A DNA stretch of 64,000 nucleotides from Stackebrandtia endophytica (GTDB lineage Bacteria; Actinomycetota; Actinomycetes; Mycobacteriales; Micromonosporaceae): assembly GCF_006716355.1 (NCBI RefSeq), contig NZ_VFOW01000001.1, forward strand, positions 4,402,001 through 4,466,000, in the 5' to 3' direction. The translations under genes were made by a program, and so were the position numbers. Numbering within the stretch: the first letter of the stretch is position 1; each line of letters opens with the position of its first letter. Of the stretch, positions 1-64,000 are shown one piece after another. The notes beneath the pieces are model-generated. The model worked only from the letters and a program-made list of their open reading frames with translations, did no database searches and was not told where the DNA came from.

Positions 1-1016
1 ATGCGTTGCACAGTGATGTGTCTCCGGAGGGTACCGGTTCCGGTGTTTACGGGTGGTTGTTGGCGATGATCGGGCAGGAGTTCGGATTCCCGGCGGCCTC
101 GGGTGGTGCCCAGACCATCACCGACGCGTTGTTGACCCGGTTGCGGGAGCGTGGCGGGATCGTGGAGACCAACGCGGCGGTTGAGCGCCTCGTGGTCGGT
201 AACGGCAAGGTCTTGGGTGCGATCACCTCCGACGGCCGGTCCTGGCGGGCGCATCGCGCGGTGTTGGCCGATGTCCCGGCGACGACGCTGTATCGCGATC
301 TGGTGGGGGTGGAGCATCTGCCGGGTCGGATGGTGGCGGATTTGGAGAACTTCCGGTTCGATCGGCCGGTGTTGAAGCTGGATTGGGCTTTGAGTTCGGC
401 GGTGCCGTGGAAGGATCACCGGTTGGCGCAGTCGGGGACGGTCCACATCGGTGGCGACACGGGTGGGTTGACCCGGTGGGCGGCTTCGTTGGCGGCCGAT
501 GAGGTTCCCGAGGAGCCTTTCATCCTGTTCGGTCAGCCCAATGTGGCTGATCCTTATCGTTCTCGTCCGGGTAAGCAGACGGCCTGGGCCTACACGCATC
601 TGCCGAAGTCGTTCGCGAAGTTGTCCGCCGATGACGATCGAATCATGGCCTATGTGGACAAGATCGAGTCTCGGCTTGCGGAGTTGGCGCCGGGTTTCAG
701 TAGTTCGGTGGTCGGTCGCAGTGTTCAGGCGCCGGTGGAGTTGTCGGTGAAGAATCCGAGCATGATCGGTGGGGCGTTGGGGGCGGGTACCTCGTCGCCG
801 GGGCAGCAGTTGGTGTTCCGGCCGGTGGTCGGGCTCGGGCGCGCCGACACGCCGATCGACCGGTTGTACCTGGCGGGGGCTGCGGCTCATCCGGGTCCGG
901 GGGTTCACGGTGGTCCGGGGGCCAATGCGGCCAAGGCGGCGTTGCGTCGGTCGGGTCGGTTGACCGGGGATCTGTATCGGGCCGCGATCCAGGGTGCTCA
1001 CCGACTGGTCTACTGA
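1..1016 (+). CDS. FAD-dependent oxidoreductase, phytoene dehydrogenase-like (C-terminal part)
   Basis: The frame is already open at the left edge, so the N-terminal Rossmann FAD-binding segment lies outside the window; about 337 residues are seen. They match the C-terminal two thirds of CrtI/phytoene-dehydrogenase-like flavoproteins: an early YGWLLAMIGQEFGFP segment, then GGAQTITDALLTRL, where the second FAD-contacting part begins, and a closing LYLAGAAAHPGPGVHGGPGA motif that in this family packs on the flavin just before the C-terminus. The family carries out desaturations or oxidations of hydrophobic substrates; the substrate cannot be read here. No carotenoid genes are visible downstream, so a role in carotenoid synthesis is unsupported. 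The TTG codon at base 6 is probably internal. Confidence 0.8.
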   Translation, partial: ALHSDVSPEGTGSGVYGWLLAMIGQEFGFPAASGGAQTITDALLTRLRERGGIVETNAAVERLVVGNGKVLGAITSDGRSWRAHRAVLADVPATTLYRDLVGVEHLPGRMVADLENFRFDRPVLKLDWALSSAVPWKDHRLAQSGTVHIGGDTGGLTRWAASLAADEVPEEPFILFGQPNVADPYRSRPGKQTAWAYTHLPKSFAKLSADDDRIMAYVDKIESRLAELAPGFSSSVVGRSVQAPVELSVKNPSMIGGALGAGTSSPGQQLVFRPVVGLGRADTPIDRLYLAGAAAHPGPGVHGGPGANAAKAALRRSGRLTGDLYRAAIQGAHRLVY

Positions 1017-1088
1017 GCCGACGGCGGTGTCGTCGCCTCCTGCAACCGTGCCGTTCTTCGTGGCCGGTGGGTGGTCCAACCTGAAACC

Positions 1089-1120
1089 AAACTTCGAAAC
1101 CTTTGCATGTATTGAAGTTT
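1089..1120. promoter_or_regulatory. Inverted repeat upstream of the secreted amidase
   Basis: AAACTTC (1089-1095) and GAAGTTT (1114-1120) form a 7-bp inverted repeat with an 18-nt spacer, in the only AT-rich part of the 273-bp gap before the amidase. The right arm continues as GAAGTTTCCTGACAG, which resembles the AGGAAAGTTTCCT-type palindromes I recall from actinobacterial secreted-hydrolase promoters bound by ROK regulators. Function is inferred only. Confidence 0.3.
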
Positions 1121-1289
1121 CCTGACAGGATGAGGGCAACAACAGAATCTGGTCGCCGACCTCTGGCCGAGGTGGCGGTAGCCGTGGAAACGGAAGTTCG
1201 AGCGGCAATGCGACCCGCCACCGGCGCTACGACGACCAGGCGAAAGACCTCAGTGGTCTGTTGATCCCACCACCGGATCGGAGAACCTG

Positions 1290-1961
1290 ATGCCCGAACT
1301 ACCGAAACTGTCACGGCGAGCCGTCCTCGGCGGCATCACCGGGCTAGCGGCGGCGGCCAGTATCCCGGCACTGGCCACTACCGCGGCAGCCAACCAACCC
1401 AGCAACGTGTCACAGCCGACGTTCTACTCGTGCGCGGACTGGGGCGCGCGGCCGCCCAACGGCACCCCTCGATACGTGGCCACCCCGCCGAACAAGATCA
1501 TCGTCCACCACACGGCGTTCCCCAACGTCGAGGACTACTCACTGGAGTACGCGTTCCGGAACTCGCGGGACATCCAGGATCTGCACATGGACGGCAACGG
1601 GTGGCTCGACTCCGGCCAACACTTCACCAACAGCCGCGGCGGCTACCTGACCGAGGGGCGCCACGGCAGTCTGGCCACTCTGCTGGACGCGAACGGAATG
1701 ATCGAGGGCGCCCACTGCGTCGGCCAGAACACCCAGGCGATCGGCATCGAGAACGACGGCAGCTATCACCTGGGTGACCAGCCGCCGCAGGCCCAATGGG
1801 ACAGTCTGATCGCGTTCTGTGCGTATGTCTGCTTCCAGTACGGCATTGCGGCCACACAGATATACGGTCACCAGGATTTCAACAGCACGTTGTGTCCCGG
1901 TGGCATCCACGCCCGATTGCCCGAGCTACGTGATTCGGTGCAGGCGGTCCTGGACGGCTGA
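1290..1961 (+). CDS. Secreted N-acetylmuramoyl-L-alanine amidase (Amidase_2/PGRP fold), Tat exported
   Basis: The 223-residue protein opens with a twin-arginine signal (SRRAVLGG, residues 8-15, then a hydrophobic Ala-rich stretch to about residue 35), so it is probably exported folded. The mature part is one Amidase_2/peptidoglycan-recognition domain: IIVHHTA (zinc His 73), a central SGQHFTNSRGGY segment, and GHQDFNSTLCPG with zinc ligands His194 and Cys202. The fold cleaves the bond between MurNAc and the stem peptide L-Ala. The ATG follows GGAGAA at good spacing. It is a shorter paralogue of the amidase at 36.9 kb, lacking that protein's C-terminal beta-sandwich. With the lysozyme and GH3 enzyme downstream it forms a murein-turnover group, each with its own leader rather than a tight operon. 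Confidence 0.9.
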   Translation: MPELPKLSRRAVLGGITGLAAAASIPALATTAAANQPSNVSQPTFYSCADWGARPPNGTPRYVATPPNKIIVHHTAFPNVEDYSLEYAFRNSRDIQDLHMDGNGWLDSGQHFTNSRGGYLTEGRHGSLATLLDANGMIEGAHCVGQNTQAIGIENDGSYHLGDQPPQAQWDSLIAFCAYVCFQYGIAATQIYGHQDFNSTLCPGGIHARLPELRDSVQAVLDG

Positions 1962-1990
1962 TTCGAAACACTCGACAACCGACATAAAGC

Positions 1991-2115
1991 CACTGTGGAT
2001 TCGGATTATGGAATCCATTGGTCGATGCTGCCCTGATCCCATTGTGGCGTAATGGATTGCCGCACGTCACCGGCGATAAAAAAGTGTCGCTCAATGCCTT
2101 GTCGAATCCACAGTG
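1991..2115 (+). promoter_or_regulatory. Leader with nested inverted repeats before the GH25 lysozyme
   Basis: CACTGTGGATTCG (1991-2003) and CGAATCCACAGTG (2103-2115) are perfect 13-bp complements 99 nt apart. Inside them AATCCATT (2012-2019) pairs with AATGGATT (2051-2058). The two nested pairs would fold most of the 258-bp gap between amidase and lysozyme into a branched structure ending about 105 nt before the lysozyme start. It resembles a structured leader or a dispersed repeat. I looked for c-di-AMP (ydaO) riboswitch signatures, expected before some cell-wall hydrolases, and did not see them. Confidence 0.4.
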
Positions 2116-2219
2116 TCTCAGCAACAATGGCCTCAATCGAGCCCCGTCAAGGGTTCGTGACGCTCCACATCAATGCCCTGATGCCCAAATGATCAAACAT
2201 GCCCAATAAGGAGTCCAAC

Positions 2220-2978
2220 ATGGACCTCAAGCCTCGCCGACGGCCCCGACTGTTGCGCAGACTCGCCGCGGTGGTCTCGGCCATCGCCCTCGGAATCGGT
2301 GTCCTGGTGGCGACCGCGGCCCCCGCAGGCGCCGACACCGGAACCAACGCCAACCCCGCCGGAATCGACGTCTCCCACTGGCAGGGAAGCATCAACTGGA
2401 ATTCGGTTCGTTCCGCCGGAATCGAATTCGCGTGGATCAAGGCCACCGAGGGAACCTCGTACCGGGATCCGCAGTTCAACAACAACTACCCCAACGCCTA
2501 CTACGCCGGAGTGATCCGGGGTGCCTACCACTTCGCGCGTCCGGGTGCCTCCAGTGGCGCGGTCCAGGCCAACTTCTTCGCCTCCAACGGCGGAGCCTGG
2601 TCGGCCGACAACCTGACGCTGCCGGGGGCGCTCGACCTGGAAGCCGGCTGTCACGGCCTGTCCCAGGCGGCCATGCGCACCTGGATCATGGACTTCTACA
2701 ACACCTACAAGGCCCGCACCGGCCGCGACATGGTCATCTACACCACCGCCAGCTGGTGGTCCAGCTGCACCGGCAACTGGACCGGCATGCGGACCCTGGC
2801 TCCGCTGTGGGTCGCGCACTGGGGTGTCTCCCAGCCCAGCATCCCGGTCGGATTCCCGACCTGGACCGCCTGGCAGTACACCGACAACGGCCGGGTCTCC
2901 GGCATCAGCGGTGCCGTCGACCGCAACCACTTCAACGGTGACCGCAGCCGCCTGTTGGCCTTGGCCAACAACACCTGA
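2220..2978 (+). CDS. Secreted GH25 lysozyme (1,4-beta-N-acetylmuramidase)
   Basis: I chose the ATG at 2220, preceded by AAGGAG seven bases upstream, over an in-frame ATG at 2199. The 252-residue product has a classical signal peptide (basic RRRPRLLRR, hydrophobic core, cleavage near APAGAD at 35-39) and one GH25 barrel. Family signatures are GIDVSHWQG (Asp50), IKATEG (74-78), GAYHFARP (101-108) and the catalytic pair in LPGALDLEAG (Asp139, Glu141). GH25 enzymes cut the MurNAc-GlcNAc bond of peptidoglycan. There is no separate wall-binding domain, so it is a minimal muramidase. It lies between an amidase and a GH3 N-acetylhexosaminidase, which together could take glycan to monosaccharides. Confidence 0.92.
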   Translation: MDLKPRRRPRLLRRLAAVVSAIALGIGVLVATAAPAGADTGTNANPAGIDVSHWQGSINWNSVRSAGIEFAWIKATEGTSYRDPQFNNNYPNAYYAGVIRGAYHFARPGASSGAVQANFFASNGGAWSADNLTLPGALDLEAGCHGLSQAAMRTWIMDFYNTYKARTGRDMVIYTTASWWSSCTGNWTGMRTLAPLWVAHWGVSQPSIPVGFPTWTAWQYTDNGRVSGISGAVDRNHFNGDRSRLLALANNT

Positions 2979-2998
2979 TAGCCACCTCACCTCCCCTC

Positions 2999-3027
2999 GG
3001 GGGTCGTGGCGCACAGTCGCGACCCCC
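2999..3027 (+). terminator. Hairpin after the lysozyme gene
   Basis: GGGGGTCG (2999-3006) pairs with CGACCCCC (3020-3027), starting 21 nt after the lysozyme stop. There is no U-tract, as is common in actinobacteria. Confidence 0.4.
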
Positions 3028-3107
3028 ACACTCGTCGCCACCGCGAGATGGGCGAAATGCCCGGCTGGTTAGCCTGGCCCGTCACGTCGAGCGAGGGGAG
3101 AACGAAG

Positions 3108-4916
3108 GTGGCACGGATGTCGAAACACCGCGCGTCGCAACAGGTCTCACCGACCACCCGGGCACTGCTGCTGTTGGTTGTCGCTATGGTCACCTTCACC
3201 GCCGCGTGCGCGGCCACGCCACAGGAGGCCACCATCGAGGACATCGAGGATGTCGATCCCGCCCGGCAATGGGCCGACCAGACCCTGGAATCGTTGACCC
3301 TGGCCGAAAAGGTCGGCCAACTGTTCATCACCCACGCCTACGGTGCGACCGCCGATTCGACCGAGGCCGGGGACGTCGAACGCAACCAGTCGACCCACGG
3401 CGTCGACACCGCCGCCGAACTGGTGCGGCGCTATCACCTCGGCGGTGTCATCTACTTCGGTTGGGCCGACAATCTCGCCGATCCCGAACAGATCGCCGGT
3501 TTGTCGAACGGTCTGCAGACCGCCGCGTTGGACGACACCGGCATTCCGCTGCTGGTGTCCACCGATCAGGAACACGGTGCGGTGGTGCGCATCGGTGAAC
3601 CGGTCACCCAGTTCCCCGGAAATCTCGCCATCGGCGCCACCCGGCAGGTCGAGTACGCCGCCGCCAGCGCCGAGGTGATCGGCACCGAGCTGCGCGCCAT
3701 GGGCCTCAACCAGAACTGGGCGCCCGTCGCCGACGTCAACGTCAACCCGGCCAATCCGGTGATCGGCACCCGGTCCTTCGGCGCCGATCCGCAGTCGGTG
3801 GCCGAGTTCACCGCCGCCGCGGTGCGCGGCTATCAGACGCAGTTGGTCGCCTCCGCCAAGCACTTCCCCGGTCACGGGGACACCGACGTCGACAGCCACA
3901 CCGACCTTCCCGAGATCACCCACGACCGGGAACAGTGGTGGGAGGTCGACGCTCCGCCGTTCATCGCGGCCATCGACGCGGGAGTCGACATCGTGATGAG
4001 CGCGCACCTGCGGTTCCCCGCTCTGGACGACTCCGGCACCCCGGCGACCCTGTCCCACCCGATTCTCACCGGTCTGTTGCGTGAGGAATTGGGTTTCGAC
4101 GGCATCATCGTCACCGACTCGCTGTCCATGGAGGGCGTGCGGCAGGATCACACCGATGGTGAGGTCGTGGTGGAGGCGTTGAAGGCCGGTGCCGATCTGC
4201 TGTTGATGCCACCGGACATCGAGTTGGCGGTTAACTCCGTCATGGATGCGGTGTCCGAGGGTGAACTCGATGAGGACCGCATCGACGCGTCGGTGCGGCG
4301 GATCCTGGAGTTGAAGCACCGGCGGGGCATCGTCGACGCACCGATCGTCGACGTCGCCGGTACGAAGGTTGTCGGCAGCCGGGAGCATCAGGCCGTCGCC
4401 GACGAGGTGGCCGCAGCCGCCATCACCGTCTTGCGTGTTTCCGATGACGGTTTCGTCCCTCCGACCGGGCCGGTACTGGTCACCGGTGTCGGTGACCAGA
4501 CCGTCGGAACGCTCGCCGAGGCGATCACCTCACACGGCCCCACCACGTTGGCGCACGCCAGCGGCTCCGATCCCGATGCGAACACCCGGGAGGCGGTGTT
4601 GTCGACGGCCGCGAAAGCCGACGCCGTCGTCGTGGTGGTTCGCGGTGTCGGCGGCAGCTCGCAACAGCGGCAACTGATCGAAGACTTGGTCGCCACCGGG
4701 AAACCGGTGACGGTCCTGATGACCGACGCCCCCTACGGCGCCGGCCACGTCGAATCGGCCGCCGCGGTCCTGGTCGCCTACTCCGACCTGCCCACCTCGC
4801 TGCGGGCGGCCGCAGCGGTGATCTGTGGGAAGGCCGAGGGGACCGGGAGACTGCCGGTCGACGTCATGACCGCCGAGGCCTCCCCTGGCGTCCTGTACCC
4901 GATCGGTCACGGCTGA
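3108..4916 (+). CDS. GH3 beta-N-acetylhexosaminidase lipoprotein (NagZ-type with extra C-terminal domain)
   Basis: The GTG at 3108 follows GAGGGGAG at good spacing and leads into a lipoprotein signal (TTRALLLLVV core, then a lipobox ending FTAAC), so the enzyme is probably anchored outside the membrane. The GH3 barrel carries the NagZ signature KHFPGHGDTDVDSH, whose His/Asp loop acts as general acid, and the nucleophile segment IVTDSLSMEGV. A C-terminal GH3 domain of roughly 200 residues follows, making the protein (602 residues) longer than the about 340-residue cytoplasmic NagZ of enterobacteria. The expected reaction is removal of terminal GlcNAc from muropeptides or chitin fragments. It is the last gene of the murein-hydrolase group and is paralogous to the GH3 gene at 40.6 kb, which lacks a signal. 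Confidence 0.88.
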   Translation: MARMSKHRASQQVSPTTRALLLLVVAMVTFTAACAATPQEATIEDIEDVDPARQWADQTLESLTLAEKVGQLFITHAYGATADSTEAGDVERNQSTHGVDTAAELVRRYHLGGVIYFGWADNLADPEQIAGLSNGLQTAALDDTGIPLLVSTDQEHGAVVRIGEPVTQFPGNLAIGATRQVEYAAASAEVIGTELRAMGLNQNWAPVADVNVNPANPVIGTRSFGADPQSVAEFTAAAVRGYQTQLVASAKHFPGHGDTDVDSHTDLPEITHDREQWWEVDAPPFIAAIDAGVDIVMSAHLRFPALDDSGTPATLSHPILTGLLREELGFDGIIVTDSLSMEGVRQDHTDGEVVVEALKAGADLLLMPPDIELAVNSVMDAVSEGELDEDRIDASVRRILELKHRRGIVDAPIVDVAGTKVVGSREHQAVADEVAAAAITVLRVSDDGFVPPTGPVLVTGVGDQTVGTLAEAITSHGPTTLAHASGSDPDANTREAVLSTAAKADAVVVVVRGVGGSSQQRQLIEDLVATGKPVTVLMTDAPYGAGHVESAAAVLVAYSDLPTSLRAAAAVICGKAEGTGRLPVDVMTAEASPGVLYPIGHG

Positions 4917-4959
4917 TCGACGCGGTCGCCCGATACACGATGCCGTGGCCGAAGGAGCC

Positions 4960-4984
4960 GGTCGCGCGGTGACGCGCGACCTTT
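4960..4984 (+). terminator. Rho-independent-like terminator after the GH3 gene
   Basis: GGTCGCGCG (4960-4968), a GTGA tetraloop, then CGCGCGACC (4973-4981) and TTT. A perfect 9-bp GC-rich stem 44 nt after the stop. Confidence 0.65.
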
Positions 4985-5119
4985 GCCACACCGGTGGTCG
5001 ATGGATGGTAAGGACGTCTTAGACTCGTCCGGGGTGGCTGTTCGACATGCGGGATTCCGTCGTGATCATTCATATGCGCAGCCCCATGACAAAGCGTCGT
5101 TAGACCAAGGAGTACGTCT

Positions 5120-6514
5120 GTGAAAAGCACCGTCGAGACCCTGAGCCCCACCAGGGTGCGACTGTCCGTCGAGGTGCCGTACGAAGAACTCAGTCAGCAC
5201 CTGACGCAGGCGTATCAACAAGTCGGCGCTCAGGTTCGGGTGCCCGGGTTCCGGCCCGGAAAGGCCCCGCGTGCGGTCATCGACCAGCGGGTCGGCAAGG
5301 ACACCATCCACGCCCAGGCCATCGACAACGCGCTGCCGCGCAAGATCGCCGAGGCTTACACCGAGAACGACATCCGCGCGCTCGGTCGTCCCGAGGTCGA
5401 CTTCGCGTCGACCGACCTGACCGAGAACGAGCCGTTCTCGTTCACCGTCGAGGTCGACGTCGCGCCCGAGATCGAGCTGCCCGACCCGGCAGACCTCACC
5501 GTGACCGTCGACTCCACCGAGATCACCGACGAGCAGGTCGACGGCGAGATCGAGAACCTGCAGCTGCGCTTCGGCACCCTGAAGACCGTTGAGCGCGCCG
5601 CCGCCAACGGCGACTTCGTCACCATCGACCTGCGCGCCACCATCGACGGCGAAGAGGTCGAGGGCGGCACCGCATCCGAGATGTCCCACGAGGTCGGCAG
5701 CGGCAACCTGATCGAGGGACTCGATGAGGAGATCGTCGGCATGAGCGCCGGCGAGACCCGCACCTTCTCGACCAACCTGGTCGGTGGCGACCGCTCCGGC
5801 GAGGACGCCGACATCGAGGTCAAGGTCAGCAACGTCAAGGAGCGCGAGCTTCCCGACCTGGACGACGACTTCGCTCAGCTGGCCTCCGAGCACGACACGC
5901 TGGAAGAGCTGCGGGACGCCATTCGTAAGCAGCTGGCCGACCGCGCCGAGGCCACCCAGTTGCAGCAGGCACGTGAGCGCACCGCCGAGGCTCTGGTCGA
6001 GGCCGTGAACATGCCGGTTCCCGACGGTGTCATCGACGACGAGGTCAAGCACCGTCGTCAGCACCTCGACGAGCAGCTGTCGGCCATGGGCGCGACCCTG
6101 GAGACCTACCTGTCCTCGCAGGGACAGTCGGTCGAGGAGTTTGAGGAAGACCTGAAGGAGACCGCTTCGGCCGGTCTGCGTCGTCAGCTGATCCTGGACA
6201 AGGTCGCCGACGCCAAAGAGGTGCAGGTCACCAGCGAGCAGCTGACCTCCGAGATCATCCGCCGCGCGCAGCAGCAGGGTGTTCCGCAGGACCGTTGGCA
6301 GGAGTTCGCCAACACGCTTCAGCAGCGTGGCATGGTGTCGGGCATCGCCACCGAGATCCGTCAGGCGCTGGCGCTGGAGGAACTGGTTCGCGAGGTCAAG
6401 GTGGTTGACACCGCCGGTACCGAACTGACCAACGAGGCGTTGTTCCCGACACCGGAGGGTGTCGTCGACGAGGAGGCCGAGGAGGCCACCGAGGAGTCGG
6501 AGACCGCCAAGTAG
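5120..6514 (+). CDS. tig: Trigger factor, ribosome-associated chaperone and peptidyl-prolyl isomerase
   Basis: The GTG start follows AAGGAG. The 464 residues show the usual three parts: an N-terminal ribosome-binding domain with the loop VPGFRPGKAP (the GFRxGxxP signature that contacts L23), an FKBP-type domain around residues 160-245, and a long helical C-terminal arm domain ending in a very acidic tail. It shields nascent chains at the ribosome exit. In most actinobacteria tig lies directly upstream of clpP1-clpP2-clpX; here a soxR/MFS pair separates it from clpP1 by about 2.3 kb. A strong terminator follows the gene. Confidence 0.97.
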   Translation: MKSTVETLSPTRVRLSVEVPYEELSQHLTQAYQQVGAQVRVPGFRPGKAPRAVIDQRVGKDTIHAQAIDNALPRKIAEAYTENDIRALGRPEVDFASTDLTENEPFSFTVEVDVAPEIELPDPADLTVTVDSTEITDEQVDGEIENLQLRFGTLKTVERAAANGDFVTIDLRATIDGEEVEGGTASEMSHEVGSGNLIEGLDEEIVGMSAGETRTFSTNLVGGDRSGEDADIEVKVSNVKERELPDLDDDFAQLASEHDTLEELRDAIRKQLADRAEATQLQQARERTAEALVEAVNMPVPDGVIDDEVKHRRQHLDEQLSAMGATLETYLSSQGQSVEEFEEDLKETASAGLRRQLILDKVADAKEVQVTSEQLTSEIIRRAQQQGVPQDRWQEFANTLQQRGMVSGIATEIRQALALEELVREVKVVDTAGTELTNEALFPTPEGVVDEEAEEATEESETAK

Positions 6515-6532
6515 CAGTCGATCCATCCGTGA

Positions 6533-6568
6533 CCGTGCCCGCCGTTAGTAACGGCGGGCACGGTTTTT
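6533..6568 (+). terminator. Strong intrinsic terminator of tig
   Basis: A perfect 14-bp stem (6533-6546 with 6550-6563), 3-nt loop and TTTTT (6564-6568). The last T belongs to the complement of the soxR stop codon, so the two convergent genes end on this structure. Confidence 0.92.
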
Positions 6569-7035
6569 CACGTTGAACCCAGCGGCGGCAGACGGCGGGC
6601 GCCCGGGCCCTCCCTGCCGAGTTCATCCTCGGGGTTGAGCACTCGGCAGCGGTTGAGCGAGACGCACCCGCAGCCGATGCAGCCGGTCAGTTCCCGTTCC
6701 AGCCGTTCCAGTTCCCGCCGACGTGTCTCCAACTGAGCCCGCCAGCGTCGGGAGATGCGGTCCCAGTCCCGTTTGGACGGCATCCGGTCCTCCGGTAGGG
6801 CGGCGAAGACCTCCGCGACCTCCGCCAGCGGTATGCCCATGCGTTTGGCCACCTGGATCAGTGACAGGCGACGTAGCACGTGGCGTCGAAACCGTCGCTG
6901 ATTTCCCGAGGTCCGCTCCGCCGAGATCAGGCCCTGGCTCTCGTAGAAATGCAGTGCGGACACCGCGATCCCGGTTCGTTTCGCGATCTGTCCGACACTG
7001 AGCAGATCGGTGGGTGTGACCCTGCCTTCATCCAT
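6568..7035 (-). CDS. soxR: Redox-sensing MerR-family regulator SoxR
   Basis: The 155-residue protein has an N-terminal MerR winged helix (VGQIAKRTGIAVSALHFYE, residues 14-32), a dimerisation helix, and the [2Fe-2S] motif CIGCGC-x5-C with cysteines at 119, 122, 124 and 130, the same numbering as E. coli SoxR. Oxidation of the cluster, in actinobacteria typically by redox-cycling metabolites, activates target promoters. It is divergent from an MFS exporter, and an almost perfect SoxR box lies between the two starts. The C-terminal tail after the cluster is about 25 residues. The right half of the box (GAGG on the minus strand) lies at ribosome-site distance from the soxR ATG. Confidence 0.95.
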   Translation of the reverse strand: MDEGRVTPTDLLSVGQIAKRTGIAVSALHFYESQGLISAERTSGNQRRFRRHVLRRLSLIQVAKRMGIPLAEVAEVFAALPEDRMPSKRDWDRISRRWRAQLETRRRELERLERELTGCIGCGCVSLNRCRVLNPEDELGREGPGARRLPPLGST

Positions 7036-7036
7036 A

Positions 7037-7067
7037 TTGACCTCAAGTTAAGTTGAGGTTATAGCTT
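7037..7067. promoter_or_regulatory. SoxR box within a 19-bp-spacer promoter for the MFS gene
   Basis: Bases 7041-7058 read CCTCAAGTTAAGTTGAGG, one base away from the palindromic E. coli box CCTCAAGTTAACTTGAGG. On the plus strand it lies between TTGACC (-35, 7037-7042) and TAGCTT (-10, 7062-7067), a 19-bp spacer typical of MerR/SoxR-activated promoters. Transcription would begin at about 7074-7075, at the ATG itself, and no ribosome site precedes that ATG, so the efflux mRNA is probably leaderless. An alternative -10, TATAGC (7060-7065), gives 17 bp. Confidence 0.88.
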
Positions 7068-7074
7068 AGCCGCC

Positions 7075-8541
7075 ATGACTGATTCCGGTACCACCGACAC
7101 CATCGACGAGCCGATGAAGGGCACTTCGAAACCCGGAAGTTGGGGTGACCTGTTCGGCCCCGGCCGCGCCACCCCCGCCGTCGTGCTGGCCAGCGGTGTC
7201 GCCATGTACGCGTTGACGGTATTCGTGACCGCCGCCCTGATGCCCTCGATCGTGTCCGACATCGGTGGCGGCCGGTACTACGCCTGGGTCACCACGGCCT
7301 TCCTGATCCCGTCGGTGATCGCCTCGATGCAGGTGAGCCGACTGCTGTCCCGGTTCGGCGCCTCGGGCTCCTACGCTGTCGCATTCGGACTGTTCGCCTC
7401 CGGCTCCCTGGCGATCGCGGTCAGCCCGGTCATGGAGCTACTGCTGGTGGGACGGTTCGTTCAGGGCTTCGGCGGTGGACTGCTGGCCGGTCTCGGCTAC
7501 GCGGTCATCCGCGCCGCATTGCCGGAGCGATTGTGGACACGGGCGGCCGGCCTGGTGTCGGCGATGTGGGGCGTGGGAACACTCGGCGGCCCGGCCCTGG
7601 GAGGCGTCTTCGCCAACCTGGGATGGTGGCGACACCCGTTCGTCCTCCTGATGTTGCTGTCCATTCTGCTCGGTTATCTGGGAGTGCGGGCCCTGCCCCG
7701 CGACGGCGACCGAACCGCCGCTCGCACCCCCATGCCCGTCGGTGCCCTGGTGTCGTTGACGCTGGCCTCGGCCGCGTTCAGCGTGACTTCCATTCTGCCT
7801 CAAGGCATCTGGACCATCATCGGCTTGACTGCGGGAGTCGCGCTCATCGTCGGATTCGTGCTGATCGAGCGGAACGGTGAGACGACCGTCCTTCCGCGAC
7901 TCACCTACCGGCGGCGCAACCCCCTCAAATGGATCTACCTGGTGTTGGCTGCCTTGTGTGCGGCCGTGATGACCGAGATGTTCATTCCCCTGTTCGGACA
8001 GGAACTGGGCAACCTGAACCCGCTCATGGCCGGCTTCCTCGGCGCCACCATCTCGATCGGTTGGACCGTGACCCAGTTGTTCAGCGTCAACCTCACCTCC
8101 GACGCCGCCAAGCGGGCCGCCATCCGGCTCGGCCCGTTGGCGGTGGTCGCCGGGCTCATCGCCTACGGGCTCATGCAGACCACCGACGCCTCCGTCATCA
8201 CGGTCGTCGGATGGTCGGTCGTGCTGATCGTGGCGGGAGCCGGCATCGGTGTCGCCTTCCCGCACCTCAGCGTCGCCGCCATGAGTAGCACCGACGACGA
8301 GGAGGAGGGAAACAAGGCCGCCGCCGGCGTCGGTACCACCGAGCTGATCGCCAACGCGGTAGCCTCCGCCGTGGCGGGAATCCTGGTGAGTCTCGGAGAA
8401 CCCTCGATGCTGGACTCCGCCCGGTACATGGCCTTCGGTATCGCGATCATCGCGGTCCTGGGGGCGGTGGCGGCCCGATTCGCCTCGCCGGTGACACCAC
8501 CGGACCGCTTGGGCCCCAAGCCGACCCGTCACCGAGAGTGA
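7075..8541 (+). CDS. SoxR-controlled MFS multidrug efflux transporter
   Basis: A 488-residue polytopic membrane protein with a cytoplasmic N-tail of about 35 residues and roughly 12-14 hydrophobic segments. Major-facilitator features include the RLLSRFGASGSY loop between helices 2 and 3, GRFVQGFGGGLLAGLGYA, and a GTLGGPALGG motif-C-like stretch in helix 5, typical of drug/proton antiporters. Divergence from soxR and the SoxR box at its promoter suggest export of a redox-active compound, self-made or foreign; the substrate is inferred only. The ATG lacks a ribosome-binding sequence and lies at the predicted transcription start. Confidence 0.88.
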   Translation: MTDSGTTDTIDEPMKGTSKPGSWGDLFGPGRATPAVVLASGVAMYALTVFVTAALMPSIVSDIGGGRYYAWVTTAFLIPSVIASMQVSRLLSRFGASGSYAVAFGLFASGSLAIAVSPVMELLLVGRFVQGFGGGLLAGLGYAVIRAALPERLWTRAAGLVSAMWGVGTLGGPALGGVFANLGWWRHPFVLLMLLSILLGYLGVRALPRDGDRTAARTPMPVGALVSLTLASAAFSVTSILPQGIWTIIGLTAGVALIVGFVLIERNGETTVLPRLTYRRRNPLKWIYLVLAALCAAVMTEMFIPLFGQELGNLNPLMAGFLGATISIGWTVTQLFSVNLTSDAAKRAAIRLGPLAVVAGLIAYGLMQTTDASVITVVGWSVVLIVAGAGIGVAFPHLSVAAMSSTDDEEEGNKAAAGVGTTELIANAVASAVAGILVSLGEPSMLDSARYMAFGIAIIAVLGAVAARFASPVTPPDRLGPKPTRHRE

Positions 8542-8699
8542 CCACCGCGGTGGCTTCCTCGCCCGGCCGCGTCACCCATGGCGGTCGGGCGATGATCAGA
8601 GCGCGACACCCGCACGTCGCGGGGCCGGAGCCGGTCCGACCACAAGCGACCCGAGCCGCTCCGCCTGTTCGCCCGGTGAGATCGACCTCTATTATTCCC

Positions 8700-8728
8700 G
8701 TTCGCCAGTCGCTCCGCTGGCAGCGAAC
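8700..8728. promoter_or_regulatory. GTTCGC/GCGAAC inverted repeat upstream of clpP1
   Basis: GTTCGCCAG (8700-8708) and CTGGCAGCGAAC (8717-8728) form an imperfect inverted repeat about 80 nt before clpP1. Actinobacterial clp promoters are activated by ClgR, whose sites contain GTTCGC-type half sites, but with closer spacing, so this is a weak candidate. The rest of the 269-bp gap (8542-8810) shows no gene. Confidence 0.3.
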
Positions 8729-8810
8729 AAAGGCCTATCTTGCGGCGAATCGTCGGCGTGGGCGGTTAGGGTCGCAGGAGCTAGATACGTACCAACTATG
8801 AGAGGGCGTT

Positions 8811-9440
8811 ATGACACACCCGGTGACACCGTATCCCGTCGCCCGCCGCGGCGATGACGCCGCTAACGCCGGCTTCGACGACATGGTCTTCAACCGGTTG
8901 CTCAGGGAGCGGATCGTCTTCCTGGGCACCGAGGTCAACAGTCAGGTGGCCAACCGTGTTAGCGCCCAGTTGCTGCTGCTGGCGGCCGAAGACCCTGAGC
9001 GTGACATCAACCTGTACATCAATTCCCCCGGTGGTTCGGTGTTCGACGGCCTCGCCGTGTACGACACCATGCAGTTCATCAAGAACGACGTGGCGACCTT
9101 CGCGATGGGTATGGCCGCTTCGATGGGTCAGTTCCTGCTGTGCGCCGGCACCCCCGGTAAGCGCTACGCGCTCCCGCACGCCCGGATCATGATGCACCAG
9201 CCCTCCGGTGGTATCGGCGGTACCGCCTCCGACGTGGCGATCCTGGCCGACCAGATGCTCTACACCAAGAAGCTCTTCCAGGAGCGCATCGCCCAGCACA
9301 CCGGCCGGACGTTGGAGGAGATCGAGACCGACTCCGACCGCGACCGTTGGTTCACGGCCGAAGAGGCCAAGGAATACGGCTTCATCGATCACGTCGTCAG
9401 CGGTGCGGGCCAGGTTCCCGGCGCCGGGAACAGTAACTAG
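8811..9440 (+). CDS. clpP1: ATP-dependent Clp protease proteolytic subunit 1
   Basis: The 209-residue serine peptidase has the catalytic triad Ser104 (GMAASMGQ), His129 (MMHQPSGG) and Asp178. The ATG follows GAGAGGGCG. Actinobacteria generally make a mixed ClpP1-ClpP2 tetradecamer docked to ClpX or ClpC1 that degrades tagged and damaged proteins; the two different subunits here, only 20 nt apart, fit that arrangement. The C-terminal extension rich in Gly, Pro and Asn after SGAGQVPG is short and variable in the family. Confidence 0.97.
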   Translation: MTHPVTPYPVARRGDDAANAGFDDMVFNRLLRERIVFLGTEVNSQVANRVSAQLLLLAAEDPERDINLYINSPGGSVFDGLAVYDTMQFIKNDVATFAMGMAASMGQFLLCAGTPGKRYALPHARIMMHQPSGGIGGTASDVAILADQMLYTKKLFQERIAQHTGRTLEEIETDSDRDRWFTAEEAKEYGFIDHVVSGAGQVPGAGNSN

Positions 9441-9460
9441 CGCAAGGGGATGAGCTGAAG

Positions 9461-10099
9461 ATGACTTACGAAACGCACGGCCGATACATCATCCCGTCCT
9501 TCACCGAGAAGACCTCTTACGGTGTCAAGGAGATGAACCCCTACAACAAGATGTTCGAGAACCGGATCATCTTCCTGGGGTCACCCGTCGACGACACCTC
9601 GGCCAACGACATCATGTCGCAGCTGATCGTGCTGGAGGAGAACGACCCGGACCGGGAAATCGAGATCTACATCAACTCCCCGGGCGGCTCGCTCACCGCG
9701 TTGATGGCCATCTACGACACCATGCAGTTCGTGCGGCCCGACATCCGGACCGTGTGCATGGGACAAGCGGCTTCGGCCGCGGCGATCCTGTTGGCGGCCG
9801 GTACCCCCGGCAAGCGGGTCGCACTGCCCAACTCGCGCGTGATCATCCACCAGCCCGCCACCGAAGGCACCTACGGTCAGGCCTCCGACATGGAGATCCA
9901 GGCCCGCGAGATCCTTCGGATGCGTGAGCAGATGGAAAAGGTGCTGGCCCGTCACACCGGCCAGAGCCACGATGTCATCAAGAAGGACATCGAGCGCGAC
10001 AAGATCTTCACCGCGGAGGAGGCCAAGGCCTACGGCCTGGTCGACAGCGTCCTCACGTACCGGAAGAAGAACGCGGGCAAGACCGCCAAAGCCTCGTAG
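9461..10099 (+). CDS. clpP2: ATP-dependent Clp protease proteolytic subunit 2
   Basis: A 212-residue paralogue of ClpP1 with triad Ser105 (GQAASAAA), His130 (IIHQPA) and Asp180. The N-terminal section (residues 1-35) is longer and different from ClpP1, as in mycobacteria where the two rings have separate roles and ClpP2 docks the ATPase. It is 20 nt downstream of clpP1 with a GGGGATGAG ribosome site, so the two are surely one operon. A hairpin covers its stop codon; clpX starts 264 nt later. Confidence 0.97.
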   Translation: MTYETHGRYIIPSFTEKTSYGVKEMNPYNKMFENRIIFLGSPVDDTSANDIMSQLIVLEENDPDREIEIYINSPGGSLTALMAIYDTMQFVRPDIRTVCMGQAASAAAILLAAGTPGKRVALPNSRVIIHQPATEGTYGQASDMEIQAREILRMREQMEKVLARHTGQSHDVIKKDIERDKIFTAEEAKAYGLVDSVLTYRKKNAGKTAKAS

Positions 10100-10142
10100 A
10101 CCACTACTGGGTGCGTCCGGCCTCGGGCGCGCCCAGTGGTCT
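10098..10142 (+). terminator. Imperfect hairpin after clpP2
   Basis: AGACCACT (10098-10105) pairs with AGTGGTCT (10135-10142), with further GC pairing inside. No U-tract follows; it may only attenuate readthrough into clpX. The rest of the gap to 10363 shows no gene. Confidence 0.45.
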
Positions 10143-10363
10143 ATCCGGCCTCGGGTCACACCACGGGTGGGATCGTCCGGTGGGACCCGAAAGCGGATGG
10201 CACGTCGGCGTCAATCCGGGTACGGTCGGGTGTGGTGCGACGCCGTACCGCAGGAGGCGCGCAAGCCGAGCCGCCCAGCGTTCGGCGGCAACAGATTGGT
10301 GGGGGACCAAGCAAGTGTCCCGGTTGAGAATCGGGCGATGATGATTGCAGGGAGTGGGCAGGC

Positions 10364-11665
10364 GTGGCACCACGACTGAGCGACAGTGAAATGCTGAAAT
10401 GTTCGTTCTGCGGCAAGTCCCAACGTCAGGTGAAGAAACTGATCGCGGGGCACGGCGTCTATATCTGTGACGAGTGTGTCGACCTCTGCAACGAGATCAT
10501 CGAGGAGGAGGCCGCCGAAGCCGCTGCGGCCACCTGGCACGAGTTGCCCAAGCCCAAGGAGATCTGCGAATTCCTCGACGAGTACGTCGTCGGGCAGACC
10601 GATGCCAAACGCGCGTTGGCCGTCGCGGTCTACAACCATTACAAACGCGTGCAGGTGGACGCCACCGGCGCGGCGGCGACCAAGGCCAGCGAACCGGTCG
10701 AGCTGTCGAAGTCCAACATTCTCATGGTTGGACCCACCGGTAGCGGCAAGACCCACCTCGCGCAGACCCTCGCCCGCATCCTGAACGTCCCGTTCGCCAT
10801 CGCCGACGCGACCGCGCTCACCGAGGCCGGGTACGTCGGTGAGGATGTCGAGAACATCCTGCTGAAACTGATCGTCGCCGCCGACTACGACATAAAACGG
10901 GCCGAGACCGGCATCATCTACATCGACGAGATCGACAAGGCCGGACGCAAATCAGAGAGCCCCTCCATCACCCGCGACGTCTCCGGGGAGGGCGTCCAGC
11001 AGGCGCTGTTGAAGATCCTTGAGGGCACTACCGCGTCGGTCCCGCCGCAGGGCGGGCGCAAACATCCCCACCAGGACTTCCTCCAGATCGACACCACCAA
11101 CATCCTGTTCATCTGCGGCGGTTCCTTCGCCGGATTGCAGGACATCGTCCAACAGCGGGTCGGCAAGCGGGGACTGGGTTTCACCGCGCAGGTGCACGCC
11201 AAGAGCGACCGTTCCGACAACGATCTGCTGGCCCAGGTCATGCCCGAGGACCTGTTGCAGTTCGGATTGATACCGGAGTTCGTGGGCCGGGTACCGGTGC
11301 TGACGACCGTCCGCGAACTCGACAAGCCCGCGCTGGTGAAGATCCTCACCGAGCCGCGCAACGCACTGATCAAGCAGTACCAGCGGCTGCTGGAACTCGA
11401 CGGTGTGGAACTGGTCTTCGAAGACGACGCGGTCGAACCGATCGCCGACCAGGCCCTGCTGCGAGGCACCGGGGCACGCGGACTGCGCGCCATCATGGAA
11501 GAGGTGCTGCAGCCGGTGATGTACGAGATACCCAGCCACGCCGACAAGGTGGCCCGGGTTGTCATCACCGCCGACGTGGTCCGCAAGAACGTCAACCCGA
11601 CGCTGGTGCCCCGCACCAGCCAACTGCGTCAGACGCGGTCACTGCGTCGCAAGAAGTCCGCGTAG
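10364..11665 (+). CDS. clpX: ATP-dependent Clp protease ATP-binding subunit ClpX
   Basis: A 433-residue AAA+ unfoldase starting at GTG. The N-terminal zinc domain has C-x2-C (13, 16) and C-x2-C (35, 38). Walker A is GPTGSGKT (123-130), Walker [10 protein letters not shown], and the R-V-G-K-R-G-L-G-F region after the Walker B block resembles the IGF/ClpP-docking loop (here LGF in place of IGF, as in other actinobacteria). A C-terminal small domain with [11 protein letters not shown] contains sensor II. It unfolds substrates and feeds them to the ClpP1-ClpP2 barrel encoded just upstream. Confidence 0.97.
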
Positions 11666-11712
11666 TCTCGACGCCGCCCCCGCACGCCACGCCGACGACG
11701 TAGGGTGGATCG

Positions 11713-13479
11713 GTGTCTTCCCCCGCCCGGACCGCCGCATCGACTGATCACTACGACGTCGTGGTCGTCGGTTCCGGTTTCGGCGGAAGCGTCACCGCAC
11801 TGCGGTTGACGGAGAAGGGCTACCGGGTCGCCGTGTTGGAGGCCGGTCGACGGTTCGACGATCCCAGCCAGGCCGATCCGAGGCGGCGACACCGTGCCCT
11901 GCCGAAGACCTCCTGGCGCCTCCGCCGGTACCTGTGGGCGCCGTTGTTGGGATGCACCGGTATTCAGCGGATCCATCTCGTCGGCGGTCAACGTGCCAGC
12001 CGGGTCCTGGTTCTGGCGGGAGCGGGCGTCGGGGGCGGTTCCCTGGTGTACGCCAACACCCTCTACCGACCGCCCCAATCCTACTTCGACGATCCACAGT
12101 GGCGAGACATCACCGACTGGGCCGCCGAACTGGCACCCCATTACGACCAGGCCTCCCGCATGCTCGGCGTGGTGGACAACCCCGTCGTCACGCCCGCCGA
12201 CGACGCGATCCGGCGAGTCGCGCAGGACATGGGAGTCGGCGACACCTACCGACCCACCCGGGTCGGCGTCCACTTCACGCCGGGCCGTGACCCGCTGGCC
12301 GACGGGGAACCGGAGACGGTCGCCGACCCGTACTTCGGCGGTGCCGGACCGAACCGGGCCGGCTGCATCGCCTGCGGCTCCTGTATGACCGGTTGTCGGG
12401 TCGGCGCCAAGAACATGTTGACCGAGAACTACCTCTACCTGGCCGAACGCCACGGTGCCGTGATCCACCCGTTGACTACTGTGGATCGGATCGTTCCGCG
12501 AACCGGGGGCGGCTACCGCGTCGAGACCTCCCGAACCGGCTGGCGCCCCGGACGGCGAACCCTCACCGCCGACCAGGTCGTACTGGCCGCCGGGACCTAC
12601 GGCACCCAGACACTGCTGCACCGCATGAAGGCCACCGGAGCACTACCCCACCTCTCACCGCGGCTGGGGGAGTTGACCCGCACCAACTCCGAGGCCCTGC
12701 TGGGCGTCGAGCGGTTTCGCACCGCCGGGCCCGACCACAGCCGCGGCCTGGCGATCACCTCGTCGTTCCACCCCGACGAACACACCCACGTCGAACCGAC
12801 CCGATACGGTGCCGGTTCCAACGCCATGGGGCTGCTGCGAACCCTCCTGGTCGACGGCGGCGGCGGACCCCGATGGCGCCGATTCCTCGGACTGGTGGCC
12901 CGCCACCCGGGCCGACTGCTGCGACTCGCCAAATACCGTCACTGGTCTAGACGCGCCGTGATCGCCCTGGTCATGCAGAACCGGGACAACTCGATCCGAT
13001 TGAGATGGCGCCGGGGCCGGCTGCGAGCCGAACGCGGCCACGGTGAACCCAACCCCACCTGGATTCCGACCGCGCACCAGACGGTTCGACGGCTGGCCGA
13101 CGAACTCGACTCCTACGCCGGCGGCACCTGGTTGGACCTGTTCGACATCCCGACCACGGCCCACTTCCTAGGCGGTTGCCCCATCGGAGCCGACGCGGAG
13201 CGAGGCGTCATCGACCCGTACCACCGGGTGTTCGGGCACCCGGGGCTGCACGTGGTCGACGGCGCGGCGGTCTCGGCGAACCTCGGGGTCAACCCGTCCC
13301 TGACCATCACCGCTCAGGCGGAGCGGGCGATGTCGATGTGGCCGGTTCACGGCGAACCGGATCGACGCCCGGCACCAGGCCAGCCCTATCGCGCCGTCGC
13401 ACCGATCGCGCCGACCAACCCGGCGGTGCCCGACCACGCGCCGGCGGCCCTGCGGTTCACCGGTGACGGGTCACCGTGA
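11713..13479 (+). CDS. GMC-type oxidoreductase, cholesterol oxidase (ChoD)-like, with cysteine cluster
   Basis: A 588-residue flavoprotein starting at GTG. The N-terminal FAD Rossmann motif is VVVGSGFGGSV (residues 18-28), followed by GVGGGSLVYAN, the GMC segment near the isoalloxazine. Between them and the C-terminal half is CIACGSCMTGC, a four-cysteine group also seen in mycobacterial ChoD-like proteins and suggestive of a metal or Fe-S site. The C-terminus has HFLGGCPIG and HVVDGAAVSANLGVNPSLTI, the GMC signature with the active-site Asn. No signal peptide. Substrate is probably a sterol-like or other hydrophobic alcohol, not proven. It ends by overlapping the convergent hydrolase remnant by 9 nt. 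Confidence 0.85.
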   Translation: MSSPARTAASTDHYDVVVVGSGFGGSVTALRLTEKGYRVAVLEAGRRFDDPSQADPRRRHRALPKTSWRLRRYLWAPLLGCTGIQRIHLVGGQRASRVLVLAGAGVGGGSLVYANTLYRPPQSYFDDPQWRDITDWAAELAPHYDQASRMLGVVDNPVVTPADDAIRRVAQDMGVGDTYRPTRVGVHFTPGRDPLADGEPETVADPYFGGAGPNRAGCIACGSCMTGCRVGAKNMLTENYLYLAERHGAVIHPLTTVDRIVPRTGGGYRVETSRTGWRPGRRTLTADQVVLAAGTYGTQTLLHRMKATGALPHLSPRLGELTRTNSEALLGVERFRTAGPDHSRGLAITSSFHPDEHTHVEPTRYGAGSNAMGLLRTLLVDGGGGPRWRRFLGLVARHPGRLLRLAKYRHWSRRAVIALVMQNRDNSIRLRWRRGRLRAERGHGEPNPTWIPTAHQTVRRLADELDSYAGGTWLDLFDIPTTAHFLGGCPIGADAERGVIDPYHRVFGHPGLHVVDGAAVSANLGVNPSLTITAQAERAMSMWPVHGEPDRRPAPGQPYRAVAPIAPTNPAVPDHAPAALRFTGDGSP

Positions 13480-14299
13480 CCTCGGAGTGAAGAACCGCTC
13501 CAGTGCCGTCACCAGTCGTCGGTTCGCACGGTTCGGCGCATCGTGTCCGGCACCGCTAATGCTGTGGCGCAGCGCCCCCGGTAGGCATGCGGCGAGGCGG
13601 TCGCAGGCGGAGCCGAAATACCCTGGGCTTCGACCACCGTCGAACAACGCGGTCTCGGCGCTGATCGACGCGTACACCTCGGCGGTCGCGTCTCCGTCGC
13701 GCACCGCCCTGGTCTCGGCCACCACGGTCGGGAGGACCTCGGCCCATCGTCGCCCCACCGGGGTGCGTAGGAACACGCCACCCAACCGGGTCTGAATCGA
13801 CTGCGGCAGAGCGGATACGGCACCGGCGGTCCGCAGACCGCGGTTCAGCAGCCCGAATGCCCGGGCGTGATTCCCGTCGTCCACGGCCTCGGCGAACGGT
13901 TCGATGAAGTCGGTGGGAAACCCACCCGAGATGGACACTGCGGGGTCGTAGACCGCGACCTTGGACAGATGGAGCCGACGTGCGGCGGTCAACGCGATGT
14001 ATCCGCCGTAGCTGTGGCCGAAGACGGTGTCCGCCCGGGTGACGGCGAGGATCGCCGCGAGGTCGTCGACCTCGGTCTCGATCGAGTAAGGATCGGCGGC
14101 GGCACTCGAGTCGGCCCGACCTCGACGGTCATGTGTGCACTGTGTACTTAGCCGAGAGCGCCTCGGTGAATCGGCGGTAGTCCGACGCCTGAACGGCGGT
14201 CCCGTGGACGATCACCACGCCGGGTCCGCTTCCGGTGGTGTGCAACCTGACCCGTCCGCCATGGGTCTCCACAAGGGTGGTTGAAGTGTCGGTCACCAT
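13471..14299 (-). pseudogene. Alpha/beta hydrolase interrupted by a frameshift
   Basis: Read on the minus strand, the gene starts at ATG 14299 with a normal hydrolase beginning (GPGVVIVHGTAVQ oxyanion region) and runs 56 codons to KYTVHT followed by TGA at about 14129. In another frame the protein continues at once with RRGRADSSAAADPYSIETEV, then FGHSYGGYIAL with the nucleophile Ser, and a C-terminus with the catalytic His region GAGHDAP, ending at 13471. Homologues read Y-D-R-R-G-R at the junction, so two bases are missing (or one is extra) near 14129-14131. Either a real pseudogene or a sequencing slip; both halves otherwise look intact. Confidence 0.75.
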
Positions 14300-14821
14300 C
14301 GGGTGATTATCCACACCTGCGACAAGCACTGGACCTCGTCGACTCATCGAAACACATTCATGGGGGCGACTTTTCGGGGCGTCCGCGTCGTTCATATCCG
14401 GCACCGACGGAGGGCCGGCGTCGCCGAACGTATGGCGTGAGGGCATGAAAGGCGCACTGTAGACGACGTCCGATATGGAGGACGAGGACTCCGTCTCTCG
14501 GTACGCCCCACCGGTTTCCGAGGTGAAGTTCGCGAGATCGATGTTGCACCAAGGGTTGCCGGGTGTGGTTAGACTCCCGCTCAGAGTGGGTCGGAGGACT
14601 CCCGTCTCCCATACGGCCAGGTCATCGACGGATGCCACGCCCGCCCGACACAACGGCGACTGACAGGTCCGCTGAACTCGGCCCACCCTCACGCCGATGT
14701 CCCGGCGTCCGCATCACGTGACCTGGGTTCTCGAACCCGCCGATCGCGATGCGGTCACGCCCATCCCCTCAACGGCGGCGTGCCATTCGGCCCACCGTGG
14801 CCCGACAGAAAGGTGAGAACA
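14300..14821. other. 522-bp gap without a convincing gene
   Basis: Frames here show no codon bias or recognisable motif. The one structure I see is GGGTTC (14725-14730) and GAACCC (14733-14738), a short inverted repeat about 85 nt upstream of the cysteine-rich peptide gene, which could be an operator for it. Confidence 0.5.
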
Positions 14822-14983
14822 ATGACGTTCATCAACCGCATCGCCGACCGCGCCCTCGAGCGGCTGGCTCCCAGCGCCAAGGCCGAAGCGGCCGAGCCCT
14901 GCTGGTGGGCCAAGTGCTCCGAGGGCTGCTTCAAGCGCTGCTGCCCCGGCAAGGGCTGCACCAGCATCTGCGTCTGCATCTAG
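14822..14983 (+). CDS. Small cysteine-rich peptide, possible RiPP or bacteriocin precursor
   Basis: A 53-codon gene with a good ribosome site (AAAGGTGAGA before ATG). Residues 1-25 form a cysteine-free, probably amphipathic leader (INRIADRALERLAP then Ala/Lys/Glu). The last 27 residues hold eight cysteines at 27, 32, 36, 40, 41, 46, 50 and 52, with two Trp after the first Cys, a Cys-Cys pair, and only Thr47, Ser33 and Ser48 as hydroxyl residues. There is no Sec or Tat signal. Leader-plus-Cys-rich-core architecture, a hairpin terminator right behind, and an ABC permease with two ATPases next on the same strand suggest an exported disulfide-rich or modified peptide. No LanM, YcaO or radical-SAM gene is in the window. 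A metal-binding peptide is an alternative. Confidence 0.7.
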   Translation: MTFINRIADRALERLAPSAKAEAAEPCWWAKCSEGCFKRCCPGKGCTSICVCI

Positions 14984-14992
14984 CGGACACCC

Positions 14993-15019
14993 CCGGGGTC
15001 GGCGGCGAGCCGACCCCGG
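14993..15019 (+). terminator. Hairpin between the cysteine-rich peptide and the ABC genes
   Basis: CCGGGGTCGGC (14993-15003), loop GGCGA, GCCGACCCCGG (15009-15019): a perfect 11-bp stem 10 nt after the peptide stop. It has no long U-tract and could leave a short abundant peptide mRNA with some readthrough into the transporter. Confidence 0.7.
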
Positions 15020-15194
15020 TTCAATCCGACCGACCACCGACGACCCCCTTCCAACGCCACCCCATTGCCACCCCATGGCGTCAAACGATCACATCGGACC
15101 ATCGGCTTGGCAACGAAACCATTTCGACATACCGTTACCGGCTGGTTGGGCGGGATGCTTGACCGCGGTTGCACATACTCGGGAAGGCGGCCCA

Positions 15195-18100
15195 TTGTTC
15201 GGGGTGATCGCACGCGGAATCCGGTACCGGCCGGGGCGTTCGGTGGTGGTTCTGTTGTTGGCGATGGCCGCGACCGCCGCCGCCGTCCTCACCCCCGCCT
15301 ACGGATACGCCGCCGAACAGTCCCTGCTGACCGATGAACTGAACTCGCAGAACGAGCGGGCCACCCAGTTGCAGTTGTTCGCCGTCAGAAACTCCGACGT
15401 CGACTACACCGAGGTGCCCGCCCAGATCGGGGAGGCCGTCGACACGCTTCCTGCCATGCAGGTCTACACCGACCCGGTCGAGTTCATCCGGGTTACCACC
15501 CACACCACCGGCGGCTATTACGATGCGCGCGCACTGCTGGCTTACCGACAGGACGTCTGTGACCACCTCGTCATGGTCGACGGCGACTGCCAGGCCGGCC
15601 CCGGAGAGGTGCTGTTGTCGAAGCGATCGGCCGAAGCCGAACGGTTCGAGGTCGGCGACTCCATCGGCATCAAATCGGTTCAGGGAATCAACGTCGCCCA
15701 CACCGAACACGAAATAGTCGGGATCTACGAGCCCGCCGACGCCGGTGACCAGGAGTACTGGGGACGAAGCGGCTACTTCAGCCATGGCCCCGACCCCGAC
15801 GGCGTCGAATTCCTCGACGCCATGTTCGTCACGCAACCGCAGGCCGCCGACGAGTTCGCCGAAGGCATGCGAATGGGCGTCGACTATCAGCTCAACCTGA
15901 CCGCTCTGCGTGATTCCGACATCGACGCGATCCTCGCCGCCCTCGGCCGATTGGAGATTCCCGACGGCGCCGTCGAGGGTCTGACGCTGACCGTCGACAA
16001 CAACCTCACCGGCATCGTCGAGGCGATCCGGGACGGCCAGGCCCAGATCCGCGCCTCGGTACCGATCATCGCCGTGCCGCTGCTCCTGTTGTGCTGGTTC
16101 GTGCTGTATCTGGTGATGGCACGGCTCACCGAGGAACGCGCACCGGAGATCGGACTGGCGAAACTGCGAGGGCTTCGGTACGGCTCGGTCACCGGCTTCG
16201 CATTGGGAGAGGCGCTGCTGCTGATCGTGGCGGCGGTGCCGCTGGGCCTGCTCCTGGGGTTGGGCATCGTCCAGGTCACCGCGGCGCTGGTCCTGGCCGA
16301 GGGCACCTCGGTCACGCTTCGCGCCGACGTCTTCGGCTACGCCGGCCTGGCGCTGATCGGATCGCTGCTGGCGGTGCTGGCCGCGACCCGCCGCACCCTA
16401 CGCCGTCCGGTGCTCGACCTCCTGCAACGAGTGCCCGGTCAGACCCGTTGGCGCGCAGGGCTTCTGGAGGGTGGCGCGGTGGCGTTGGCCGTCGCGGCGA
16501 CTGCGCAGGTGCTGTTGGGCGACGACAACATGGTCGCCATGCTGGCTCCGGCGTTGTTGGCGGTGGTCGCCGGATTGGCGACGGCTCGGATCCTCGCGTT
16601 GATCGCGCGGGTGAGATTGCGTCGGGCTCGCCGTGTCGGCTCGGTGCGGCGGATGCTGGCCATGGTGCAGTTGGCGCGGCGGACCGAACATCGCCGCATC
16701 GTGGTGTTGCTGACCATCGCGGTGACCCTGTTGACGTTCGGGGTGGCGGCCTGGGACATGTCGGAGCACAACCGGCGGCTGGCGGCCTCCGACGCCCTAG
16801 GGGCCGACGTCATCTACCAGGTTGACGCCGCCAACCCCGGCCAACTCATGGACGTGGTGTCCGAACTGGACCCCGCTGCTGACGGCCTGATGGGTGTCAT
16901 GCGCACCGTGGAGAGATACGGCTCCCAGAACTTCCTGGTCGTGGCCGCGCAGACCGACCGCATGGCCGAGGTGATGCGGTGGCGCGATCAACAGGGCCCG
17001 GCACTCGACGATCTGGCGCGGCAACTGCACCCGCCCATGGGCGACCCGGTCCTCGTCGAGAAGTCGTTGCGGATCACCGCCACCGTGGAGTACGCCGTCG
17101 CCGACCGGCCGCTTCAGTTGAGCGCCAGGATCGTCGAACCGGGCCGGGCACCGCGCAACATGCTGTTGGGGCCGCTGGAGGAGGGTCGATCCCGGTACAG
17201 CGCCGACCTCATCGGCTGTTTCACCGGCTGCCGCCTGATCGGATTGGGGGTGGCACGTTACCCCGGCGACTTCAGCGACATCTCGTTCGCGTTGACGGTG
17301 GAGTCGGTGCGTGACGTTGACGGCGAGGTCCCGGTCCTCGGTGACGGTCAATGGCACCCCACCGGTACCACCCCCGACAACGTCACCTTCGACATCGACG
17401 CCACCGAATCCGGGCTGTCGCTGGCGGCCACCGCCGCCGACGTTCCCGAGCTGATAGCCGAGTTCCAGGTCGCGCCCGCGCCGCTGCCGGCGGTGCTGGC
17501 CGGACCCGCGCCCTACGACGATCCGGCCGCGACCCGGTTCCGGTTCCCGGCCGCGCACGGCAAACCCCAGCACTTCGAAGTCGTCGACACCGCCTCGGTG
17601 GTTCCCCGAGGAGGGACCCGGGCGCTGTTGGTCGACCTCGAATACACCGAGCGCATCGCCGAGACCTTCATCGATCTGTCGATCAAGAGCGACATCAGTT
17701 ACGAGGTGTGGGCGACCCAGGCGGCATCGGTCGACCTCGCCGAACGACTGGAGTCGGCAGGGTTGACCGTGTTGTCCACCGATTCCCGCCTCGATCAATT
17801 GGACCGGATGAGTCGACAACCTCCGGCGCTGGCACTGCGGCTGTATCTGTTGGCGGGTGCGGCGGCCCTCGTGTTGGCTGTCGGAGCGGTCGCGTTGACC
17901 TCGGCCGCCGGATCGCGGTCACGCCGCGACGACGACGCCGCGCTGCGGCTGTCCGGTGTGCCCGACTCGGTGCTGCGACGTTCCATGATCAGCGAATACG
18001 GTCACTGGGTCGGACTGCCGTTGGTCACCGGCGCAGTGACCGGTTTGATCGCCGCTTGGCTCGTGCTGCCGTCGATTCCGCTGATCACCTCCGGTGCCGG

Positions 18101-18251
18101 GGCGGGGCCGGTGGAGTACCGACTCGGGTCGACCTGGGTGCCCGGCGCGCTGGCGGCGGCGGTGGCGGCATTGTTGGTGACCGTGGCGATGGTGTGGCGG
18201 TCGAGACGGCGCGGCGCGACGCCGGACCGGTTGAGGGGAGGACGATCGTGA
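15195..18251 (+). CDS. FtsX-like ABC transporter permease (large, two-repeat type)
   Basis: I place the start at TTG 15195, eight bases after GGGAAGG; an earlier in-frame ATG at 15075 has no ribosome site. The product is about 1018 residues. A membrane segment near the N-terminus (SVVVLLLAMAATAAAVLTPAY) is followed by a long extracytoplasmic domain, a group of helices around residues 285-430 with the FtsX-type EIGLAKLRGLR loop, more helices, a second extracytoplasmic domain, and three C-terminal helices. This is the doubled FtsX/MacB-like arrangement of export or lipid-extraction permeases. It overlaps the downstream ATPase gene by 4 nt, so translation is coupled. Position right behind the cysteine-rich peptide suggests export of, or immunity to, that peptide (inference). 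Confidence 0.85.
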   Translation: MFGVIARGIRYRPGRSVVVLLLAMAATAAAVLTPAYGYAAEQSLLTDELNSQNERATQLQLFAVRNSDVDYTEVPAQIGEAVDTLPAMQVYTDPVEFIRVTTHTTGGYYDARALLAYRQDVCDHLVMVDGDCQAGPGEVLLSKRSAEAERFEVGDSIGIKSVQGINVAHTEHEIVGIYEPADAGDQEYWGRSGYFSHGPDPDGVEFLDAMFVTQPQAADEFAEGMRMGVDYQLNLTALRDSDIDAILAALGRLEIPDGAVEGLTLTVDNNLTGIVEAIRDGQAQIRASVPIIAVPLLLLCWFVLYLVMARLTEERAPEIGLAKLRGLRYGSVTGFALGEALLLIVAAVPLGLLLGLGIVQVTAALVLAEGTSVTLRADVFGYAGLALIGSLLAVLAATRRTLRRPVLDLLQRVPGQTRWRAGLLEGGAVALAVAATAQVLLGDDNMVAMLAPALLAVVAGLATARILALIARVRLRRARRVGSVRRMLAMVQLARRTEHRRIVVLLTIAVTLLTFGVAAWDMSEHNRRLAASDALGADVIYQVDAANPGQLMDVVSELDPAADGLMGVMRTVERYGSQNFLVVAAQTDRMAEVMRWRDQQGPALDDLARQLHPPMGDPVLVEKSLRITATVEYAVADRPLQLSARIVEPGRAPRNMLLGPLEEGRSRYSADLIGCFTGCRLIGLGVARYPGDFSDISFALTVESVRDVDGEVPVLGDGQWHPTGTTPDNVTFDIDATESGLSLAATAADVPELIAEFQVAPAPLPAVLAGPAPYDDPAATRFRFPAAHGKPQHFEVVDTASVVPRGGTRALLVDLEYTERIAETFIDLSIKSDISYEVWATQAASVDLAERLESAGLTVLSTDSRLDQLDRMSRQPPALALRLYLLAGAAALVLAVGAVALTSAAGSRSRRDDDAALRLSGVPDSVLRRSMISEYGHWVGLPLVTGAVTGLIAAWLVLPSIPLITSGAGAGPVEYRLGSTWVPGALAAAVAALLVTVAMVWRSRRRGATPDRLRGGRS

Positions 18252-19102
18252 GTCAACCGCCGGTTCGCATCACGGGAGTCCCGGTCACCTGCCGGGGCCT
18301 GGTGTTCATCTACAAGGTGGAGGGATACGACGTCGTCGCGCTGTCGCGAGTGGACCTCGACATCGCCGCCGGTGAAGCCGTGGCCCTGGTGGGGCCGTCC
18401 GGGTCGGGCAAGTCCACACTGCTGTCACTGATGGCCGGGCTGTTGAAGCCCGCCGCCGGCAGTCTGCGCGTCGGTCGCCATGACCTGGCACGGGCGCGTT
18501 CGGCTGAGCTGCAACGGATGCGCGCCACCGAACTCGGGGTGGTGTTGCAGGGCGACCGCAACCTGCTGCCGTACCTGTCCGCCGTCGACAACCTGCGGTT
18601 TGCGCAACGCGGCGGCCCCCGCGCGGGACTGCCCGACCCCCACGACCTGCTGGAGTTGGTCGGGTTGCGTGGCGACGCCGTGGCTCGGGCACTGCCGCGC
18701 GATCTGACTCCCGGTCAACGGCAGCAACTGTCGGTGGCCACCGGCGCCGCGATCGGCGGGGGACTGCTGTTGGCCGACGAACCGACCTCGCAATTGGACG
18801 CCGAGGCGCGTGAGGAGGTCGTCGCCGCACTGTTGGCGGTCAACGTGACCGGCAGAACGGTGGTCGTGGTGACCCACGACCCCGACATCGGTGTCCGTTT
18901 CGGACGATCCGTGACCATCAGGGACGGACGAGTCGGAGCCGAGGGACGAAGCGGGGAGAACTTCCTGGTCGTGGGTGCCGACGGCGCGGTCCACCTGCCG
19001 ACCGAACTGTTGACCGAGCTGCCGCCGGGAACCCTACTGCGGGTGGAGGCGGCCGGAACCGGTGGAATCCTGCTGCGCGTGGCCGAAACGGAGTCGTCAT
19101 GA
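18248..19102 (+). CDS. ABC transporter ATP-binding protein with degenerate signature motif
   Basis: GTG at 18248 overlaps the permease stop (GTGA) and follows GAGGGGAGG. Of 284 residues, about 220 form a MacB/LolD-type ATPase: Walker A GPSGSGKST, Q-loop VVLQGDRN, Walker B LLLADEPTSQLD and switch His in THDPD. The signature is LTPGQRQQ in place of LSGGQ, suggesting one weakened ATP site if it pairs with the next gene's normal ATPase. A C-terminal extension of about 60 residues (from GRSGENFLVVGADG) is unusual for this family and may contact the permease or regulate it. Stop and next start overlap as ATGA. Confidence 0.9.
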   Translation: MSQPPVRITGVPVTCRGLVFIYKVEGYDVVALSRVDLDIAAGEAVALVGPSGSGKSTLLSLMAGLLKPAAGSLRVGRHDLARARSAELQRMRATELGVVLQGDRNLLPYLSAVDNLRFAQRGGPRAGLPDPHDLLELVGLRGDAVARALPRDLTPGQRQQLSVATGAAIGGGLLLADEPTSQLDAEAREEVVAALLAVNVTGRTVVVVTHDPDIGVRFGRSVTIRDGRVGAEGRSGENFLVVGADGAVHLPTELLTELPPGTLLRVEAAGTGGILLRVAETESS

Positions 19103-19728
19103 TCACCGTCACCGACCTCTCGGTGCGCTACGAGACGACCATGGCGCTGGAGGGGGTGAGTTTCTCGACCCCGGCGGGTCGACTCCTGGCCCTCACCGGT
19201 GCCTCCGGAGCAGGCAAGACCACTCTGTTGTGGAGCATCGCGGGATTGATCAGCCCCGATGCGGGCACGGTCGCGTTCGAGGACGAGACCCTCGGTGTGG
19301 AACAGGTTTCGCTGATCCCGCAGGGAAACGCCCTGGTATCGGTGTTGACGGCGCAGGAGAACCTGACGGTGCCGCTACTGGCCGCCGGTGTCGACCCCGG
19401 TGAGGCGACCGAACGCGCGACCGCAGCATTGGAACGGTTGGGAGTGGAGGGTCAAGCCCGCCAACTCGTCGAGCAACTGTCCGGTGGACAACGACAGCGG
19501 GTCGCCATCGCCCGAGCCATCGCGGCACGTCCCCGGATCCTGCTCGCCGACGAGATTACGTCTGATCTGGACGCACGTAACCGTGACCTGGCCCTGGAGA
19601 TCCTCCGCCAGGAGGCCGAACGCGGCGTGGCGGTCGTATTCGCCACCCACGACCCGGAGGCTGCCGCCCACTGCGATGCCCGGTTGCACCTCATCGACGG
19701 CCGAGTCGAGAACCCCGGCACCGCATAG
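19099..19728 (+). CDS. ABC transporter ATP-binding protein
   Basis: A compact 209-residue ATPase whose ATG overlaps the previous gene by 4 nt. Walker A GASGAGKTT, signature LSGGQRQR, Walker B ILLADEITSDLD (Ile replacing the usual Pro of DEPT) and switch His THDPE are all present. With the preceding ATPase, which has a degenerate signature, it probably makes a heterodimer driving the doubled FtsX permease, so the transporter is one large permease with two different ATPases. No further gene follows closely, so the unit ends here. Confidence 0.92.
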   Translation: MITVTDLSVRYETTMALEGVSFSTPAGRLLALTGASGAGKTTLLWSIAGLISPDAGTVAFEDETLGVEQVSLIPQGNALVSVLTAQENLTVPLLAAGVDPGEATERATAALERLGVEGQARQLVEQLSGGQRQRVAIARAIAARPRILLADEITSDLDARNRDLALEILRQEAERGVAVVFATHDPEAAAHCDARLHLIDGRVENPGTA

Positions 19729-19922
19729 GGTCTCGGGGGGATCGGCGGTCGGGAGGCTCTATTCCCCGTCCACTGAAGATGGTCAGGCCTGTCGGCCGGG
19801 CCGGGAGACCGCGAACGGCACCTGCGGGTCGAATGTCCGAGTTTGCATCACGCTACGTCGATGTTGAAAACTTGCGGGCCACCCGTATTGCCGGTAGCCC
19901 ACCGACATGGCAGGATCGCCGC

Positions 19923-21488
19923 ATGTGGAATCGACCCCTTTCCCACGCGGTCGCGGTGGCCGCCTTGATCGCCGGAAGCCTCACTGTGGCCACTGTGGTC
20001 TCAGCCGAGGAGTCCGGTGACGAGAACCTTCGCGCCGCGCTCGACCAGATCCTCTCCGACGACGCCTACAGTGGCGCCCAGCTGGGATTGGTCGTCGCCG
20101 ATGCCGAATCCGGTGAGGTCCTCTACGACCGTGGCGGTTCGCAGCGCCTGGTGCCGGCCTCCAACACGAAGCTGCTGACCTCGGCTGCCGCGATCGGTCT
20201 CCTCGGTGAGGACTACACCTTCACCACCGACGTCGCCACCGACGGCACCCAACGCGGTCGTGTGCTGCACGGTGACCTCTACCTACGCGGCACCGGCGAC
20301 CCGACGATGCTCGCCGCCGACTACGACGCGCTGGCCGCCGAGATCGCCGCCAGCGGTGTGAAACACATTCGGGGCGACCTCGTCGCCGACGACACGGCCT
20401 TCGATTCGGTCCGGTTGGGGCCCGAATGGGGCTGGGACGACCTCAGTTACTACTACGCCGCCGAGATCTCGGCCCTGACGGTCGCGCCGGACACCGACTA
20501 CGACGCCGGGACCGTGGTCGTGACGGTCGAGGCCGGAGCCGAGGGCGAAGCCCCGACCATCAGCGTCGACCCGCCCACCGATTGGGTGGAGTTCGACAAC
20601 CGCGCCACCACGGTCGCCGAGGGCGGTTCCAGTTCGATCGGCATCGAGCGCAGGTACGGATCGAACCTCATCGAGATCACCGGCCAGCTCCCCGAAGGCG
20701 GGTCGTCCAGTGAATGGGTGACGGTGTCCAATCCGACCGGTTACGCCGCCGACGTGTTCGCCGCGGCACTGAAGGACCACGGGGTGCGGGTGTCCGGTGA
20801 CATCCGATTGGGACAGTCCACTCCCGATGGTGCGGCGACTCTGGCGTCGCACGAGTCGATGGATCTGGCGGACCTGCTCGTCCCGTTCATGAAACTGTCC
20901 AACAACGGGCACGCCGAAACCCTGACCAAGGCCATCGGACGTGAGATCTCCGGCGAGGGAACCTGGTCGGCGGGACTGTCGGCCATCGAGGACTTCGTCG
21001 GCCAGTGGGGCATGAACGTCGACACGCAGCGCCAGTCCGACGGGTCCGGGTTGTCACGGTGGAACCTCATTCCGACACGTGAATTCGCGAACCTGCTGGT
21101 TGCGGTGCGGTCGGCCGAGTGGTACGACACCTGGTACGCCTCGATGCCGATCGCATGTGAGAGCGACCGGTTCGAGGGCGGTACGCTGCGCAGCCGGATG
21201 TGCGACACCCCGGCGGAATCCAATGTGCATGCCAAGACCGGATCCCTGACCTCGGTCAGCGGCCTGTCGGGATATGTCACCGACGCCGACGGGCGGGAAC
21301 TGGTGTTCAGTTTCATCTCGAACGACTACCTGGTGTCATCGGTCAAGGGCATCGAGGACGCCGTCGCGATCACGCTGGCGTCGTACAGTCAGGACGGTGA
21401 AGCCAGTGTGTCCAGTGTGACCACGACACGTGCCGATGACGGTCCCACCGATCGGGAATGCTCCTGGGTGAAACCCTCGGTCTGCTAA
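19923..21488 (+). CDS. dacB: D-alanyl-D-alanine carboxypeptidase/endopeptidase, PBP4 class (peptidase S13)
   Basis: Starting at ATG 19923 the 521-residue protein has a clean signal peptide (LSHAVAVAALIAGSLTVATVVSA). The three penicillin-binding motifs are SNTK (Ser80 nucleophile, Lys83), SNN in MKLSNNGHAE, and KTG in AKTGSLTSVSG. The long insertion between the first two motifs is characteristic of the S13/PBP4 family, which trims terminal D-Ala and cleaves peptide cross-links in the cell wall. Probably a free secreted enzyme; no membrane anchor is visible at the C-terminus. Upstream in-frame codons to 19779 lack a ribosome site and signal features. Confidence 0.93.
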   Translation: MWNRPLSHAVAVAALIAGSLTVATVVSAEESGDENLRAALDQILSDDAYSGAQLGLVVADAESGEVLYDRGGSQRLVPASNTKLLTSAAAIGLLGEDYTFTTDVATDGTQRGRVLHGDLYLRGTGDPTMLAADYDALAAEIAASGVKHIRGDLVADDTAFDSVRLGPEWGWDDLSYYYAAEISALTVAPDTDYDAGTVVVTVEAGAEGEAPTISVDPPTDWVEFDNRATTVAEGGSSSIGIERRYGSNLIEITGQLPEGGSSSEWVTVSNPTGYAADVFAAALKDHGVRVSGDIRLGQSTPDGAATLASHESMDLADLLVPFMKLSNNGHAETLTKAIGREISGEGTWSAGLSAIEDFVGQWGMNVDTQRQSDGSGLSRWNLIPTREFANLLVAVRSAEWYDTWYASMPIACESDRFEGGTLRSRMCDTPAESNVHAKTGSLTSVSGLSGYVTDADGRELVFSFISNDYLVSSVKGIEDAVAITLASYSQDGEASVSSVTTTRADDGPTDRECSWVKPSVC

Positions 21489-21501
21489 CGGATCCGCTGA
21501 C

Positions 21502-21534
21502 AGTGGCCGTCCCGCGATGCGCGGCACGGCCACT
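21502..21534 (+). terminator. Hairpin terminator after the PBP4 gene
   Basis: AGTGGCCGT (21502-21510) with ACGGCCACT (21526-21534), inner CCGCG with CGCGG around an ATG loop, one C-C mismatch between; 13 nt after the stop. Confidence 0.7.
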
Positions 21535-21654
21535 TCGCTGTAATCGGACCGATACCGATTGGGCGGGCTCGGATAAGCTCGGTGCAACCGCCACGGGCGA
21601 ATCTCAACCCTGCTTCGTCCGTCGTTACGGGTCAATCTGCGTTAGGAGCCGTCG

Positions 21655-22272
21655 ATGTCGTTGTCCATACTGCCAATCGGTAAACCGTTGGGAGCATGTT
21701 TTCCGGCGTCCGACCCGCCGGCCGAAGAGCCGGCGTTCTATGAAGTTCACGTGGGTAGTCAGGTAGAAACACTGACTCCCATGGAATGGTTTGTCTACAG
21801 TGGCGCGTATGCGGACGTCGATCAGCACTCCGACCACCTGGTCGACCGTGACTGGCTGATCAATCAGCTCAGCGGCGAGGTCTCCTCCTCCCACATCTCG
21901 GCGGAGCTCGACAACCTGATCAACCGGGGGCTGTTGTTGGAGGCCAACCTGCGCGGCCACTCCCACGTCGACGTCCTCACCGGCTACCGGATCGTCCCCA
22001 CCGGGGTGGGTATCAGCAACTCGCCGCAGGATCCGGCGCTGCGGTGGATCGGGCAGCGGGGCGAGGGAATGTTGGGTATTCCGCAACTGTCGTTCCTGGT
22101 GTGGTCGTTCTCCTACCGAACGAACTCCATGTGGGACTGCTGCACGATGTTCGCCGAAGAACCCGACTCCGTCAACGGTGCCACCGCCACCGACATCGGG
22201 GCGCAGATCGCCGACTCGTTGCCGTCGATCATCGCGCTCGAACTGGGTTACCTGGAGCCCGCCGACGCCTGA
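21655..22272 (+). CDS. Conserved-looking hypothetical protein, soluble
   Basis: A 205-residue protein with clear GC-type codon usage and an ATG preceded by GGAG. I do not recognise a family with confidence. The sequence is soluble and mixed alpha/beta. An N-terminal MSLSILPIGKPLGACFP segment precedes a region (residues 40-100) whose pattern MEWFVYSGAYADVD, then LINQLSG, SSSHISAELDNLINRGLLLE, reads like a winged-helix (a helix pair followed by RGLLLE, as in MarR-type wings). A DNA-binding or adaptor role is possible but unproven. A strong terminator follows 53 nt later. Confidence 0.7.
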   Translation: MSLSILPIGKPLGACFPASDPPAEEPAFYEVHVGSQVETLTPMEWFVYSGAYADVDQHSDHLVDRDWLINQLSGEVSSSHISAELDNLINRGLLLEANLRGHSHVDVLTGYRIVPTGVGISNSPQDPALRWIGQRGEGMLGIPQLSFLVWSFSYRTNSMWDCCTMFAEEPDSVNGATATDIGAQIADSLPSIIALELGYLEPADA

Positions 22273-22325
22273 AGAAACCCCCGTCCATCCCGACGGGTCG
22301 CAGGGCGGCGCACATCGAGACAACC

Positions 22326-22367
22326 CCGGCCGAACATGACCGCGATGCGCGAATGTTCGGCCGGTTT
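22326..22367 (+). terminator. Terminator after the hypothetical gene
   Basis: CCGGCCGAACAT (22326-22337) and ATGTTCGGCCGG (22353-22364) are perfect 12-bp arms with a 15-nt loop, followed by TTT. Confidence 0.75.
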
Positions 22368-22513
22368 GTCATGATTCGACGACCACGATCGGCGGTTACC
22401 GGTGAGTTCACCGCAGTCTCACGGGCGACAACCGCCACACCCTAGTCATCGTTAAGGATCGCGAACTACGATGGCCTCAGCTACCGGAAAGCGCGAAGGG
22501 ACGTACAAGCATC

Positions 22514-24250
22514 GTGGACGCCAACGACATCGCCGAAGGCCGTCAGCGCTGGCAAGCGCGCTACGACGCCGCCCGGAAACGGGACGCCGACTTCACGACC
22601 CTCTCCGGGCTGGAAGTCGACCCCGTATACGGTCCACCGGCCGACCAGCCCGACCCGCGCATGGAACGTATCGGATGGCCCGGCGAATTCCCCTACACCC
22701 GCGGCCTGTACCCCACCGGGTACCGCGGCCGAAACTGGACCATCCGGCAGTTCTCCGGATTCGGTAACGCCGTCCAGACCAACGAGCGCTACAAACTGCT
22801 GCTGCGCTCCGGCGGTGGCGGACTGAGCGTCGCCTTCGACATGCCGACCCTCATGGGTCGCGATTCGGACGACCCGCGCGCGCTCGGCGAAGTCGGGCAC
22901 TGCGGTGTCGCCATCGACTCCGCCGCCGACATGGACGTCCTGTTCGGCGGTATTCCGCTGGCCGACGTCACCACGTCGATGACCATCTCCGGTCCCGCGG
23001 TCCCCGCGTTCTGCATGTACCTGGTCGCCGCCGAACGTCAGGGCGCCGACCTATCCAAACTCGACGGTACTTTGCAGACGGACATCTTCAAGGAATACAT
23101 CGCGCAGAAGGAATGGCTGTACCCGCCGGAACCGCACCTGCGACTCATCGGCGACCTCATGGCCTACTGCGCCACCGAGATCCCGCGCTACAAGCCGCTG
23201 TCGGTGTCGGGCTACCACATCCGTGAGGCCGGTTCCACCGCCGCTCAAGAACTCGCCTTCACCATCGCCGACGGATTCGGCTACGCCGAACTCGGACTGT
23301 CACGCGGACTCGACATCAACGTGTTCGGCCCCGGGCTGTCGTTCTTCTTCGATTCCCACATCGACTTCTTCGAAGAGATCGCCAAATTCCGTGCCGCCCG
23401 CCGCATCTGGGCGCGCTGGATGCGCGACGTCTACGGCGCCACCAGCGAGAAGGCGCAGTGGCTGCGCTTCCACACCCAGACCGCCGGCGTGTCGCTGACG
23501 GCCCAGCAGCCCTACAACAACGTCGTGCGCACCGGGGTCGAAGCCCTCGCCGCCGTCCTGGGCGGCACCAACTCGTTGCACACCAACGCCCTCGACGAAA
23601 CCCTCGCGCTTCCCACCGATGAGACCGCCGAGATCGCGCTGCGCACCCAGGCGGTGCTCATGGAGGAGACCGGCGTCGCCAACGTCGCCGACCCGCTGGG
23701 CGGCTCCTGGTACGTCGAAGCACTCACCGACAAGATCGAGGCCGAAGCCGAGGCCATCTTCCGCCGTATCCTCGCCCTCGGCGGCGAAACCGAAGGCGAG
23801 ACCGCCGGCGAAATCGCCCGTGGGGCCATGTCCACCGGGCGCCACTCGATCGGCCCGGTCACCAGCGGCATCCTGCGCGGCATCGAAGAAGGCTGGTTCA
23901 CCGCCGAGATCGCCGAGGCCGCCTTCACCTACCAGCAGCAGCTCGAACGCGGTGAGAAGCGCATCGTCGGCGTCAACTGCCACACCGAGACCGTTTCGAA
24001 GGACCTGGAGATCCTGCGGATCTCCGGCGACGTCGAGACCGAGCAGGTGGCGGCCCTGGCCGATCGCCGCAAACAGCGCGACGAGGCCGCCGTCGACGCC
24101 GCCCTCAAGCGGATGCTGGAGGTCGGCCGCACCGACGCCAACCTGATCCCGTCAATGCTCGACGCCGTCCGAGCCGAGGCCACCCTCGGCGAGATCTGCA
24201 ACGTCTTCCGAGCCGAATGGGGCGAATACCAGGAGCCCGCGCGGTTCTAG
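22514..24250 (+). CDS. icmA: Acyl-CoA mutase large subunit, isobutyryl-CoA mutase (IcmA) type
   Basis: A 578-residue B12-dependent mutase catalytic subunit with the substrate-binding barrel but no C-terminal cobalamin-binding domain, so it needs a separate small subunit (IcmB), which is not in the window. Two residues separate the subfamilies: methylmalonyl-CoA mutase has Tyr and Arg contacting the carboxylate, isobutyryl-CoA mutase has Phe and Gln. Here the motifs are WTIRQF (Phe80) and KEYIAQKE (Gln198), matching IcmA numbering as I know it. The expected reaction is isobutyryl-CoA to and from n-butyryl-CoA, linking valine breakdown and butyrate-derived precursors. GYHIREAG holds the conserved His. 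GTG start. No partner genes are adjacent. Confidence 0.88.
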   Translation: MDANDIAEGRQRWQARYDAARKRDADFTTLSGLEVDPVYGPPADQPDPRMERIGWPGEFPYTRGLYPTGYRGRNWTIRQFSGFGNAVQTNERYKLLLRSGGGGLSVAFDMPTLMGRDSDDPRALGEVGHCGVAIDSAADMDVLFGGIPLADVTTSMTISGPAVPAFCMYLVAAERQGADLSKLDGTLQTDIFKEYIAQKEWLYPPEPHLRLIGDLMAYCATEIPRYKPLSVSGYHIREAGSTAAQELAFTIADGFGYAELGLSRGLDINVFGPGLSFFFDSHIDFFEEIAKFRAARRIWARWMRDVYGATSEKAQWLRFHTQTAGVSLTAQQPYNNVVRTGVEALAAVLGGTNSLHTNALDETLALPTDETAEIALRTQAVLMEETGVANVADPLGGSWYVEALTDKIEAEAEAIFRRILALGGETEGETAGEIARGAMSTGRHSIGPVTSGILRGIEEGWFTAEIAEAAFTYQQQLERGEKRIVGVNCHTETVSKDLEILRISGDVETEQVAALADRRKQRDEAAVDAALKRMLEVGRTDANLIPSMLDAVRAEATLGEICNVFRAEWGEYQEPARF

Positions 24251-24353
24251 AGTTACAGGTGTCCGTTTGTGCACGGACTGTTCGAAGTGATCGGAGCCTC
24301 TCCTGCATCCGATAGCATGCATGGAGGAGACTTAGGTCTCCGATCCCGCCTTA

Positions 24354-24384
24354 GGCCTCGCAGTTGCGGGGCCTTCGTGCTTTT
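24354..24384 (+). terminator. Terminator after icmA
   Basis: GGCCTCGCA and TGCGGGGCC (24354-24373) pair with one G-T, followed by TTCGTGCTTTT. A second small hairpin, GGAGAC-TTAG-GTCTCC, precedes it at about 24325-24340. Confidence 0.6.
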
Positions 24385-24442
24385 GCCGATGGTTGGTGCC
24401 AGCATTGTCACGGGTCGGTGGGGCGAATGACGCCACTTCGGT

Positions 24443-24679
24443 TCACCAGGCGTCTCCTTCGTTGAGAGCGGCCTCATCACGTAGGCGTTGGGCGTCTTCT
24501 CGTATCTGGGGCAGCATCTCGTCGACGGTCGGGCGAGCATACCGGACCAATGTCTCAAGTAGATAATGCTGCAGCGATGTTCCTTCTGCGGCGGCGCGGG
24601 TGTGGAGTACCTGGTAGACATCGGCAGGGACGTGCTTTATTTCAATGTCCTTCGTGCTCCCTGAGCAGTTTGTCGGCAT
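24443..24679 (-). CDS. FitA/VapB-like antitoxin without an adjacent toxin
   Basis: A 78-residue protein. After a short N-tail it has the ribbon-helix-helix pattern IEIKHVPADVYQVLHTRAAAEGTSLQHYLLETLV (in pieces: strand IEIKHVP, helix ADVYQVLHTRAAAEG, helix SLQHYLLETL), as in FitA-type antitoxins that usually precede a PIN-domain VapC nuclease. The C-terminal half is acidic (ALNEGDAW), the typical toxin-binding tail. The expected toxin should follow on the minus strand, but the 190 nt down to icmA hold no PIN-like frame, so the gene is solitary. It may be a remnant or act on a toxin elsewhere. No clear ribosome site; TAATGT upstream could be a -10 for a leaderless message. Confidence 0.75.
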   Translation of the reverse strand: MPTNCSGSTKDIEIKHVPADVYQVLHTRAAAEGTSLQHYLLETLVRYARPTVDEMLPQIREDAQRLRDEAALNEGDAW

Positions 24680-24699
24680 GAGAAATACATTAGGTGAAC

Positions 24700-25290
24700 C
24701 TACGGTGTTGGTGACGTCGCAATAAAGTGGTGATCAGCCCGTAATAAGGGCCGGCTCGATGTGAGTCCGTCCGAAGGCGCGATCTCTTGCCGCCAACGGC
24801 TGGGGGAGTCGTCGAACGGCGGTGCTCCGGCTCGCATGGCGGTGACTACCTTCCTGCGTGCGTCTTGAGCTTGCCTGAGGTAGTCGCCTGGCAGGTTCGC
24901 GGTGGGAAGTTCATTCTCGTCGAGCACGGTGATCTCGCCGGCTTCATCGGCGACGACGTCGAGAATCAAGTCTACGAACGAGATGCCTTCCCGGGTCCGG
25001 ACAGGCGGGGTGCTGATATCGACATAACAGGGATGTGACTTCACCTGGCGTTCAATCGATCCGTCCGGATGATGGACCATGATGGACAGCTCCGGTCCCC
25101 AAAAGTGGGCCACCCACCAGCCGTCACGCGGGTAACAGAACAACTGATCGGAACCGAACTCGATGACCCGGCCTCGTGACAGATGCACCGGCGATCCCGC
25201 CGGGACCACCGTCCATTCCCCCGACGCATCCTCGCCCAGCGCCTCCTCGGTCCATCGCATCCCCGGCCGGTCGGGGTACTTCAGCTTCAC
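24700..25290 (-). CDS. DUF402 family protein (FomD-like fold), first copy
   Basis: A 196-residue soluble protein on the minus strand. DUF402 hallmarks are the central alternation of strands WWVAHFWGPELSIMVHHPDG, then SFVDLILDVVADEAGEITVLDENEL, with paired acidic residues (D-L-x-L-D and D-E-x-E) that bind divalent metal in FomD, a cytidylyl-phosphonate hydrolase. The family includes nucleoside diphosphate-type hydrolases of unknown cellular role. A second DUF402 gene at 26.0 kb lies on the other strand, with a toxin-antitoxin pair between them. The C-terminal 40 residues beyond the domain are not conserved as far as I can judge. Confidence 0.75.
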   Translation of the reverse strand: MKLKYPDRPGMRWTEEALGEDASGEWTVVPAGSPVHLSRGRVIEFGSDQLFCYPRDGWWVAHFWGPELSIMVHHPDGSIERQVKSHPCYVDISTPPVRTREGISFVDLILDVVADEAGEITVLDENELPTANLPGDYLRQAQDARRKVVTAMRAGAPPFDDSPSRWRQEIAPSDGLTSSRPLLRADHHFIATSPTP

Positions 25291-25339
25291 GGCGGTGCGG
25301 TGCGTTATTCGGATCGTCTCCAGCGGCTGATGGTCGTGA

Positions 25340-25600
25340 CTATGGCGCGCAATGGTATCGGCAGGCCGCGATACGCACTTCGTTATCGATGATCTTGTAG
25401 ATGAGCCGGTGCTCTGAGGTTATGCGGCGCAACCAGAAGCCGTGGAATCCGTGTTTCAGAGGCTCGGGTTTACCGATCCCTTCGTTGCCGTTGCGTTGGA
25501 CGTCGGTAATGAGCTGGTTGATGCGCTTGAGCGTCTTGCGGTCCTGTGTCGGCCAGGACACGTAATCTTCCCAGGCTGACTCATCCCATACCAGCTTCAT
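25340..25600 (-). CDS. yoeB: YoeB family ribosome-dependent mRNA interferase toxin
   Basis: An 86-residue toxin with the family pattern: MKLVWDESAWEDYVSWPTQD at the N-terminus, helical TLKRINQLI, then GKPEPLKHGFHGFWLRRI and the C-terminal SEHRLIYKI and ACRYHCAP. The catalytic residues of E. coli YoeB (Glu46, Arg65, His83, Tyr84) are mostly traceable: EPL, HRLIY and RYHC; the final Tyr is replaced by Cys (YHC for YHY). YoeB cleaves mRNA in the ribosomal A site. It starts within the last codons of yefM (4-nt overlap), the standard antitoxin-first order. Confidence 0.93.
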   Translation of the reverse strand: MKLVWDESAWEDYVSWPTQDRKTLKRINQLITDVQRNGNEGIGKPEPLKHGFHGFWLRRITSEHRLIYKIIDNEVRIAACRYHCAP

Positions 25601-25848
25601 TCAACCAACCCTCGTTCAATGCCTTCGCCCTTTTCCAGACGGTTGAACGAAGCGAGTAGGCGACGCGCATTCTCTGGAGTGCGCAGCAAATAGGCCGTCT
25701 CCTTCAGTGACTCGTACTCCTCAAGCGAAACGATCACCACCGGTTCGTGCCCGTTGCGGGTTACAACGACTTCTTCGCGGTCGTTAACCACTGAATCGAG
25801 TGTTTGCGCGAAGTTGGCTCTCGACTGCGAGAACGTCATCGTCTTCAT
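25597..25848 (-). CDS. yefM: YefM antitoxin (Phd/YefM family)
   Basis: I start at ATG 25848, preceded by AGGAGGT, which gives 83 residues; longer in-frame starts lack a ribosome site. The Phd/YefM domain reads MTFSQSRANFAQTLDSV, then EEVVVTRNGHEPVVIVSLEEYESLKET, the usual signature, with the toxin-neutralising C-terminus NRLEKGEGIERGLVE. The antitoxin binds YoeB and represses its own promoter; a matching operator lies just upstream. The unit sits between two DUF402 genes, suggesting insertion as a module. Confidence 0.94.
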   Translation of the reverse strand: MKTMTFSQSRANFAQTLDSVVNDREEVVVTRNGHEPVVIVSLEEYESLKETAYLLRTPENARRLLASFNRLEKGEGIERGLVE

Positions 25849-25863
25849 GGCCACCTCCTGGTG

Positions 25864-25881
25864 TGTACAAGCTATTGCACA
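25864..25881. promoter_or_regulatory. YefM-YoeB operator
   Basis: TGTACA (25864-25869) and TGCACA (25876-25881; TGTGCA on the minus strand) are 12 bp apart centre to centre, the spacing known for the two TGTACA-core repeats of the E. coli yefM-yoeB operator. It lies 16 bp upstream of the yefM ATG, overlapping the expected promoter. Confidence 0.75.
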
Positions 25882-26026
25882 TCTGATCGCGGTCGGGCGA
25901 CCACGAGCTCGCGTTGCGAACATCTGGGGGGCGATCCACCCATGTTGCCGGCCGCGAGTCGGCCGAGTTGCTGTCCGATGAGGTCATGGCGACCGCTGTG
26001 CGGTGAGGTCGCGGCATACTCGGGGG

Positions 26027-26665
26027 ATGACGTTTGAGGTTGGACAAACGGTAGTGCGACGCGACGTGCGGCGGGGCGGTCGGATCGCGGCCGTCGAGAG
26101 CGCTCGGGTTCTCAGCGACGGTCCGGAAGGACTGTTGACCTGGACCGGTGTCGGTTCTCAGACCATGTGGCGCACCACATTGGAAGGTGAGTCGGTACGG
26201 TACCGTTCGGTGGCGGAACGGGACGTCACCGCGACGATGCTGTCGCCCCGCGAGTGGGAGCGCGCCGGGGTCTTGATGCTGACGTTGCCGGACCCGGGCA
26301 ATTCGGTCTGGTGGTTCTTCGAACCTGACGGCCGATTCCGAGGCTGGTACGTCAACCTGGAGTCGCCGCTTCGGCGGTGGGCACGAGGATTCGACATCCA
26401 CGACTACGCGTTGGACATCTGGGTGGAGCCCGACCGGTCGTGGTCCTGGAAGGACGAGGACGAGTTCGCCGAACGGACCGGGCACCCCGAGTACTGGACA
26501 CACGCGGAGGCCGACGAGATCCGTGCCGCCGGTGAGAAGTTCGTCGGGCTGATCGAGTCCGGCGCCGCACCGTTCGACGGCAGATACATCGACAACGTTC
26601 CCGACCCGGGCTGGGAACCGTCGAGGCTTCCGCCGAAGTGGGACACCCCGTCACGGGAGGACTAG
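26027..26665 (+). CDS. DUF402 family protein (FomD-like), second copy
   Basis: A 212-residue protein starting at ATG 26027 (after CGGGGG; an earlier ATG at 26003 is less likely). DUF402 features: VWWFFEPDGRFRGWYVNLESP, the metal-site region FDIHDYALDIWVEPD and the very typical WSWKDEDEFAERTGHPEYWT, where Asp and Glu residues bind metal in FomD. The family hydrolyses cytidylyl or related diphosphate esters in one characterised case; the role here is unknown. It diverges from yefM-yoeB and overlaps the 3-prime end of the convergent GNAT gene by 4 nt. Confidence 0.83.
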   Translation: MTFEVGQTVVRRDVRRGGRIAAVESARVLSDGPEGLLTWTGVGSQTMWRTTLEGESVRYRSVAERDVTATMLSPREWERAGVLMLTLPDPGNSVWWFFEPDGRFRGWYVNLESPLRRWARGFDIHDYALDIWVEPDRSWSWKDEDEFAERTGHPEYWTHAEADEIRAAGEKFVGLIESGAAPFDGRYIDNVPDPGWEPSRLPPKWDTPSRED

Positions 26666-27321
26666 CCCGGCGTTCGAGCCGACAGTACTGTCGCCTCGGG
26701 GCTCCAACCCAGCCGACGGTAAAGCTGAGCACCCGCGGGGCTGGCGATCAGGAGGCCGGTACCGGCTCCGGCGTCGACGGCGGCTTCGGCCAACGCGGTC
26801 ATCACCACGCTGCCCAGTCCTCGCCGCCGGTGGTCCGGGTCGGTGCGGATCGCGTGCGCGACCGCATCGGAACCGGACAGACCGATCATGCCCTCGGCGG
26901 CGGCCCGGCCGTGCGAATCGGTGACGACGGCGCGCAGGATTTCGCCATCGCGAGCGACCGCGACCCGATAAGGGGAGTTCGGCCGGTGCGCGACCTGGTT
27001 GGTCAACTCGACTCTCATGAAGGTTTCGGGTTCGCCGAACACCTCCAAACCCTCCTTCTCCAACACGGCGTGGGCCTCGTCCGGTCGGCCGGTGGGGACA
27101 CTGAGCCAGGCCGGACGCCGATCGGTACGCACATGGTCGGCAAGGCGACGAAGCGCGGTCGCGTCGTCGGTCAGCGCGAAGTACTCCCGGTACCGACCCG
27201 GCAGGTCGAGGGTCGCCACCAGCGCGAAGCCGACCTCGTCGGCCTCGGGAAGACCCCGACAGGCCACCCACCCGGGCAGCCAGCGACGGATCATGTCGGG
27301 TAGTTGAGCGGTGTCGGCCAT
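26662..27321 (-). CDS. GNAT family N-acetyltransferase (two-part)
   Basis: A 219-residue protein. The N-terminal 115 residues resemble a degenerate first GNAT half; the C-terminal half holds the acetyl-CoA site: IRTDPDHRRRGLGSVVMTAL (R-R-x-G-x-G loop) followed by the closing strand GTGLLIASPAGAQLYRRLGW, with the usual Y-x-x-x-G-W/F end. Substrate is unknown. It ends against the DUF402 gene and is not obviously in an operon. Confidence 0.85.
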   Translation of the reverse strand: MADTAQLPDMIRRWLPGWVACRGLPEADEVGFALVATLDLPGRYREYFALTDDATALRRLADHVRTDRRPAWLSVPTGRPDEAHAVLEKEGLEVFGEPETFMRVELTNQVAHRPNSPYRVAVARDGEILRAVVTDSHGRAAAEGMIGLSGSDAVAHAIRTDPDHRRRGLGSVVMTALAEAAVDAGAGTGLLIASPAGAQLYRRLGWSPEATVLSARTPG

Positions 27322-27374
27322 CGGACGAATGTAACCGCGACCTACGACGTCGACCGAACACCGACTCGATCGGA

Positions 27375-27740
27375 TCAGGAGTCCTCCAGGACCGACAGGA
27401 TGTTGCCCGCCGGGTCCTTGAACCAGGCGATCAGCGGCCCCTGTCCCCGGTAGATCCCCTTGTCGTCGATGTTCTTGCCGGTGTCGAAGGTGACGCCCCG
27501 GTTGGCGAGTTCGGTGACCGCCGCCTCGATGTCGTCGACCGGGAAGTTGAGGATCGTGTATGTCGCCGGGGTGTGATTGTCCTTCGGGTACACGAAGGTG
27601 TCCCGACCACCGGCCAGGTGGATGGTCAGCATCCCGTTCTCCTCGGTGACCGGCAGCCCGAGCACCTCTTCGTAGAACCGTTTGGCGGCGGCGGTGTCGT
27701 TGACCGAGAACCCGCTGAATGCCTTGCTGTCGGCGAACAT
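27375..27740 (-). CDS. VOC (glyoxalase/bleomycin-resistance) family protein
   Basis: A 121-residue single-domain vicinal-oxygen-chelate protein: [23 protein letters not shown] at the start, a central [18 protein letters not shown], and [17 protein letters not shown] at the end. The closing Asp-Pro-x-Gly-Asn and final Glu of the paired beta-alpha-beta-beta-beta units are typical. VOC proteins may be isomerases, dioxygenases or drug-binding proteins; nothing here distinguishes them. The ATG follows AGGAGC. Confidence 0.85.
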
Positions 27741-28629
27741 GGTGCTCCTTAGTCGTCGGCTCGGTTCAGGCTAACCAGGCGTTGTGACAACCGGCACCGT
27801 TTTCGTCCAGCTGGCCCGCTTGGCGGATGGGCCGATGAGAGAAGCTGGCCGGAGGCGGACCGACGGCGCGGTCGCAGCCACGGTTCGGTGCCCTCCCGGT
27901 TCACCGGTGGTGGTGCCCTTTCGGGGCCTCGTTTTGCCGGAGGCGGACGGAAGTGTGCACGGTGCAAGACATGGGCTTCCGCCGTTGTTGGTGCTGGTGG
28001 TTAGTCATGTCGTGTCCGGTCAGGTGCGGCGTTCTGCCGGAGGCGGACCGATGGCGTATGGCAAGACGCGGATCGGCGCCGCCTACGGTTTTGGTAGGCA
28101 AGCCGAGCCTTCTCGGTTCACCGGTGGTCGTGCCCTTTCAGGCCCTCGCGTCGCCAGACGCGGGCTTCCGCCGCCTACGGTTTTGGTAGGCAAGGAAGAC
28201 CGCGACGCCGCGAGGCGAAGCCTGGAAGAGCACGAAGGCCCGGACGGCCAACGGGAGAGACCGTCCGGGCGGGGCTCGGGCTGACAGCACGGGGATGAAT
28301 AGTCGCCCGAGCACGATGCGCCGGGGTAGACGGGAAGCTACCTCCGGGGCATCCACCATGGTGCAGTGCACATGGTAGCCAGCGATCGCAAACTGCGAAT
28401 TGTCGGGCTTCCATTGTGTCGCAATGTAATTGGCTTGGGTCGGCTACTCGGGGTGTGGTGGTTGGGGTGGAGTGTGGCGAAATCAGCGAATAAGCGGCAA
28501 ACGTCGCGGACCGCCCTTCATTGCTATATATAGCCATGTATCGATATCGTGTGCGGTTAGCAAGGTACTTGTCACACCACGTCTGGTGGTGGGACTCATC
28601 TCTACCGGCAGTACACACAGGAGTTACCT
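27741..28629. repeat. 889-bp non-coding gap with interspersed repeats and hairpins
   Basis: Three repeats recur. (A) GCCTAC-GGTTTTG-GTAGGC followed by AAG at 28081-28102 and 28173-28194, a 6-bp hairpin. (B) a 35-nt unit starting CGGTTCACCGGTGGT and ending CCTCG at 27897-27931 and 28114-28148. (C) GCCGGAGGCGGAC at about 27848, 27936 and 28036. On the opposite strand repeat A and its flank (GGCGCCG then TCCGCGTCTTGCCATACGC) match the cluster at 43.6-44.0 kb. A 10-bp hairpin lies at 28238-28270, and a perfect palindrome GCTATATATAGC at 28523-28534 marks an AT-rich promoter region before the protease. Frames here lack protein features. Confidence 0.75.
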
Positions 28630-29202
28630 ATGCTTCATGTCCGAATCAGACGAGTTCTGGTGACGCTCGCCGCCGCAGCCATGGCCGTGGCGGGAATCCA
28701 GTTGGCGAGCGCGGCCACCGCCCAAGCCGACCCGGCGCCGAACATGGCCACCGTGTATTACACCGCCTACGGGTATCAGTCGCAGTCGAATCAAGCGGCG
28801 CAGATCTGGAACAACGCGGTGCCCAACTTGAACATGGTCTCGTCGAGCAACGGCTCGATCGTCATCTACGCGACCACCGGCGGCGGCAGTCGCGCTTACC
28901 CGTGTGGCCTCGGCTGCGCCACCATCTACATTGACAGTCAGGACGTGGCCGCGGGTCACAATGCGTTGCGCATCGTCTCCCACGAGATCGGTCACGGCCA
29001 CCGACTTCCCGACAACTACAACGGCAACTGCGCCATCTTGATGTCGGGCGGCAGCGCCGGAACGTCCTGCAGCAACCCCAACCCCAGTGCGGGTGAGGCG
29101 GCGACGGTCAACAGTTACTACGGCGGTTTTTGGAGCGCCGCCGACAGTGAACCGGTGACGTCGGGTGTCTACGACCCGTCGCTGGTGACCGTCTCCCGGT
29201 AG
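28630..29202 (+). CDS. Secreted snapalysin-like small neutral metalloprotease (M7)
   Basis: A 190-residue pre-protein starting after AGGAG, with signal peptide (VLVTLAAAAMAVAGIQLASAATAQA). The mature part of about 155 residues resembles Streptomyces snapalysin: VYYTAYGYQSQSNQAAQIWN at the start, then the zinc site and MSGG Met-turn followed by SCSNPNPSAGE. The zinc motif reads HEIGHGHRLPD: both His, the catalytic Glu and the third ligand Asp are present, but the Gly usual in H-E-x-x-H-x-x-G-x-x-D is Arg. Cys residues (CGLGC, GNC, SC) suggest two disulfides. No LysR regulator, the usual neighbour of Streptomyces snpA, is adjacent. Confidence 0.88.
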   Translation: MLHVRIRRVLVTLAAAAMAVAGIQLASAATAQADPAPNMATVYYTAYGYQSQSNQAAQIWNNAVPNLNMVSSSNGSIVIYATTGGGSRAYPCGLGCATIYIDSQDVAAGHNALRIVSHEIGHGHRLPDNYNGNCAILMSGGSAGTSCSNPNPSAGEAATVNSYYGGFWSAADSEPVTSGVYDPSLVTVSR

Positions 29203-29244
29203 TAGTAACCGTCGGCACCCGACCTGCCCTGCGGGTCTCAGATG

Positions 29245-29276
29245 CCCCGCTCCGTCCGCCCGGCGGAGCGGGGTTT
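29245..29276 (+). terminator. Terminator between the protease and the convergent small gene
   Basis: CCCCGCTCCG (29245-29254) and CGGAGCGGGG (29264-29273) form a 10-bp stem followed by TTT. Four bases later the convergent gene ends. Confidence 0.75.
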
Positions 29277-29279
29277 CCG

Positions 29280-29597
29280 TCACGGTTCGGGAACGTCCCC
29301 TTGGGCGTCGTCGATCTCGTCGAGTTGTGCGTCGGCGGCGGCGATCATGGCTCGCGTCTCGATGAGGTCTTGGCGCTGTCGACGATTGATCGACATGCCG
29401 GAGGACGCGACGAGCAGCCCCTGGCGGACCGCTTCGGCCAGTTCGGGTGAGGTCTGCTCGTTGGCCAGGATCGCGCGCAGTGCCGTGGTGGCGTTGACGA
29501 TCCGGTTCTGGTTCTCGCTCAACAGGCCCGCCAGTCGACGCAGCTCCCGTTCTGCGGTGAGCAGCATCTCACGCCGCTGCGGCACGTTCAACGACAT
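29280..29597 (-). CDS. Small helical hypothetical protein
   Basis: A 105-residue protein starting at ATG 29597, preceded by GAAGGGGAAG; a longer frame to 29783 lacks a start context and overlaps the divergent thioredoxin gene. Composition is Gln/Glu/Arg/Ala-rich and the pattern (QRREMLLTAERELRRLAGLL, then SENQNRIVNATTALRAILAN and RQRQDLIETRAMIAAADAQL) predicts two or three long amphipathic helices, possibly a coiled coil. No family recognised. No membrane segment or signal. Confidence 0.65.
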   Translation of the reverse strand: MSLNVPQRREMLLTAERELRRLAGLLSENQNRIVNATTALRAILANEQTSPELAEAVRQGLLVASSGMSINRRQRQDLIETRAMIAAADAQLDEIDDAQGDVPEP

Positions 29598-29686
29598 GCA
29601 CTTCCCCTTCGACTTCCCTCGTCGAGATGCTGAGTTTATCGCGACCCCGGTGACCCCTCGGACACAGCGATGTAAGACTTGTGCAC

Positions 29687-30595
29687 ATGAATTCGTCCGA
29701 CCCTCGTCAGGCACCGCAGCGACTGCTGGCCGGTGCGGTGGATTTGTCGTCGCTCGCCCAAGCCCGTCCCGCTCCCGATTCATCGAGTGCGCCGCCGAGC
29801 GCTCCGCCCACCGGTTCGTCGGGTGTCACGGTCATCGACGTCACCGAAGGCACCTTCCAATCGGAGGTCTTGGAACGGTCGCTCAACACCCCCGTGGTGA
29901 TCGACTTCTGGGCCGAATGGTGCGGGCCGTGTAAGCAGTTGAGCCCGGTGTTGGAGAAGCTGGCCGCCGAGGGCGCCGGCTCCTGGGTGTTGGCGAAAGT
30001 GGACGTCGACGCCAATCCGCAACTGGCGCAGGCGTTCCAGGTCCAGAGTATCCCGATGGTCGTCGCCGTGGTCGGTGGCCGTCCGGTCGACGCCTTCCAG
30101 GGTGTTCAGCCGGAGTCGACGTTGCGTCAGTGGATCGGCAAGCTGATCGAGGCGGCCGGTGGCGAGGCGCCGCCGGTTCCGGCCGATCCGGAGCTCGAGG
30201 CGGCCGAGGCCGCGCTGGAGGCCGGTGACCTGGACGCCGCGGAGGCCGCGTTCGACCGTTACCTCACCAACAACCCCGGTGATGACGACGCCGCCGCCGG
30301 CCTGGCGCAGGTGCGGTTGCTGCGACGGATCGGCGAAGCCGACATCGAGGCGGCGATGGCGAAGGCCGCCGCGGATCCCGATGACATTCCGGCGGCGCTG
30401 TTGGCGGCCGACGCGATGGTGATCTCCGGTCAGGCCGAAGCCGCCTATGACCGGTTGATTCAATTGGTGGCTCGCAATTCCGGCGAAACGCGCGATACGG
30501 TACGTAAACACCTCGTGGAATTGTTCTCGGTGGCATCTCCCCAGGACCCGGTAGTGACAAAGGCCCGTAGGAAACTGTCCGCCGTGCTTTTCTAA
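29687..30595 (+). CDS. Thioredoxin-domain co-chaperone, CnoX/YbbN type with TPR tail
   Basis: A 302-residue protein from ATG 29687. After a 45-residue Pro/Ser-rich linker it has a thioredoxin domain with active site WCGPC (Cys79, Cys82) and cis-Pro in QSIPMVV, followed by alanine-rich TPR-like helices (ELEAAEAALEAGDLDAAEAAFDRYL and similar repeats) to the C-terminus. This layout matches YbbN/CnoX, which hold oxidised clients and pass them to chaperones. E. coli CnoX has lost the second Cys, but here both are present, so redox activity is plausible. The next gene starts 24 nt downstream. Confidence 0.9.
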   Translation: MNSSDPRQAPQRLLAGAVDLSSLAQARPAPDSSSAPPSAPPTGSSGVTVIDVTEGTFQSEVLERSLNTPVVIDFWAEWCGPCKQLSPVLEKLAAEGAGSWVLAKVDVDANPQLAQAFQVQSIPMVVAVVGGRPVDAFQGVQPESTLRQWIGKLIEAAGGEAPPVPADPELEAAEAALEAGDLDAAEAAFDRYLTNNPGDDDAAAGLAQVRLLRRIGEADIEAAMAKAAADPDDIPAALLAADAMVISGQAEAAYDRLIQLVARNSGETRDTVRKHLVELFSVASPQDPVVTKARRKLSAVLF

Positions 30596-30619
30596 CCCGA
30601 TTGTGGTTACCTTGATTCG

Positions 30620-31519
30620 GTGAGACGCCTCGCCATTCTGGACGCTCCCTCGAATCTGGGGTTGCGACCACCCACGCCCACCTCGGTGCCTGGCTGTGCC
30701 AAGGCACCGGGTGCGTTGCGGGATCATGGCCTGGTCGCACGGTTGTCGGCGCGTGATGCAGGCTGTCTGACACCGCCTCGGTTCGACACCGGGGATTGGC
30801 AGCCGGGGGACGGGGTGTCCCAGGCCGCGGAGATCGCGCAGTATTCGCGGCGCCTGGCCGATCGGGTGGGCGCCATCGTCGATGCGGGTGAATGGCCGCT
30901 GGTATTGGGCGGGGATTGTTCCATTCTGTTGGGTACCGGATTGGCGATGCGTCGTCGCGCCAAACGGGATGATTCCCGGATCGGTTTGATCTTCATTGAC
31001 GGTCATTCCGATTTCCGGCATCCCGGTAATGCGCCTTACGTGGGGGCGGCGGCGGGGGAGGATCTGGCCCTGGTGACCGGTCGGGGACAGCCTGATCTCA
31101 CCGATATCGACGGTCACCGCCCCTATTTCGAGTCAACGCAGGTGGCGGTGCTGGGCATCAGAGATTCTGATGCCCACCGCATGGAGCTGACCGCGACGGG
31201 GATCGCCCACCGGACGGTGCCGCAGCTGCGGTCGGCGGGGGCGGTTCGCAGTGCCGAATGGGCGGTGGAGGAACTGGGGGAGGTCGCCGGTTTCTGGCTG
31301 CACGTTGACGTCGACGTCCTCGACGCGTCGGTCATGCCCGCCGTGGACAGTCCCGACCCCGGTGGTATCGCCTACGGTGAGCTGCAACAACTCATCGAGG
31401 TCTTCTCCTCCTATGAGGAATGTCTGGGGATGGAGCTGACCGTGTTCGATCCCGACTACGACCCCGACGGCGAGTACGCCGCCGCGTTGGTCGACATCGT
31501 CACCCGCGCCCTCTCCTGA
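30620..31519 (+). CDS. Arginase-family (ureohydrolase) protein with a substituted metal ligand
   Basis: A 299-residue protein starting at GTG. Ureohydrolase motifs are in order: GGDCSILLG, FIDGHSDFRHPG and HVDVDVLDASVMPAVDSPDPGG. In arginase and agmatinase the first motif is GGDHS and its His binds manganese; here it is Cys. The second motif keeps D-x-H-x-D and the third D-x-D. Many actinobacterial arginase-family proteins share GGDCS, so this is probably a subgroup with a different substrate (formiminoglutamate, a guanidino acid or other amidine) rather than a damaged arginase. It follows the thioredoxin gene by 24 nt, so may be cotranscribed. Confidence 0.83.
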   Translation: MRRLAILDAPSNLGLRPPTPTSVPGCAKAPGALRDHGLVARLSARDAGCLTPPRFDTGDWQPGDGVSQAAEIAQYSRRLADRVGAIVDAGEWPLVLGGDCSILLGTGLAMRRRAKRDDSRIGLIFIDGHSDFRHPGNAPYVGAAAGEDLALVTGRGQPDLTDIDGHRPYFESTQVAVLGIRDSDAHRMELTATGIAHRTVPQLRSAGAVRSAEWAVEELGEVAGFWLHVDVDVLDASVMPAVDSPDPGGIAYGELQQLIEVFSSYEECLGMELTVFDPDYDPDGEYAAALVDIVTRALS

Positions 31520-31765
31520 TCCACTGAGGACACTTCGGGTGTCGCGTCTCGCTCCCGCCGGTGGCACGGGGTGTCGGATATATGCTCAAACGGGTTGATT
31601 CATGTGCTGGTTTATCGCCGGCACCCGATCGGGTAAAGGGTTGCGGTGTGACGTGCCACCCAAGGCGGACGTGGTGTGTGATTTTCGCCGAACGCACGTA
31701 GTCTCATGCATAGCGCGGTGCTCACACTGGCGTGGGCACGGATTCATTTGGGAGCTGGCGTAACA

Positions 31766-34700
31766 GTGTTGGCGATAGTGGCAGACGACGACGAACGTGA
31801 ATTCGACGAGGAACTGCCCAACCGGGAGCGACTGATTTCCGAGGCGGCCGAATTGGCCGGCGAGGACGAGCGACTGGCCGAACTGGTAAGGCTGTATTGG
31901 CGGTTCGTCCCCGACGAGGACTTGGCGGGCCGAGCACCGGGGGATCTGTTCACAACCGTGGTGCAACACCGGGAGCTGGCGCAGCAACGGCTTCCCGGTG
32001 AACTCAAGATCTCGGTGACCACCCCCGAGGTGCGGGAGGTCAACGGAAGTAACCCCGTTCCGGCGCCGACCCGTATCGATGTCGTCACCGATGACATGCC
32101 GTTCCTGGTCGACTCGATCACCGGCGCTCTCACCGCCCGCAAGCGCGACATCAGCCTGTTGGTGCACCCGCAGGTCACGGTCCGTCGCGAAGTCATGGGA
32201 GCGCTACTGGCCGTTCCCGCCGACGTCGACTCCTCCGACAAGGGCGACGAGGGCGAGGTCGTCAACGAGAGCTGGATGCACGTCGAGATCGACCGCCTCC
32301 GTGACGACGCCGCCGCCGAAGAGATTCGCGACCATGTCGCCAGCGTCCTCACCGACGTGCGCGAATGCGTCGAGGACTGGCAGAAGATGCGCCGGGCCGC
32401 CCTGTCACTGGCCGAGGAGTTCATCACCGATGGACACCGGCTTCCGGTTCCGGACAAGGATCTCAGCGACGCCGTCGACCTGCTGCGCTGGCTGGCCGAC
32501 GACCAGTTCATCTTCCTGGGGTACCGGGAGTACCGGCTCGTCGACAGCGACGAGGGCCTGGCACTGGAGGCGGAGATCGGCACCGGTCTCGGTCTACTAC
32601 GCACCGACCAGGCGGTCCCCAAGCCGTTGTCGGCGATGAACCCCGACGCTCGGGAACGCGCGCTGGAGAAGCGACTGCTGATCGTCACGAAGGCGAACTC
32701 GCGCGCCACCGTGCACCGCAACGCCTACATGGACTACCTGGGCTTCAAGATCTTCGATGACGACGGCAACGTGGTCGGGGAACGCCGATTCCTCGGCCTG
32801 TTCACCTCGTCGGCCTACCTGTCCTCGGTGAAGGAACTGCCGGTGGTCAGCCGCAAGGTCGCCGAGGTCATGCAGCGTTCCGGTCTGCCCGCCACCAGTC
32901 ACTCGGGCAAGGATCTGATGACGATCCTGGAGACCTACCCGCGCGACGAACTGTTCCAGATCCGCACCGACGACCTCTACCGCACCGCGATGGCGGTACT
33001 GCGGTTGGCCGGTCGCCGTCGGCTGCGCCTGTTCACCCGCAAGGACACCTACGGGCGGTTCATCTCCTGCCTGGTCTACCTGCCCCGGGATCGGTTCAAC
33101 ACCGACAACCGGTTGAAGATTCAGGACATCCTGTCGAAGCGGCTCAACGGGGTCGGCGTCGACTTCGCCACCCACGTGTCCGATTCGGTGCTGGCGCGCA
33201 TCCACGTCACGGTGCGCACCGACCCGGCCGACCCGCCCGGTGAGATCGACAACGACTCGATCCAGCGGGAGCTCGCCGAGGCCACCCGTTCCTGGGACGC
33301 CGACTTCGAGAACCTGCTGGACCGCAAGGTGGGGACCGAACAGTCCAAGGAGCTGTGCGACCGTTACGTCAAGGCGTTCTCCAACACCTATAAGGACGGT
33401 CACTCGCCGTTCGAGGCGGCCAAGGACATCGCCAAACTGGAACTGGTCGACGAACCCGGTGAACTGGCCCTGCATCTGTACCGCCGCCGCAAGAGCGACA
33501 GCGACGTACGGTTCAAGGTGTTCCGGTTCGCCGAGCCCATGATGCTGTCGGCGGTGCTGCCCGTGCTGCACTCGCTGGGCGTCCAGGTCGCCGACGAACG
33601 CCCCTACGAGGTGCGGCGCGACGACGGTGTCATCTACCTCCACGACTTCGGGCTGCGCCTGTCGGACTCGACGATCCACGTTCCCAAGGTTCGCTCGATT
33701 GTGGAGAACGCCTTCTCCGCGTCGTGGCGCGGCGAGGCCGAGACCGACGAGTTCAACGAACTGGTCCTCAAAGCCGGACTGACCTGGCGACAGGTCGTCA
33801 TCCTGCGCGCCTACTCCCGCTACCTGCGGCAGGCCGGAAACGTGCACTCGCCGGCGTTCATGGCGACCACGATGGGGCTTCACCCCCAACTGGCCGGCAT
33901 GTTGGTGCGGCTGTTCGAAACCCGGTTCGACCCCGAACTGCAACTGACCTCCGAGGCCCGTAACCACGAGGCCGCCGAACTGGTCAGCGCCATCGAGGCG
34001 GAGCTGGAGAACGTCCCCAGCCTGGACGCCGACCGCATCCTGCGTGCCTTCCTCGGCATGATCCAGGCGACGCTGCGCACCTCCTACTTCCAGCGCGGCG
34101 CCAGCGGACGGCCCAAGCCGTACGTGGCGTTCAAACTCGACCCGCAGTCCATTCCGGAGCTTCCCGCGCCCCGGCCCGAGTACGAGATCTTCGTGTACTC
34201 GCCGAAGTTCGAGGGCGTGCACCTGCGGTTCGGCAAGGTCGCCCGCGGTGGCCTGCGCTGGTCGGACCGCCAGGAGGACTTCCGCACCGAGATCCTCGGC
34301 CTGGTCAAGGCTCAGGCGGTCAAGAACGCCGTCATCGTCCCGGTCGGGGCCAAGGGCGGCTTCGTACTGAAGGACCCGCCCGCCGATCGTGAAACCCTGC
34401 AGGTCGAGGGCGTCACCTGTTACAAGGCGTTCATCTCGGCGCTGCTGGACGTCACCGACAACATCGACCCGTCGGGCAAGGTCGTTCCGCCCAGCGACGT
34501 GGTGCGCCACGACGGCGACGACACCTACCTGGTGGTCGCCGCCGACAAGGGCACCGCGACCTTCTCCGACCTCGCCAACGAGATCGCCGCCAAGTACAAC
34601 TTCTGGCTGGGCGACGCGTTCGCCTCGGGTGGATCCGCCGGATACGACCACAAGAAGATGGGCATCACCGCTCGCGGTGCGTGGGAGTCGGTCAAGCGGC

Positions 34701-36667
34701 ACTTCCGGGAACTGGGTGTGGACACCCAGACCCAGGAGCACACCGCCGTCGGTATCGGCGACATGGGCGGCGACGTGTTCGGTAACGGTCTACTGTGTTC
34801 GCCGTTCACCCGGTTGGTCGCGGCGTTCAACCACATGCACATCTTCATCGACCCCGACCCGAGCACCGAGGCCGCCTACGCCGAACGTCGTCGACTGTTC
34901 AACCTGCCACGTTCCACATGGGAGGACTTCGACCCCTCGATCATCAGCGAGGGCGGCGGCGTCTTCTCCCGGTCGGCCAAATCGATCCCGCTGACACCGC
35001 AGATCCGCCAGGCACTGTCCATCGAGGATGACGTCAAGCAGTTGACGCCCAGCGCGTTGATTCAGGCGGTACTGCGCGCCGAGGTCGATCTGCTGTGGAA
35101 CGGCGGTATCGGCACCTACGTCAAGGCCGCCGCCGAAACCCACGCCGACGTGGGCGACAAGGGCAACGATGCGTTGCGGGTCAACGGTGAGGAGCTGCGC
35201 TGCACCGTCGTCGGTGAGGGCGGAAACCTCGGTTTCACCCAGCGCGGCCGTATCGAGTTCGCGAAGAAGGGCGGTCACATCTCGACCGACTTCATCGACA
35301 ACTCCGCCGGTGTCGACAGCTCCGACCACGAAGTCAACATCAAGGTCCTGCTGTCTCGCGCCATCACCGCCGGTGAACTGGCCGTGGACGCCCGCGACGA
35401 CCTGCTGGCCGAGATGACCGACGAGGTCGCCGAACTGTCGTTGCGCGACAACTACGAACAGAACTCGGCGTTGGCCAGCGCGGACGCTCAGGCGCCCAAA
35501 CTGCTGTCGGTGCACCGCCGGTTGATGAACTACCTGCAACGCACCGCCGGGTTGGACATCGAACTGGAGGCGCTCCCCAACGAGAAGGCCATCACCCACC
35601 GAACCGCCACCGGCACCGGGTTGACCGAACCCGAACTCGCGGTCCTGCTGTCGTACGTCAAACTCGGCCTGGCCGACGAGGTCCTGCAGACCTCGCTGCC
35701 CGACGAGTCCTGGACCTCGCCGGTCTTGGTCGACTACTTCCCGACGCCACTGCGCAAGCGGTTCGCCCGCCTGATGCCGGAGCACCCGCTGCGCCGCGAG
35801 ATCGTGACCACCGCGGTGGTCAACGAGGTCGTCAACCGCGGTGGAACCTCCTATGTGTTCCGAGTAGCCGAGGAGACCAGCTGCGCGGTCGCCGATGTGC
35901 TGCGGGCCTACGTCATCGTTCGCGAAGTCTTCGGGTTGCGCGACATCTGGAAGCAGATCGAGGGACTGGACAACAAGGTCCCCGCGGAGGCGCAGACCGC
36001 CGCGATGCTGGTGGTTCGGCGACTGCTGGACCGCGGTGCCCGGTGGCTGGTGCAGAACCGCAGCGTCCCGTTGGACGTCCCCGGTGAGATCGAGCGGTTG
36101 CAGTCGGGCGTCACGACGCTGCTGCCGCGCATCACCGAGCTGCTGCGGGGAACCGAGCGCGACGGCATGAACGAGTACGGCGAACGCCTGGTCTCCAAGG
36201 GAGTCCCGCAGGACCTGGCCGACCGGGTCGTGGGCCTCATGTACGGCTTCGGACTGGTCGACGTGGTCGACATCGCCGACACCGTCGGAGAGGATCTGGA
36301 AACCGTCGCCGACGTCTACTTCACCGTTACTGCGCGGTTCCGCGCCGACGACGTGCTGAACAAGATCTCGGCACTGTCGCGACTGGACCGTTGGCAGACG
36401 CTGGCGCGCATGGCGTTGCGGTACGACCTGTACGCGGCGGTTGCGGCGTTGACCTCCCAGGTCATGCAGTCCACGGCCGATGATCTGTCCCCGGTGGACC
36501 GGCTCGACCAGTGGGAGAGCGACAACGCGGCGACGCTGAACCGCGTCACCGGCGCGATGGAGGAGTTCGCCGCCTCCGACGCCGACCTGGCGGCGTTGTC
36601 GGTGCTGCTGCGGCAGATCCGCACCCTGGCTCAGGCTTCGGCCTCCCGAGGTGCGCGCTCGGCCTGA
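31766..36667 (+). CDS. Large NAD-specific glutamate dehydrogenase (180 kDa class)
   Basis: The likely start is GTG 31766 (GGGAG 11 nt upstream), giving 1633 residues. The length and order fit the L_180 GDH class: a long N-terminal regulatory region with ACT-like folds (RIDVVTDDMPFLVDSITGAL at residues 88-107 is characteristic), the central catalytic domain with the glutamate site VPVGAKGGFVLKDPP and GLRWSDRQEDFRTEI, the NAD-binding GIGDMGGDVFGNG, and a C-terminal helical region. It deaminates glutamate to 2-oxoglutarate with NAD. Such enzymes in Streptomyces and mycobacteria are allosteric and, in mycobacteria, inhibited by GarA. Stand-alone gene ending in a long hairpin. Confidence 0.95.
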   Translation: MLAIVADDDEREFDEELPNRERLISEAAELAGEDERLAELVRLYWRFVPDEDLAGRAPGDLFTTVVQHRELAQQRLPGELKISVTTPEVREVNGSNPVPAPTRIDVVTDDMPFLVDSITGALTARKRDISLLVHPQVTVRREVMGALLAVPADVDSSDKGDEGEVVNESWMHVEIDRLRDDAAAEEIRDHVASVLTDVRECVEDWQKMRRAALSLAEEFITDGHRLPVPDKDLSDAVDLLRWLADDQFIFLGYREYRLVDSDEGLALEAEIGTGLGLLRTDQAVPKPLSAMNPDARERALEKRLLIVTKANSRATVHRNAYMDYLGFKIFDDDGNVVGERRFLGLFTSSAYLSSVKELPVVSRKVAEVMQRSGLPATSHSGKDLMTILETYPRDELFQIRTDDLYRTAMAVLRLAGRRRLRLFTRKDTYGRFISCLVYLPRDRFNTDNRLKIQDILSKRLNGVGVDFATHVSDSVLARIHVTVRTDPADPPGEIDNDSIQRELAEATRSWDADFENLLDRKVGTEQSKELCDRYVKAFSNTYKDGHSPFEAAKDIAKLELVDEPGELALHLYRRRKSDSDVRFKVFRFAEPMMLSAVLPVLHSLGVQVADERPYEVRRDDGVIYLHDFGLRLSDSTIHVPKVRSIVENAFSASWRGEAETDEFNELVLKAGLTWRQVVILRAYSRYLRQAGNVHSPAFMATTMGLHPQLAGMLVRLFETRFDPELQLTSEARNHEAAELVSAIEAELENVPSLDADRILRAFLGMIQATLRTSYFQRGASGRPKPYVAFKLDPQSIPELPAPRPEYEIFVYSPKFEGVHLRFGKVARGGLRWSDRQEDFRTEILGLVKAQAVKNAVIVPVGAKGGFVLKDPPADRETLQVEGVTCYKAFISALLDVTDNIDPSGKVVPPSDVVRHDGDDTYLVVAADKGTATFSDLANEIAAKYNFWLGDAFASGGSAGYDHKKMGITARGAWESVKRHFRELGVDTQTQEHTAVGIGDMGGDVFGNGLLCSPFTRLVAAFNHMHIFIDPDPSTEAAYAERRRLFNLPRSTWEDFDPSIISEGGGVFSRSAKSIPLTPQIRQALSIEDDVKQLTPSALIQAVLRAEVDLLWNGGIGTYVKAAAETHADVGDKGNDALRVNGEELRCTVVGEGGNLGFTQRGRIEFAKKGGHISTDFIDNSAGVDSSDHEVNIKVLLSRAITAGELAVDARDDLLAEMTDEVAELSLRDNYEQNSALASADAQAPKLLSVHRRLMNYLQRTAGLDIELEALPNEKAITHRTATGTGLTEPELAVLLSYVKLGLADEVLQTSLPDESWTSPVLVDYFPTPLRKRFARLMPEHPLRREIVTTAVVNEVVNRGGTSYVFRVAEETSCAVADVLRAYVIVREVFGLRDIWKQIEGLDNKVPAEAQTAAMLVVRRLLDRGARWLVQNRSVPLDVPGEIERLQSGVTTLLPRITELLRGTERDGMNEYGERLVSKGVPQDLADRVVGLMYGFGLVDVVDIADTVGEDLETVADVYFTVTARFRADDVLNKISALSRLDRWQTLARMALRYDLYAAVAALTSQVMQSTADDLSPVDRLDQWESDNAATLNRVTGAMEEFAASDADLAALSVLLRQIRTLAQASASRGARSA

Positions 36668-36684
36668 TCATCTGAACCCGATAT

Positions 36685-36716
36685 CGAGGCGTGGACGGAC
36701 ATCCGTCCACGCCTCG
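36685..36716 (+). terminator. Long-stem terminator after glutamate dehydrogenase
   Basis: CGAGGCGTGGACGGA (36685-36699) and TCCGTCCACGCCTCG (36702-36716) are perfect 15-bp arms 18 nt after the stop; no U-tract. Confidence 0.75.
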
Positions 36717-36758
36717 GTCGTTCACGGGTGTGACCGAACGGCGGCTCTCCGCTGCAAA

Positions 36759-36786
36759 GATCATAAATTATGCATATTTCATGATC
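36759..36786. promoter_or_regulatory. 28-bp AT-rich palindrome upstream of the amidase
   Basis: Arms GATCAT (36759-36764) and ATGATC (36781-36786) flank a near-symmetric ATGCAT core; 12 of 14 base pairs match. It lies about 114 nt before the amidase start in the only AT-rich stretch of the gap, so it is probably the operator of an unidentified dimeric regulator. Confidence 0.5.
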
Positions 36787-36899
36787 CTTGGTCTTGGCCC
36801 GATCTCGGCGGTCGTGGTACGAACACTATCCGGCCGCGCAGGTCGCTCGGCTCGGACGGAACCATCACCCATGACCCCCACACTGGGAGACACAGCCTT

Positions 36900-37994
36900 A
36901 TGTCCTCAAGCCCTCGGATATCCCGGCGAACCGCCATCCGTGGCGCGGTTCTGGTCGGAGTCGGCGCGGCCGCCGCCGGCGGTACCGTGTTGACGTCCAA
37001 TCTGGCTCACGCCGACGCGGCTCGACCCACGATCGCCAGTTGCGCCGAATGGGGTGCCCGTTCCCCTCGCGGTCTCACACAGCTGACGAACAATCCGAAC
37101 AAGATCGTCATCCACCACACCGCGACCTCGAACTCCGCGGGGACGACCAAACAGGATGCCTACAACCTGGCCTACCAGATTCAGGGCTGGCACATGAACC
37201 CGCCGAACAACTGGGCGGACTCGGGACAGCATTTCACGATCAGCCGTGGCGGATACGTCATGGAGGGACGCCACACCAGCCTTCAGCATCTCGACGACGG
37301 GCGGGGCATGGTTCAGGGCGCCCACGCGCCCGGCGCCAACTCCAACGGCATCGGCATCGAGAACGAGGGCCTGTTCACCTCCGCGCTTCCGCCCGAGGCA
37401 CTGTGGAACAGCCTGGTCGACTTCTGCGCCTACATCTGCTCGCAGTACAACATTCCGGCCACCGAGATCTTCGGGCACCGGGACTACGTGGCCACGGCGT
37501 GCCCCGGCGACGCCCTGTACGCGAAGCTTCCCCAGTTGCGCACCGAGGTCAAGGCCAAACTGGACGGTGGCGGCGGTGACCCGCCGGACTTCTCAGTCAT
37601 CGTGGACAACACGGCCGGAGACTTCGGCGCGAGCGAATCGTGGGGAACCTCGACGTACTCCAGCCAGAAACACGGCTCGGACTACCGGTTCGCCCAGCCC
37701 GAGGCGGTGTCGGACGCGGCGTACTTCCGCGCCAACATTCCGGCCGCCGGTAACTACAAGATCGAGACCTGGTACCCGGCCGACCCCGGATACAACGCCG
37801 CGACGCCGTTCATCATCTACACGGCCAACGGAAACCAGACCGTCAAGGTGGACCAGCGCACCGGTGGCGGCAAGTGGGTGTCGTTGGGAACCCACGCACT
37901 CACCGCTGGAAACAAGAGTGTCGTCGCGGTGAGCCGTTGGGCCGGTGGCAGCGGTTACGTCGTCGCCGACGCCATTCGGGTGACCTCCGCCTGA
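36900..37994 (+). CDS. Tat-exported N-acetylmuramoyl-L-alanine amidase with golvesin-like C-terminal domain
   Basis: From ATG 36900, 364 residues. A twin-arginine signal (ISRRTAIRG, then Ala/Gly/Val-rich to about residue 40) is followed by an Amidase_2/PGRP domain paralogous to the one at 1.3 kb: IVIHHTA, ADSGQHFTISRGGYVMEGRH and FGHRDYVATACPGD give the zinc His, His and Cys. After a GGGGDPP linker (residues 223-228) comes a 130-residue beta-sandwich resembling golvesin/xanthan-lyase C-terminal domains (DNTAGDFGASESWGTST, then WYPADPGYN and GSGYVVADAIRV), likely for glycan binding. Probable function is wall turnover or lysis of other cells. Confidence 0.9.
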   Translation: MSSSPRISRRTAIRGAVLVGVGAAAAGGTVLTSNLAHADAARPTIASCAEWGARSPRGLTQLTNNPNKIVIHHTATSNSAGTTKQDAYNLAYQIQGWHMNPPNNWADSGQHFTISRGGYVMEGRHTSLQHLDDGRGMVQGAHAPGANSNGIGIENEGLFTSALPPEALWNSLVDFCAYICSQYNIPATEIFGHRDYVATACPGDALYAKLPQLRTEVKAKLDGGGGDPPDFSVIVDNTAGDFGASESWGTSTYSSQKHGSDYRFAQPEAVSDAAYFRANIPAAGNYKIETWYPADPGYNAATPFIIYTANGNQTVKVDQRTGGGKWVSLGTHALTAGNKSVVAVSRWAGGSGYVVADAIRVTSA

Positions 37995-38005
37995 CACGGC
38001 CGATC

Positions 38006-38049
38006 CCGGTCTTCTGTCCGTCGCGGTGTCGCGACCGGCAGAAGACCGG
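38006..38049. terminator. Bidirectional hairpin between amidase and GAP1 gene
   Basis: CCGGTCTTCTG (38006-38016) pairs with CAGAAGACCGG (38039-38049), enclosing an inner GTCGCG-GTGT-CGCGAC hairpin. The two genes converge on it. Confidence 0.7.
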
Positions 38050-38050
38050 A

Positions 38051-40453
38051 TCAACCGCCCAACAGTGGCTTCAGTATGCGCTGTACCAGCGGAGTGCCGG
38101 CCTCGACACGCAGCCGGTCGATGTAGTCGCAGAACTCCTGATGCAACGCCTCGTCGAGGTCGGCGACCACCTGGGTCGCCCGCTCGGTCAGCGGTTCGCC
38201 CTCCTCCAGGAGGATGCCGTGCAGGATCGCCTCAAGCCGCCGAATCCGGGCGCCACCGGCCAACTGGCGGGTGATCACGATGTAGGCCGAATACAGGTCT
38301 CGCGCCGAGGTGGGTTCGTCGAGACGACTCAGCAGCGACAGCGCGTAGCGGTCCTGCCCGGCATGACTGCACCGGTGCAACAGTGACAGGATCGCGTGCA
38401 ACAACCGGGTGTGGGACAGCGCGTCGATCACCGTCGACTCATGCAGCCGCAGCAGTTGCGGAGTCTCGACCAGATAGTCCGTCAACGCCAGCAGATCCTC
38501 TTCGGAATCGGGCTGCTCGGCAAGCTCGCGCAGGGTGGCGTCATGAGCCACCAGTATGGATACGTCGGCGTCGTCGAACAGCTCGTTGCGAATCAGGTCG
38601 GCGGCGATGTTCAACCACACCGGTTGCAGCCGGGCATCCGGGTTGAGCAGCTCCTCCCGCAGCGGCGCGAACAACTGTTGATCGACCCGGGTGCCCGGTT
38701 CCAGTTGGTCGGCCAGCAACCTCCACTCGGCGGCGCCGGGGGAGCACCGCCGCCACAGGACCTTCACCGCCCACTCCACATCGGTGGGTTTGACGGCCCG
38801 CAACTGCCGAGCCGCCAGATCGACCCGGTCGTCCTCATCGGAGGTGGCCATCATGGTCGTCAAACAAGCACAGTAGAGCGCGTCGTCGAAGTCGGGCCCC
38901 TCGAACCACAGCCAGGCCCGGTCACTCCACGCCCGTCCGATCCGATCCGCGTCGGCGTAGTCGGCCTCGCACTTGTGGCGCAGCACCGCCCGCAGCCGGT
39001 CACGCAGCGCCTCACCACCGGGGCCGGTACCGGGGTCGGGTGACAGGTGCGGATTCTCCGCCCACCACGCGATGAACCGGGTCACCGCCGCCGGATCCCA
39101 CTCCGGCCGGTCGACCTGAAACCGGTCGGCCAGGCGCAGCACCAGATGGAACCGGTCGGGATGGACGGTGTTGAGGGCGTCGGTCAGCAGCGTGACCGCT
39201 TGATCCCGGTGCTCGTCCCGCCACTGGTCGTCGGGCAACCGGTCCAGCCGGTCGGGCCGGTAGATCCCGACCTCGGTCACGTCACGTCGTTCGCTCTCCA
39301 ACAGCGCCAGGCGAATCCGGGCACCGTGACCGTCGAGGCGTCCCATGGTCGCCAGATCGTCCAACGCGACCAACAGGTCGTAGGGCGGATCGGGATAGTC
39401 CAGCAACATGCCCAACAGGCCCGGGCTGCGTTGAACATACTGTTCGAGGGTGCTGCACACCAACCAGTTGGCGACCTTCCCGGCGTCGCGTCGCTGTGGG
39501 ATGGTGTCGAAATAGCAGGCGCGGGCCAGCGACATCGCGGGACTGGCCGGCAGTCCGGATGCGGCGGCGAACTCCACCGCGTCGCCGAACCGATCGAGGT
39601 CGGCGGTGAGAAACAGGTCGACCCAGTCCTGCGACGCCGGATCCAGATGCACCAGGCTGTGCACCCGCGCGGTCACGTCGAACACGTGGGCACCATGCGG
39701 ATACTCCGGCGACACCCCGTCGGGAACCTGGTCGGGACGAACCCCGACGATCCGGTGTGGACTGTAATCGAACGGGTCGGAGGAGAACACCGTGAAACCG
39801 GTTCGAAGTGCCTGCCACCGGGGGAGCAGCAGCGTCACCGCACTGATCCAGGTGAGAATCTCACCCGGATCGTCTCCGATGAGGATGATCCGGCGCTGAT
39901 CGTCCCTGTCGGACAGTATCGAATGGAGCGCCACCAGCCACTCGGTGCGGTACTCCTGCGCACCGATGTATTCCCGGACCGTCTCCGTCGAGACACCGGG
40001 GGTCCAACCCGCCTCGACCGGCTCGGCGGGACCCGGCGGTATCGGTTCGGTGAGCCACAGGTCGGCGTTCCACAGCTGTGCCGGTCGCCAGGGGCCGTAG
40101 GCGGCGTCATCGGTCGTGACGACGGCATGGGTCAGATGGTTTCGATCCGGTTCGACGAACTCGGGAACCGACGGCTCCCGCTCCGTCGATTCGGTCAACG
40201 GCGTTCCCGACGCGGTGGCGAACCAGCCGTCGGCGTGAATATGGGCCAGCGAGGTCGCCGGGGAGTCGGACCAGGTCGCCGTGTCGTGCAACAGGTGCTC
40301 GGCCACCACCGCGCGGGCCGACGTCCCGGCCGCCGCCGAGGCGGCCTGAAAACCGAAACCCGCCTCACCGGTCAGACTCTCACCCGGGCGGCAGTGGGTG
40401 TACAGCAGACAGTCCAGTTCGCCTGTCGTGGCGACGACTACCGAATCGACCAT
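38051..40453 (-). CDS. GTPase-associated protein 1 (GAP1) family protein, solitary
   Basis: I take ATG 40453, which places the family start LDCLLYTHCRPGESLTGEAG near residue 12; an upstream ATG at 40519 is possible and neither has a strong ribosome site. The 800-residue protein begins with this GAP1 N-terminal domain (LYTHC, GFGFQAAS), then a middle domain with NADLWLTEPIPPGPAEPVEAGW, and a long helical C-terminal part with TPR-like character (LLHRCSHAGQDRYALSLLSRL). GAP1 proteins have been described beside small GTPases and effector modules thought to act in conflict signalling. Here no GTPase, kinase or effector gene adjoins it. Role unknown. Confidence 0.75.
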   Translation of the reverse strand: MVDSVVVATTGELDCLLYTHCRPGESLTGEAGFGFQAASAAAGTSARAVVAEHLLHDTATWSDSPATSLAHIHADGWFATASGTPLTESTEREPSVPEFVEPDRNHLTHAVVTTDDAAYGPWRPAQLWNADLWLTEPIPPGPAEPVEAGWTPGVSTETVREYIGAQEYRTEWLVALHSILSDRDDQRRIILIGDDPGEILTWISAVTLLLPRWQALRTGFTVFSSDPFDYSPHRIVGVRPDQVPDGVSPEYPHGAHVFDVTARVHSLVHLDPASQDWVDLFLTADLDRFGDAVEFAAASGLPASPAMSLARACYFDTIPQRRDAGKVANWLVCSTLEQYVQRSPGLLGMLLDYPDPPYDLLVALDDLATMGRLDGHGARIRLALLESERRDVTEVGIYRPDRLDRLPDDQWRDEHRDQAVTLLTDALNTVHPDRFHLVLRLADRFQVDRPEWDPAAVTRFIAWWAENPHLSPDPGTGPGGEALRDRLRAVLRHKCEADYADADRIGRAWSDRAWLWFEGPDFDDALYCACLTTMMATSDEDDRVDLAARQLRAVKPTDVEWAVKVLWRRCSPGAAEWRLLADQLEPGTRVDQQLFAPLREELLNPDARLQPVWLNIAADLIRNELFDDADVSILVAHDATLRELAEQPDSEEDLLALTDYLVETPQLLRLHESTVIDALSHTRLLHAILSLLHRCSHAGQDRYALSLLSRLDEPTSARDLYSAYIVITRQLAGGARIRRLEAILHGILLEEGEPLTERATQVVADLDEALHQEFCDYIDRLRVEAGTPLVQRILKPLLGG

Positions 40454-40594
40454 GGGACACCGATGTGGACAGCGAGATCGTGCGGGGGCATATCGGCATC
40501 GTAACGCCGATTCCCGCATCGGTGTGATCCGGGAACCGGCGTCATCGAATCCTCAATGGTGACCGGCGATTCGAGCGATCCTCTAAACCGGACA

Positions 40595-42067
40595 TCAACG
40601 CTCGGCGAGCAGGACCTCCACCGCCGCGTGCGCGTTCGCCGACGCCGCGCCGTAGGTCGCCAGGTATCCGGTGACCCCCTCCGGGCGCCATACGGCCGGC
40701 CACCCCATCTCGACCAACACCACCGGCGCGGCCGCCGCCAGGTCGGTGACCAGTTTGCGGGCGCTCTCCCGGCGGTGGGTATCGCGCGCCACCACGACGA
40801 TCGGGCGTCCGGCGGCGATCGCGGTCAACTCCGCGGCCGACTGCGGCTCGGCCAGGGTGTGCCGAATCTCGGCCTCGGGAAGCCGCTTCGCCAGCAACGG
40901 GGTGACACCCCAGGCCGAATCACCCACCGCGATGTTGGCGGGAGAGTCGATTTGGACGATCAACGCCGAGGACAGGTCGGGAAGTTCCCCCTCCAACTGC
41001 ATGGCACGGCGAGCCGCCGTCAACCCCAACGACCGGTTGGCGGTCGAGTCGCTGCGTTCGGCCTGCCACGCCCGCAGCGCATCGCCGCGAGCCACCGCGG
41101 CCTCCAAACGGGACAACGGAAGCCGACCATCGGTGACCGCATCGCAGATCGCGTCGGCGATCGCGTTGATCGCACCGACCATCGGACCGGCCTTCTGCGT
41201 CTCCCCGCCGGTGCATACCAGGTCGCAACCGGCGATCAGTGCCTGCACCACGGCTTCGGGCAGCCCCAACGCGCCCGAGGCACCCTGCATCTCCATCGCG
41301 TCGGTGACGATGACACCGTCGAATCCGAGGTCGTCGCGCAGTAGCCCCGTCATCGCCGCCGCCGACAACGTACTGGGGTCCTCGCCGGTCAATTCGGGGA
41401 CCCGGATGTGGCCGCTCATGATCACCTGGACCCCGGCGGCGATGACCGCCGCGAACGGCACGAGCTCACGCTCCCGCAACACGTTCAACGGCACATCCAC
41501 CGTCGGAACCGCGAGGTGGGAGTCGACGGCGGTGGCGCCGTGACCCGGGAAGTGCTTGGCGCAGGCCGCTATTCCGGCGCGCTGCAACCCGGTGACGGCG
41601 GCGACCGCGTGCCGGGCGACAACCTGCGGGTCACGTCCGAACGAGCGGGTGCCGATGACCGGGTTGTCGTCCTCCACATTGACGTCGACGGCGGGAGCGA
41701 AGTTCAAGTTGAGGCCGGCCTGCACCAGCTCGCTACCGATGGACTGGTGAATCGCCGCCGTCAGTTCCGGATCGTCGACCGCGCCGAGCGCGGCGTTACC
41801 GGGATAGGGGCTTCCGGTCGCGGTGTGCAGTCGGGTGACGTCGCCGCCCTCCTCGTCGATCGCGATGATCGCGTCGGGGGACGCCTGTCGCAGGGAGGCG
41901 TTGAGCTCGGTGAGTTGCCGGGCCTCGGCGATGTTGTACGCGAAGAGACAGTAACCACCGAGCCCTTCGGCCAGCAGGTCCAGTGCCCAGGGTGGGGCGC
42001 TTGTGCCGGTGAAACCGGGAATCAGGGTGCGCAGGGCCAGGGTGCGAAGTTCTGAACGCTGTGTCAT
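40595..42067 (-). CDS. Cytoplasmic GH3 beta-N-acetylhexosaminidase (NagZ-like) with GH3 C-terminal domain
   Basis: A 490-residue GH3 enzyme from ATG 42067, with no signal peptide, unlike its paralogue at 3.1 kb. The barrel carries IAIDEEGGDVTRLH, KHFPGHGATAVDSH (the NagZ His loop) and IVTDAMEMQGASGA with the nucleophile Asp. A C-terminal Rossmann-like GH3 domain follows (from about residue 345). It should remove N-acetylglucosamine from imported disaccharides or muropeptides. It diverges from a ROK regulator gene at 42.4 kb, suggesting that regulator controls it in response to an amino sugar or phospho-sugar. Confidence 0.87.
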   Translation of the reverse strand: MTQRSELRTLALRTLIPGFTGTSAPPWALDLLAEGLGGYCLFAYNIAEARQLTELNASLRQASPDAIIAIDEEGGDVTRLHTATGSPYPGNAALGAVDDPELTAAIHQSIGSELVQAGLNLNFAPAVDVNVEDDNPVIGTRSFGRDPQVVARHAVAAVTGLQRAGIAACAKHFPGHGATAVDSHLAVPTVDVPLNVLRERELVPFAAVIAAGVQVIMSGHIRVPELTGEDPSTLSAAAMTGLLRDDLGFDGVIVTDAMEMQGASGALGLPEAVVQALIAGCDLVCTGGETQKAGPMVGAINAIADAICDAVTDGRLPLSRLEAAVARGDALRAWQAERSDSTANRSLGLTAARRAMQLEGELPDLSSALIVQIDSPANIAVGDSAWGVTPLLAKRLPEAEIRHTLAEPQSAAELTAIAAGRPIVVVARDTHRRESARKLVTDLAAAAPVVLVEMGWPAVWRPEGVTGYLATYGAASANAHAAVEVLLAER

Positions 42068-42415
42068 GAATGTGCCATTCGCCGACCTACTAGAAACTAA
42101 ACTATCGATTATTCTAAGTGACCGTTTGGTCGAGTGGGGCAGGGCGGGGGACACCCGCCGCATCCAGTGGAGCCTAGACCGCCACCCGACATCGATCATT
42201 TGGGTGTTTATGTCGCATTCGGACACCCGGCCCCGCCGGCGCTCCCACCGAGAATCCCCCGACAGCGGCTTGCCCGGCCCGGGATCGATGAGGAAAGATG
42301 CAGCTGGAACCGGCTCGGTTTGACCAGGCCACCGATTCGACCAACCGAAATTCGGCGCGCTGGCGAATCGGGGATACCGTTATTGACCGGCGGCTTGGCC
42401 TCAACAGCATGAAAG
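42068..42415. promoter_or_regulatory. Divergent control region between GH3 and ROK genes
   Basis: A 348-bp gap. Near the GH3 gene, 42091-42118 is AT-rich and contains the direct repeat AAACTA-AACTA (42094-42104), likely its promoter. Near the ROK gene, CCGATTCG (42332-42339) and CGAATCGG (42364-42371) enclose a second inverted repeat, CCGAAATTCGG (42345-42355), with nearly the same centre, a good candidate operator for ROK autoregulation. The middle shows nothing recognisable. Confidence 0.5.
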
Positions 42416-43597
42416 GTGTCCGATCAAATGGCACAGCGACAGTCCCCCGGTGTTCCACAGCTCCTGCGGGTTCTCAACGACCGTGCCGCTTTGAACCTGC
42501 TGTTCACCGAAGGCCCACAGACCCGGGCCCAACTCGCCACCGCGACCTCACTGTCCAAGGTCACCGCCTCCCAAATGGTGGAACGCCTGGAATCTCGCGG
42601 CCTCATCGAAGCCGTGGGCACCCGACCGGGCAACCGAGGCCCCAACGCACAGGTGTACGCGGTGGTCGGCTCCTACGCCCACGTGGTCGGAATCAACGTA
42701 GGTCCACAATCCATCGTCGCGGCCTGCGCCGACCTCGTCGGAGAGGTCAAAGGTCGCGTCGAACTCGAACTGGCCGAAGGAGACGAGCCCGTCACCGTCG
42801 TCCACCAGGCCGTCGCACTGGCCGCCGCCGACGCCGGAACCACGGTCGAGCACGTCAGCCGCGTCATGCTCGCCACCCCCGGCATCATCGACCCCGGATC
42901 CGGAGACATCGGATTCGCCTGGGACCTGCCCTCCTGGCAACGCGGACTCCACGAAGCCCTCGAAAAAGACCTCGGAACCCCCGTCGTCATCGAAAACGAC
43001 GTCAACCTGGCAGCCGTCGCCGAACACCGCGAAGGCGCCGCCCAAGGCGTAGACGACTTCGTCTACGTCTGGTTCAGCCGAGGCATCGGCGTAGGCGTCG
43101 TCCTAGGCGGCAAACTGCACCGCGGATCCACCGGCGGCGCCGGAGAAATCGGCTACCTACCCGTCACCGGAATGTCGCTGCCCGAATCCCCGGTAACCCG
43201 CCGCGCCAAGGGATCCTTCCAACGGCTGATCGGCGCCGACGTCATCGAAGAACTCGCCCACACCATGGGAATCGAAGGAACCGACGCCGCCCACATCGTC
43301 CGCAACGCAGCCGCCGTAGACGACGGAAAAGCCGCCGAATTCCTCGACGAAGTCGCCAACCGAATGGCACTGGGCGTAGCCTCGGTCAGCTCCGTCCTAG
43401 ACCCCGCCCTCGTCGTCCTCGGCGGCGAAGTCGGCTACGCCGGCGGCGACCCCCTCGCCGACCGAGTCGCCGCCGCCCTCCCCCGAATAACCCCGATCGA
43501 GCCAAAAGTCCTGGTGGGAACCGCCGACACCGAGCCAGTCCTACGTGGAGCCATGCGAGTAGCCCTAGACACCGTCCGCGACCACCTCTTCAACTAA
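42416..43597 (+). CDS. ROK-family transcriptional repressor
   Basis: A 393-residue protein (GTG 42416, or ATG 42428 with AAAGG 11 nt upstream). An N-terminal winged helix (RVLNDRAALNLLF, then TRAQLATATSLSKVTASQMVERLESRGLI) precedes an actin-like ROK sugar-kinase fold with VENDVNLAA-type VIENDVNLAAVAEHREG and the GIGVGVVLGGKLHRGSTGGAGEIG loop (in pieces: GIGVGVVLGG, STGGAGEIGY). The CxCGxxGCxE zinc motif of many ROK proteins is absent. The second half uses GAA, GGA, CTA and GTA codons more than neighbouring genes, a hint of different origin. Likely controls the divergent GH3 gene. Confidence 0.88.
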   Translation: MSDQMAQRQSPGVPQLLRVLNDRAALNLLFTEGPQTRAQLATATSLSKVTASQMVERLESRGLIEAVGTRPGNRGPNAQVYAVVGSYAHVVGINVGPQSIVAACADLVGEVKGRVELELAEGDEPVTVVHQAVALAAADAGTTVEHVSRVMLATPGIIDPGSGDIGFAWDLPSWQRGLHEALEKDLGTPVVIENDVNLAAVAEHREGAAQGVDDFVYVWFSRGIGVGVVLGGKLHRGSTGGAGEIGYLPVTGMSLPESPVTRRAKGSFQRLIGADVIEELAHTMGIEGTDAAHIVRNAAAVDDGKAAEFLDEVANRMALGVASVSSVLDPALVVLGGEVGYAGGDPLADRVAAALPRITPIEPKVLVGTADTEPVLRGAMRVALDTVRDHLFN

Positions 43598-44026
43598 ACG
43601 CGCTCGCCCAGGCACGTGTCTGGCGGCGTCGTGGACCGGCTTGCCTACCAAAACCGTAGGCGGCGCCGGTCCACGTCTTGCCATACGCGCACCTGGACGG
43701 GCGCGTTGGGGGTTGGGATGGAGGGGCTCGGGGTTGTGTGGTCCGGTTGGCCTACCAAAACCGTAGGCGGCGCCGGTCCACGTCTTGCGCTGTGTTTCTT
43801 GGTCTGCCTCCGGCGCCCTGCTGTTTGGTCCGCCTTCGGCAGAGGCCGCACCTGGACGGGCGCGTTGGGGGTTGGGGTAGGCAGGACTGCGCGGGGGTGC
43901 GGTTCGGGGGCTGCGAAGACCGGGGACGGCGCCGGTCCGCGGCTTGCGCTGTGTTTTGGTCCGCCTTCGGCGGAGGCCGCACCGGGGTGGGTGCGTCGCG
44001 CAGGTGGGGGTTCGGCGGTGACCGGC
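43598..44026. repeat. Second cluster of the hairpin repeat family
   Basis: Three units on the plus strand. Unit 1: CGTGGACCGGC (43630-43640), inner hairpin GCCTAC-CAAAACC-GTAGGC (43643-43661), GCCGGTCCACG (43665-43675), a long cruciform that may also terminate the ROK gene. Unit 2: the same inner hairpin at 43750-43768 followed by GGCGCCGGTCCACGTCTTGC. Unit 3: a diverged copy around 43913-43960 with GGCGCCGGTCCGCGGCTTGC. Between units recur GCGCACCTGGACGGGCGCG-type stretches and TCCGCCTTCGGCGGA hairpins with a TTCG loop. The 28.1-kb gap carries inverted copies. No transposase or gene is visible. Confidence 0.8.
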
Positions 44027-44341
44027 TCAGTGGTACAGCTTCAACCCGACGATGCCGGTGACGACCAGCAACAGACACGTGATCCGTTGCCAACTCACCG
44101 ACTCGCCCAACCAGGCCATACCGACCACCGCGGTGCCCACAGCCCCGATACCCACCCAGATCGCATAGCCGGTACCCACCGGGATGTCGCGCAACGCCCA
44201 ACCCAACCCCGCCATGCTCAACGCCAACGCGACCCCGAAGACGACCGTCGGCGCCAACCTGCTGAAACCCTGCGACCGTTCCAACGCGATCGCCCACACG
44301 GTTTCGAGCACTCCCGAGATGACCAAGATGATCCATGCCAT
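44027..44341 (-). CDS. sugE: SMR-family guanidinium exporter (Gdx/SugE type)
   Basis: From ATG 44341, 104 residues with four membrane helices. Determinants of the Gdx branch are at the expected positions: Glu13 and Trp16 (GVLETVWAIAL), Ser42 (ALSMAG) and Tyr59, Trp62 (GTGYAIWVGIGAVGT). Gdx proteins exchange protons for guanidinium as an antiparallel homodimer; the EmrE branch, which exports drugs, lacks this set. I searched by eye for a mini-ykkC (guanidine-II) leader upstream and saw none. The GntR gene 69 nt upstream, same strand, may be its regulator or cotranscribed. Confidence 0.88.
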   Translation of the reverse strand: MAWIILVISGVLETVWAIALERSQGFSRLAPTVVFGVALALSMAGLGWALRDIPVGTGYAIWVGIGAVGTAVVGMAWLGESVSWQRITCLLLVVTGIVGLKLYH

Positions 44342-44410
44342 GACAACAGACTGGCACCACACGCCACCGAAACCCGGTGCGAATCGCCCGGAAGACCAGG
44401 TCGGAACACC

Positions 44411-45118
44411 TCAGTCGCGGGGACCGCGTCGGCGAGCATGGGTCGCCTTCCGAGGATCGATCTCCTCGATACTCCACTGTGCCGCCAGCGCCAGGGTGGG
44501 TTCTCGGGAGTTCTCGATGTGTTCCAACGCGAGACGTTGCGCCTCGGGACTGTCCCCACGCGAGATCGCGGCGAAGATGGCCTCGTGCTCCACGCACTGC
44601 ACCACCGGATCGAGTTCGATCGACAGGTGAAACAGCCACCGCAGCCGCGAGTTCAACGGCCGCATCAAACTCGCCAGCAGCCGGTTCCCCGACGCATTGA
44701 CCAGTTCACTGTGGAAGTCCGCGTTGAGGTCGGTCAGCCGCCGCGGTTGATCACGGCAGGTCTCGGCGGCGGCGAGAACCCCGCGCAGCGGCGCCAGATC
44801 GGCGGAGTCGACGCGCTCGGTGACCAGTCGGGTGGCCATGACCTCAACACCGGCCCGCACCTCGAACAGGTCCCGCACGTCGGACGGGGTGAACGGGCTG
44901 ACGATGGTTCCCCGCCCGGGAACGTTGACCACCAAGCCCTCGGCGGACAACAGGCGAAGTGCCTCCCGCAGCGGAATCCGGGACACCGCGAGTTCCGCCG
45001 CCAGGTCCCGTTCGATCAGGCGGTGGCCCGGTGGCACGTCCACCTCGATGATGCGGCGCCGCAGTGTCTCGTAGACCCGGCTGCGCAGCGACCCGGCGTT
45101 GGTGCGGTCGGTGGTCAT
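44411..45118 (-). CDS. GntR-family transcriptional regulator, FadR/FCD subfamily
   Basis: A 235-residue protein from ATG 45118 (AAGGG seven bases upstream). N-terminal winged helix: VYETLRRRIIEVDVPPGHRLIERDLAAELAVSRIPLREALRLL (in pieces: RRRIIEV, LAAELAVSRIPLREAL, GLVVNVPGRGTIV). The C-terminal all-helical FCD domain shows the metal/ligand positions D-x-x-F-H (LNADFHSELV), R-x-x-H-like H in FHLSIEL, and EHEAIFAAISRGD. FCD regulators usually sense organic acids or sugar acids. Cotranscription with sugE is possible. Confidence 0.9.
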   Translation of the reverse strand: MTTDRTNAGSLRSRVYETLRRRIIEVDVPPGHRLIERDLAAELAVSRIPLREALRLLSAEGLVVNVPGRGTIVSPFTPSDVRDLFEVRAGVEVMATRLVTERVDSADLAPLRGVLAAAETCRDQPRRLTDLNADFHSELVNASGNRLLASLMRPLNSRLRWLFHLSIELDPVVQCVEHEAIFAAISRGDSPEAQRLALEHIENSREPTLALAAQWSIEEIDPRKATHARRRGPRD

Positions 45119-45358
45119 GACATCCCTTCGAGGTCGCATCACGTGCTGCGGCGGCTGACGGTGCCGGTCAGCTCATGGTGCCAGGGGCGGCGACCGGCGG
45201 CACCCGGTGGTGCCCGTTCCGGTAAAGACGTCTCGATGCCAACGGCCCGTTGACATCGAGGAGATATCGTTTGGGGGAACTCTCGGATGGTGAGAACCCG
45301 GCGCGGTCGCCGGGCACAGCGGGTTAGCATCGCGCTTCACCTACCGGAGAAGAAGACG

Positions 45359-46141
45359 ATGACCAGTTACGTTCACGGTCACGCCGCCGCGGTCCTGCGA
45401 TCGCATCGGTGGCGCACCGTCGAGAACTCGGCCGGCTATCTGCTGCCGCACCTGCGTCCGGGAATGTCGATATTGGATGTCGGTTGTGGTCCGGGAACCA
45501 TCACGATCGACCTGGCCGAACGGGTTACGCCGGGTCGGGTGGTGGGCGTCGATCCCGTCGGGTCGGTGATCGCGGAGGCCACCGCGCTCGGCGGCACCGC
45601 CGAGTTCCTCGTCGGCGATGTGTCGGCCCTCGACGTCGCCGACGACACCTTCGACATCGTTCACGCCCATCAGGTGTTGCAGCATCTCGGTGACCCGGTG
45701 GCGGCACTGCGCGAGATGCGGCGGGTCGCCAAGCCGGGCGGTATCATCGCCGCCCGCGACGCCGACTACGCCGCCATGACCTGGTTTCCCGAATCCCGGG
45801 GCATCGAGGATTGGTTGCGGATCTATCGGGCGGTGGCTCGCGAGAGCGGGGGAGAACCCGATGCGGGTCGCAGACTGGCGGCCTGGGCTCGCGACGCCGA
45901 CTTGGAGGACGTCGACGCCACGGCGGGAGTGTGGTGCTTCGCCGCCGAAGCCGATCGCGTCTGGTGGGCGAACCTGTGGGCAGACCGGATGCTGGAGTCA
46001 CGAGTGGGTGAGCGCGCGGTCGCCGGCGGTCATTGCACGCGTGGTGACCTCGCCCGGATCGCGACCGCGTGGCGGGAGTGGGCCGCCGAACCCGCCGGGT
46101 GGTTCAGTGTTCTGCACGGTGAGATCGTCTGTCGAGCCTGA
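45359..46141 (+). CDS. SAM-dependent methyltransferase (class I)
   Basis: A 260-residue protein from ATG 45359, with ACCGGAGAAG upstream. Motif I ILDVGCGPGTITIDLAERV (SAM-binding Gly loop), motif II acidic VVGVDPVGS, post-II VGDVSALDVADDTFDIVHAHQVLQHL, and motif III MRRVAKPGGIIAARDADY fit the UbiE/COQ5-like Methyltransf_11 group, usually acting on small molecules. The C-terminal part (WWANLWADRMLES, RIATAWREWAAEPAGWF) is common in actinobacterial methyltransferases of unknown substrate. Monocistronic. Confidence 0.9.
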   Translation: MTSYVHGHAAAVLRSHRWRTVENSAGYLLPHLRPGMSILDVGCGPGTITIDLAERVTPGRVVGVDPVGSVIAEATALGGTAEFLVGDVSALDVADDTFDIVHAHQVLQHLGDPVAALREMRRVAKPGGIIAARDADYAAMTWFPESRGIEDWLRIYRAVARESGGEPDAGRRLAAWARDADLEDVDATAGVWCFAAEADRVWWANLWADRMLESRVGERAVAGGHCTRGDLARIATAWREWAAEPAGWFSVLHGEIVCRA

Positions 46142-46232
46142 CCGGTATAACCCGAGGTCATGAGCGATGGCCGAGCCTCGCTAGGATAAATCGAATTTCC
46201 TCGATTGTTCATGACCTGCTGGGAGTATGCGC

Positions 46233-47024
46233 ATGTGGTTGCTCCGCCGTCTCGGTGCCTCGGTGGCCGCCGTCGCGGTTCTGGTGGGGCTGGCCGGATC
46301 GGCCGCACCCGCGTCGGCCCGAGAACCACAACTATCCTATGTGGCCTTGGGTGATTCGTACACCGCCGGCAGTGGAGGCGGTGACTACCAGGCCGAAGAG
46401 TGCCGGATGTCGGCCAATTCCTATCCGGAACGGCTGGCCGAACTACGTGACTGGAGCCTGCGGTTCGACGCGTGCGCGGGTGCGCGCATCCAGGACGTGT
46501 GGGATCGCCAGCTGGAGGGACTGACCACCGAGACCCGGCGGATCACGATCTCGGTCGGTGGGAACGACGCCGGTTGGGCCGACGTCGTGGCCGCCTGCAT
46601 GATGGCCGAAGAGCCCGACTGCGAAAGCCGTATCGACCTGGCCTGGGCGAACATCGGCGGTAGCCTCTACGACCAGCTGCGCGAGTTGTACCGGGGCATC
46701 ACCGATCGAGCCCCCAACGCCAGTGTCCTGGTGGTGGGCTACCCCCGGTTGTTCGCCGAGACCGAGTGCGAGGACGCGCCGGGTCTGTCGGTGGCCGAAC
46801 AGCAATGGATCAACCTGGCCGCGGACCATTTGAACCGCACCATCATGCGCGCCGCGTTCGCCGAGCGCCTGGGATTCGTCGACGTGCGTGGTTCCTTCAT
46901 CGGGCATGCGGTGTGCGACCCGGAACCGTGGATACACGGTCCCAGCACCACTCCCGGCGATTCGTTCCACCCCAACGCCGACGGCTACAGCGCCTACGCC
47001 GAGGCCGTCGACTGGTGGTGGTGA
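46233..47024 (+). CDS. Secreted SGNH-family esterase/lipase
   Basis: I choose ATG 46233, seven bases after GGGAG, over the ATG at 46227, which is too close. The 263-residue protein has a signal peptide (LLRRLGASVAAVAVLVGLAGSAAPASA). SGNH blocks are present: GDSYTAGSG (nucleophile Ser), Gly in the second block, GGNDAGWADV (Asn), and the closing SFHPNADGYSAYA with catalytic His. Six cysteines (EECR, DACAG, AACMM, PDCES, ETECED, HAVCD) match the three-disulfide pattern of Streptomyces SGNH lipases. It hydrolyses esters of lipids or polysaccharide acetyl groups. Confidence 0.92.
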   Translation: MWLLRRLGASVAAVAVLVGLAGSAAPASAREPQLSYVALGDSYTAGSGGGDYQAEECRMSANSYPERLAELRDWSLRFDACAGARIQDVWDRQLEGLTTETRRITISVGGNDAGWADVVAACMMAEEPDCESRIDLAWANIGGSLYDQLRELYRGITDRAPNASVLVVGYPRLFAETECEDAPGLSVAEQQWINLAADHLNRTIMRAAFAERLGFVDVRGSFIGHAVCDPEPWIHGPSTTPGDSFHPNADGYSAYAEAVDWWW

Positions 47025-47196
47025 CCGGTTTTCGGTTGCCTCGGCCACAGTGACGTGATGGCGGGCCCGTCGCCGAACCGACGGGCATAGCCTGGGGTCG
47101 GTGCCCGATTCTGCGGGCACGTCTTCTTCGGATGCCCGGCGGAACAGTCCTCAACGGACATGCCCGAGCATCCCCTGATCAGGCAGGTCTGAACCG

Positions 47197-47646
47197 ATGG
47201 CACACACCATTCGACGCGCGACCGCCGCGGACATCCCGGCGATCGTGCACATGCTGGCCGACGACGAGTTGGGCGCGACCAGGGAGAGCCCCGACGATCT
47301 GACCCGGTACTACGCGGCGTTCGAGGTCATCGACGCCGACCCGCACCAGCACCTGGTCGTCGCCGCCGACGGTGACACCGTCACCGGCACACTTCAGTTG
47401 ACGATCGTGCCGGGTCTGTCGCGAACCGGTATGAGCCGGGCACTGATCGAGGCCGTCCGGGTTCACCGGGACGTACGAGGCGCCGGGTTGGGCGGCACCC
47501 TGATCGAGTGGGCGGTGTCGCGTGCCCGCGAGCTCAACTGTGGACTGGTGCAGTTGACCAGTGACATCACCAGGACCGATGCCCACCGGTTTTATGAGCG
47601 GCTCGGATTCACGCGTTCGCACTACGGGTACAAGTTTCCACTGTGA
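47197..47646 (+). CDS. GNAT family N-acetyltransferase
   Basis: A 149-residue single-domain GNAT: N-terminal IRRATAADIPAIVHMLADDE, central strand HLVVAADGDTVTGTLQLTIVP, the acetyl-CoA loop VHRDVRGAGLGGTLIEWAV, and TDAHRFYERLGFTRSHYGYKF at the end. The group resembles small acetyltransferases that modify amino groups of amino acids or antibiotics; substrate is unknown. Confidence 0.9.
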   Translation: MAHTIRRATAADIPAIVHMLADDELGATRESPDDLTRYYAAFEVIDADPHQHLVVAADGDTVTGTLQLTIVPGLSRTGMSRALIEAVRVHRDVRGAGLGGTLIEWAVSRARELNCGLVQLTSDITRTDAHRFYERLGFTRSHYGYKFPL

Positions 47647-47738
47647 ATCCACCTGATCGGACACAGTGACCGGTCGTCGTGGTCGGTCAACCGTTTCGGC
47701 CGCCGCGGTGGCCTCCTCCTCGGAAAGGCAAGGCCCTC

Positions 47739-49094
47739 GTGCGGTTTCCTCGGTTGTCATCGGGCGGCGCGATTCTGGCCACCTTGGCCACGGTCAACTT
47801 CATGGCCATCATCAACATCAGCATCGTCAACGTCGCGCTTCCGGCCATGCAGTCGGATCTGAACACTGACATGGCGGGCCTTCAGTGGGTGATCAACGCG
47901 TTCACCCTGTGCCTGTCGGCGTTGACGCTGACCGGTGGTTCGCTGGGGGACCGATACGGTCGCAAGCGGGTGTTCCTGTTCGGTGTGCTGCTGTTCCTGG
48001 CCGGTTCGGTCGTGTGCGGGCTGGCCACGCAGCTGCCGATGTTGATCACCGGTCGGCTCGTACAGGGCGTGGGTGCGGCGATGCTGATCCCCGGATCGCT
48101 GTCGATCCTGGCGCAGACCTTCACCGACCCGGCCGAGCGCGCCCGACGCATCGGCGTCTGGGCGGCGGTGTCGTCGATCGGACTGGCGGCCGGACCGGTG
48201 CTGGGCGGCGTACTCATCGACGCCTACGGTTGGCCCGCCATCTTTTGGGCTGGAGTCCCCGTCGGCGTACTGGGCTTCATCGGGACCCTGGTGATCGTGC
48301 CCGAGTCGTCCGACCCCCGGCACGCCTCCCTGGATCTGCCCGGACAGTTCCTGGGCATCGCTGCACTGGGTGCGCTGTCCTACGGGTTGATCCGGTTGGG
48401 CGACACCCCCGATGTGTGGGCGGTGAGTACGTTGGCCGCCTCGGTGGTCCTCCTGACGGTGTTCATCGTGGTCGAATGGCGCACCGTGGCGCCGATGCTG
48501 CCGGTGCGGATGTTCACCGACCGGCACTTCATGGTCATGAACGTGGCGTCGGCGGCCCTGGGGTTCGCGCCCTACGCGATCTACGCGTTTCTGTCGCTGT
48601 TCATGCAGCAGGTGCAGAACCTCACCGCGACCGAGGCGGGCCTGGCGTTCCTGCCGATGGCGCTGGCCACCGGTCTGGTCGCGCCGTTGGCCGGTCGCTG
48701 GACCGGCCGCGTAGGTCCCCGGCCGGCGCTGATACTCGGGTATTCCATGTCGACCCTGGGGGTGGCCGGGCTGCTGTTGCTGGACGCCGACTCCGGCTAC
48801 GGGATCATGGGCCCGGTGTACGTCCTCATCGGACTCGGAATCGGACTGTCCATGACGCCGACGACCACGGCGGCGGTGACCGCGGTGCCACGAGAACGTT
48901 CCGGCATCGCCTCGGCGACGGTCAACACCACCCGCCAGACCGGAATGGCCCTGGGAGTGGCGTTGCTGGGCGCGATCGTGGCGGCCAACAACGATTTCGT
49001 CACCGGTATGCACCTGGCCGCGCTGCTGGCCGCATTCGTCAGTCTGGTGGCGTTGATCCTGGTCTTCTTCAACGCCGAACCCACCGCCGCCTGA
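47739..49094 (+). CDS. MFS drug transporter, DHA2 (EmrB/QacA) family
   Basis: GTG 47739 lies downstream of GGAAAGG and gives a 451-residue protein. Family marks: VNFMAIINISIVNVALPAMQ in helix 1 with the QWVINAFTLCLSALTL helix 2 typical of EmrB/QacA, GSLGDRYGRKRVF motif A, RLVQGVGAAMLIPGS motif B and GLAAGPVLGG motif C. About 13-14 hydrophobic helices. It exports hydrophobic or cationic drugs by proton exchange. No adjacent TetR or MarR regulator; the convergent gene next door encodes a ROK repressor that fits the cellulase better. Confidence 0.9.
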   Translation: MRFPRLSSGGAILATLATVNFMAIINISIVNVALPAMQSDLNTDMAGLQWVINAFTLCLSALTLTGGSLGDRYGRKRVFLFGVLLFLAGSVVCGLATQLPMLITGRLVQGVGAAMLIPGSLSILAQTFTDPAERARRIGVWAAVSSIGLAAGPVLGGVLIDAYGWPAIFWAGVPVGVLGFIGTLVIVPESSDPRHASLDLPGQFLGIAALGALSYGLIRLGDTPDVWAVSTLAASVVLLTVFIVVEWRTVAPMLPVRMFTDRHFMVMNVASAALGFAPYAIYAFLSLFMQQVQNLTATEAGLAFLPMALATGLVAPLAGRWTGRVGPRPALILGYSMSTLGVAGLLLLDADSGYGIMGPVYVLIGLGIGLSMTPTTTAAVTAVPRERSGIASATVNTTRQTGMALGVALLGAIVAANNDFVTGMHLAALLAAFVSLVALILVFFNAEPTAA

Positions 49095-49100
49095 TCGGCG

Positions 49101-50246
49101 TCATGTCGTCCCGGTCAGCACCGCCTCGCGCAGCGCGGCGGTGACCGCGTCCTTGGCGCCGCGCAGTACCGCGTCGCCCGTGACACTGGACTCGACGACC
49201 TCGCATCGATAGGCGGTCCTTCTGAGTTGGTCGGCCAACGCGCGCGCCAACGGTTGCCCGCCCGCCGCCCCGACCTCGCCGGACAGCACGATCACGGCGG
49301 GGTCGGTGACGGCGACGATCGCCGTCAACCCGGGAACCAACCGGGCCGCCAGTCGGGTGCGGAACCGTTCGTCGTGGACCGCCAGCCGCATCGCCTCCCC
49401 CGCGGATTCGGCGGGGTATCCGGCGTCGGCGGCCAGTCGACGGATCGCGGGGCCGCCGGCCACGTCCTGGAGTGTCGAGCCCTCGCCGGTGGGCAGGTAT
49501 CCGATCTCGCCGGCGCCGCCGCCGAAGCCGTGTAGGAGTCCACCGCCGAGGTCGATGCCCAGGCCCATTCCGCGTTCCCCCAACCACAGCAGCGCGAATC
49601 CGTTCGACCCGCCACCGCCGTGGTGGCGTTCGGCAAGTGTCGCGAGGTTGACGTCGTTGTCGATGTCGACCGCCGCGTCGAGGGCTCGATGCAGCGAGTC
49701 GCGCAACCCGGCACGGTCACAACCGGGCACGTCGATGTTTCGCACGACGTCGCCTCGGGCGTCGTAGGAACCGGGGACGGCCACTTGAGCGTGGCCCAGT
49801 CGCTCGATGGGCAGGTCGGCCAGCGCGAACAGGTCCCGGACCGACGGCGCGATCACCTCGGCCACTCCACTGTCTCGGTAGGTGACGGTCAGTTCGTGTT
49901 CGTGGCGGGTCTGCCCGGTCAGGTCGACGATCGCCAGCGCCAGCCGATCCGGTTCCCGAATGGACACCGCGACACCGTAGAGGGCGTCGGGGTTGAGGGA
50001 GTAGACGTCGGCTCGTGGCCCGGGGCCGCCGCTGGTGCGGCCGGCGACGGTCACCAGGTTCGCCTCGCGCAGTCGTCTGATGACCTCGGAGGCGGTGGGT
50101 TTGGACAGGCCGGTCAGTTCGACGAGTTCGGGGCGGGTGAGTCGGCCCCGCAGGAACAGGCACCCCAGGGCTGCCCGGTCGTTGATCTGGCGCAGTAGAC
50201 GTGACGAACCGGAGGGGTTCGCCACGTCGGGGGTCAGGGCGGTCAT
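49101..50246 (-). CDS. ROK-family transcriptional regulator of the cellulase operon
   Basis: A 381-residue protein from ATG 50246. Winged-helix N-terminus (RLLRQINDRAALGCLFL, TRPELVELTGLSKPTASEVI, RREANLV-like tail) and a ROK domain with DIDNDVNLATLAERHHGG and GMGLGIDLGGGLLHGFGGGAGEIGYLP (split here: GMGLGIDLGGG and GGGAGEIGY). The zinc-site cysteines are absent. The gene follows the cellulase by 106 nt on the same strand, so both probably share the promoter with the 35-bp inverted repeat at 51.5 kb, giving autoregulated, inducible expression. Ligand is probably a cello- or xylo-oligosaccharide (inference). Confidence 0.9.
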   Translation of the reverse strand: MTALTPDVANPSGSSRLLRQINDRAALGCLFLRGRLTRPELVELTGLSKPTASEVIRRLREANLVTVAGRTSGGPGPRADVYSLNPDALYGVAVSIREPDRLALAIVDLTGQTRHEHELTVTYRDSGVAEVIAPSVRDLFALADLPIERLGHAQVAVPGSYDARGDVVRNIDVPGCDRAGLRDSLHRALDAAVDIDNDVNLATLAERHHGGGGSNGFALLWLGERGMGLGIDLGGGLLHGFGGGAGEIGYLPTGEGSTLQDVAGGPAIRRLAADAGYPAESAGEAMRLAVHDERFRTRLAARLVPGLTAIVAVTDPAVIVLSGEVGAAGGQPLARALADQLRRTAYRCEVVESSVTGDAVLRGAKDAVTAALREAVLTGTT

Positions 50247-50352
50247 GCGGTCGGTCCGTTGATCGCCGGTTCGGCAAGCGGCACGGTGGATGGCTCCTTC
50301 GGGTGGTGTCGGGGTGGGGGATCTGCCCCACCCCGGTCGTTTCATGATGGGG

Positions 50353-51384
50353 TCATCCCAGTCGGTCGTATATCCATTTCCCGGCTGGTTTGAGTGAGTC
50401 GTAGCCGTAGGGGCCGCCCGGGCAGGTGCCGGTGTTGAACACCGCGCCGGTGCGGAAGTCGTCGGAGAAGTTCCAGTTGACCCAGCTGATGTCCTTGGCG
50501 GCCATGAGGTCTATGTAGCGCTGCGACATGGTGAAGTCGTTGCCGCCGTCGCCGCTGTGGGTCTGGGTTCCGAATTCGGTGACGAAGATCGGCAACCGGT
50601 CGGAGGCGCGGTCGAGGGCGTCGAGGTAGGGCTCCCGGTGGGAGGCGGCGTAGAAGTGGAAGGTGTACATGATGTTGTCGGCGTCGACCGGGTTGTCGAT
50701 GATCTCGGTCTCACTGCCGTCTTCGGACAGTCCCAGGGACGACCAGGCGCGGGTGCCCAGCAGGATGACCGAGTCGGGGTCGTGCTGTCGGATCACCGGG
50801 ATGATCTGTTCGTGGTAGCTCTTGATGGTCGACCAGCTGACGCCGTTGGGTTCGTTGGCGACCTCGTAGAGCACATTGGTCTTGTCGCCGTGGTCCTGCG
50901 CCATCCGGGTGAAGAAGGTGCGGGCGCGGTCGAGGTTGTAGTTCGGGTCGCCGGGGGTGAGCATGTGCCAGTCGATGATGACGTACATGCCGCGGTCGGT
51001 GACCTTCTCGACGAGGTCGTTGACCAGTGCGGTGTATCGCTCCGGATCGGTTTCGTAGCCGCCTTCCTGGATGTACATGGAGAGTCGGACGACGTCGGCG
51101 TTCCAGTCGCCGGCCAGGGCGTCCAACGAGGCGTCGTTGACGCACTGGCTGTACCACTGTAGACCGTGGGTGCTCATGCCGCGGAGTTGAACCGGTGCGC
51201 GGTTGCGGTCGCAGAGTTTGGTGCCGCACACGGTCAATGCGCCGTGCTCGGCGACGGCCGATCCGACCGGTGCCGGGGCGGGGGAGTCGGTGTCGGTGGC
51301 GGCGTGGGCGGATACGGGCAGCAGCAGCATGATCGCCGACACCGCGGTCAAGGTGAATCGGTGGATGCGTCGTTTCAGGCGCAT
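50353..51384 (-). CDS. Secreted GH5 endo-beta-1,4-glucanase
   Basis: A 343-residue protein with signal peptide (RIHRFTLTAVSAIMLLLPVSAHA). The mature enzyme resembles GH5 subfamily 2 cellulases: an opening VCGTKLCDRNRAPVQLRGMSTHGLQWY, barrel strands DVVRLSMYI and YVIIDWHML, acid/base Glu178 in YEVANEPNG and nucleophile Glu270 in IFVTEFGTQ. No cellulose-binding module or dockerin is present. The start follows GAGGAG. It is the first gene of a unit with the ROK gene; the promoter lies about 130 nt upstream. Confidence 0.93.
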   Translation of the reverse strand: MRLKRRIHRFTLTAVSAIMLLLPVSAHAATDTDSPAPAPVGSAVAEHGALTVCGTKLCDRNRAPVQLRGMSTHGLQWYSQCVNDASLDALAGDWNADVVRLSMYIQEGGYETDPERYTALVNDLVEKVTDRGMYVIIDWHMLTPGDPNYNLDRARTFFTRMAQDHGDKTNVLYEVANEPNGVSWSTIKSYHEQIIPVIRQHDPDSVILLGTRAWSSLGLSEDGSETEIIDNPVDADNIMYTFHFYAASHREPYLDALDRASDRLPIFVTEFGTQTHSGDGGNDFTMSQRYIDLMAAKDISWVNWNFSDDFRTGAVFNTGTCPGGPYGYDSLKPAGKWIYDRLG

Positions 51385-51476
51385 GGAGGGCTCCTCGGGT
51401 TTCGCCTCGGTCGGGTGTCGCGATGTGCGGGTCGCCGGCTCGCGGCATCGTTCGAAGCGGTTGACAGGACGAAGAG

Positions 51477-51540
51477 TGATGTTGGTTAGTCAGATTGACT
51501 TACCAACATCACGATAACGGAGCCAATTTATGACTGTCAA
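51477..51540 (-). promoter_or_regulatory. Cellulase/ROK promoter with a 35-bp inverted-repeat operator
   Basis: On the minus strand TTGACA (51535-51540), a 17-bp spacer and TTATCG (51512-51517) form a sigma-70-like promoter. Directly downstream 51477-51511 is an inverted repeat centred at 51494: arms TGATGTTGGTTAGTCA and TGACTTACCAACATCA pair at 15 of 16 positions, spacer GAT. A bound repressor would cover the transcription start. Such TTAGT/ACTAA half sites fit ROK-type operators. Confidence 0.8.
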
Positions 51541-51765
51541 TCCCTGATTGTGGGGTTTCGCGGTCGTCGCCCGTTGCGGCGACGACCGGGAAACGTTGGG
51601 GTGTGTGTGATCCGCACGGATGCGTTCCTTGGGGGCACTCCGGTGTCGTGTGTGGGCGTATCAAGATCAGTCGGGTGTGCCGCGTTCGGCGGTCGTTTCG
51701 CGATGACGACACCGCGAGGCGCCCGTCTGGTCGTCGCGCAACAGAACAGCGTTCCCACACACGAC
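51541..51765. other. Gap with one hairpin
   Basis: No gene. CGGTCGTCGCC (51561-51571) and GGCGACGACCG (51578-51588) form an 11-bp hairpin with a 6-nt loop, possibly terminating the minus-strand gene upstream (51.8-52.4 kb). Nothing else is recognised. Confidence 0.5.
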
Positions 51766-52428
51766 CTAAGTGGTCTTCACCGTCACGCCGGCGGCGCTGG
51801 CGATCGCCGGAACCGGGTAGTAGTAGGTGACTCCGCCGGAGGCGCAGTTGCCGCTGCCGCCCAGCCCGATGCCCTGGGCCTGTCCGACGGACAGGATCGG
51901 GCCGCCGAGTTCGCCGGGTTCGGGGCAGAGGTTGGTTCGGCTGACACCGGTGATGGTTCCCTGCGGGTAGGTGATCGACACGTTGTGGGCGGTGATCGTT
52001 CCGCAGTGCCAACCGGTGGTGGAGCCGGTGCGGCACACCGCGGATCCGACGGGTGCCTGGGCGGTGCCGTCCACCGGGTACCGGCCGGCCACCCGCGGTT
52101 CGGCGGTCCAGCCGTCGTACAGGTCGACGTACAGCCAGGCCGTCGCGGCGGCGCGTACGACGCCGATCGGTTCGCCGCCCGGACTGAGGCCGACCTGCTG
52201 CCCGACGGAGCCGCAACCGCCGAAGGTCACGAAACCGTCGCCGTCGGCGTGGTGTTGGACGGAGAACCCGGTGAGGCACCGTACCGATCCGAAGTAGACC
52301 GGCTGCCCGCCGGTGATCGTGTTGTCGTCGGCCGTGGTCGCCTGCGCGGTGGCGGGGATCATCAGTGAACCGATGACCAGGAGTGCGGCGACCGCCGTCA
52401 GGCGCAGGGCGCGGCTGATGCGGGACAT
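51766..52428 (-). CDS. Secreted chymotrypsin-fold protein lacking the catalytic triad (streptogrisin-like pseudoprotease)
   Basis: A 220-residue protein with signal peptide (RLTAVAALLVIGSLMIPATAQA). The mature part follows the streptogrisin/alpha-lytic S1 fold: CLTGFSV...GFVTFGGCG, then VGSAVCRTGSTTGWHCGTI, NVSITYPQGTITG and CPEPGELGGPILS. In active enzymes the same blocks read TAGHC and PGDSGGP. Here the catalytic His is Gly71, the Ser is Leu174 and the following-motif Asp is Glu173; the catalytic Asp block (N-D-x-G/A-x-V) reads ATAWLYV, so Asp is also lost (near Ala97). Cysteine pairs C51-C72, C132-C142 and C168-C195 appear kept. It is intact with a ribosome site AGGGAGA, so probably a folded non-catalytic binding protein. 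Confidence 0.82.
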   Translation of the reverse strand: MSRISRALRLTAVAALLVIGSLMIPATAQATTADDNTITGGQPVYFGSVRCLTGFSVQHHADGDGFVTFGGCGSVGQQVGLSPGGEPIGVVRAAATAWLYVDLYDGWTAEPRVAGRYPVDGTAQAPVGSAVCRTGSTTGWHCGTITAHNVSITYPQGTITGVSRTNLCPEPGELGGPILSVGQAQGIGLGGSGNCASGGVTYYYPVPAIASAAGVTVKTT

Positions 52429-52641
52429 GAGGTCTCCCTGGGTGTGTGTGGGTGATGTCGTTGAGGTGGTGGAGGGACGAGGCGCCGGTGGCCCGGGGCC
52501 GATCAGGCCGCCAGCAATCCAAGGGTATCGATATGTTGCTTAACAGTGGGGCCGTCGCGGCCATTAGGTGAACAACCGCCCGTCGCCACCACAGTGGATT
52601 GAGGTGCGAAAACGTCGCAGGGTGGTCCTACACTCCCCGCC

Positions 52642-53034
52642 ATGAAGACGATCGCATTCGTTGACGAGACGACCGCCGGAGGTCGCGGCGACGCCTGGCA
52701 CCTGGAGATCTTCGAGGAGGAACTCAGCCTGCGGGAGTTGATTCGCCGCCGGGTCTTCCAGGAGGTCGCCGAATACAACGCCGAGACCCCGGAGCTGTTC
52801 ACCGGTCTGGTTCAGCCCGGCGACGCCGAGGCCACCCTCAACGGCTACCGCATGCGAAAACGCCGAAAGGTCGATCCGCAGCGCCAATTCGAACTGGCCG
52901 TCGAGGCCTTCCAGCGCAACGGTTTCGTCGTGCTGGTCGACGACCGTCAGATCGAGGAACTCGATGCGACGATCCACATCGAACGCGCCAGCGAGGTCAT
53001 CTTCCTCAAACTCGTCCCCCTGGTAGGTGGCTGA
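52642..53034 (+). CDS. Putative ubiquitin-like (beta-grasp) protein with C-terminal Gly-Gly
   Basis: A 130-residue protein. Residues 3-10 (TIAFVDET) and 18-25 (AWHLEIFE) look like the first beta hairpin, LSLRELIRRRVFQEVAEYN (28-46) like the helix, and the C-terminal third FVVLVDDRQIEELDATIHI then ASEVIFLKLVPLVGG follows the order of ubiquitin's last strands (RLIFAGKQLEDGRTL and STLHLVLRLRGG), ending exactly at Gly-Gly. A charged insert (residues 47-92, with MRKRRKVD) separates the halves. Its stop overlaps the start of the DUF4132 gene (TGATG), so the two are translationally coupled. No E1-, E2- or JAB-like gene is in the window, so conjugation is unproven. Confidence 0.7.
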   Translation: MKTIAFVDETTAGGRGDAWHLEIFEEELSLRELIRRRVFQEVAEYNAETPELFTGLVQPGDAEATLNGYRMRKRRKVDPQRQFELAVEAFQRNGFVVLVDDRQIEELDATIHIERASEVIFLKLVPLVGG

Positions 53035-55508
53035 TGGCCGCATCGGTAACGCCCACACTGGCCGAGTTCGACGAGCTGGTGGCCGTCGAGGACCTGTCGG
53101 GTCTGGTGGACGCATACGCGCGCATGGCCTCCTCGACCAAACCGTGGATGTCCACCGAAAGCGAGTACGTCACGGTCCTTGCCGCGTTGTCCGCCACCTC
53201 CCGCGCCGAGTTGATCGCTCGGCTCGCGCGGTACTCCGACTCGAACAACCGGGTCGATCTTCACACCAAGCACCGGGTGCGGTCACTGGCCACACTGCTC
53301 CACGCCGCCGAGAAGACCCACGACCTGGACGCGCACCTGCCGCTACTGCAGGAGGTCGCCGCCACCTGGGTCTGGTATCCCACCGAACCGCTGCAGGCGG
53401 TCCTTGAGGCGTTCCGCGCCGTCGGGCGACCGGTACCGCCGCAGGTCATCGCCACGGGTCGCCGCAGCGCGATCGCCGGATGGAACGCCGGCCAATTCAA
53501 AGCCTTCATGGACACCTGGAGTGACCCCTTGTTGAACGTCGGTGAACCGTGGGCCGAGCGGGCCTCGAAAGACTTGAGGGGACTGGGCAACGAATGGAGG
53601 GAGCTGGTCTACCACTGCCGCACCGCGACCGCCGCGAAGCCGACCGCGAAGTGGGAGAAACGGGCCCGTGAACTGTTCGCCGCCACCGGCCCCGACACCC
53701 GTGAGCGGTTGATCGGCTGGCTGGAGCTGGTGCCGTTGCCGCGCACCGACGACCAGGCGCTGGACTACGGGTATCACGTGGAGGGCACACTCGACCCCTA
53801 CAACGCCGACATCATTCGCGGAATGATGTGGATCCTCGGATTCCTGGGCGACGACGTCCAGTCGGCCCGGGTTCTGAGCGGCCTGGTCAACACGATGTTG
53901 AAGAAGATCCCCGGCGTCGGCCCCAGGGCACCCAAGATCGCCAACGCGGCGGTGCTCGCATTGTCGCGTATGGAGGGTGAACACTCGCTGGGGCAGCTGG
54001 CGCGACTGAGTTCCAGCGTCAAGTTCAAGGGGACCCTGAACCAGATCAACACCGCGATGGAGGCCAAGGCGACCGCACTGGGCGTCACCCGCGACGAGAT
54101 CGAGGAGATGGCGGTCCCCGCATACGGGCTCACCGAGGTCGGGCGGCAGGTCGTGCCGCTGGGGGACTGCCGCGCCGAGATCACCGTCGACACCGAGGCC
54201 GCGCTCAGCTGGTTCAACGAATCGGGAAAGCAGACCAAGGCACCGCCGGCGGCGGTGAAACGGGACCATCCGGACCGGATCAAGGAACTGAAGGCCGGCG
54301 TCAAGGACGTCAACAAGATGATGACCGCGCAGATCGAGCGGCTGGACCGCCAGTTCCTGCTGCGTCGTCAATGGCGCGGCGACGTCTGGCGGCAGCGCTA
54401 TGCGGCTCACCCGCTGCTGGCGACCCTGACCAGGCGGCTGTTGTGGCGAGTCGACGATCGTGTCTGCGGATACGCCGACGGCCGTTGGCGCGACCTGTCG
54501 GACGCCTGCGTCGACATCCCCGACTCGGCTCGAATACAACTGTGGCACCCCATCGGCGAGGAGGTCGCCTCGATCGTGGCCTGGCGCGAATGGTTGGAAC
54601 GCCACCAGATCCGTCAACCGTTCAAACAGGCGCACCGCGAGGTGTATCTGTTGACCGCCGCCGAGGAGAACACCGGAACCTACTCCAATCGGTTCGCCGC
54701 CCACATCCTGCGGCAACACCAGTTCCACGCGTTGGCGGCCGCGCGCGGATGGCGCAACCGGTTGCGTCTCATGGTCGACGACTCCTACGAACCGCCCTAT
54801 AAGGAGCTGCCGGCCTGGGGGCTTCGCGCCGAGTTCTGGGTCGAGGGCATCGGCGACGACTACGGCGCCGACACCACCGACAGCGGCAGCTATCTGCGGT
54901 TGGTGACCGATCAGGTGCGGTTCTATCGGGCGGAGGCCGAGGCGAACTACGGCCACGCCTCCGGCGGGGGCTACGGGCGCTACCGGGGTGGCGGCGGCGA
55001 GGCGGACGAACCGATTCCGCTGTCGCAGATCCCGCCACTGGTGCTCAGTGAGGTGCTGCGCGATGTGGACCTGTTCGTCGGAGTGGCCAGTGTGGGCAAC
55101 GACCCGACCTGGTCCGACGGCGGTCCCGAAGGCCGCTACCGCGACTACTGGCACTCATACAGCTTCGGTGAACTCGGCCAGACGGCGCAGACCCGTAAGG
55201 AGTTGTTGAGCAGGCTGATCCCGCGATTGGCGATCCGTGATCGGGCTGAAGTGGACGGTCGGTTCCTGGTGGTGCGCGGCGACATCCGAACCTACAAGAT
55301 CCATCTCGGTTCGGGAAACATCCTGATGGAACCCAACGATCAGTACCTGTGCATCGTTGCGGGGCAGTTCAAGGGCGGTCGCGGCGACACCGGTTTCCTG
55401 CCGTTCGAGGGCGACGGAACCTTGGCGGTGATCCTGTCCAAGGCACTGCTTCTGGCCAAGGACACCGCGATCACCGACTCGACGATCACCTCGCAGTTGG
55501 GGCGGTGA
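53034..55508 (+). CDS. DUF4132 family protein
   Basis: An 824-residue protein whose ATG overlaps the stop of the ubiquitin-like gene. The N-terminal 400 residues are helical and repeat-like (Ala/Leu-rich, HEAT-like in feel). The C-terminal half carries the DUF4132/MolR-type signatures: PLLATLTRRLLWRV, AHREVYLLTAAEE, WGLRAEFWVEG, SEVLRDVDLFVGVASVGNDP and near the end GDIRTYKIHLGSGNILMEPN followed by DQYLCIV. A Gly-rich loop (SGGGYGRYRGGGGE) lies around residues 642-655. DUF4132 proteins are known beside MoxR ATPases and vWA proteins in conflict-type or chaperone systems; none is here. Biochemical role is unknown; a joint function with the small partner is the strongest clue. Confidence 0.83.
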   Translation: MAASVTPTLAEFDELVAVEDLSGLVDAYARMASSTKPWMSTESEYVTVLAALSATSRAELIARLARYSDSNNRVDLHTKHRVRSLATLLHAAEKTHDLDAHLPLLQEVAATWVWYPTEPLQAVLEAFRAVGRPVPPQVIATGRRSAIAGWNAGQFKAFMDTWSDPLLNVGEPWAERASKDLRGLGNEWRELVYHCRTATAAKPTAKWEKRARELFAATGPDTRERLIGWLELVPLPRTDDQALDYGYHVEGTLDPYNADIIRGMMWILGFLGDDVQSARVLSGLVNTMLKKIPGVGPRAPKIANAAVLALSRMEGEHSLGQLARLSSSVKFKGTLNQINTAMEAKATALGVTRDEIEEMAVPAYGLTEVGRQVVPLGDCRAEITVDTEAALSWFNESGKQTKAPPAAVKRDHPDRIKELKAGVKDVNKMMTAQIERLDRQFLLRRQWRGDVWRQRYAAHPLLATLTRRLLWRVDDRVCGYADGRWRDLSDACVDIPDSARIQLWHPIGEEVASIVAWREWLERHQIRQPFKQAHREVYLLTAAEENTGTYSNRFAAHILRQHQFHALAAARGWRNRLRLMVDDSYEPPYKELPAWGLRAEFWVEGIGDDYGADTTDSGSYLRLVTDQVRFYRAEAEANYGHASGGGYGRYRGGGGEADEPIPLSQIPPLVLSEVLRDVDLFVGVASVGNDPTWSDGGPEGRYRDYWHSYSFGELGQTAQTRKELLSRLIPRLAIRDRAEVDGRFLVVRGDIRTYKIHLGSGNILMEPNDQYLCIVAGQFKGGRGDTGFLPFEGDGTLAVILSKALLLAKDTAITDSTITSQLGR

Positions 55509-55516
55509 CACACGAA

Positions 55517-55552
55517 CCGCCTGCCGCGTGGAATCGATCATGCGGCAGGCGG
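55517..55552. terminator. Bidirectional terminator between DUF4132 and csp genes
   Basis: CCGCCTGCCGC (55517-55527) and GCGGCAGGCGG (55542-55552) form a perfect 11-bp stem, 14-nt loop, between two convergent genes. Confidence 0.7.
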
Positions 55553-55602
55553 GTCGTCGCCCAGGTCCCCAACGTTTGTCGCGCGGGTGTGAACGTGCCT
55601 GG

Positions 55603-55806
55603 TTACAGTGGTCGGACGTTCTCAGCCTGCGGGCCCTTCTGGCCCTGGCCGACCTCGAACTCGACGGACTGTCCCTCGTTCAGCTCCCGATATCCCTGCG
55701 ACTGAATCGCGGAGAAGTGAACGAAGACGTCCGGACCGTTGCCGTCCTGCTCGATGAAGCCGTAACCCTTTTCGGAGTTGAACCACTTCACTGTGCCGTT
55801 TGCCAT
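55603..55806 (-). CDS. Cold-shock protein (CspA family)
   Basis: A 67-residue OB-fold protein: [20 protein letters not shown] contains RNP1 (KGYGFI), and DVFVHFSAI is RNP2. It binds single-stranded RNA or DNA and melts mRNA structure. The start follows AAAGGAACC. In actinobacteria close homologues are often constitutive major RNA chaperones. Stand-alone gene. Confidence 0.96.
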
Positions 55807-56079
55807 TTGCTGGTTCCTTTGTAACGGATGTTCGATCCCGCGGTGCGTTACCGAGGCCCTTGACGAGCCGAATCGAGCTTACGGGTTCGGGTGCCGCAAT
55901 ATGGCACGAATCGTCACCTAGGGTGTGCTGTGCCTCACATTCCGTCGGGAACTATTGGGGCGGTGGGCTTCCGGCACCCGCCGAAACCAGCGGGGACACG
56001 CGGCTGGGCATGTCGTGGCGGTCGATGACGGGCCACTGGGGAACTGGCGCCCGGGCGCCCGGGGCGTTAGCCTTCGCGA

Positions 56080-56784
56080 GTGAATAGATTGCGGTTGCGC
56101 GGCTGCTGGGACGAGGTCATCGGTTTGCTCGCCGAAAGTGCCCGGGACACCCCCGCCGACGCGGTGGAGTTGGCGGCGACCATGGTGGAACGTTCGATGT
56201 ACACCATGGAGAACTGGATCATCGCCGAAGAGGCGGTGACCCAGGCCCAGGACCTGGTGGAGGGCAACAACCAACTCACCGGCGCGGCGGCGCTGGAACG
56301 GGCCTACCTGGCCTACGGCTTGACCCGGTTGGGTTTGGACGACCAGACCGAGGTCGCCGAGGCGGCGCTGCGCCGCGCCGACGAGGTCCTACCGGTCAAC
56401 TCACCCCGTCGTCGGCTGCTGCTGTTTCGTACCGGATTGGTTCGTCAACACCTCACCGACGCCCCCGAGGTGGCCACCGAGCTGTACCGCGCGGCGCTGC
56501 TGGCCGCCGAGGCCACGCGCGACAAACTCCTGCACGCCGACATCCTTCAGCAGTTGGGGGAGCTGGCCCAAACCCAGGAGGGACCCGCGGCAGCCCGGGA
56601 GTTGTTCGCCGACACGCTGCGGCTGCGGGTCGAGGCCGGCTGCATCATCGGTCTGGCCCCGGCGATGGTGGCGTTGGCGGAGGTGAGCACCCCCGAGGAG
56701 GCACAGGCGTTGCGGGCCGAGGCCACCCGGCTGCACGCCGCGCTGGGGTCGGTGCCGGTGTGGCTGTTCGACGGCTTCCATTAG
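56080..56784 (+). CDS. Helical-repeat (TPR-like) hypothetical protein
   Basis: A 234-residue protein starting at GTG 56080. It is alanine-, leucine- and glutamate-rich with repeated helix pairs, for example AAALERAYLAYGLTRLGLDD, then AEAALRRADEVLPVN, YRAALLAAEATRDKLLHADILQQLGELA and AAARELFADTLRLRVEAGCI, in the style of tetratricopeptide repeats (about four to five). No catalytic motif, signal or membrane segment. A scaffold role is likely but partners are unknown; the sequence resembles the sensor TPR arrays of actinobacterial regulators without a DNA-binding domain. Confidence 0.7.
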   Translation: MNRLRLRGCWDEVIGLLAESARDTPADAVELAATMVERSMYTMENWIIAEEAVTQAQDLVEGNNQLTGAAALERAYLAYGLTRLGLDDQTEVAEAALRRADEVLPVNSPRRRLLLFRTGLVRQHLTDAPEVATELYRAALLAAEATRDKLLHADILQQLGELAQTQEGPAAARELFADTLRLRVEAGCIIGLAPAMVALAEVSTPEEAQALRAEATRLHAALGSVPVWLFDGFH

Positions 56785-57119
56785 GGGCGTCGGTTGTCGT
56801 GATCGGTGGTCCGGGCGACGACTGTCGCGGCGGCGGAGGCGTCCGGAGGCTCTGGAGAAGCACGGTGTGCAGTGAACACCGACGCAAGCGCAGAACACGG
56901 GCTCAAGCCGCTGAGATCGTTCGGATGAATACTGTGTTCGGATGAATACTGTGGAGGAAGGCTGCTCGCGCGGGCGTCCGTTCGGCCCCGCTCCGTCCGC
57001 ACCGGTTCAGAGCGCGTAGGTCGACGGAGGCCCCGGGCAGCGAATCCCTTATGACGCCATGCGGCCGGGTGGAGTATCACTCCACCCGGCCGTCCATGCT
57101 GTAACCGTCGGCGGCTGAA
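56785..57119. repeat. 335-bp gap with a 17-nt tandem duplication and a terminator
   Basis: TTCGGATGAATACTGTG occurs twice head to tail (56920-56936 and 56937-56953). CGGCCGGGTGGAG (57062-57074), loop TATCA and CTCCACCCGGCCG (57080-57092) form a perfect 13-bp stem 28 nt beyond the ahpD stop, its terminator on the minus strand. No gene is visible. Confidence 0.75.
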
Positions 57120-57653
57120 TCAGCCGGCCAGTGCCGCTTCGGCGTCCAGAGTCACCGCGGCGGCGTGAACGACGGCGGCGATCCGCAGCGCGTCGTGCAC
57201 GTTGTCGCGGGAGATGCCCTCCTTGGTGAGGGTCTTCTCGTGCGACTCCAGGCAGACACCACAGCCGGTGATCGCCGAGACCGCCACCGACCACAGTTCG
57301 AAGTCGAGCTTCTCCACTCCGGGGCGACCGATGATCTGCATCCGCAGCCGCGCGGGAAGCGACTGGTACGCCTCGTCACCGATCAGGTGCTTGGCCCGGT
57401 AGTAGACGTTGTTCATCGCCATGATCGAGGCCGCGCCCTTGGCGGCGGAGACCGCCTCCTCGGACAGGTGCTTGGCCGCCTCGTCGGCGATCTCTCGCAG
57501 CACCACCGGGTTGCGGGCGGCGATGGCGCACGCCAGGAGGGTGCCCCACAGTTGCTGCTCGGTCAGCGAAGACGTGGTGGACACCGAACCCAGGTTCAGC
57601 TTGGTGTCCTTGGCGTACTCCGGCAGAGCCGACTTGATGTCTTCGATACCCAT
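57120..57653 (-). CDS. ahpD: Alkyl hydroperoxide reductase AhpD
   Basis: A 177-residue protein from ATG 57653. The AhpD fold's active site is CGVCLESHE (Cys131, Cys134, His138) with the supporting Glu119 in LDFELW, matching Mycobacterium tuberculosis AhpD shifted by one. It reduces the peroxiredoxin AhpC using lipoamide-linked electrons. Its start codon overlaps the ahpC stop (TAATG), so translation is coupled, and a 13-bp terminator follows. Confidence 0.96.
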   Translation of the reverse strand: MGIEDIKSALPEYAKDTKLNLGSVSTTSSLTEQQLWGTLLACAIAARNPVVLREIADEAAKHLSEEAVSAAKGAASIMAMNNVYYRAKHLIGDEAYQSLPARLRMQIIGRPGVEKLDFELWSVAVSAITGCGVCLESHEKTLTKEGISRDNVHDALRIAAVVHAAAVTLDAEAALAG

Positions 57654-58204
57654 TAAGAGGCCATCAGTTTCTTGGCGTCGAGGGTCTCGCCGTCCTTGTT
57701 CCAGTTGCACGGGCACAGCTCGTCGGTCTGGAGCGCGTCCAGTACCCGCAGCACCTCGGCGACGTTGCGGCCGACGGAACCGGCGGTGACCATCACGAAC
57801 TGGATCACGTTGTCGGGGTCGACGATGAAGGTGGCCCGCTGTGCGACGCCATCCTCGCCGAGGACGCCGGCGGCTTCGGTCAGCTCACGCTTGACGTCCG
57901 ACAGCATCGGGAACGGCAACTCACGCAGGTCCGGGTGGTCCTTGCGCCACGCGTAGTGCACGAACTCGTTGTCGACCGACCAGCCCAGGACCTGGGCGTC
58001 ACGGTCGGCGAACTCGCCGTTGAGGCGGCCGAACTCGGCGATCTCGGTGGGACAGACGAAGGTGAAGTCCTTCGGCCATGCGAACAGGACGCGCCACTTG
58101 CCCTGGTGGGACTTGTGGTGGATGGTCTCGAAGGCGTTGTCCGGTTCGAGCGAGACGCACGCGGTCAGCTCGTACTCGGGGAAGTGGTCGCCAACGTTCA
58201 GCAC
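57653..58204 (-). CDS. ahpC: Alkyl hydroperoxide reductase AhpC (peroxiredoxin)
   Basis: From GTG 58204, preceded by AAGGAG, 183 residues; upstream in-frame codons to 58363 lack features. Typical 2-Cys peroxiredoxin: FAWPKDFTFVCPTE with peroxidatic Cys51, and C-terminal LCPCNW with Cys164 and Cys166. The CPC arrangement is that of actinobacterial AhpC, which has three cysteines and works with AhpD. It detoxifies peroxides and peroxynitrite. No OxyR gene is adjacent, though it is the usual regulator in Streptomyces. Confidence 0.96.
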   Translation of the reverse strand: MLNVGDHFPEYELTACVSLEPDNAFETIHHKSHQGKWRVLFAWPKDFTFVCPTEIAEFGRLNGEFADRDAQVLGWSVDNEFVHYAWRKDHPDLRELPFPMLSDVKRELTEAAGVLGEDGVAQRATFIVDPDNVIQFVMVTAGSVGRNVAEVLRVLDALQTDELCPCNWNKDGETLDAKKLMAS

Positions 58205-58602
58205 AGTTTCTCCTTGCGAAGTCGTGAAGCGGTCCGGTGCCGTCACCGGCCTTATCTGGAATCGTTCAAAAATGTACCCGCTGGTTACGACACGCAGCCC
58301 ACCGGAGTGGGGTGTTGTGGGACGGATCTCGAACTCCAGGCGTGACCAGTCGGAACACGGCAACCGATTCGGCGTGACCGGGGTGTGTCCGGGTCAACCG
58401 GACACACCCCTCGCCTTGGCCGCCACTCGACGTTCGGGCACGTGGTCGGCCTCATGTCGTGGCGAGTCGACGGCCGACGAAACTCACTCCACAGTGCTCA
58501 TATTCGGGTCATGTGTACGAATGTGAGGAGCGGATGGTCGCGGCGGTCCGGGTGGGGCGCCTGGCGGAGGCACCGCGAACCCGACCTCCCAGACCACTAC
58601 CC
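58205..58602. terminator. Gap with a 13-bp terminator hairpin
   Basis: A 398-bp gap upstream of ahpC. GGGGTGTGTCCGG (58380-58392), loop GTCAA and CCGGACACACCCC (58398-58410) form a perfect stem that would end the minus-strand glycosidase gene, 193 nt past its stop. The ahpC promoter should lie at about 58210-58290; I see no clear OxyR or Fur site. Nothing else is recognised. Confidence 0.65.
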
Positions 58603-59640
58603 CTAGGCGCGGGCCACCGCGATCCGGGTGTTCGATCGACGGCCCGCCTCGTAGAACATGTAGAGACGGCCGTTCTCCTCGGCGAACGACGGCGCCGCGA
58701 CCCGACCGTCGTCGGGCGCACCGGACCGGGGCGCGTGCAGCACCCCGAGGTGGTTCTCGCGATCGAAGCCCACCCCGACGTCGGTGACGTGGATGTTGCC
58801 GGAACCGGAGTGATGGACGACGTATCCACCACCGTTGCGCGACCAGTAGTGGGCGCCCGACAGATCGGTGCCCTCACCGGCGCGTGGGGAGATCAGCGGA
58901 TCCGGTTTGACCTTCCACCCTCCGGTCAGCGAGTGCGACCAGCCGATGAAGATCTTGCGGCTGCCGGCCTGATTGCCCATGAGCAACATGATGTACATGC
59001 CGGGCTTGGTCGGGTGATCGAAGACCCTTGCGTAGGAGGCTTCGGAGACGTCGCCCGGCAACTGCGCGGTGGTGACGACGGTGCCGACGTATTGAAAGTT
59101 GATGCCGTCGGCCGACCGGGCCACCCGGGTGGTGTGGTTCTCGCCGTGGAAGTACAGGTAGATGTGGCGGTCGGCGGGGTTGTAGTAGGCGTGTGGGCTG
59201 GACACGTGGCTCACCGAGTAGTGCGGGCTCCAGCTGCGCGAGATGATCGGATTGCCCGGGTACTCGGTGAACTTGCCGGACAGCGAGTCGCCGTAGGCGA
59301 GACAGATGCCGCCTGGGTTGTCATGCGGCGCGTAGTAGAGGTACCAGCGTGCGCGCGGGTTGACGATCCGACCGGCGACCCCGCGAATCGACGGGAAGAT
59401 CATCTCGTTGTTCGGGTTGTACCGCAGTGACGCCATGTCGAGGGGCTCGCCCAGATAGGTGAAGGTGGGGAATCCCGGGACCGCGGCGGATGCCGTGCTG
59501 CCATGTGGTGCGGCGGTGGCCGTTCCGCCGGGTTGTGTGGCGGACGCGGGCGCGGCACCGATCAGTGATCCGCCCAGTCCTGCGATCCCGGCCGCACCGG
59601 CCATCCGAAACAGATTCCGGCGGTTGATGTCGAGAGTCAC
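58603..59640 (-). CDS. Secreted five-bladed beta-propeller glycoside hydrolase (GH43/GH117-like)
   Basis: The start is GTG 59640, with TTGGAGG upstream, giving 345 residues. A twin-arginine signal (INRRNLFRMAGAAG, hydrophobic to ASA) suggests Tat export. The mature protein repeats the propeller phrase seen in GH43 and related clans: RWYLYYAPHDNPGGICLAYGDS, PHAYYNPADRHIYLYFHG, GMYIMLLMG, KIFIGWSHSLTGGW and GRLYMFYEAG. These match the W/Y-x-L-Y-Y and A-x-S-x-D-G-I-x-F phrases (ARSADGINFQ). Catalytic carboxylates are not assigned with confidence. It is divergent from a LacI regulator, with a 28-bp operator between, so likely degrades the polysaccharide imported by the downstream transporter. Confidence 0.78.
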   Translation of the reverse strand: MTLDINRRNLFRMAGAAGIAGLGGSLIGAAPASATQPGGTATAAPHGSTASAAVPGFPTFTYLGEPLDMASLRYNPNNEMIFPSIRGVAGRIVNPRARWYLYYAPHDNPGGICLAYGDSLSGKFTEYPGNPIISRSWSPHYSVSHVSSPHAYYNPADRHIYLYFHGENHTTRVARSADGINFQYVGTVVTTAQLPGDVSEASYARVFDHPTKPGMYIMLLMGNQAGSRKIFIGWSHSLTGGWKVKPDPLISPRAGEGTDLSGAHYWSRNGGGYVVHHSGSGNIHVTDVGVGFDRENHLGVLHAPRSGAPDDGRVAAPSFAEENGRLYMFYEAGRRSNTRIAVARA

Positions 59641-59702
59641 GTTGGCCTCCAAGGGTTGTTGTGACCATGTGACCCAAGTCTCGCGGTAGCGTCGGCGGCG
59701 GG

Positions 59703-59730
59703 CAAGATGATAATACGAATTATCATCTTG
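59703..59730. promoter_or_regulatory. Perfect 28-bp LacI-type operator between glycosidase and lacI genes
   Basis: CAAGATGATAAT (59703-59714), spacer ACGA, ATTATCATCTTG (59719-59730): 12-bp perfect arms. It lies 63 bp from the glycosidase start and 93 bp from the LacI start. TTGACT (59728-59733) with TACAGC 16 bp on could be the LacI promoter, overlapping the right arm, so a bound repressor would act on both directions. Confidence 0.85.
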
Positions 59731-59822
59731 ACTTCGTTAACGTCCCTGTTACAGCATGGAGATCCGCCGGTTGCTGATGCGTATTAGCGCTCGGCGGAGG
59801 CTTCATCGAAAGGCCATCCAGA

Positions 59823-60851
59823 ATGAACCGACCTCGACGACGAGTCACCCAGCAGGACATCGCCCGACTGGCGGGAGTCAGCCAGGCGACGGTCTCGTTG
59901 GTGCTCAACGACCGTCTCGACGCGGGTGTCCGCATCGGTGCCGACACCCGGGAACGCGTGCAGCGCGCCATCCGCGACACCGGCTATGTCGCCGACCCGG
60001 TGGCCCGCAGCCTCGCCAATCAACACAACCGCATCATCGGGGTGTTCACCTACGAGCCGGTGTTTCCGCGCCGCACCCGCGACTTCTACGTCCCGTTCAT
60101 GATGGGCATCGAGGAGAACGCCGAACGTCTCGGCTGCGACCTGCTGCTCATGACCAGCGCGCCCGTTCACGACGGCCGCCGGCGAATCTTCCACGAGAAC
60201 AACCGACTCCGGTTGGCCGACGGCTGCCTCCTGCTGGGCCGCCACGCCAACCGCGACGAATTGGCCCGACTGGTCGCCGAGGAGTTCCCGTTCGTCTCCA
60301 TCGGACGACGCGACGACGCCGGGGCGCCGGTTCCCTACGTGGGCGCCGACTACGGTGCCGCGGTGACCACCCTGGTGGAGTGGGCGGTGACCGCCGGGCA
60401 CCGCCGACTGGCCTACATCGGCGCCGGTACCGGCGCCGAATCCCCGGTCGACCGCTTCCGCGGTTTCTCCAATGGACTGGTCTCCTGCGGTGTCGCCGGC
60501 CGCCATCAGAAGACCGACGGGCTCGCGGCCATCCCGGCGCTATTGGACGACGGTGTCTCCGCGTTCTTCGTCGAGGAGGCCGCCGACTGCGACGCCTTCA
60601 TCGAACGACTCGCCGAACTGGGCCGATCGGTTCCCGACGACGTCTCCGTCGTGGCCCTGGGGGACCCGACCCGTCCCGAAGCCTCGGCGATCGACGTGAC
60701 GACCTTCCACATTCCTCGCCGCGAGATGGGACTGCAGGCGGTCGAACTGCTCAACGGGCTCCTTGAGGGCACCACCGATCAGATCCAGCGTCTGTTGCCC
60801 TGCGAACCCCATTCGGGAACCACCCTCGGCCCGCCCGGGCCGACGTACTAG
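59823..60851 (+). CDS. LacI-family transcriptional repressor
   Basis: A 342-residue protein from ATG 59823. N-terminal helix-turn-helix VTQQDIARLAGVSQATVSLVLNDR (residues 8-31) and hinge helix (DPVARSLAN) precede a periplasmic-binding-type effector domain, IIGVFTYEPVF to VSVVALGDPTRPEAS. The gene lies between the divergent glycosidase and the FAD oxidoreductase plus ABC transporter, and a perfect palindrome sits in the shared promoter region, so it probably represses the whole locus until the imported sugar binds. The next gene begins 13 nt later. Confidence 0.94.
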   Translation: MNRPRRRVTQQDIARLAGVSQATVSLVLNDRLDAGVRIGADTRERVQRAIRDTGYVADPVARSLANQHNRIIGVFTYEPVFPRRTRDFYVPFMMGIEENAERLGCDLLLMTSAPVHDGRRRIFHENNRLRLADGCLLLGRHANRDELARLVAEEFPFVSIGRRDDAGAPVPYVGADYGAAVTTLVEWAVTAGHRRLAYIGAGTGAESPVDRFRGFSNGLVSCGVAGRHQKTDGLAAIPALLDDGVSAFFVEEAADCDAFIERLAELGRSVPDDVSVVALGDPTRPEASAIDVTTFHIPRREMGLQAVELLNGLLEGTTDQIQRLLPCEPHSGTTLGPPGPTY

Positions 60852-60864
60852 AAGGAGAAGTCAG

Positions 60865-62469
60865 TTGACGCAAATCGATGCCGATGTGGTGATCATCGGA
60901 GGCGGGCTGGGCGGTGTCGCCGCCGCGCTCGGGGCGTTGCGCGCCGGGCGAAGCGTCGTGCTGACCGAGGAGTTCGACTGGTTGGGCGGGCAGTTGACCA
61001 GTCAGGCGGTGCCACCGGATGAATCGTCCTGGGTGGAGCAGTTCGGCATCACCGCATCATATCGACAGCTGCGAAACGGTATCCGCGACTACTACCGGGC
61101 CCACTACCCGCTCACCGAGGCCGCGCGGGCCCGACCGGACCTGAATCCCGGCGCCGGCAGCGTGAGCCGACTGTGCCACGAACCCCGGGTCGCGGTGGCC
61201 GTGATCGACGCGATGCTGGCGCCCTACCGGGGCAGCCGACGACTGCGAGTCCTTCAGCCGTACCGGCCGATCGCCGCCGACACCGACGGCGACACCGTGA
61301 CCTCGGTGACCGTTCGACACCGACTCGACGGAGCGGAGATCATCCTCACCGCACCGTACATTTTGGATGCCACCGAGACCGGTGAGCTGTTGCCGCTGGC
61401 CGGGGTCGAATACGTCACCGGCTTCGAATCGCGCGAGGTCACCGGTGAACCCAGTGCTCCCGCAGTGGCTCAACCGGACAACATGCAGGCGGTGTCGGTG
61501 TGCTTCGCGATCGACCACGTCGACGGTGACCACACGATCGAGCGGCCGAAGAACTACTCGTTCTGGCGTGACTACCGGCCACCGTTCTGGGGTGCCAACC
61601 TGCTCAGTTGGCAGTCTCCGCACCCGCGAACCCTGGAACAGACGGTCCGCTCCTTCACCCCCAACCCCGATGACGACCCGGCGGTCATGATCTCCGATCA
61701 GCGGTTGTCGCCCGGTGACGCGAACCTGTGGACGTTCCGCCGCATCGCCGCTCGCCGCAACTTCGTGCCGGGGACGTACGACAGCGACATCGTCATCGTC
61801 AACTGGCCCATGATCGACTACTTCGAAGCGCCGGTCATCGACAGCGACAACCCCGAGTACCACCTGGAACAGGCCGCCGAACTGTCCCGCAGCGTCATGT
61901 ACTGGCTGCAGACCGAGGCACCCCGTGCCGACGGCGGTACCGGGTTCCCGGGACTGCGGCTGCGCGGCGACGTGACCGGCTCCGACACCGGGCTGGCTCA
62001 GGCGCCCTACCACCGCGAGAGCCGCCGCATCGCCGCCGAGTACACCGTGGTCGAACAGGACCTCTCGCACGACGTGCGCGGCGACAAGGGCGCGGTCGAG
62101 TACCACGACTCGGTCGGTGTGGGCATGTACCGCATCGACCTGCACCCCTCCACCGGCGGAGACAACTACATCGACGTCGCCTCCTGCCCCTTCCAGATTC
62201 CACTGGGGGCACTCATCCCGCAGCGAGTGGAGAACCTGCTCCCCGCAGGGAAGAACATCGGCACCACCCACATCACGAACGGCTGCTACCGGCTGCACCC
62301 GATCGAATGGAACATCGGCGAAGCGGCCGGAACCCTGGCCGCCTACTGCCTCGACAACGGCACCACCCCCCGCGCGGTCCGCAACGATCCCACACAGCTG
62401 AGCCGATTCCAGCAGGTGCTCGCCACCGCCGGAGTCGAACTCAGTTGGCCGACGGTCGCCGGGTACTGA
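60865..62469 (+). CDS. FAD-dependent oxidoreductase (PF12831-type) in a sugar-uptake operon
   Basis: TTG 60865 follows AAGGAG seven bases upstream; the frame opens earlier but without a ribosome site. The 534-residue protein begins with a Rossmann FAD motif (VVIIGGGLGGVAAALGALRAG) and has GWLGGQLTSQ-type DWLGGQLTSQAVPPDE, a hallmark of the FAD_oxidored family whose members are often labelled xanthan-lyase-like in sugar loci. The C-terminus has NLLPAGKNIGTTHITNGCYRLHP and NIGEAAG, closing the FAD site. No export signal. It is probably a cytoplasmic oxidase/dehydrogenase acting on a monosaccharide or glycoside, cotranscribed with lacI and the transporter (13 and 19 nt spacing). Confidence 0.85.
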   Translation: MTQIDADVVIIGGGLGGVAAALGALRAGRSVVLTEEFDWLGGQLTSQAVPPDESSWVEQFGITASYRQLRNGIRDYYRAHYPLTEAARARPDLNPGAGSVSRLCHEPRVAVAVIDAMLAPYRGSRRLRVLQPYRPIAADTDGDTVTSVTVRHRLDGAEIILTAPYILDATETGELLPLAGVEYVTGFESREVTGEPSAPAVAQPDNMQAVSVCFAIDHVDGDHTIERPKNYSFWRDYRPPFWGANLLSWQSPHPRTLEQTVRSFTPNPDDDPAVMISDQRLSPGDANLWTFRRIAARRNFVPGTYDSDIVIVNWPMIDYFEAPVIDSDNPEYHLEQAAELSRSVMYWLQTEAPRADGGTGFPGLRLRGDVTGSDTGLAQAPYHRESRRIAAEYTVVEQDLSHDVRGDKGAVEYHDSVGVGMYRIDLHPSTGGDNYIDVASCPFQIPLGALIPQRVENLLPAGKNIGTTHITNGCYRLHPIEWNIGEAAGTLAAYCLDNGTTPRAVRNDPTQLSRFQQVLATAGVELSWPTVAGY

Positions 62470-62488
62470 CACACGCAAGGAGCATCAC

Positions 62489-63763
62489 ATGACCACGAGA
62501 ACCCGAAACCGCCTGGCGGCGGCCGGGCTGGCCGGTGTACTGGCGCTGTCCGCCTGCGGCGGCGGTGGCGACGACGACGGTCCGGTGGATCTGCGCATGA
62601 CCATCTGGACCGCCAACGACGCCCACCTCGAACTGTTCAACGAGATCGCCGACGCCTACATCGCGGACAACCCCGGCGTCGCCTCGATCACGTTCGACCC
62701 GCTGCCGTTCGAGAAGTACACCTCCACATTGACCACCCAGATCGCCGGAGACAACGCGCCCGACATGGCGTGGATCCTGGAGAACGCGGCCCCCGACTTC
62801 GTCTCCAGCGGCGCACTCGTTCCGCTGACCGAGAAACTGGGCGGCACCGAGGGATATGACCTCGACGATCTCGAACCGGCCACCACCGCGTTGTGGGAGG
62901 CCGACGGCGAGCTGTACGCCTACCCCTTCTCGACCTCCCCGTTCGGTGTGTTCGTCAACAACGACCTGCTGACCGACGCCGGCCAACCCACCGCCGCCGA
63001 ACTGCGCGAGTCCGGCGACTGGAACTGGGAACGCGTCATCGAGGCTGCCGCGGCGGTCAACGACTCCACCGGCAAGGCCGGGTTGGTGGTTCGCGACTTC
63101 GACTACACCGGCTGGGACAACCTCTCGACGATGTGGGCCGGCTGGGGAGCGCAGGCGTGGAGCGATGACGGCACCACCTGCGGCTTCGACCAGCCCGCCA
63201 TGGTCGAGGCGATGACCTTCCTGCATGAGGCGATCTTCGAGCAGTCGGCTCTGCCGGGTCCGGGAAGCACCGCCGACTTCTTCGCCGGCGACTCCGCGTT
63301 CACGATCACTCAGATCTCGCGGGCGTCACTGCTCGAAGAGGACGGATTCGACTGGGACCTGGCACCACTGCCGGCCGGGCCGCAGGGCGAGTACTCCGTG
63401 ATCGGGCAGGCCGGACTGGGCGTGCTGAAGCTCAGCAAGCACCAGGAGGAGGCCGCCGACTTCGTCGCCTTCATGACCAATCCGGAGAACTCCGCCAAAC
63501 TCGCCCAGTTCTTCCCGCCGCCGCGCGCCTCACAGTTGACCGCCGAAACCCTGGGGCAAACCAACCCGCTGCTGAGCCCCGAACAGCTGCAGTCGGTCGT
63601 CATCGACGGCATCGCCACCGGAATCGTCAAGCCTAGCCACCTCGGGCAGGCCGAGATCAGTGAGACCGTCCGTGCGCAGCTCGACTCACTGTGGACGGCC
63701 GACGCCGACGTCGCCGGTGTGATGTCCCAAGTCTGTCAAGCCATCCAACCTCTGCTGGACTGA
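62489..63763 (+). CDS. ABC transporter substrate-binding lipoprotein (sugar, family 1)
   Basis: A 424-residue protein with lipobox LSAC (Cys23) after LAAAGLAGVLA, so it is anchored outside the membrane. Extracellular solute-binding family 1 pattern: DLRMTIWTANDAHLELFNEIADAY, DMAWILENAAPDFV, YAYPFSTSPFGVFVNNDLL and a GLGVLKLSKHQEEAADFVAFMTN segment near the C-terminus. These proteins deliver oligo- or monosaccharides to a MalF/MalG-type permease pair. The start follows AAGGAG. Permease 1 begins 4 nt after the stop. Confidence 0.93.
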   Translation: MTTRTRNRLAAAGLAGVLALSACGGGGDDDGPVDLRMTIWTANDAHLELFNEIADAYIADNPGVASITFDPLPFEKYTSTLTTQIAGDNAPDMAWILENAAPDFVSSGALVPLTEKLGGTEGYDLDDLEPATTALWEADGELYAYPFSTSPFGVFVNNDLLTDAGQPTAAELRESGDWNWERVIEAAAAVNDSTGKAGLVVRDFDYTGWDNLSTMWAGWGAQAWSDDGTTCGFDQPAMVEAMTFLHEAIFEQSALPGPGSTADFFAGDSAFTITQISRASLLEEDGFDWDLAPLPAGPQGEYSVIGQAGLGVLKLSKHQEEAADFVAFMTNPENSAKLAQFFPPPRASQLTAETLGQTNPLLSPEQLQSVVIDGIATGIVKPSHLGQAEISETVRAQLDSLWTADADVAGVMSQVCQAIQPLLD

Positions 63764-63766
63764 CCT

Positions 63767-64000
63767 GTGAGCCGCTTGAGAGAGCAACCCACCACCGCCG
63801 GGCGTGCCCGGCGGTGGTGGACCGCGCGCCGCCGTGACCAACTCGCCGGGTATCTGTTCATCACCCCGCAGATCCTCGGCACCGCGCTGTTCGTCATCGC
63901 ACCGCTGGTCATGGTCGCCTGGTACAGCCTGCACGAGTGGAACGTCCTGGCCGGTTCGTTCGAGTTCGTGGGAGACGCCAACTACCGGCAGCTTCTCGAC
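63767..64000 (+). CDS. Sugar ABC transporter permease (N-terminal part, cut by the right edge)
   Basis: GTG 63767 opens 78 codons to the end. After a basic N-tail (RARRWWTARRRDQ) comes the first membrane helix, YLFITPQILGTALFVIAPLVM, with the YSLHEWNV and FVGDANYRQLL context typical of MalF/UgpA-type permeases. It follows the binding-protein stop by 3 nt, so it is coupled. The second permease and further sugar genes should lie beyond the window. Confidence 0.93.
   Translation, partial: MSRLREQPTTAGRARRWWTARRRDQLAGYLFITPQILGTALFVIAPLVMVAWYSLHEWNVLAGSFEFVGDANYRQLLD

Follow-up and report, generated by a model that had tools for sequence, protein, structure and literature searches.

The window analyzed herein, a stretch of 64,000 nucleotides of the Stackebrandtia endophytica genome, carries a small beta-grasp protein with a free Gly-Gly C-terminus (hereafter Ubl) and a DUF4132 protein encoded by overlapping genes, and we consider it about an even chance (roughly 50%) that the small protein is a damage-induced, E1-activated carrier or modifier of the Urm1/MoaD type that acts with DUF4132. 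The Ubl gene (52642..53034, forward strand) encodes a MoaD/Urm1/ubiquitin-like protein of 130 amino acids that closes with FLKLVPLVGG followed by TGA, the codons for the terminal Leu-Val-Gly-Gly lying at 53020..53031 on the same strand. Its stop codon (TGA, 53032-53034) shares one base with the start codon (ATG, 53034-53036) of the partner gene in the arrangement TGATG. The partner (53034..55508, forward strand), a DUF4132/DUF7737 protein of 824 amino acids, contains a DUF4132 domain in residues 398-573 (54225..54752, forward strand; Pfam PF13569, 5.9e-51) and a DUF7737 domain in residues 718-822 (55185..55499, forward strand; Pfam PF24879, 8.3e-39). The original prediction, made from the sequence alone, had described both a 130-residue protein ending exactly in LVGG and the overlap of its stop codon with the start of an 824-residue DUF4132 gene, and these descriptions were borne out. 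While Pfam and NCBIfam gave no family match for the 130-residue protein, homologues with 41-64% identity were found in actinobacteria and Bacteroidota, and thus the Ubl gene is not a chance reading frame.

The AlphaFold model of the window Ubl, albeit with a pLDDT of only 68.6, was a beta-grasp, as had been anticipated, and its best match among solved structures was a chain of human molybdopterin synthase, followed by ubiquitin and NEDD8. The top structure rows were ubiquitin-fold proteins, and the second structural comparison was limited to Foldseek's 1000 best chains. The ubiquitin-like order of hairpin, helix and closing strands proposed beforehand was recovered in the model, with one feature that had gone unmentioned, namely an extra stretch, residues 48-94, which separates helix 1 from the strand that follows it and includes a second helix (79-91). 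At the sequence level, no credible Pfam or NCBIfam family match was obtained for 17 Ubl homologues; the ThiS/MoaD models of both collections matched none of the 17 up to E 1, and the Pfam Urm1 model left a sole trace in one of them (E 0.16). When the Ubl alignment was used as a profile against PDB sequences, the sole matches were to PAS domains, at E 0.07 or worse, and were rejected. The corresponding search with DUF4132 gave a best E value of 0.14.

The Ubl gene is single-copy in its own genome, and 66 homologous genes from four phyla were identified, the more distant ones residing in Deinococcus and Novosphingobium. Among genomes of its own phylum, 19 of 396 had a homologue (E 1e-3); at E 1e-6 the figures were 26 of 345 for its own class, 11 of 395 for Bacteroidota, and 11 of 246 for the Bacteroidota order to which genome G1077 belongs, eight of these last being also among the 11 of the Bacteroidota sample. 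The named relatives come from Hamadaea, Phytohabitans, three Hymenobacter, two metagenome-assembled genomes (MAGs), Nonomuraea, Novosphingobium and Deinococcus. An alignment of 17 rows showed a mean column identity of 51% with 8 invariant columns, two of which are the terminal Gly-Gly. Seven pattern stretches from viral contigs contained no relative, and a small Acetobacter gene adjoining DUF4132 was rejected as a homologue. The C-terminus of E. coli YehK is not Gly-Gly. One Hymenobacter locus (L004:10469-18434) has a single Ubl gene followed by three tandem DUF4132 genes.

The conservation of the tail was assessed at 67 loci, of which L026 was dropped for lack of a profile hit. Exact terminal Gly-Gly, the conservation of which the original prediction had proposed to check, was found in 45 of the 66 genes counted and was missing from the side branches: ten genes, all from the Bacteroidota order of G1077, end in G-x-[YI]-W (nine G-x-Y-W and one G-S-I-W), eight actinobacterial genes lack the Gly-Gly tail, two are broken, and one (L106:6338-9298, reverse strand) is an in-frame fusion of 986 amino acids in which a shortened Ubl with LVPLAGG inside the frame is joined to DUF4132. 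The G-[AST]-[YI]-W tails (L080-L086 and L129-L131) retain a conserved aromatic end after Gly, mostly together with long DUF4132 partners, and might represent either a precursor that undergoes processing or a form that is not activated. In an unrooted tree of 62 rows (G567, G608b, G626 and G653 were left out), two deep branches were resolved (99/99) with Gly-Gly on both sides, and the two groups without Gly-Gly each held together as a single clade, with 87/94 for the G-x-[YI]-W genes and 100/100 for the actinobacterial ones. The deep branches broadly tracked the length of the DUF4132 partner, mostly about 700-900 versus mostly about 1550-1720 amino acids when reading frames are measured from their earliest potential start; G171, which has an 865-aa partner on the long-DUF4132 side, is an exception. 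None of the eight genomes of the actinobacterial non-Gly-Gly clade had a DUF4132 match, as compared with 20 of 31 genomes across that search; the tail and the partner are therefore absent together in that clade. G529, which has a Gly-Gly-ended Ubl gene, as well as G626 and G1046, also lacked a DUF4132 match, and at L102 the frame following the Ubl gene stops after nine codons.

Since DUF4132 starts within 2-13 nt of the Ubl stop in most of the 45 Gly-Gly genes, the two glycines might owe their conservation solely to the nucleotide sequence, their codons providing a Shine-Dalgarno-like GGNGG ahead of the DUF4132 start. GGAGG indeed lies inside the Gly-Gly codon pair in 11 of these genes, but it is absent from the pair in the other 34, the spacing at TGATG starts is short for a ribosome site in these codons, and the residues ahead of Gly-Gly are conserved as protein. 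Moreover, G709 has DUF4132 first and the Ubl gene second, likewise joined by a TGATG overlap, and its Ubl nevertheless closes with LVALVGG. Because Gly-Gly is kept despite the swapped gene order, it is not merely the ribosome site of DUF4132, and we regard this explanation as very improbable.

A candidate activating enzyme was found within the operon in two Bacteroidota. Among 51 examined stretches around the pair (8-22 kb for most), a ThiF-type gene (E 1e-6) was present in two, L005 and L077. In L005, which comes from a Flavobacteriales MAG (G740), Ubl is followed by DUF4132 and then by E1, the GTG start of the E1 gene overlapping the stop codon of DUF4132; L077 (G1077) has this trio head to tail with 2-nt gaps. 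The L005 E1 matched PF00899 at 1.4e-59 and fell below the cut-off of each of the 25 NCBIfam models listed. Both E1s are of the single-domain ThiF/MoeB type without a rhodanese domain, and the ATP loop and Cys of the family are preserved in each. As the molybdopterin cluster of G740 includes a different E1 next to MoaE, and a separate ThiF belongs to the thiamine cluster of G1077, which lacks MoaE, the E1s of L005 and L077 are best read as dedicated to the Ubl-DUF4132 unit. They paired weakly in the E1 tree (83/51) on long branches, and the corresponding Ubls paired at 85/69 in the Ubl tree.

An E1 over the cut-off was present in all 26 searched genomes with a Gly-Gly-ended Ubl (including G1077 and G961) and in the fusion genome G567, which is no evidence by itself because 11 of 14 control genomes had one as well; among the seven G-x-[YI]-W genomes searched, six had an E1 and G940 had none. 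JAB matches were obtained in 18 of 28 genomes, none adjoining the pair, with none in G1077 and none over the cut-off in G740; inspection by eye recognized no E2 in L005 or L077. Of the E1 and JAB genes whose co-occurrence had been suggested as a check, an E1 stands third in the operon of the two Bacteroidota genomes, the E1s found elsewhere being unlinked, and in no case does a JAB adjoin the pair. Whole-genome searches agreed with the earlier statement that the window lacks an E1-like or JAB-like gene, since the genome's own E1/JAB members that pass the cut-off map to 1.31 and 1.57 Mb, whereas the window spans 4.40-4.47 Mb. PADLOC returned nothing for the Ubl-DUF4132 pair, and the L005 E1 matched its E1-E2 defence models through the E1 part.

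Regarding other neighbors, the 25 largest clusters contained no recurrent cofactor/biosynthetic, rhodanese or sulfurtransferase gene beside the pair; besides the pair itself, they consisted of shadow reading frames and chromosomal neighbors common to related actinobacteria. The association of DUF4132 with MoxR and vWA genes cited in the original prediction applies to E. coli and did not extend to the window pair, as Pfam detected neither in ten chosen reading frames around it (45.3-59.7 kb of the window). At least 1.6 kb downstream of the pair lie genes for CMD-family (AhpD-like) and AhpC/TSA-family peroxiredoxin proteins (57120-58363, reverse strand), with no sign that they belong to the unit. 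Tyrosine recombinases, IS-like genes, a YhcG/DUF1016 nuclease, PLD-helicase and HipA-type genes occur near the pair at L007, L077, L079, L034 and L008 (Bacteroidota and Novosphingobium), surroundings that, with some genes identified by eye, look like mobile or defence regions.

The upstream regions of several relatives pointed to likely DNA-damage control. The PafBC consensus is tTGTCRgtg-8 nt-TannnT (PMC5656591), and seven actinobacterial genes (G128, G182, G246, G585, G601, G529 and G577) have an exact site at a distance of 28-30 nt from the chosen start, while 7/8 sites precede the Hamadaea gene and the remnant gene of G626. The ten-gene clade of the window Ubl comprised seven genes with an exact site, one with a near site, one with a degenerate site (the window) and one without (Phytohabitans); none of the 13 Nonomuraea-type genes had a site. 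Genome-wide, the pattern far exceeded its reversed control in G128 (70 vs 2), G585 (72 vs 1), G577 (52 vs 0), G529 (6 vs 0) and G550 (19 vs 0), and is thus considered real in these genomes, although the Ubl genes of G550 have no site. The putative degenerate PafBC-type promoter of the window (52613..52634, forward strand; CGTCGCAG - 8 nt - TACACT) matches TGTCRGTG at five of eight positions and has TAnnnT, at the distance seen for the relatives' exact sites, and a site of this quality at a fixed spacing of 28-30 nt occurs at 3.3e-4 of window positions. Its -10 element ends 7 nt before the ATG, and the transcript would therefore be leaderless. In the window's genome the exact pattern occurred 11 times versus 4 in the reversed control, the window site not being among the exact ones; its assignment as a PafBC promoter, suggested by the motif, is weak for this genome. 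A LexA-like box of at least 7/8 within 220 nt upstream of a Ubl gene was found only at L008, and E. coli yehF has a 7-of-8 LexA-like box 25 nt before the gene. In Hymenobacter L007, a UmuC-like reading frame, identified by eye, lies 237 nt upstream of the pair.

In Deinococcus, a near-exact DdrO motif was found 73-92 nt upstream in three species (of four Deinococcus records matched). DR_A0165/DR_A0166 of D. radiodurans (SEP068184) is a true homologue of the window pair: DR_A0165 matched the family profile at an i-Evalue of 3.8e-17 in a four-sequence search, has the C-terminus LTALAGG, and stops two bases short of DR_A0166, which encodes the DUF4132 protein, with modA and thi genes 2-7 kb downstream. 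DRA0165 has been listed as a DdrO target, and mitomycin C raises the DRA0166 protein in an IrrE-dependent manner (PMC8533742). PMC9650054, on the other hand, states that no DdrO motif is present for DR_A0165; the near-perfect motif that we found in its upstream region (L032:1500-1640) supports PMC8533742 over PMC9650054 on this point. The DR_A0165 product has also been reported to increase after irradiation and H2O2, and its deletion to raise antioxidant capacity and catalase (PMC9650054). Taken together, the motifs suggested that the Ubl-DUF4132 operon is likely under DNA-damage control in several relatives, and we infer that the same may apply to the window's own organism.

The findings, namely the fold in a model of moderate confidence, the conservation of the tail, the pairing of the genes, the clade in which tail and DUF4132 are both absent, the two operon E1s and the PafBC/DdrO motifs upstream in relatives, are best explained by a carrier that is activated and serves a dedicated client. 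The pair would then be a two-protein unit in which the Ubl, as a MoaD/Urm1-type beta-grasp, has its free Gly-Gly adenylated by a ThiF/MoeB-type E1 that may come from the same operon in the two Bacteroidota and be borrowed from housekeeping E1s elsewhere. The activated tail, as an acyl-adenylate, thiocarboxylate or E1 thioester, would be handed to the translation-coupled DUF4132 by analogy with MoaD to MoaE or ThiS to ThiG, and DUF4132 might either use the tail chemically, in sulfur transfer, or serve as the acceptor or ligase attaching the Ubl to proteins. The unit would be switched on by DNA damage in several lineages. The interpretation offered in the original prediction, a conjugation- or thiocarboxylate-type modifier or a plain adaptor, is thus supported in part; the activation and chemistry of the tail, conjugation or thiocarboxylate formation, and the role of DUF4132 are conjectural parts of the proposal.

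Three narrower readings, none of which we consider probable, compete over how the tail is used. If the Ubl were a sulfur carrier, its thiocarboxylate would supply DUF4132 as a sulfur-accepting enzyme, comparable to MoaE, ThiG or tRNA thiolases, for a repair- or stress-related product. The single-domain ThiF/MoeB-type E1s, with no E2 recognized and no JAB nearby, the one large dedicated client and the top structural match to molybdopterin synthase agree with this rather unlikely reading, but the absence of rhodanese domains from both operon E1s, the lack of recurrent rhodanese, sulfurtransferase or biosynthetic neighbors in the 25 largest clusters, and the fact that no fold or activity is on record for DUF4132 count against it. 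Conjugation, which we likewise hold to be somewhat improbable, would mean that, following DNA damage, the Ubl becomes linked to proteins, DUF4132 serving as ligase or first acceptor and no E2 being needed, as for Urm1 and SAMPs. It would account for the terminal Gly-Gly on a free tail, the E1 in the operon, the damage-type promoters and the 157 proteins that co-purify with DR_A0165; these interactors, however, were also seen with C-terminal tags (PMC9650054), and the JAB results for G1077 and G740 do not favor it. Between the two, the single-domain E1, the lack of a recognized E2 and the lack of a linked JAB lean toward a carrier, whereas the damage-type control and the many co-purifying D. 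radiodurans proteins lean toward a modifier.

The third reading, a plain adaptor whose beta-grasp binds DUF4132 by shape and whose tail inserts into DUF4132 without ever being activated, draws its plausibility mainly from the G-x-[YI]-W branch, which accompanies long DUF4132 in one Bacteroidota order, the single in-frame fusion, and G940, a nearly single-contig genome that keeps a G-x-[YI]-W Ubl and DUF4132 with no E1 match. We give it limited credence, since the two operon-linked E1s with intact family motifs and the exact Gly-Gly across four phyla argue against an inactive tail. A broader idea, which we put forward only tentatively, is a damage-response Ubl system outside the E1-E2-JAB types, in which a Gly-Gly Ubl and a single-domain E1 would work with DUF4132 as a new ligase or acceptor under PafBC-, DdrO- or LexA-type induction, and the E. 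coli MolR/YehI DUF4132 proteins might share in this kind of damage-response chemistry.

Among known systems, MoaD and ThiS resemble the Ubl in their beta-grasp, short free C-terminal Gly-Gly, ThiF/MoeB-type E1 and single dedicated client (PMC1779556 and textbook knowledge). The Ubl differs in being unmatched by their family models, in having no recurrent cofactor genes alongside, in its helix-bearing insertion, and in its DUF4132 client. Urm1, SAMP and TtuB use the same E1 class, do not need an E2 and may play a double role as carrier and modifier; the Ubl, unlike them, has no JAB linkage and barely registers with the Urm1 model. The Bil/CBASS-type E1-E2-Ubl-JAB systems and the FtsH ternary systems (Kaur 2020) likewise combine a Ubl with an E1 gene, and some pair operons lie near integrases or defence-like genes, but the present unit has a single-domain E1 and a DUF4132 partner with no E2, RING or JAB recognized. 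The E. coli YehF-YehI region (WGR, DUF4132, MoxR, vWA) shares DUF4132, but has no Ubl among its annotated genes, and MoxR, vWA and SWIM genes follow there; MolR seems to have been described as a LexA regulon member (PMC8533742). DR_A0165 was predicted to be MoaD/SAMP1-like and published as Deinococcus-only (PMC9650054); "glycine" and "conjugat" are absent from the main text of that paper, and no link to an E1 was found in its available portion. The surveys of Iyer 2006 and Kaur 2020, as far as their accessible text goes, describe other E1-Ubl operons and not Ubl-DUF4132, with no occurrence of DUF4132 in Kaur 2020. In the accessible open-licence literature, we found neither DUF4132 tied to a ubiquitin-like protein nor a report of the pairing.

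These observations suggest that the Ubl encoded with DUF4132 is an undescribed stress-response modifier or sulfur carrier. DUF4132 is present in several phyla, E. coli included, with no known function found, and the Gly-Gly Ubl, the E1s and the damage promoters provide it with testable chemistry. What has been published separately on DR_A0165 and on DR_A0166 of D. radiodurans is thereby joined into one system. Actinobacteria are known for another protein tag, Pup, and the pair may add a Ubl pathway to bacterial DNA-damage responses.
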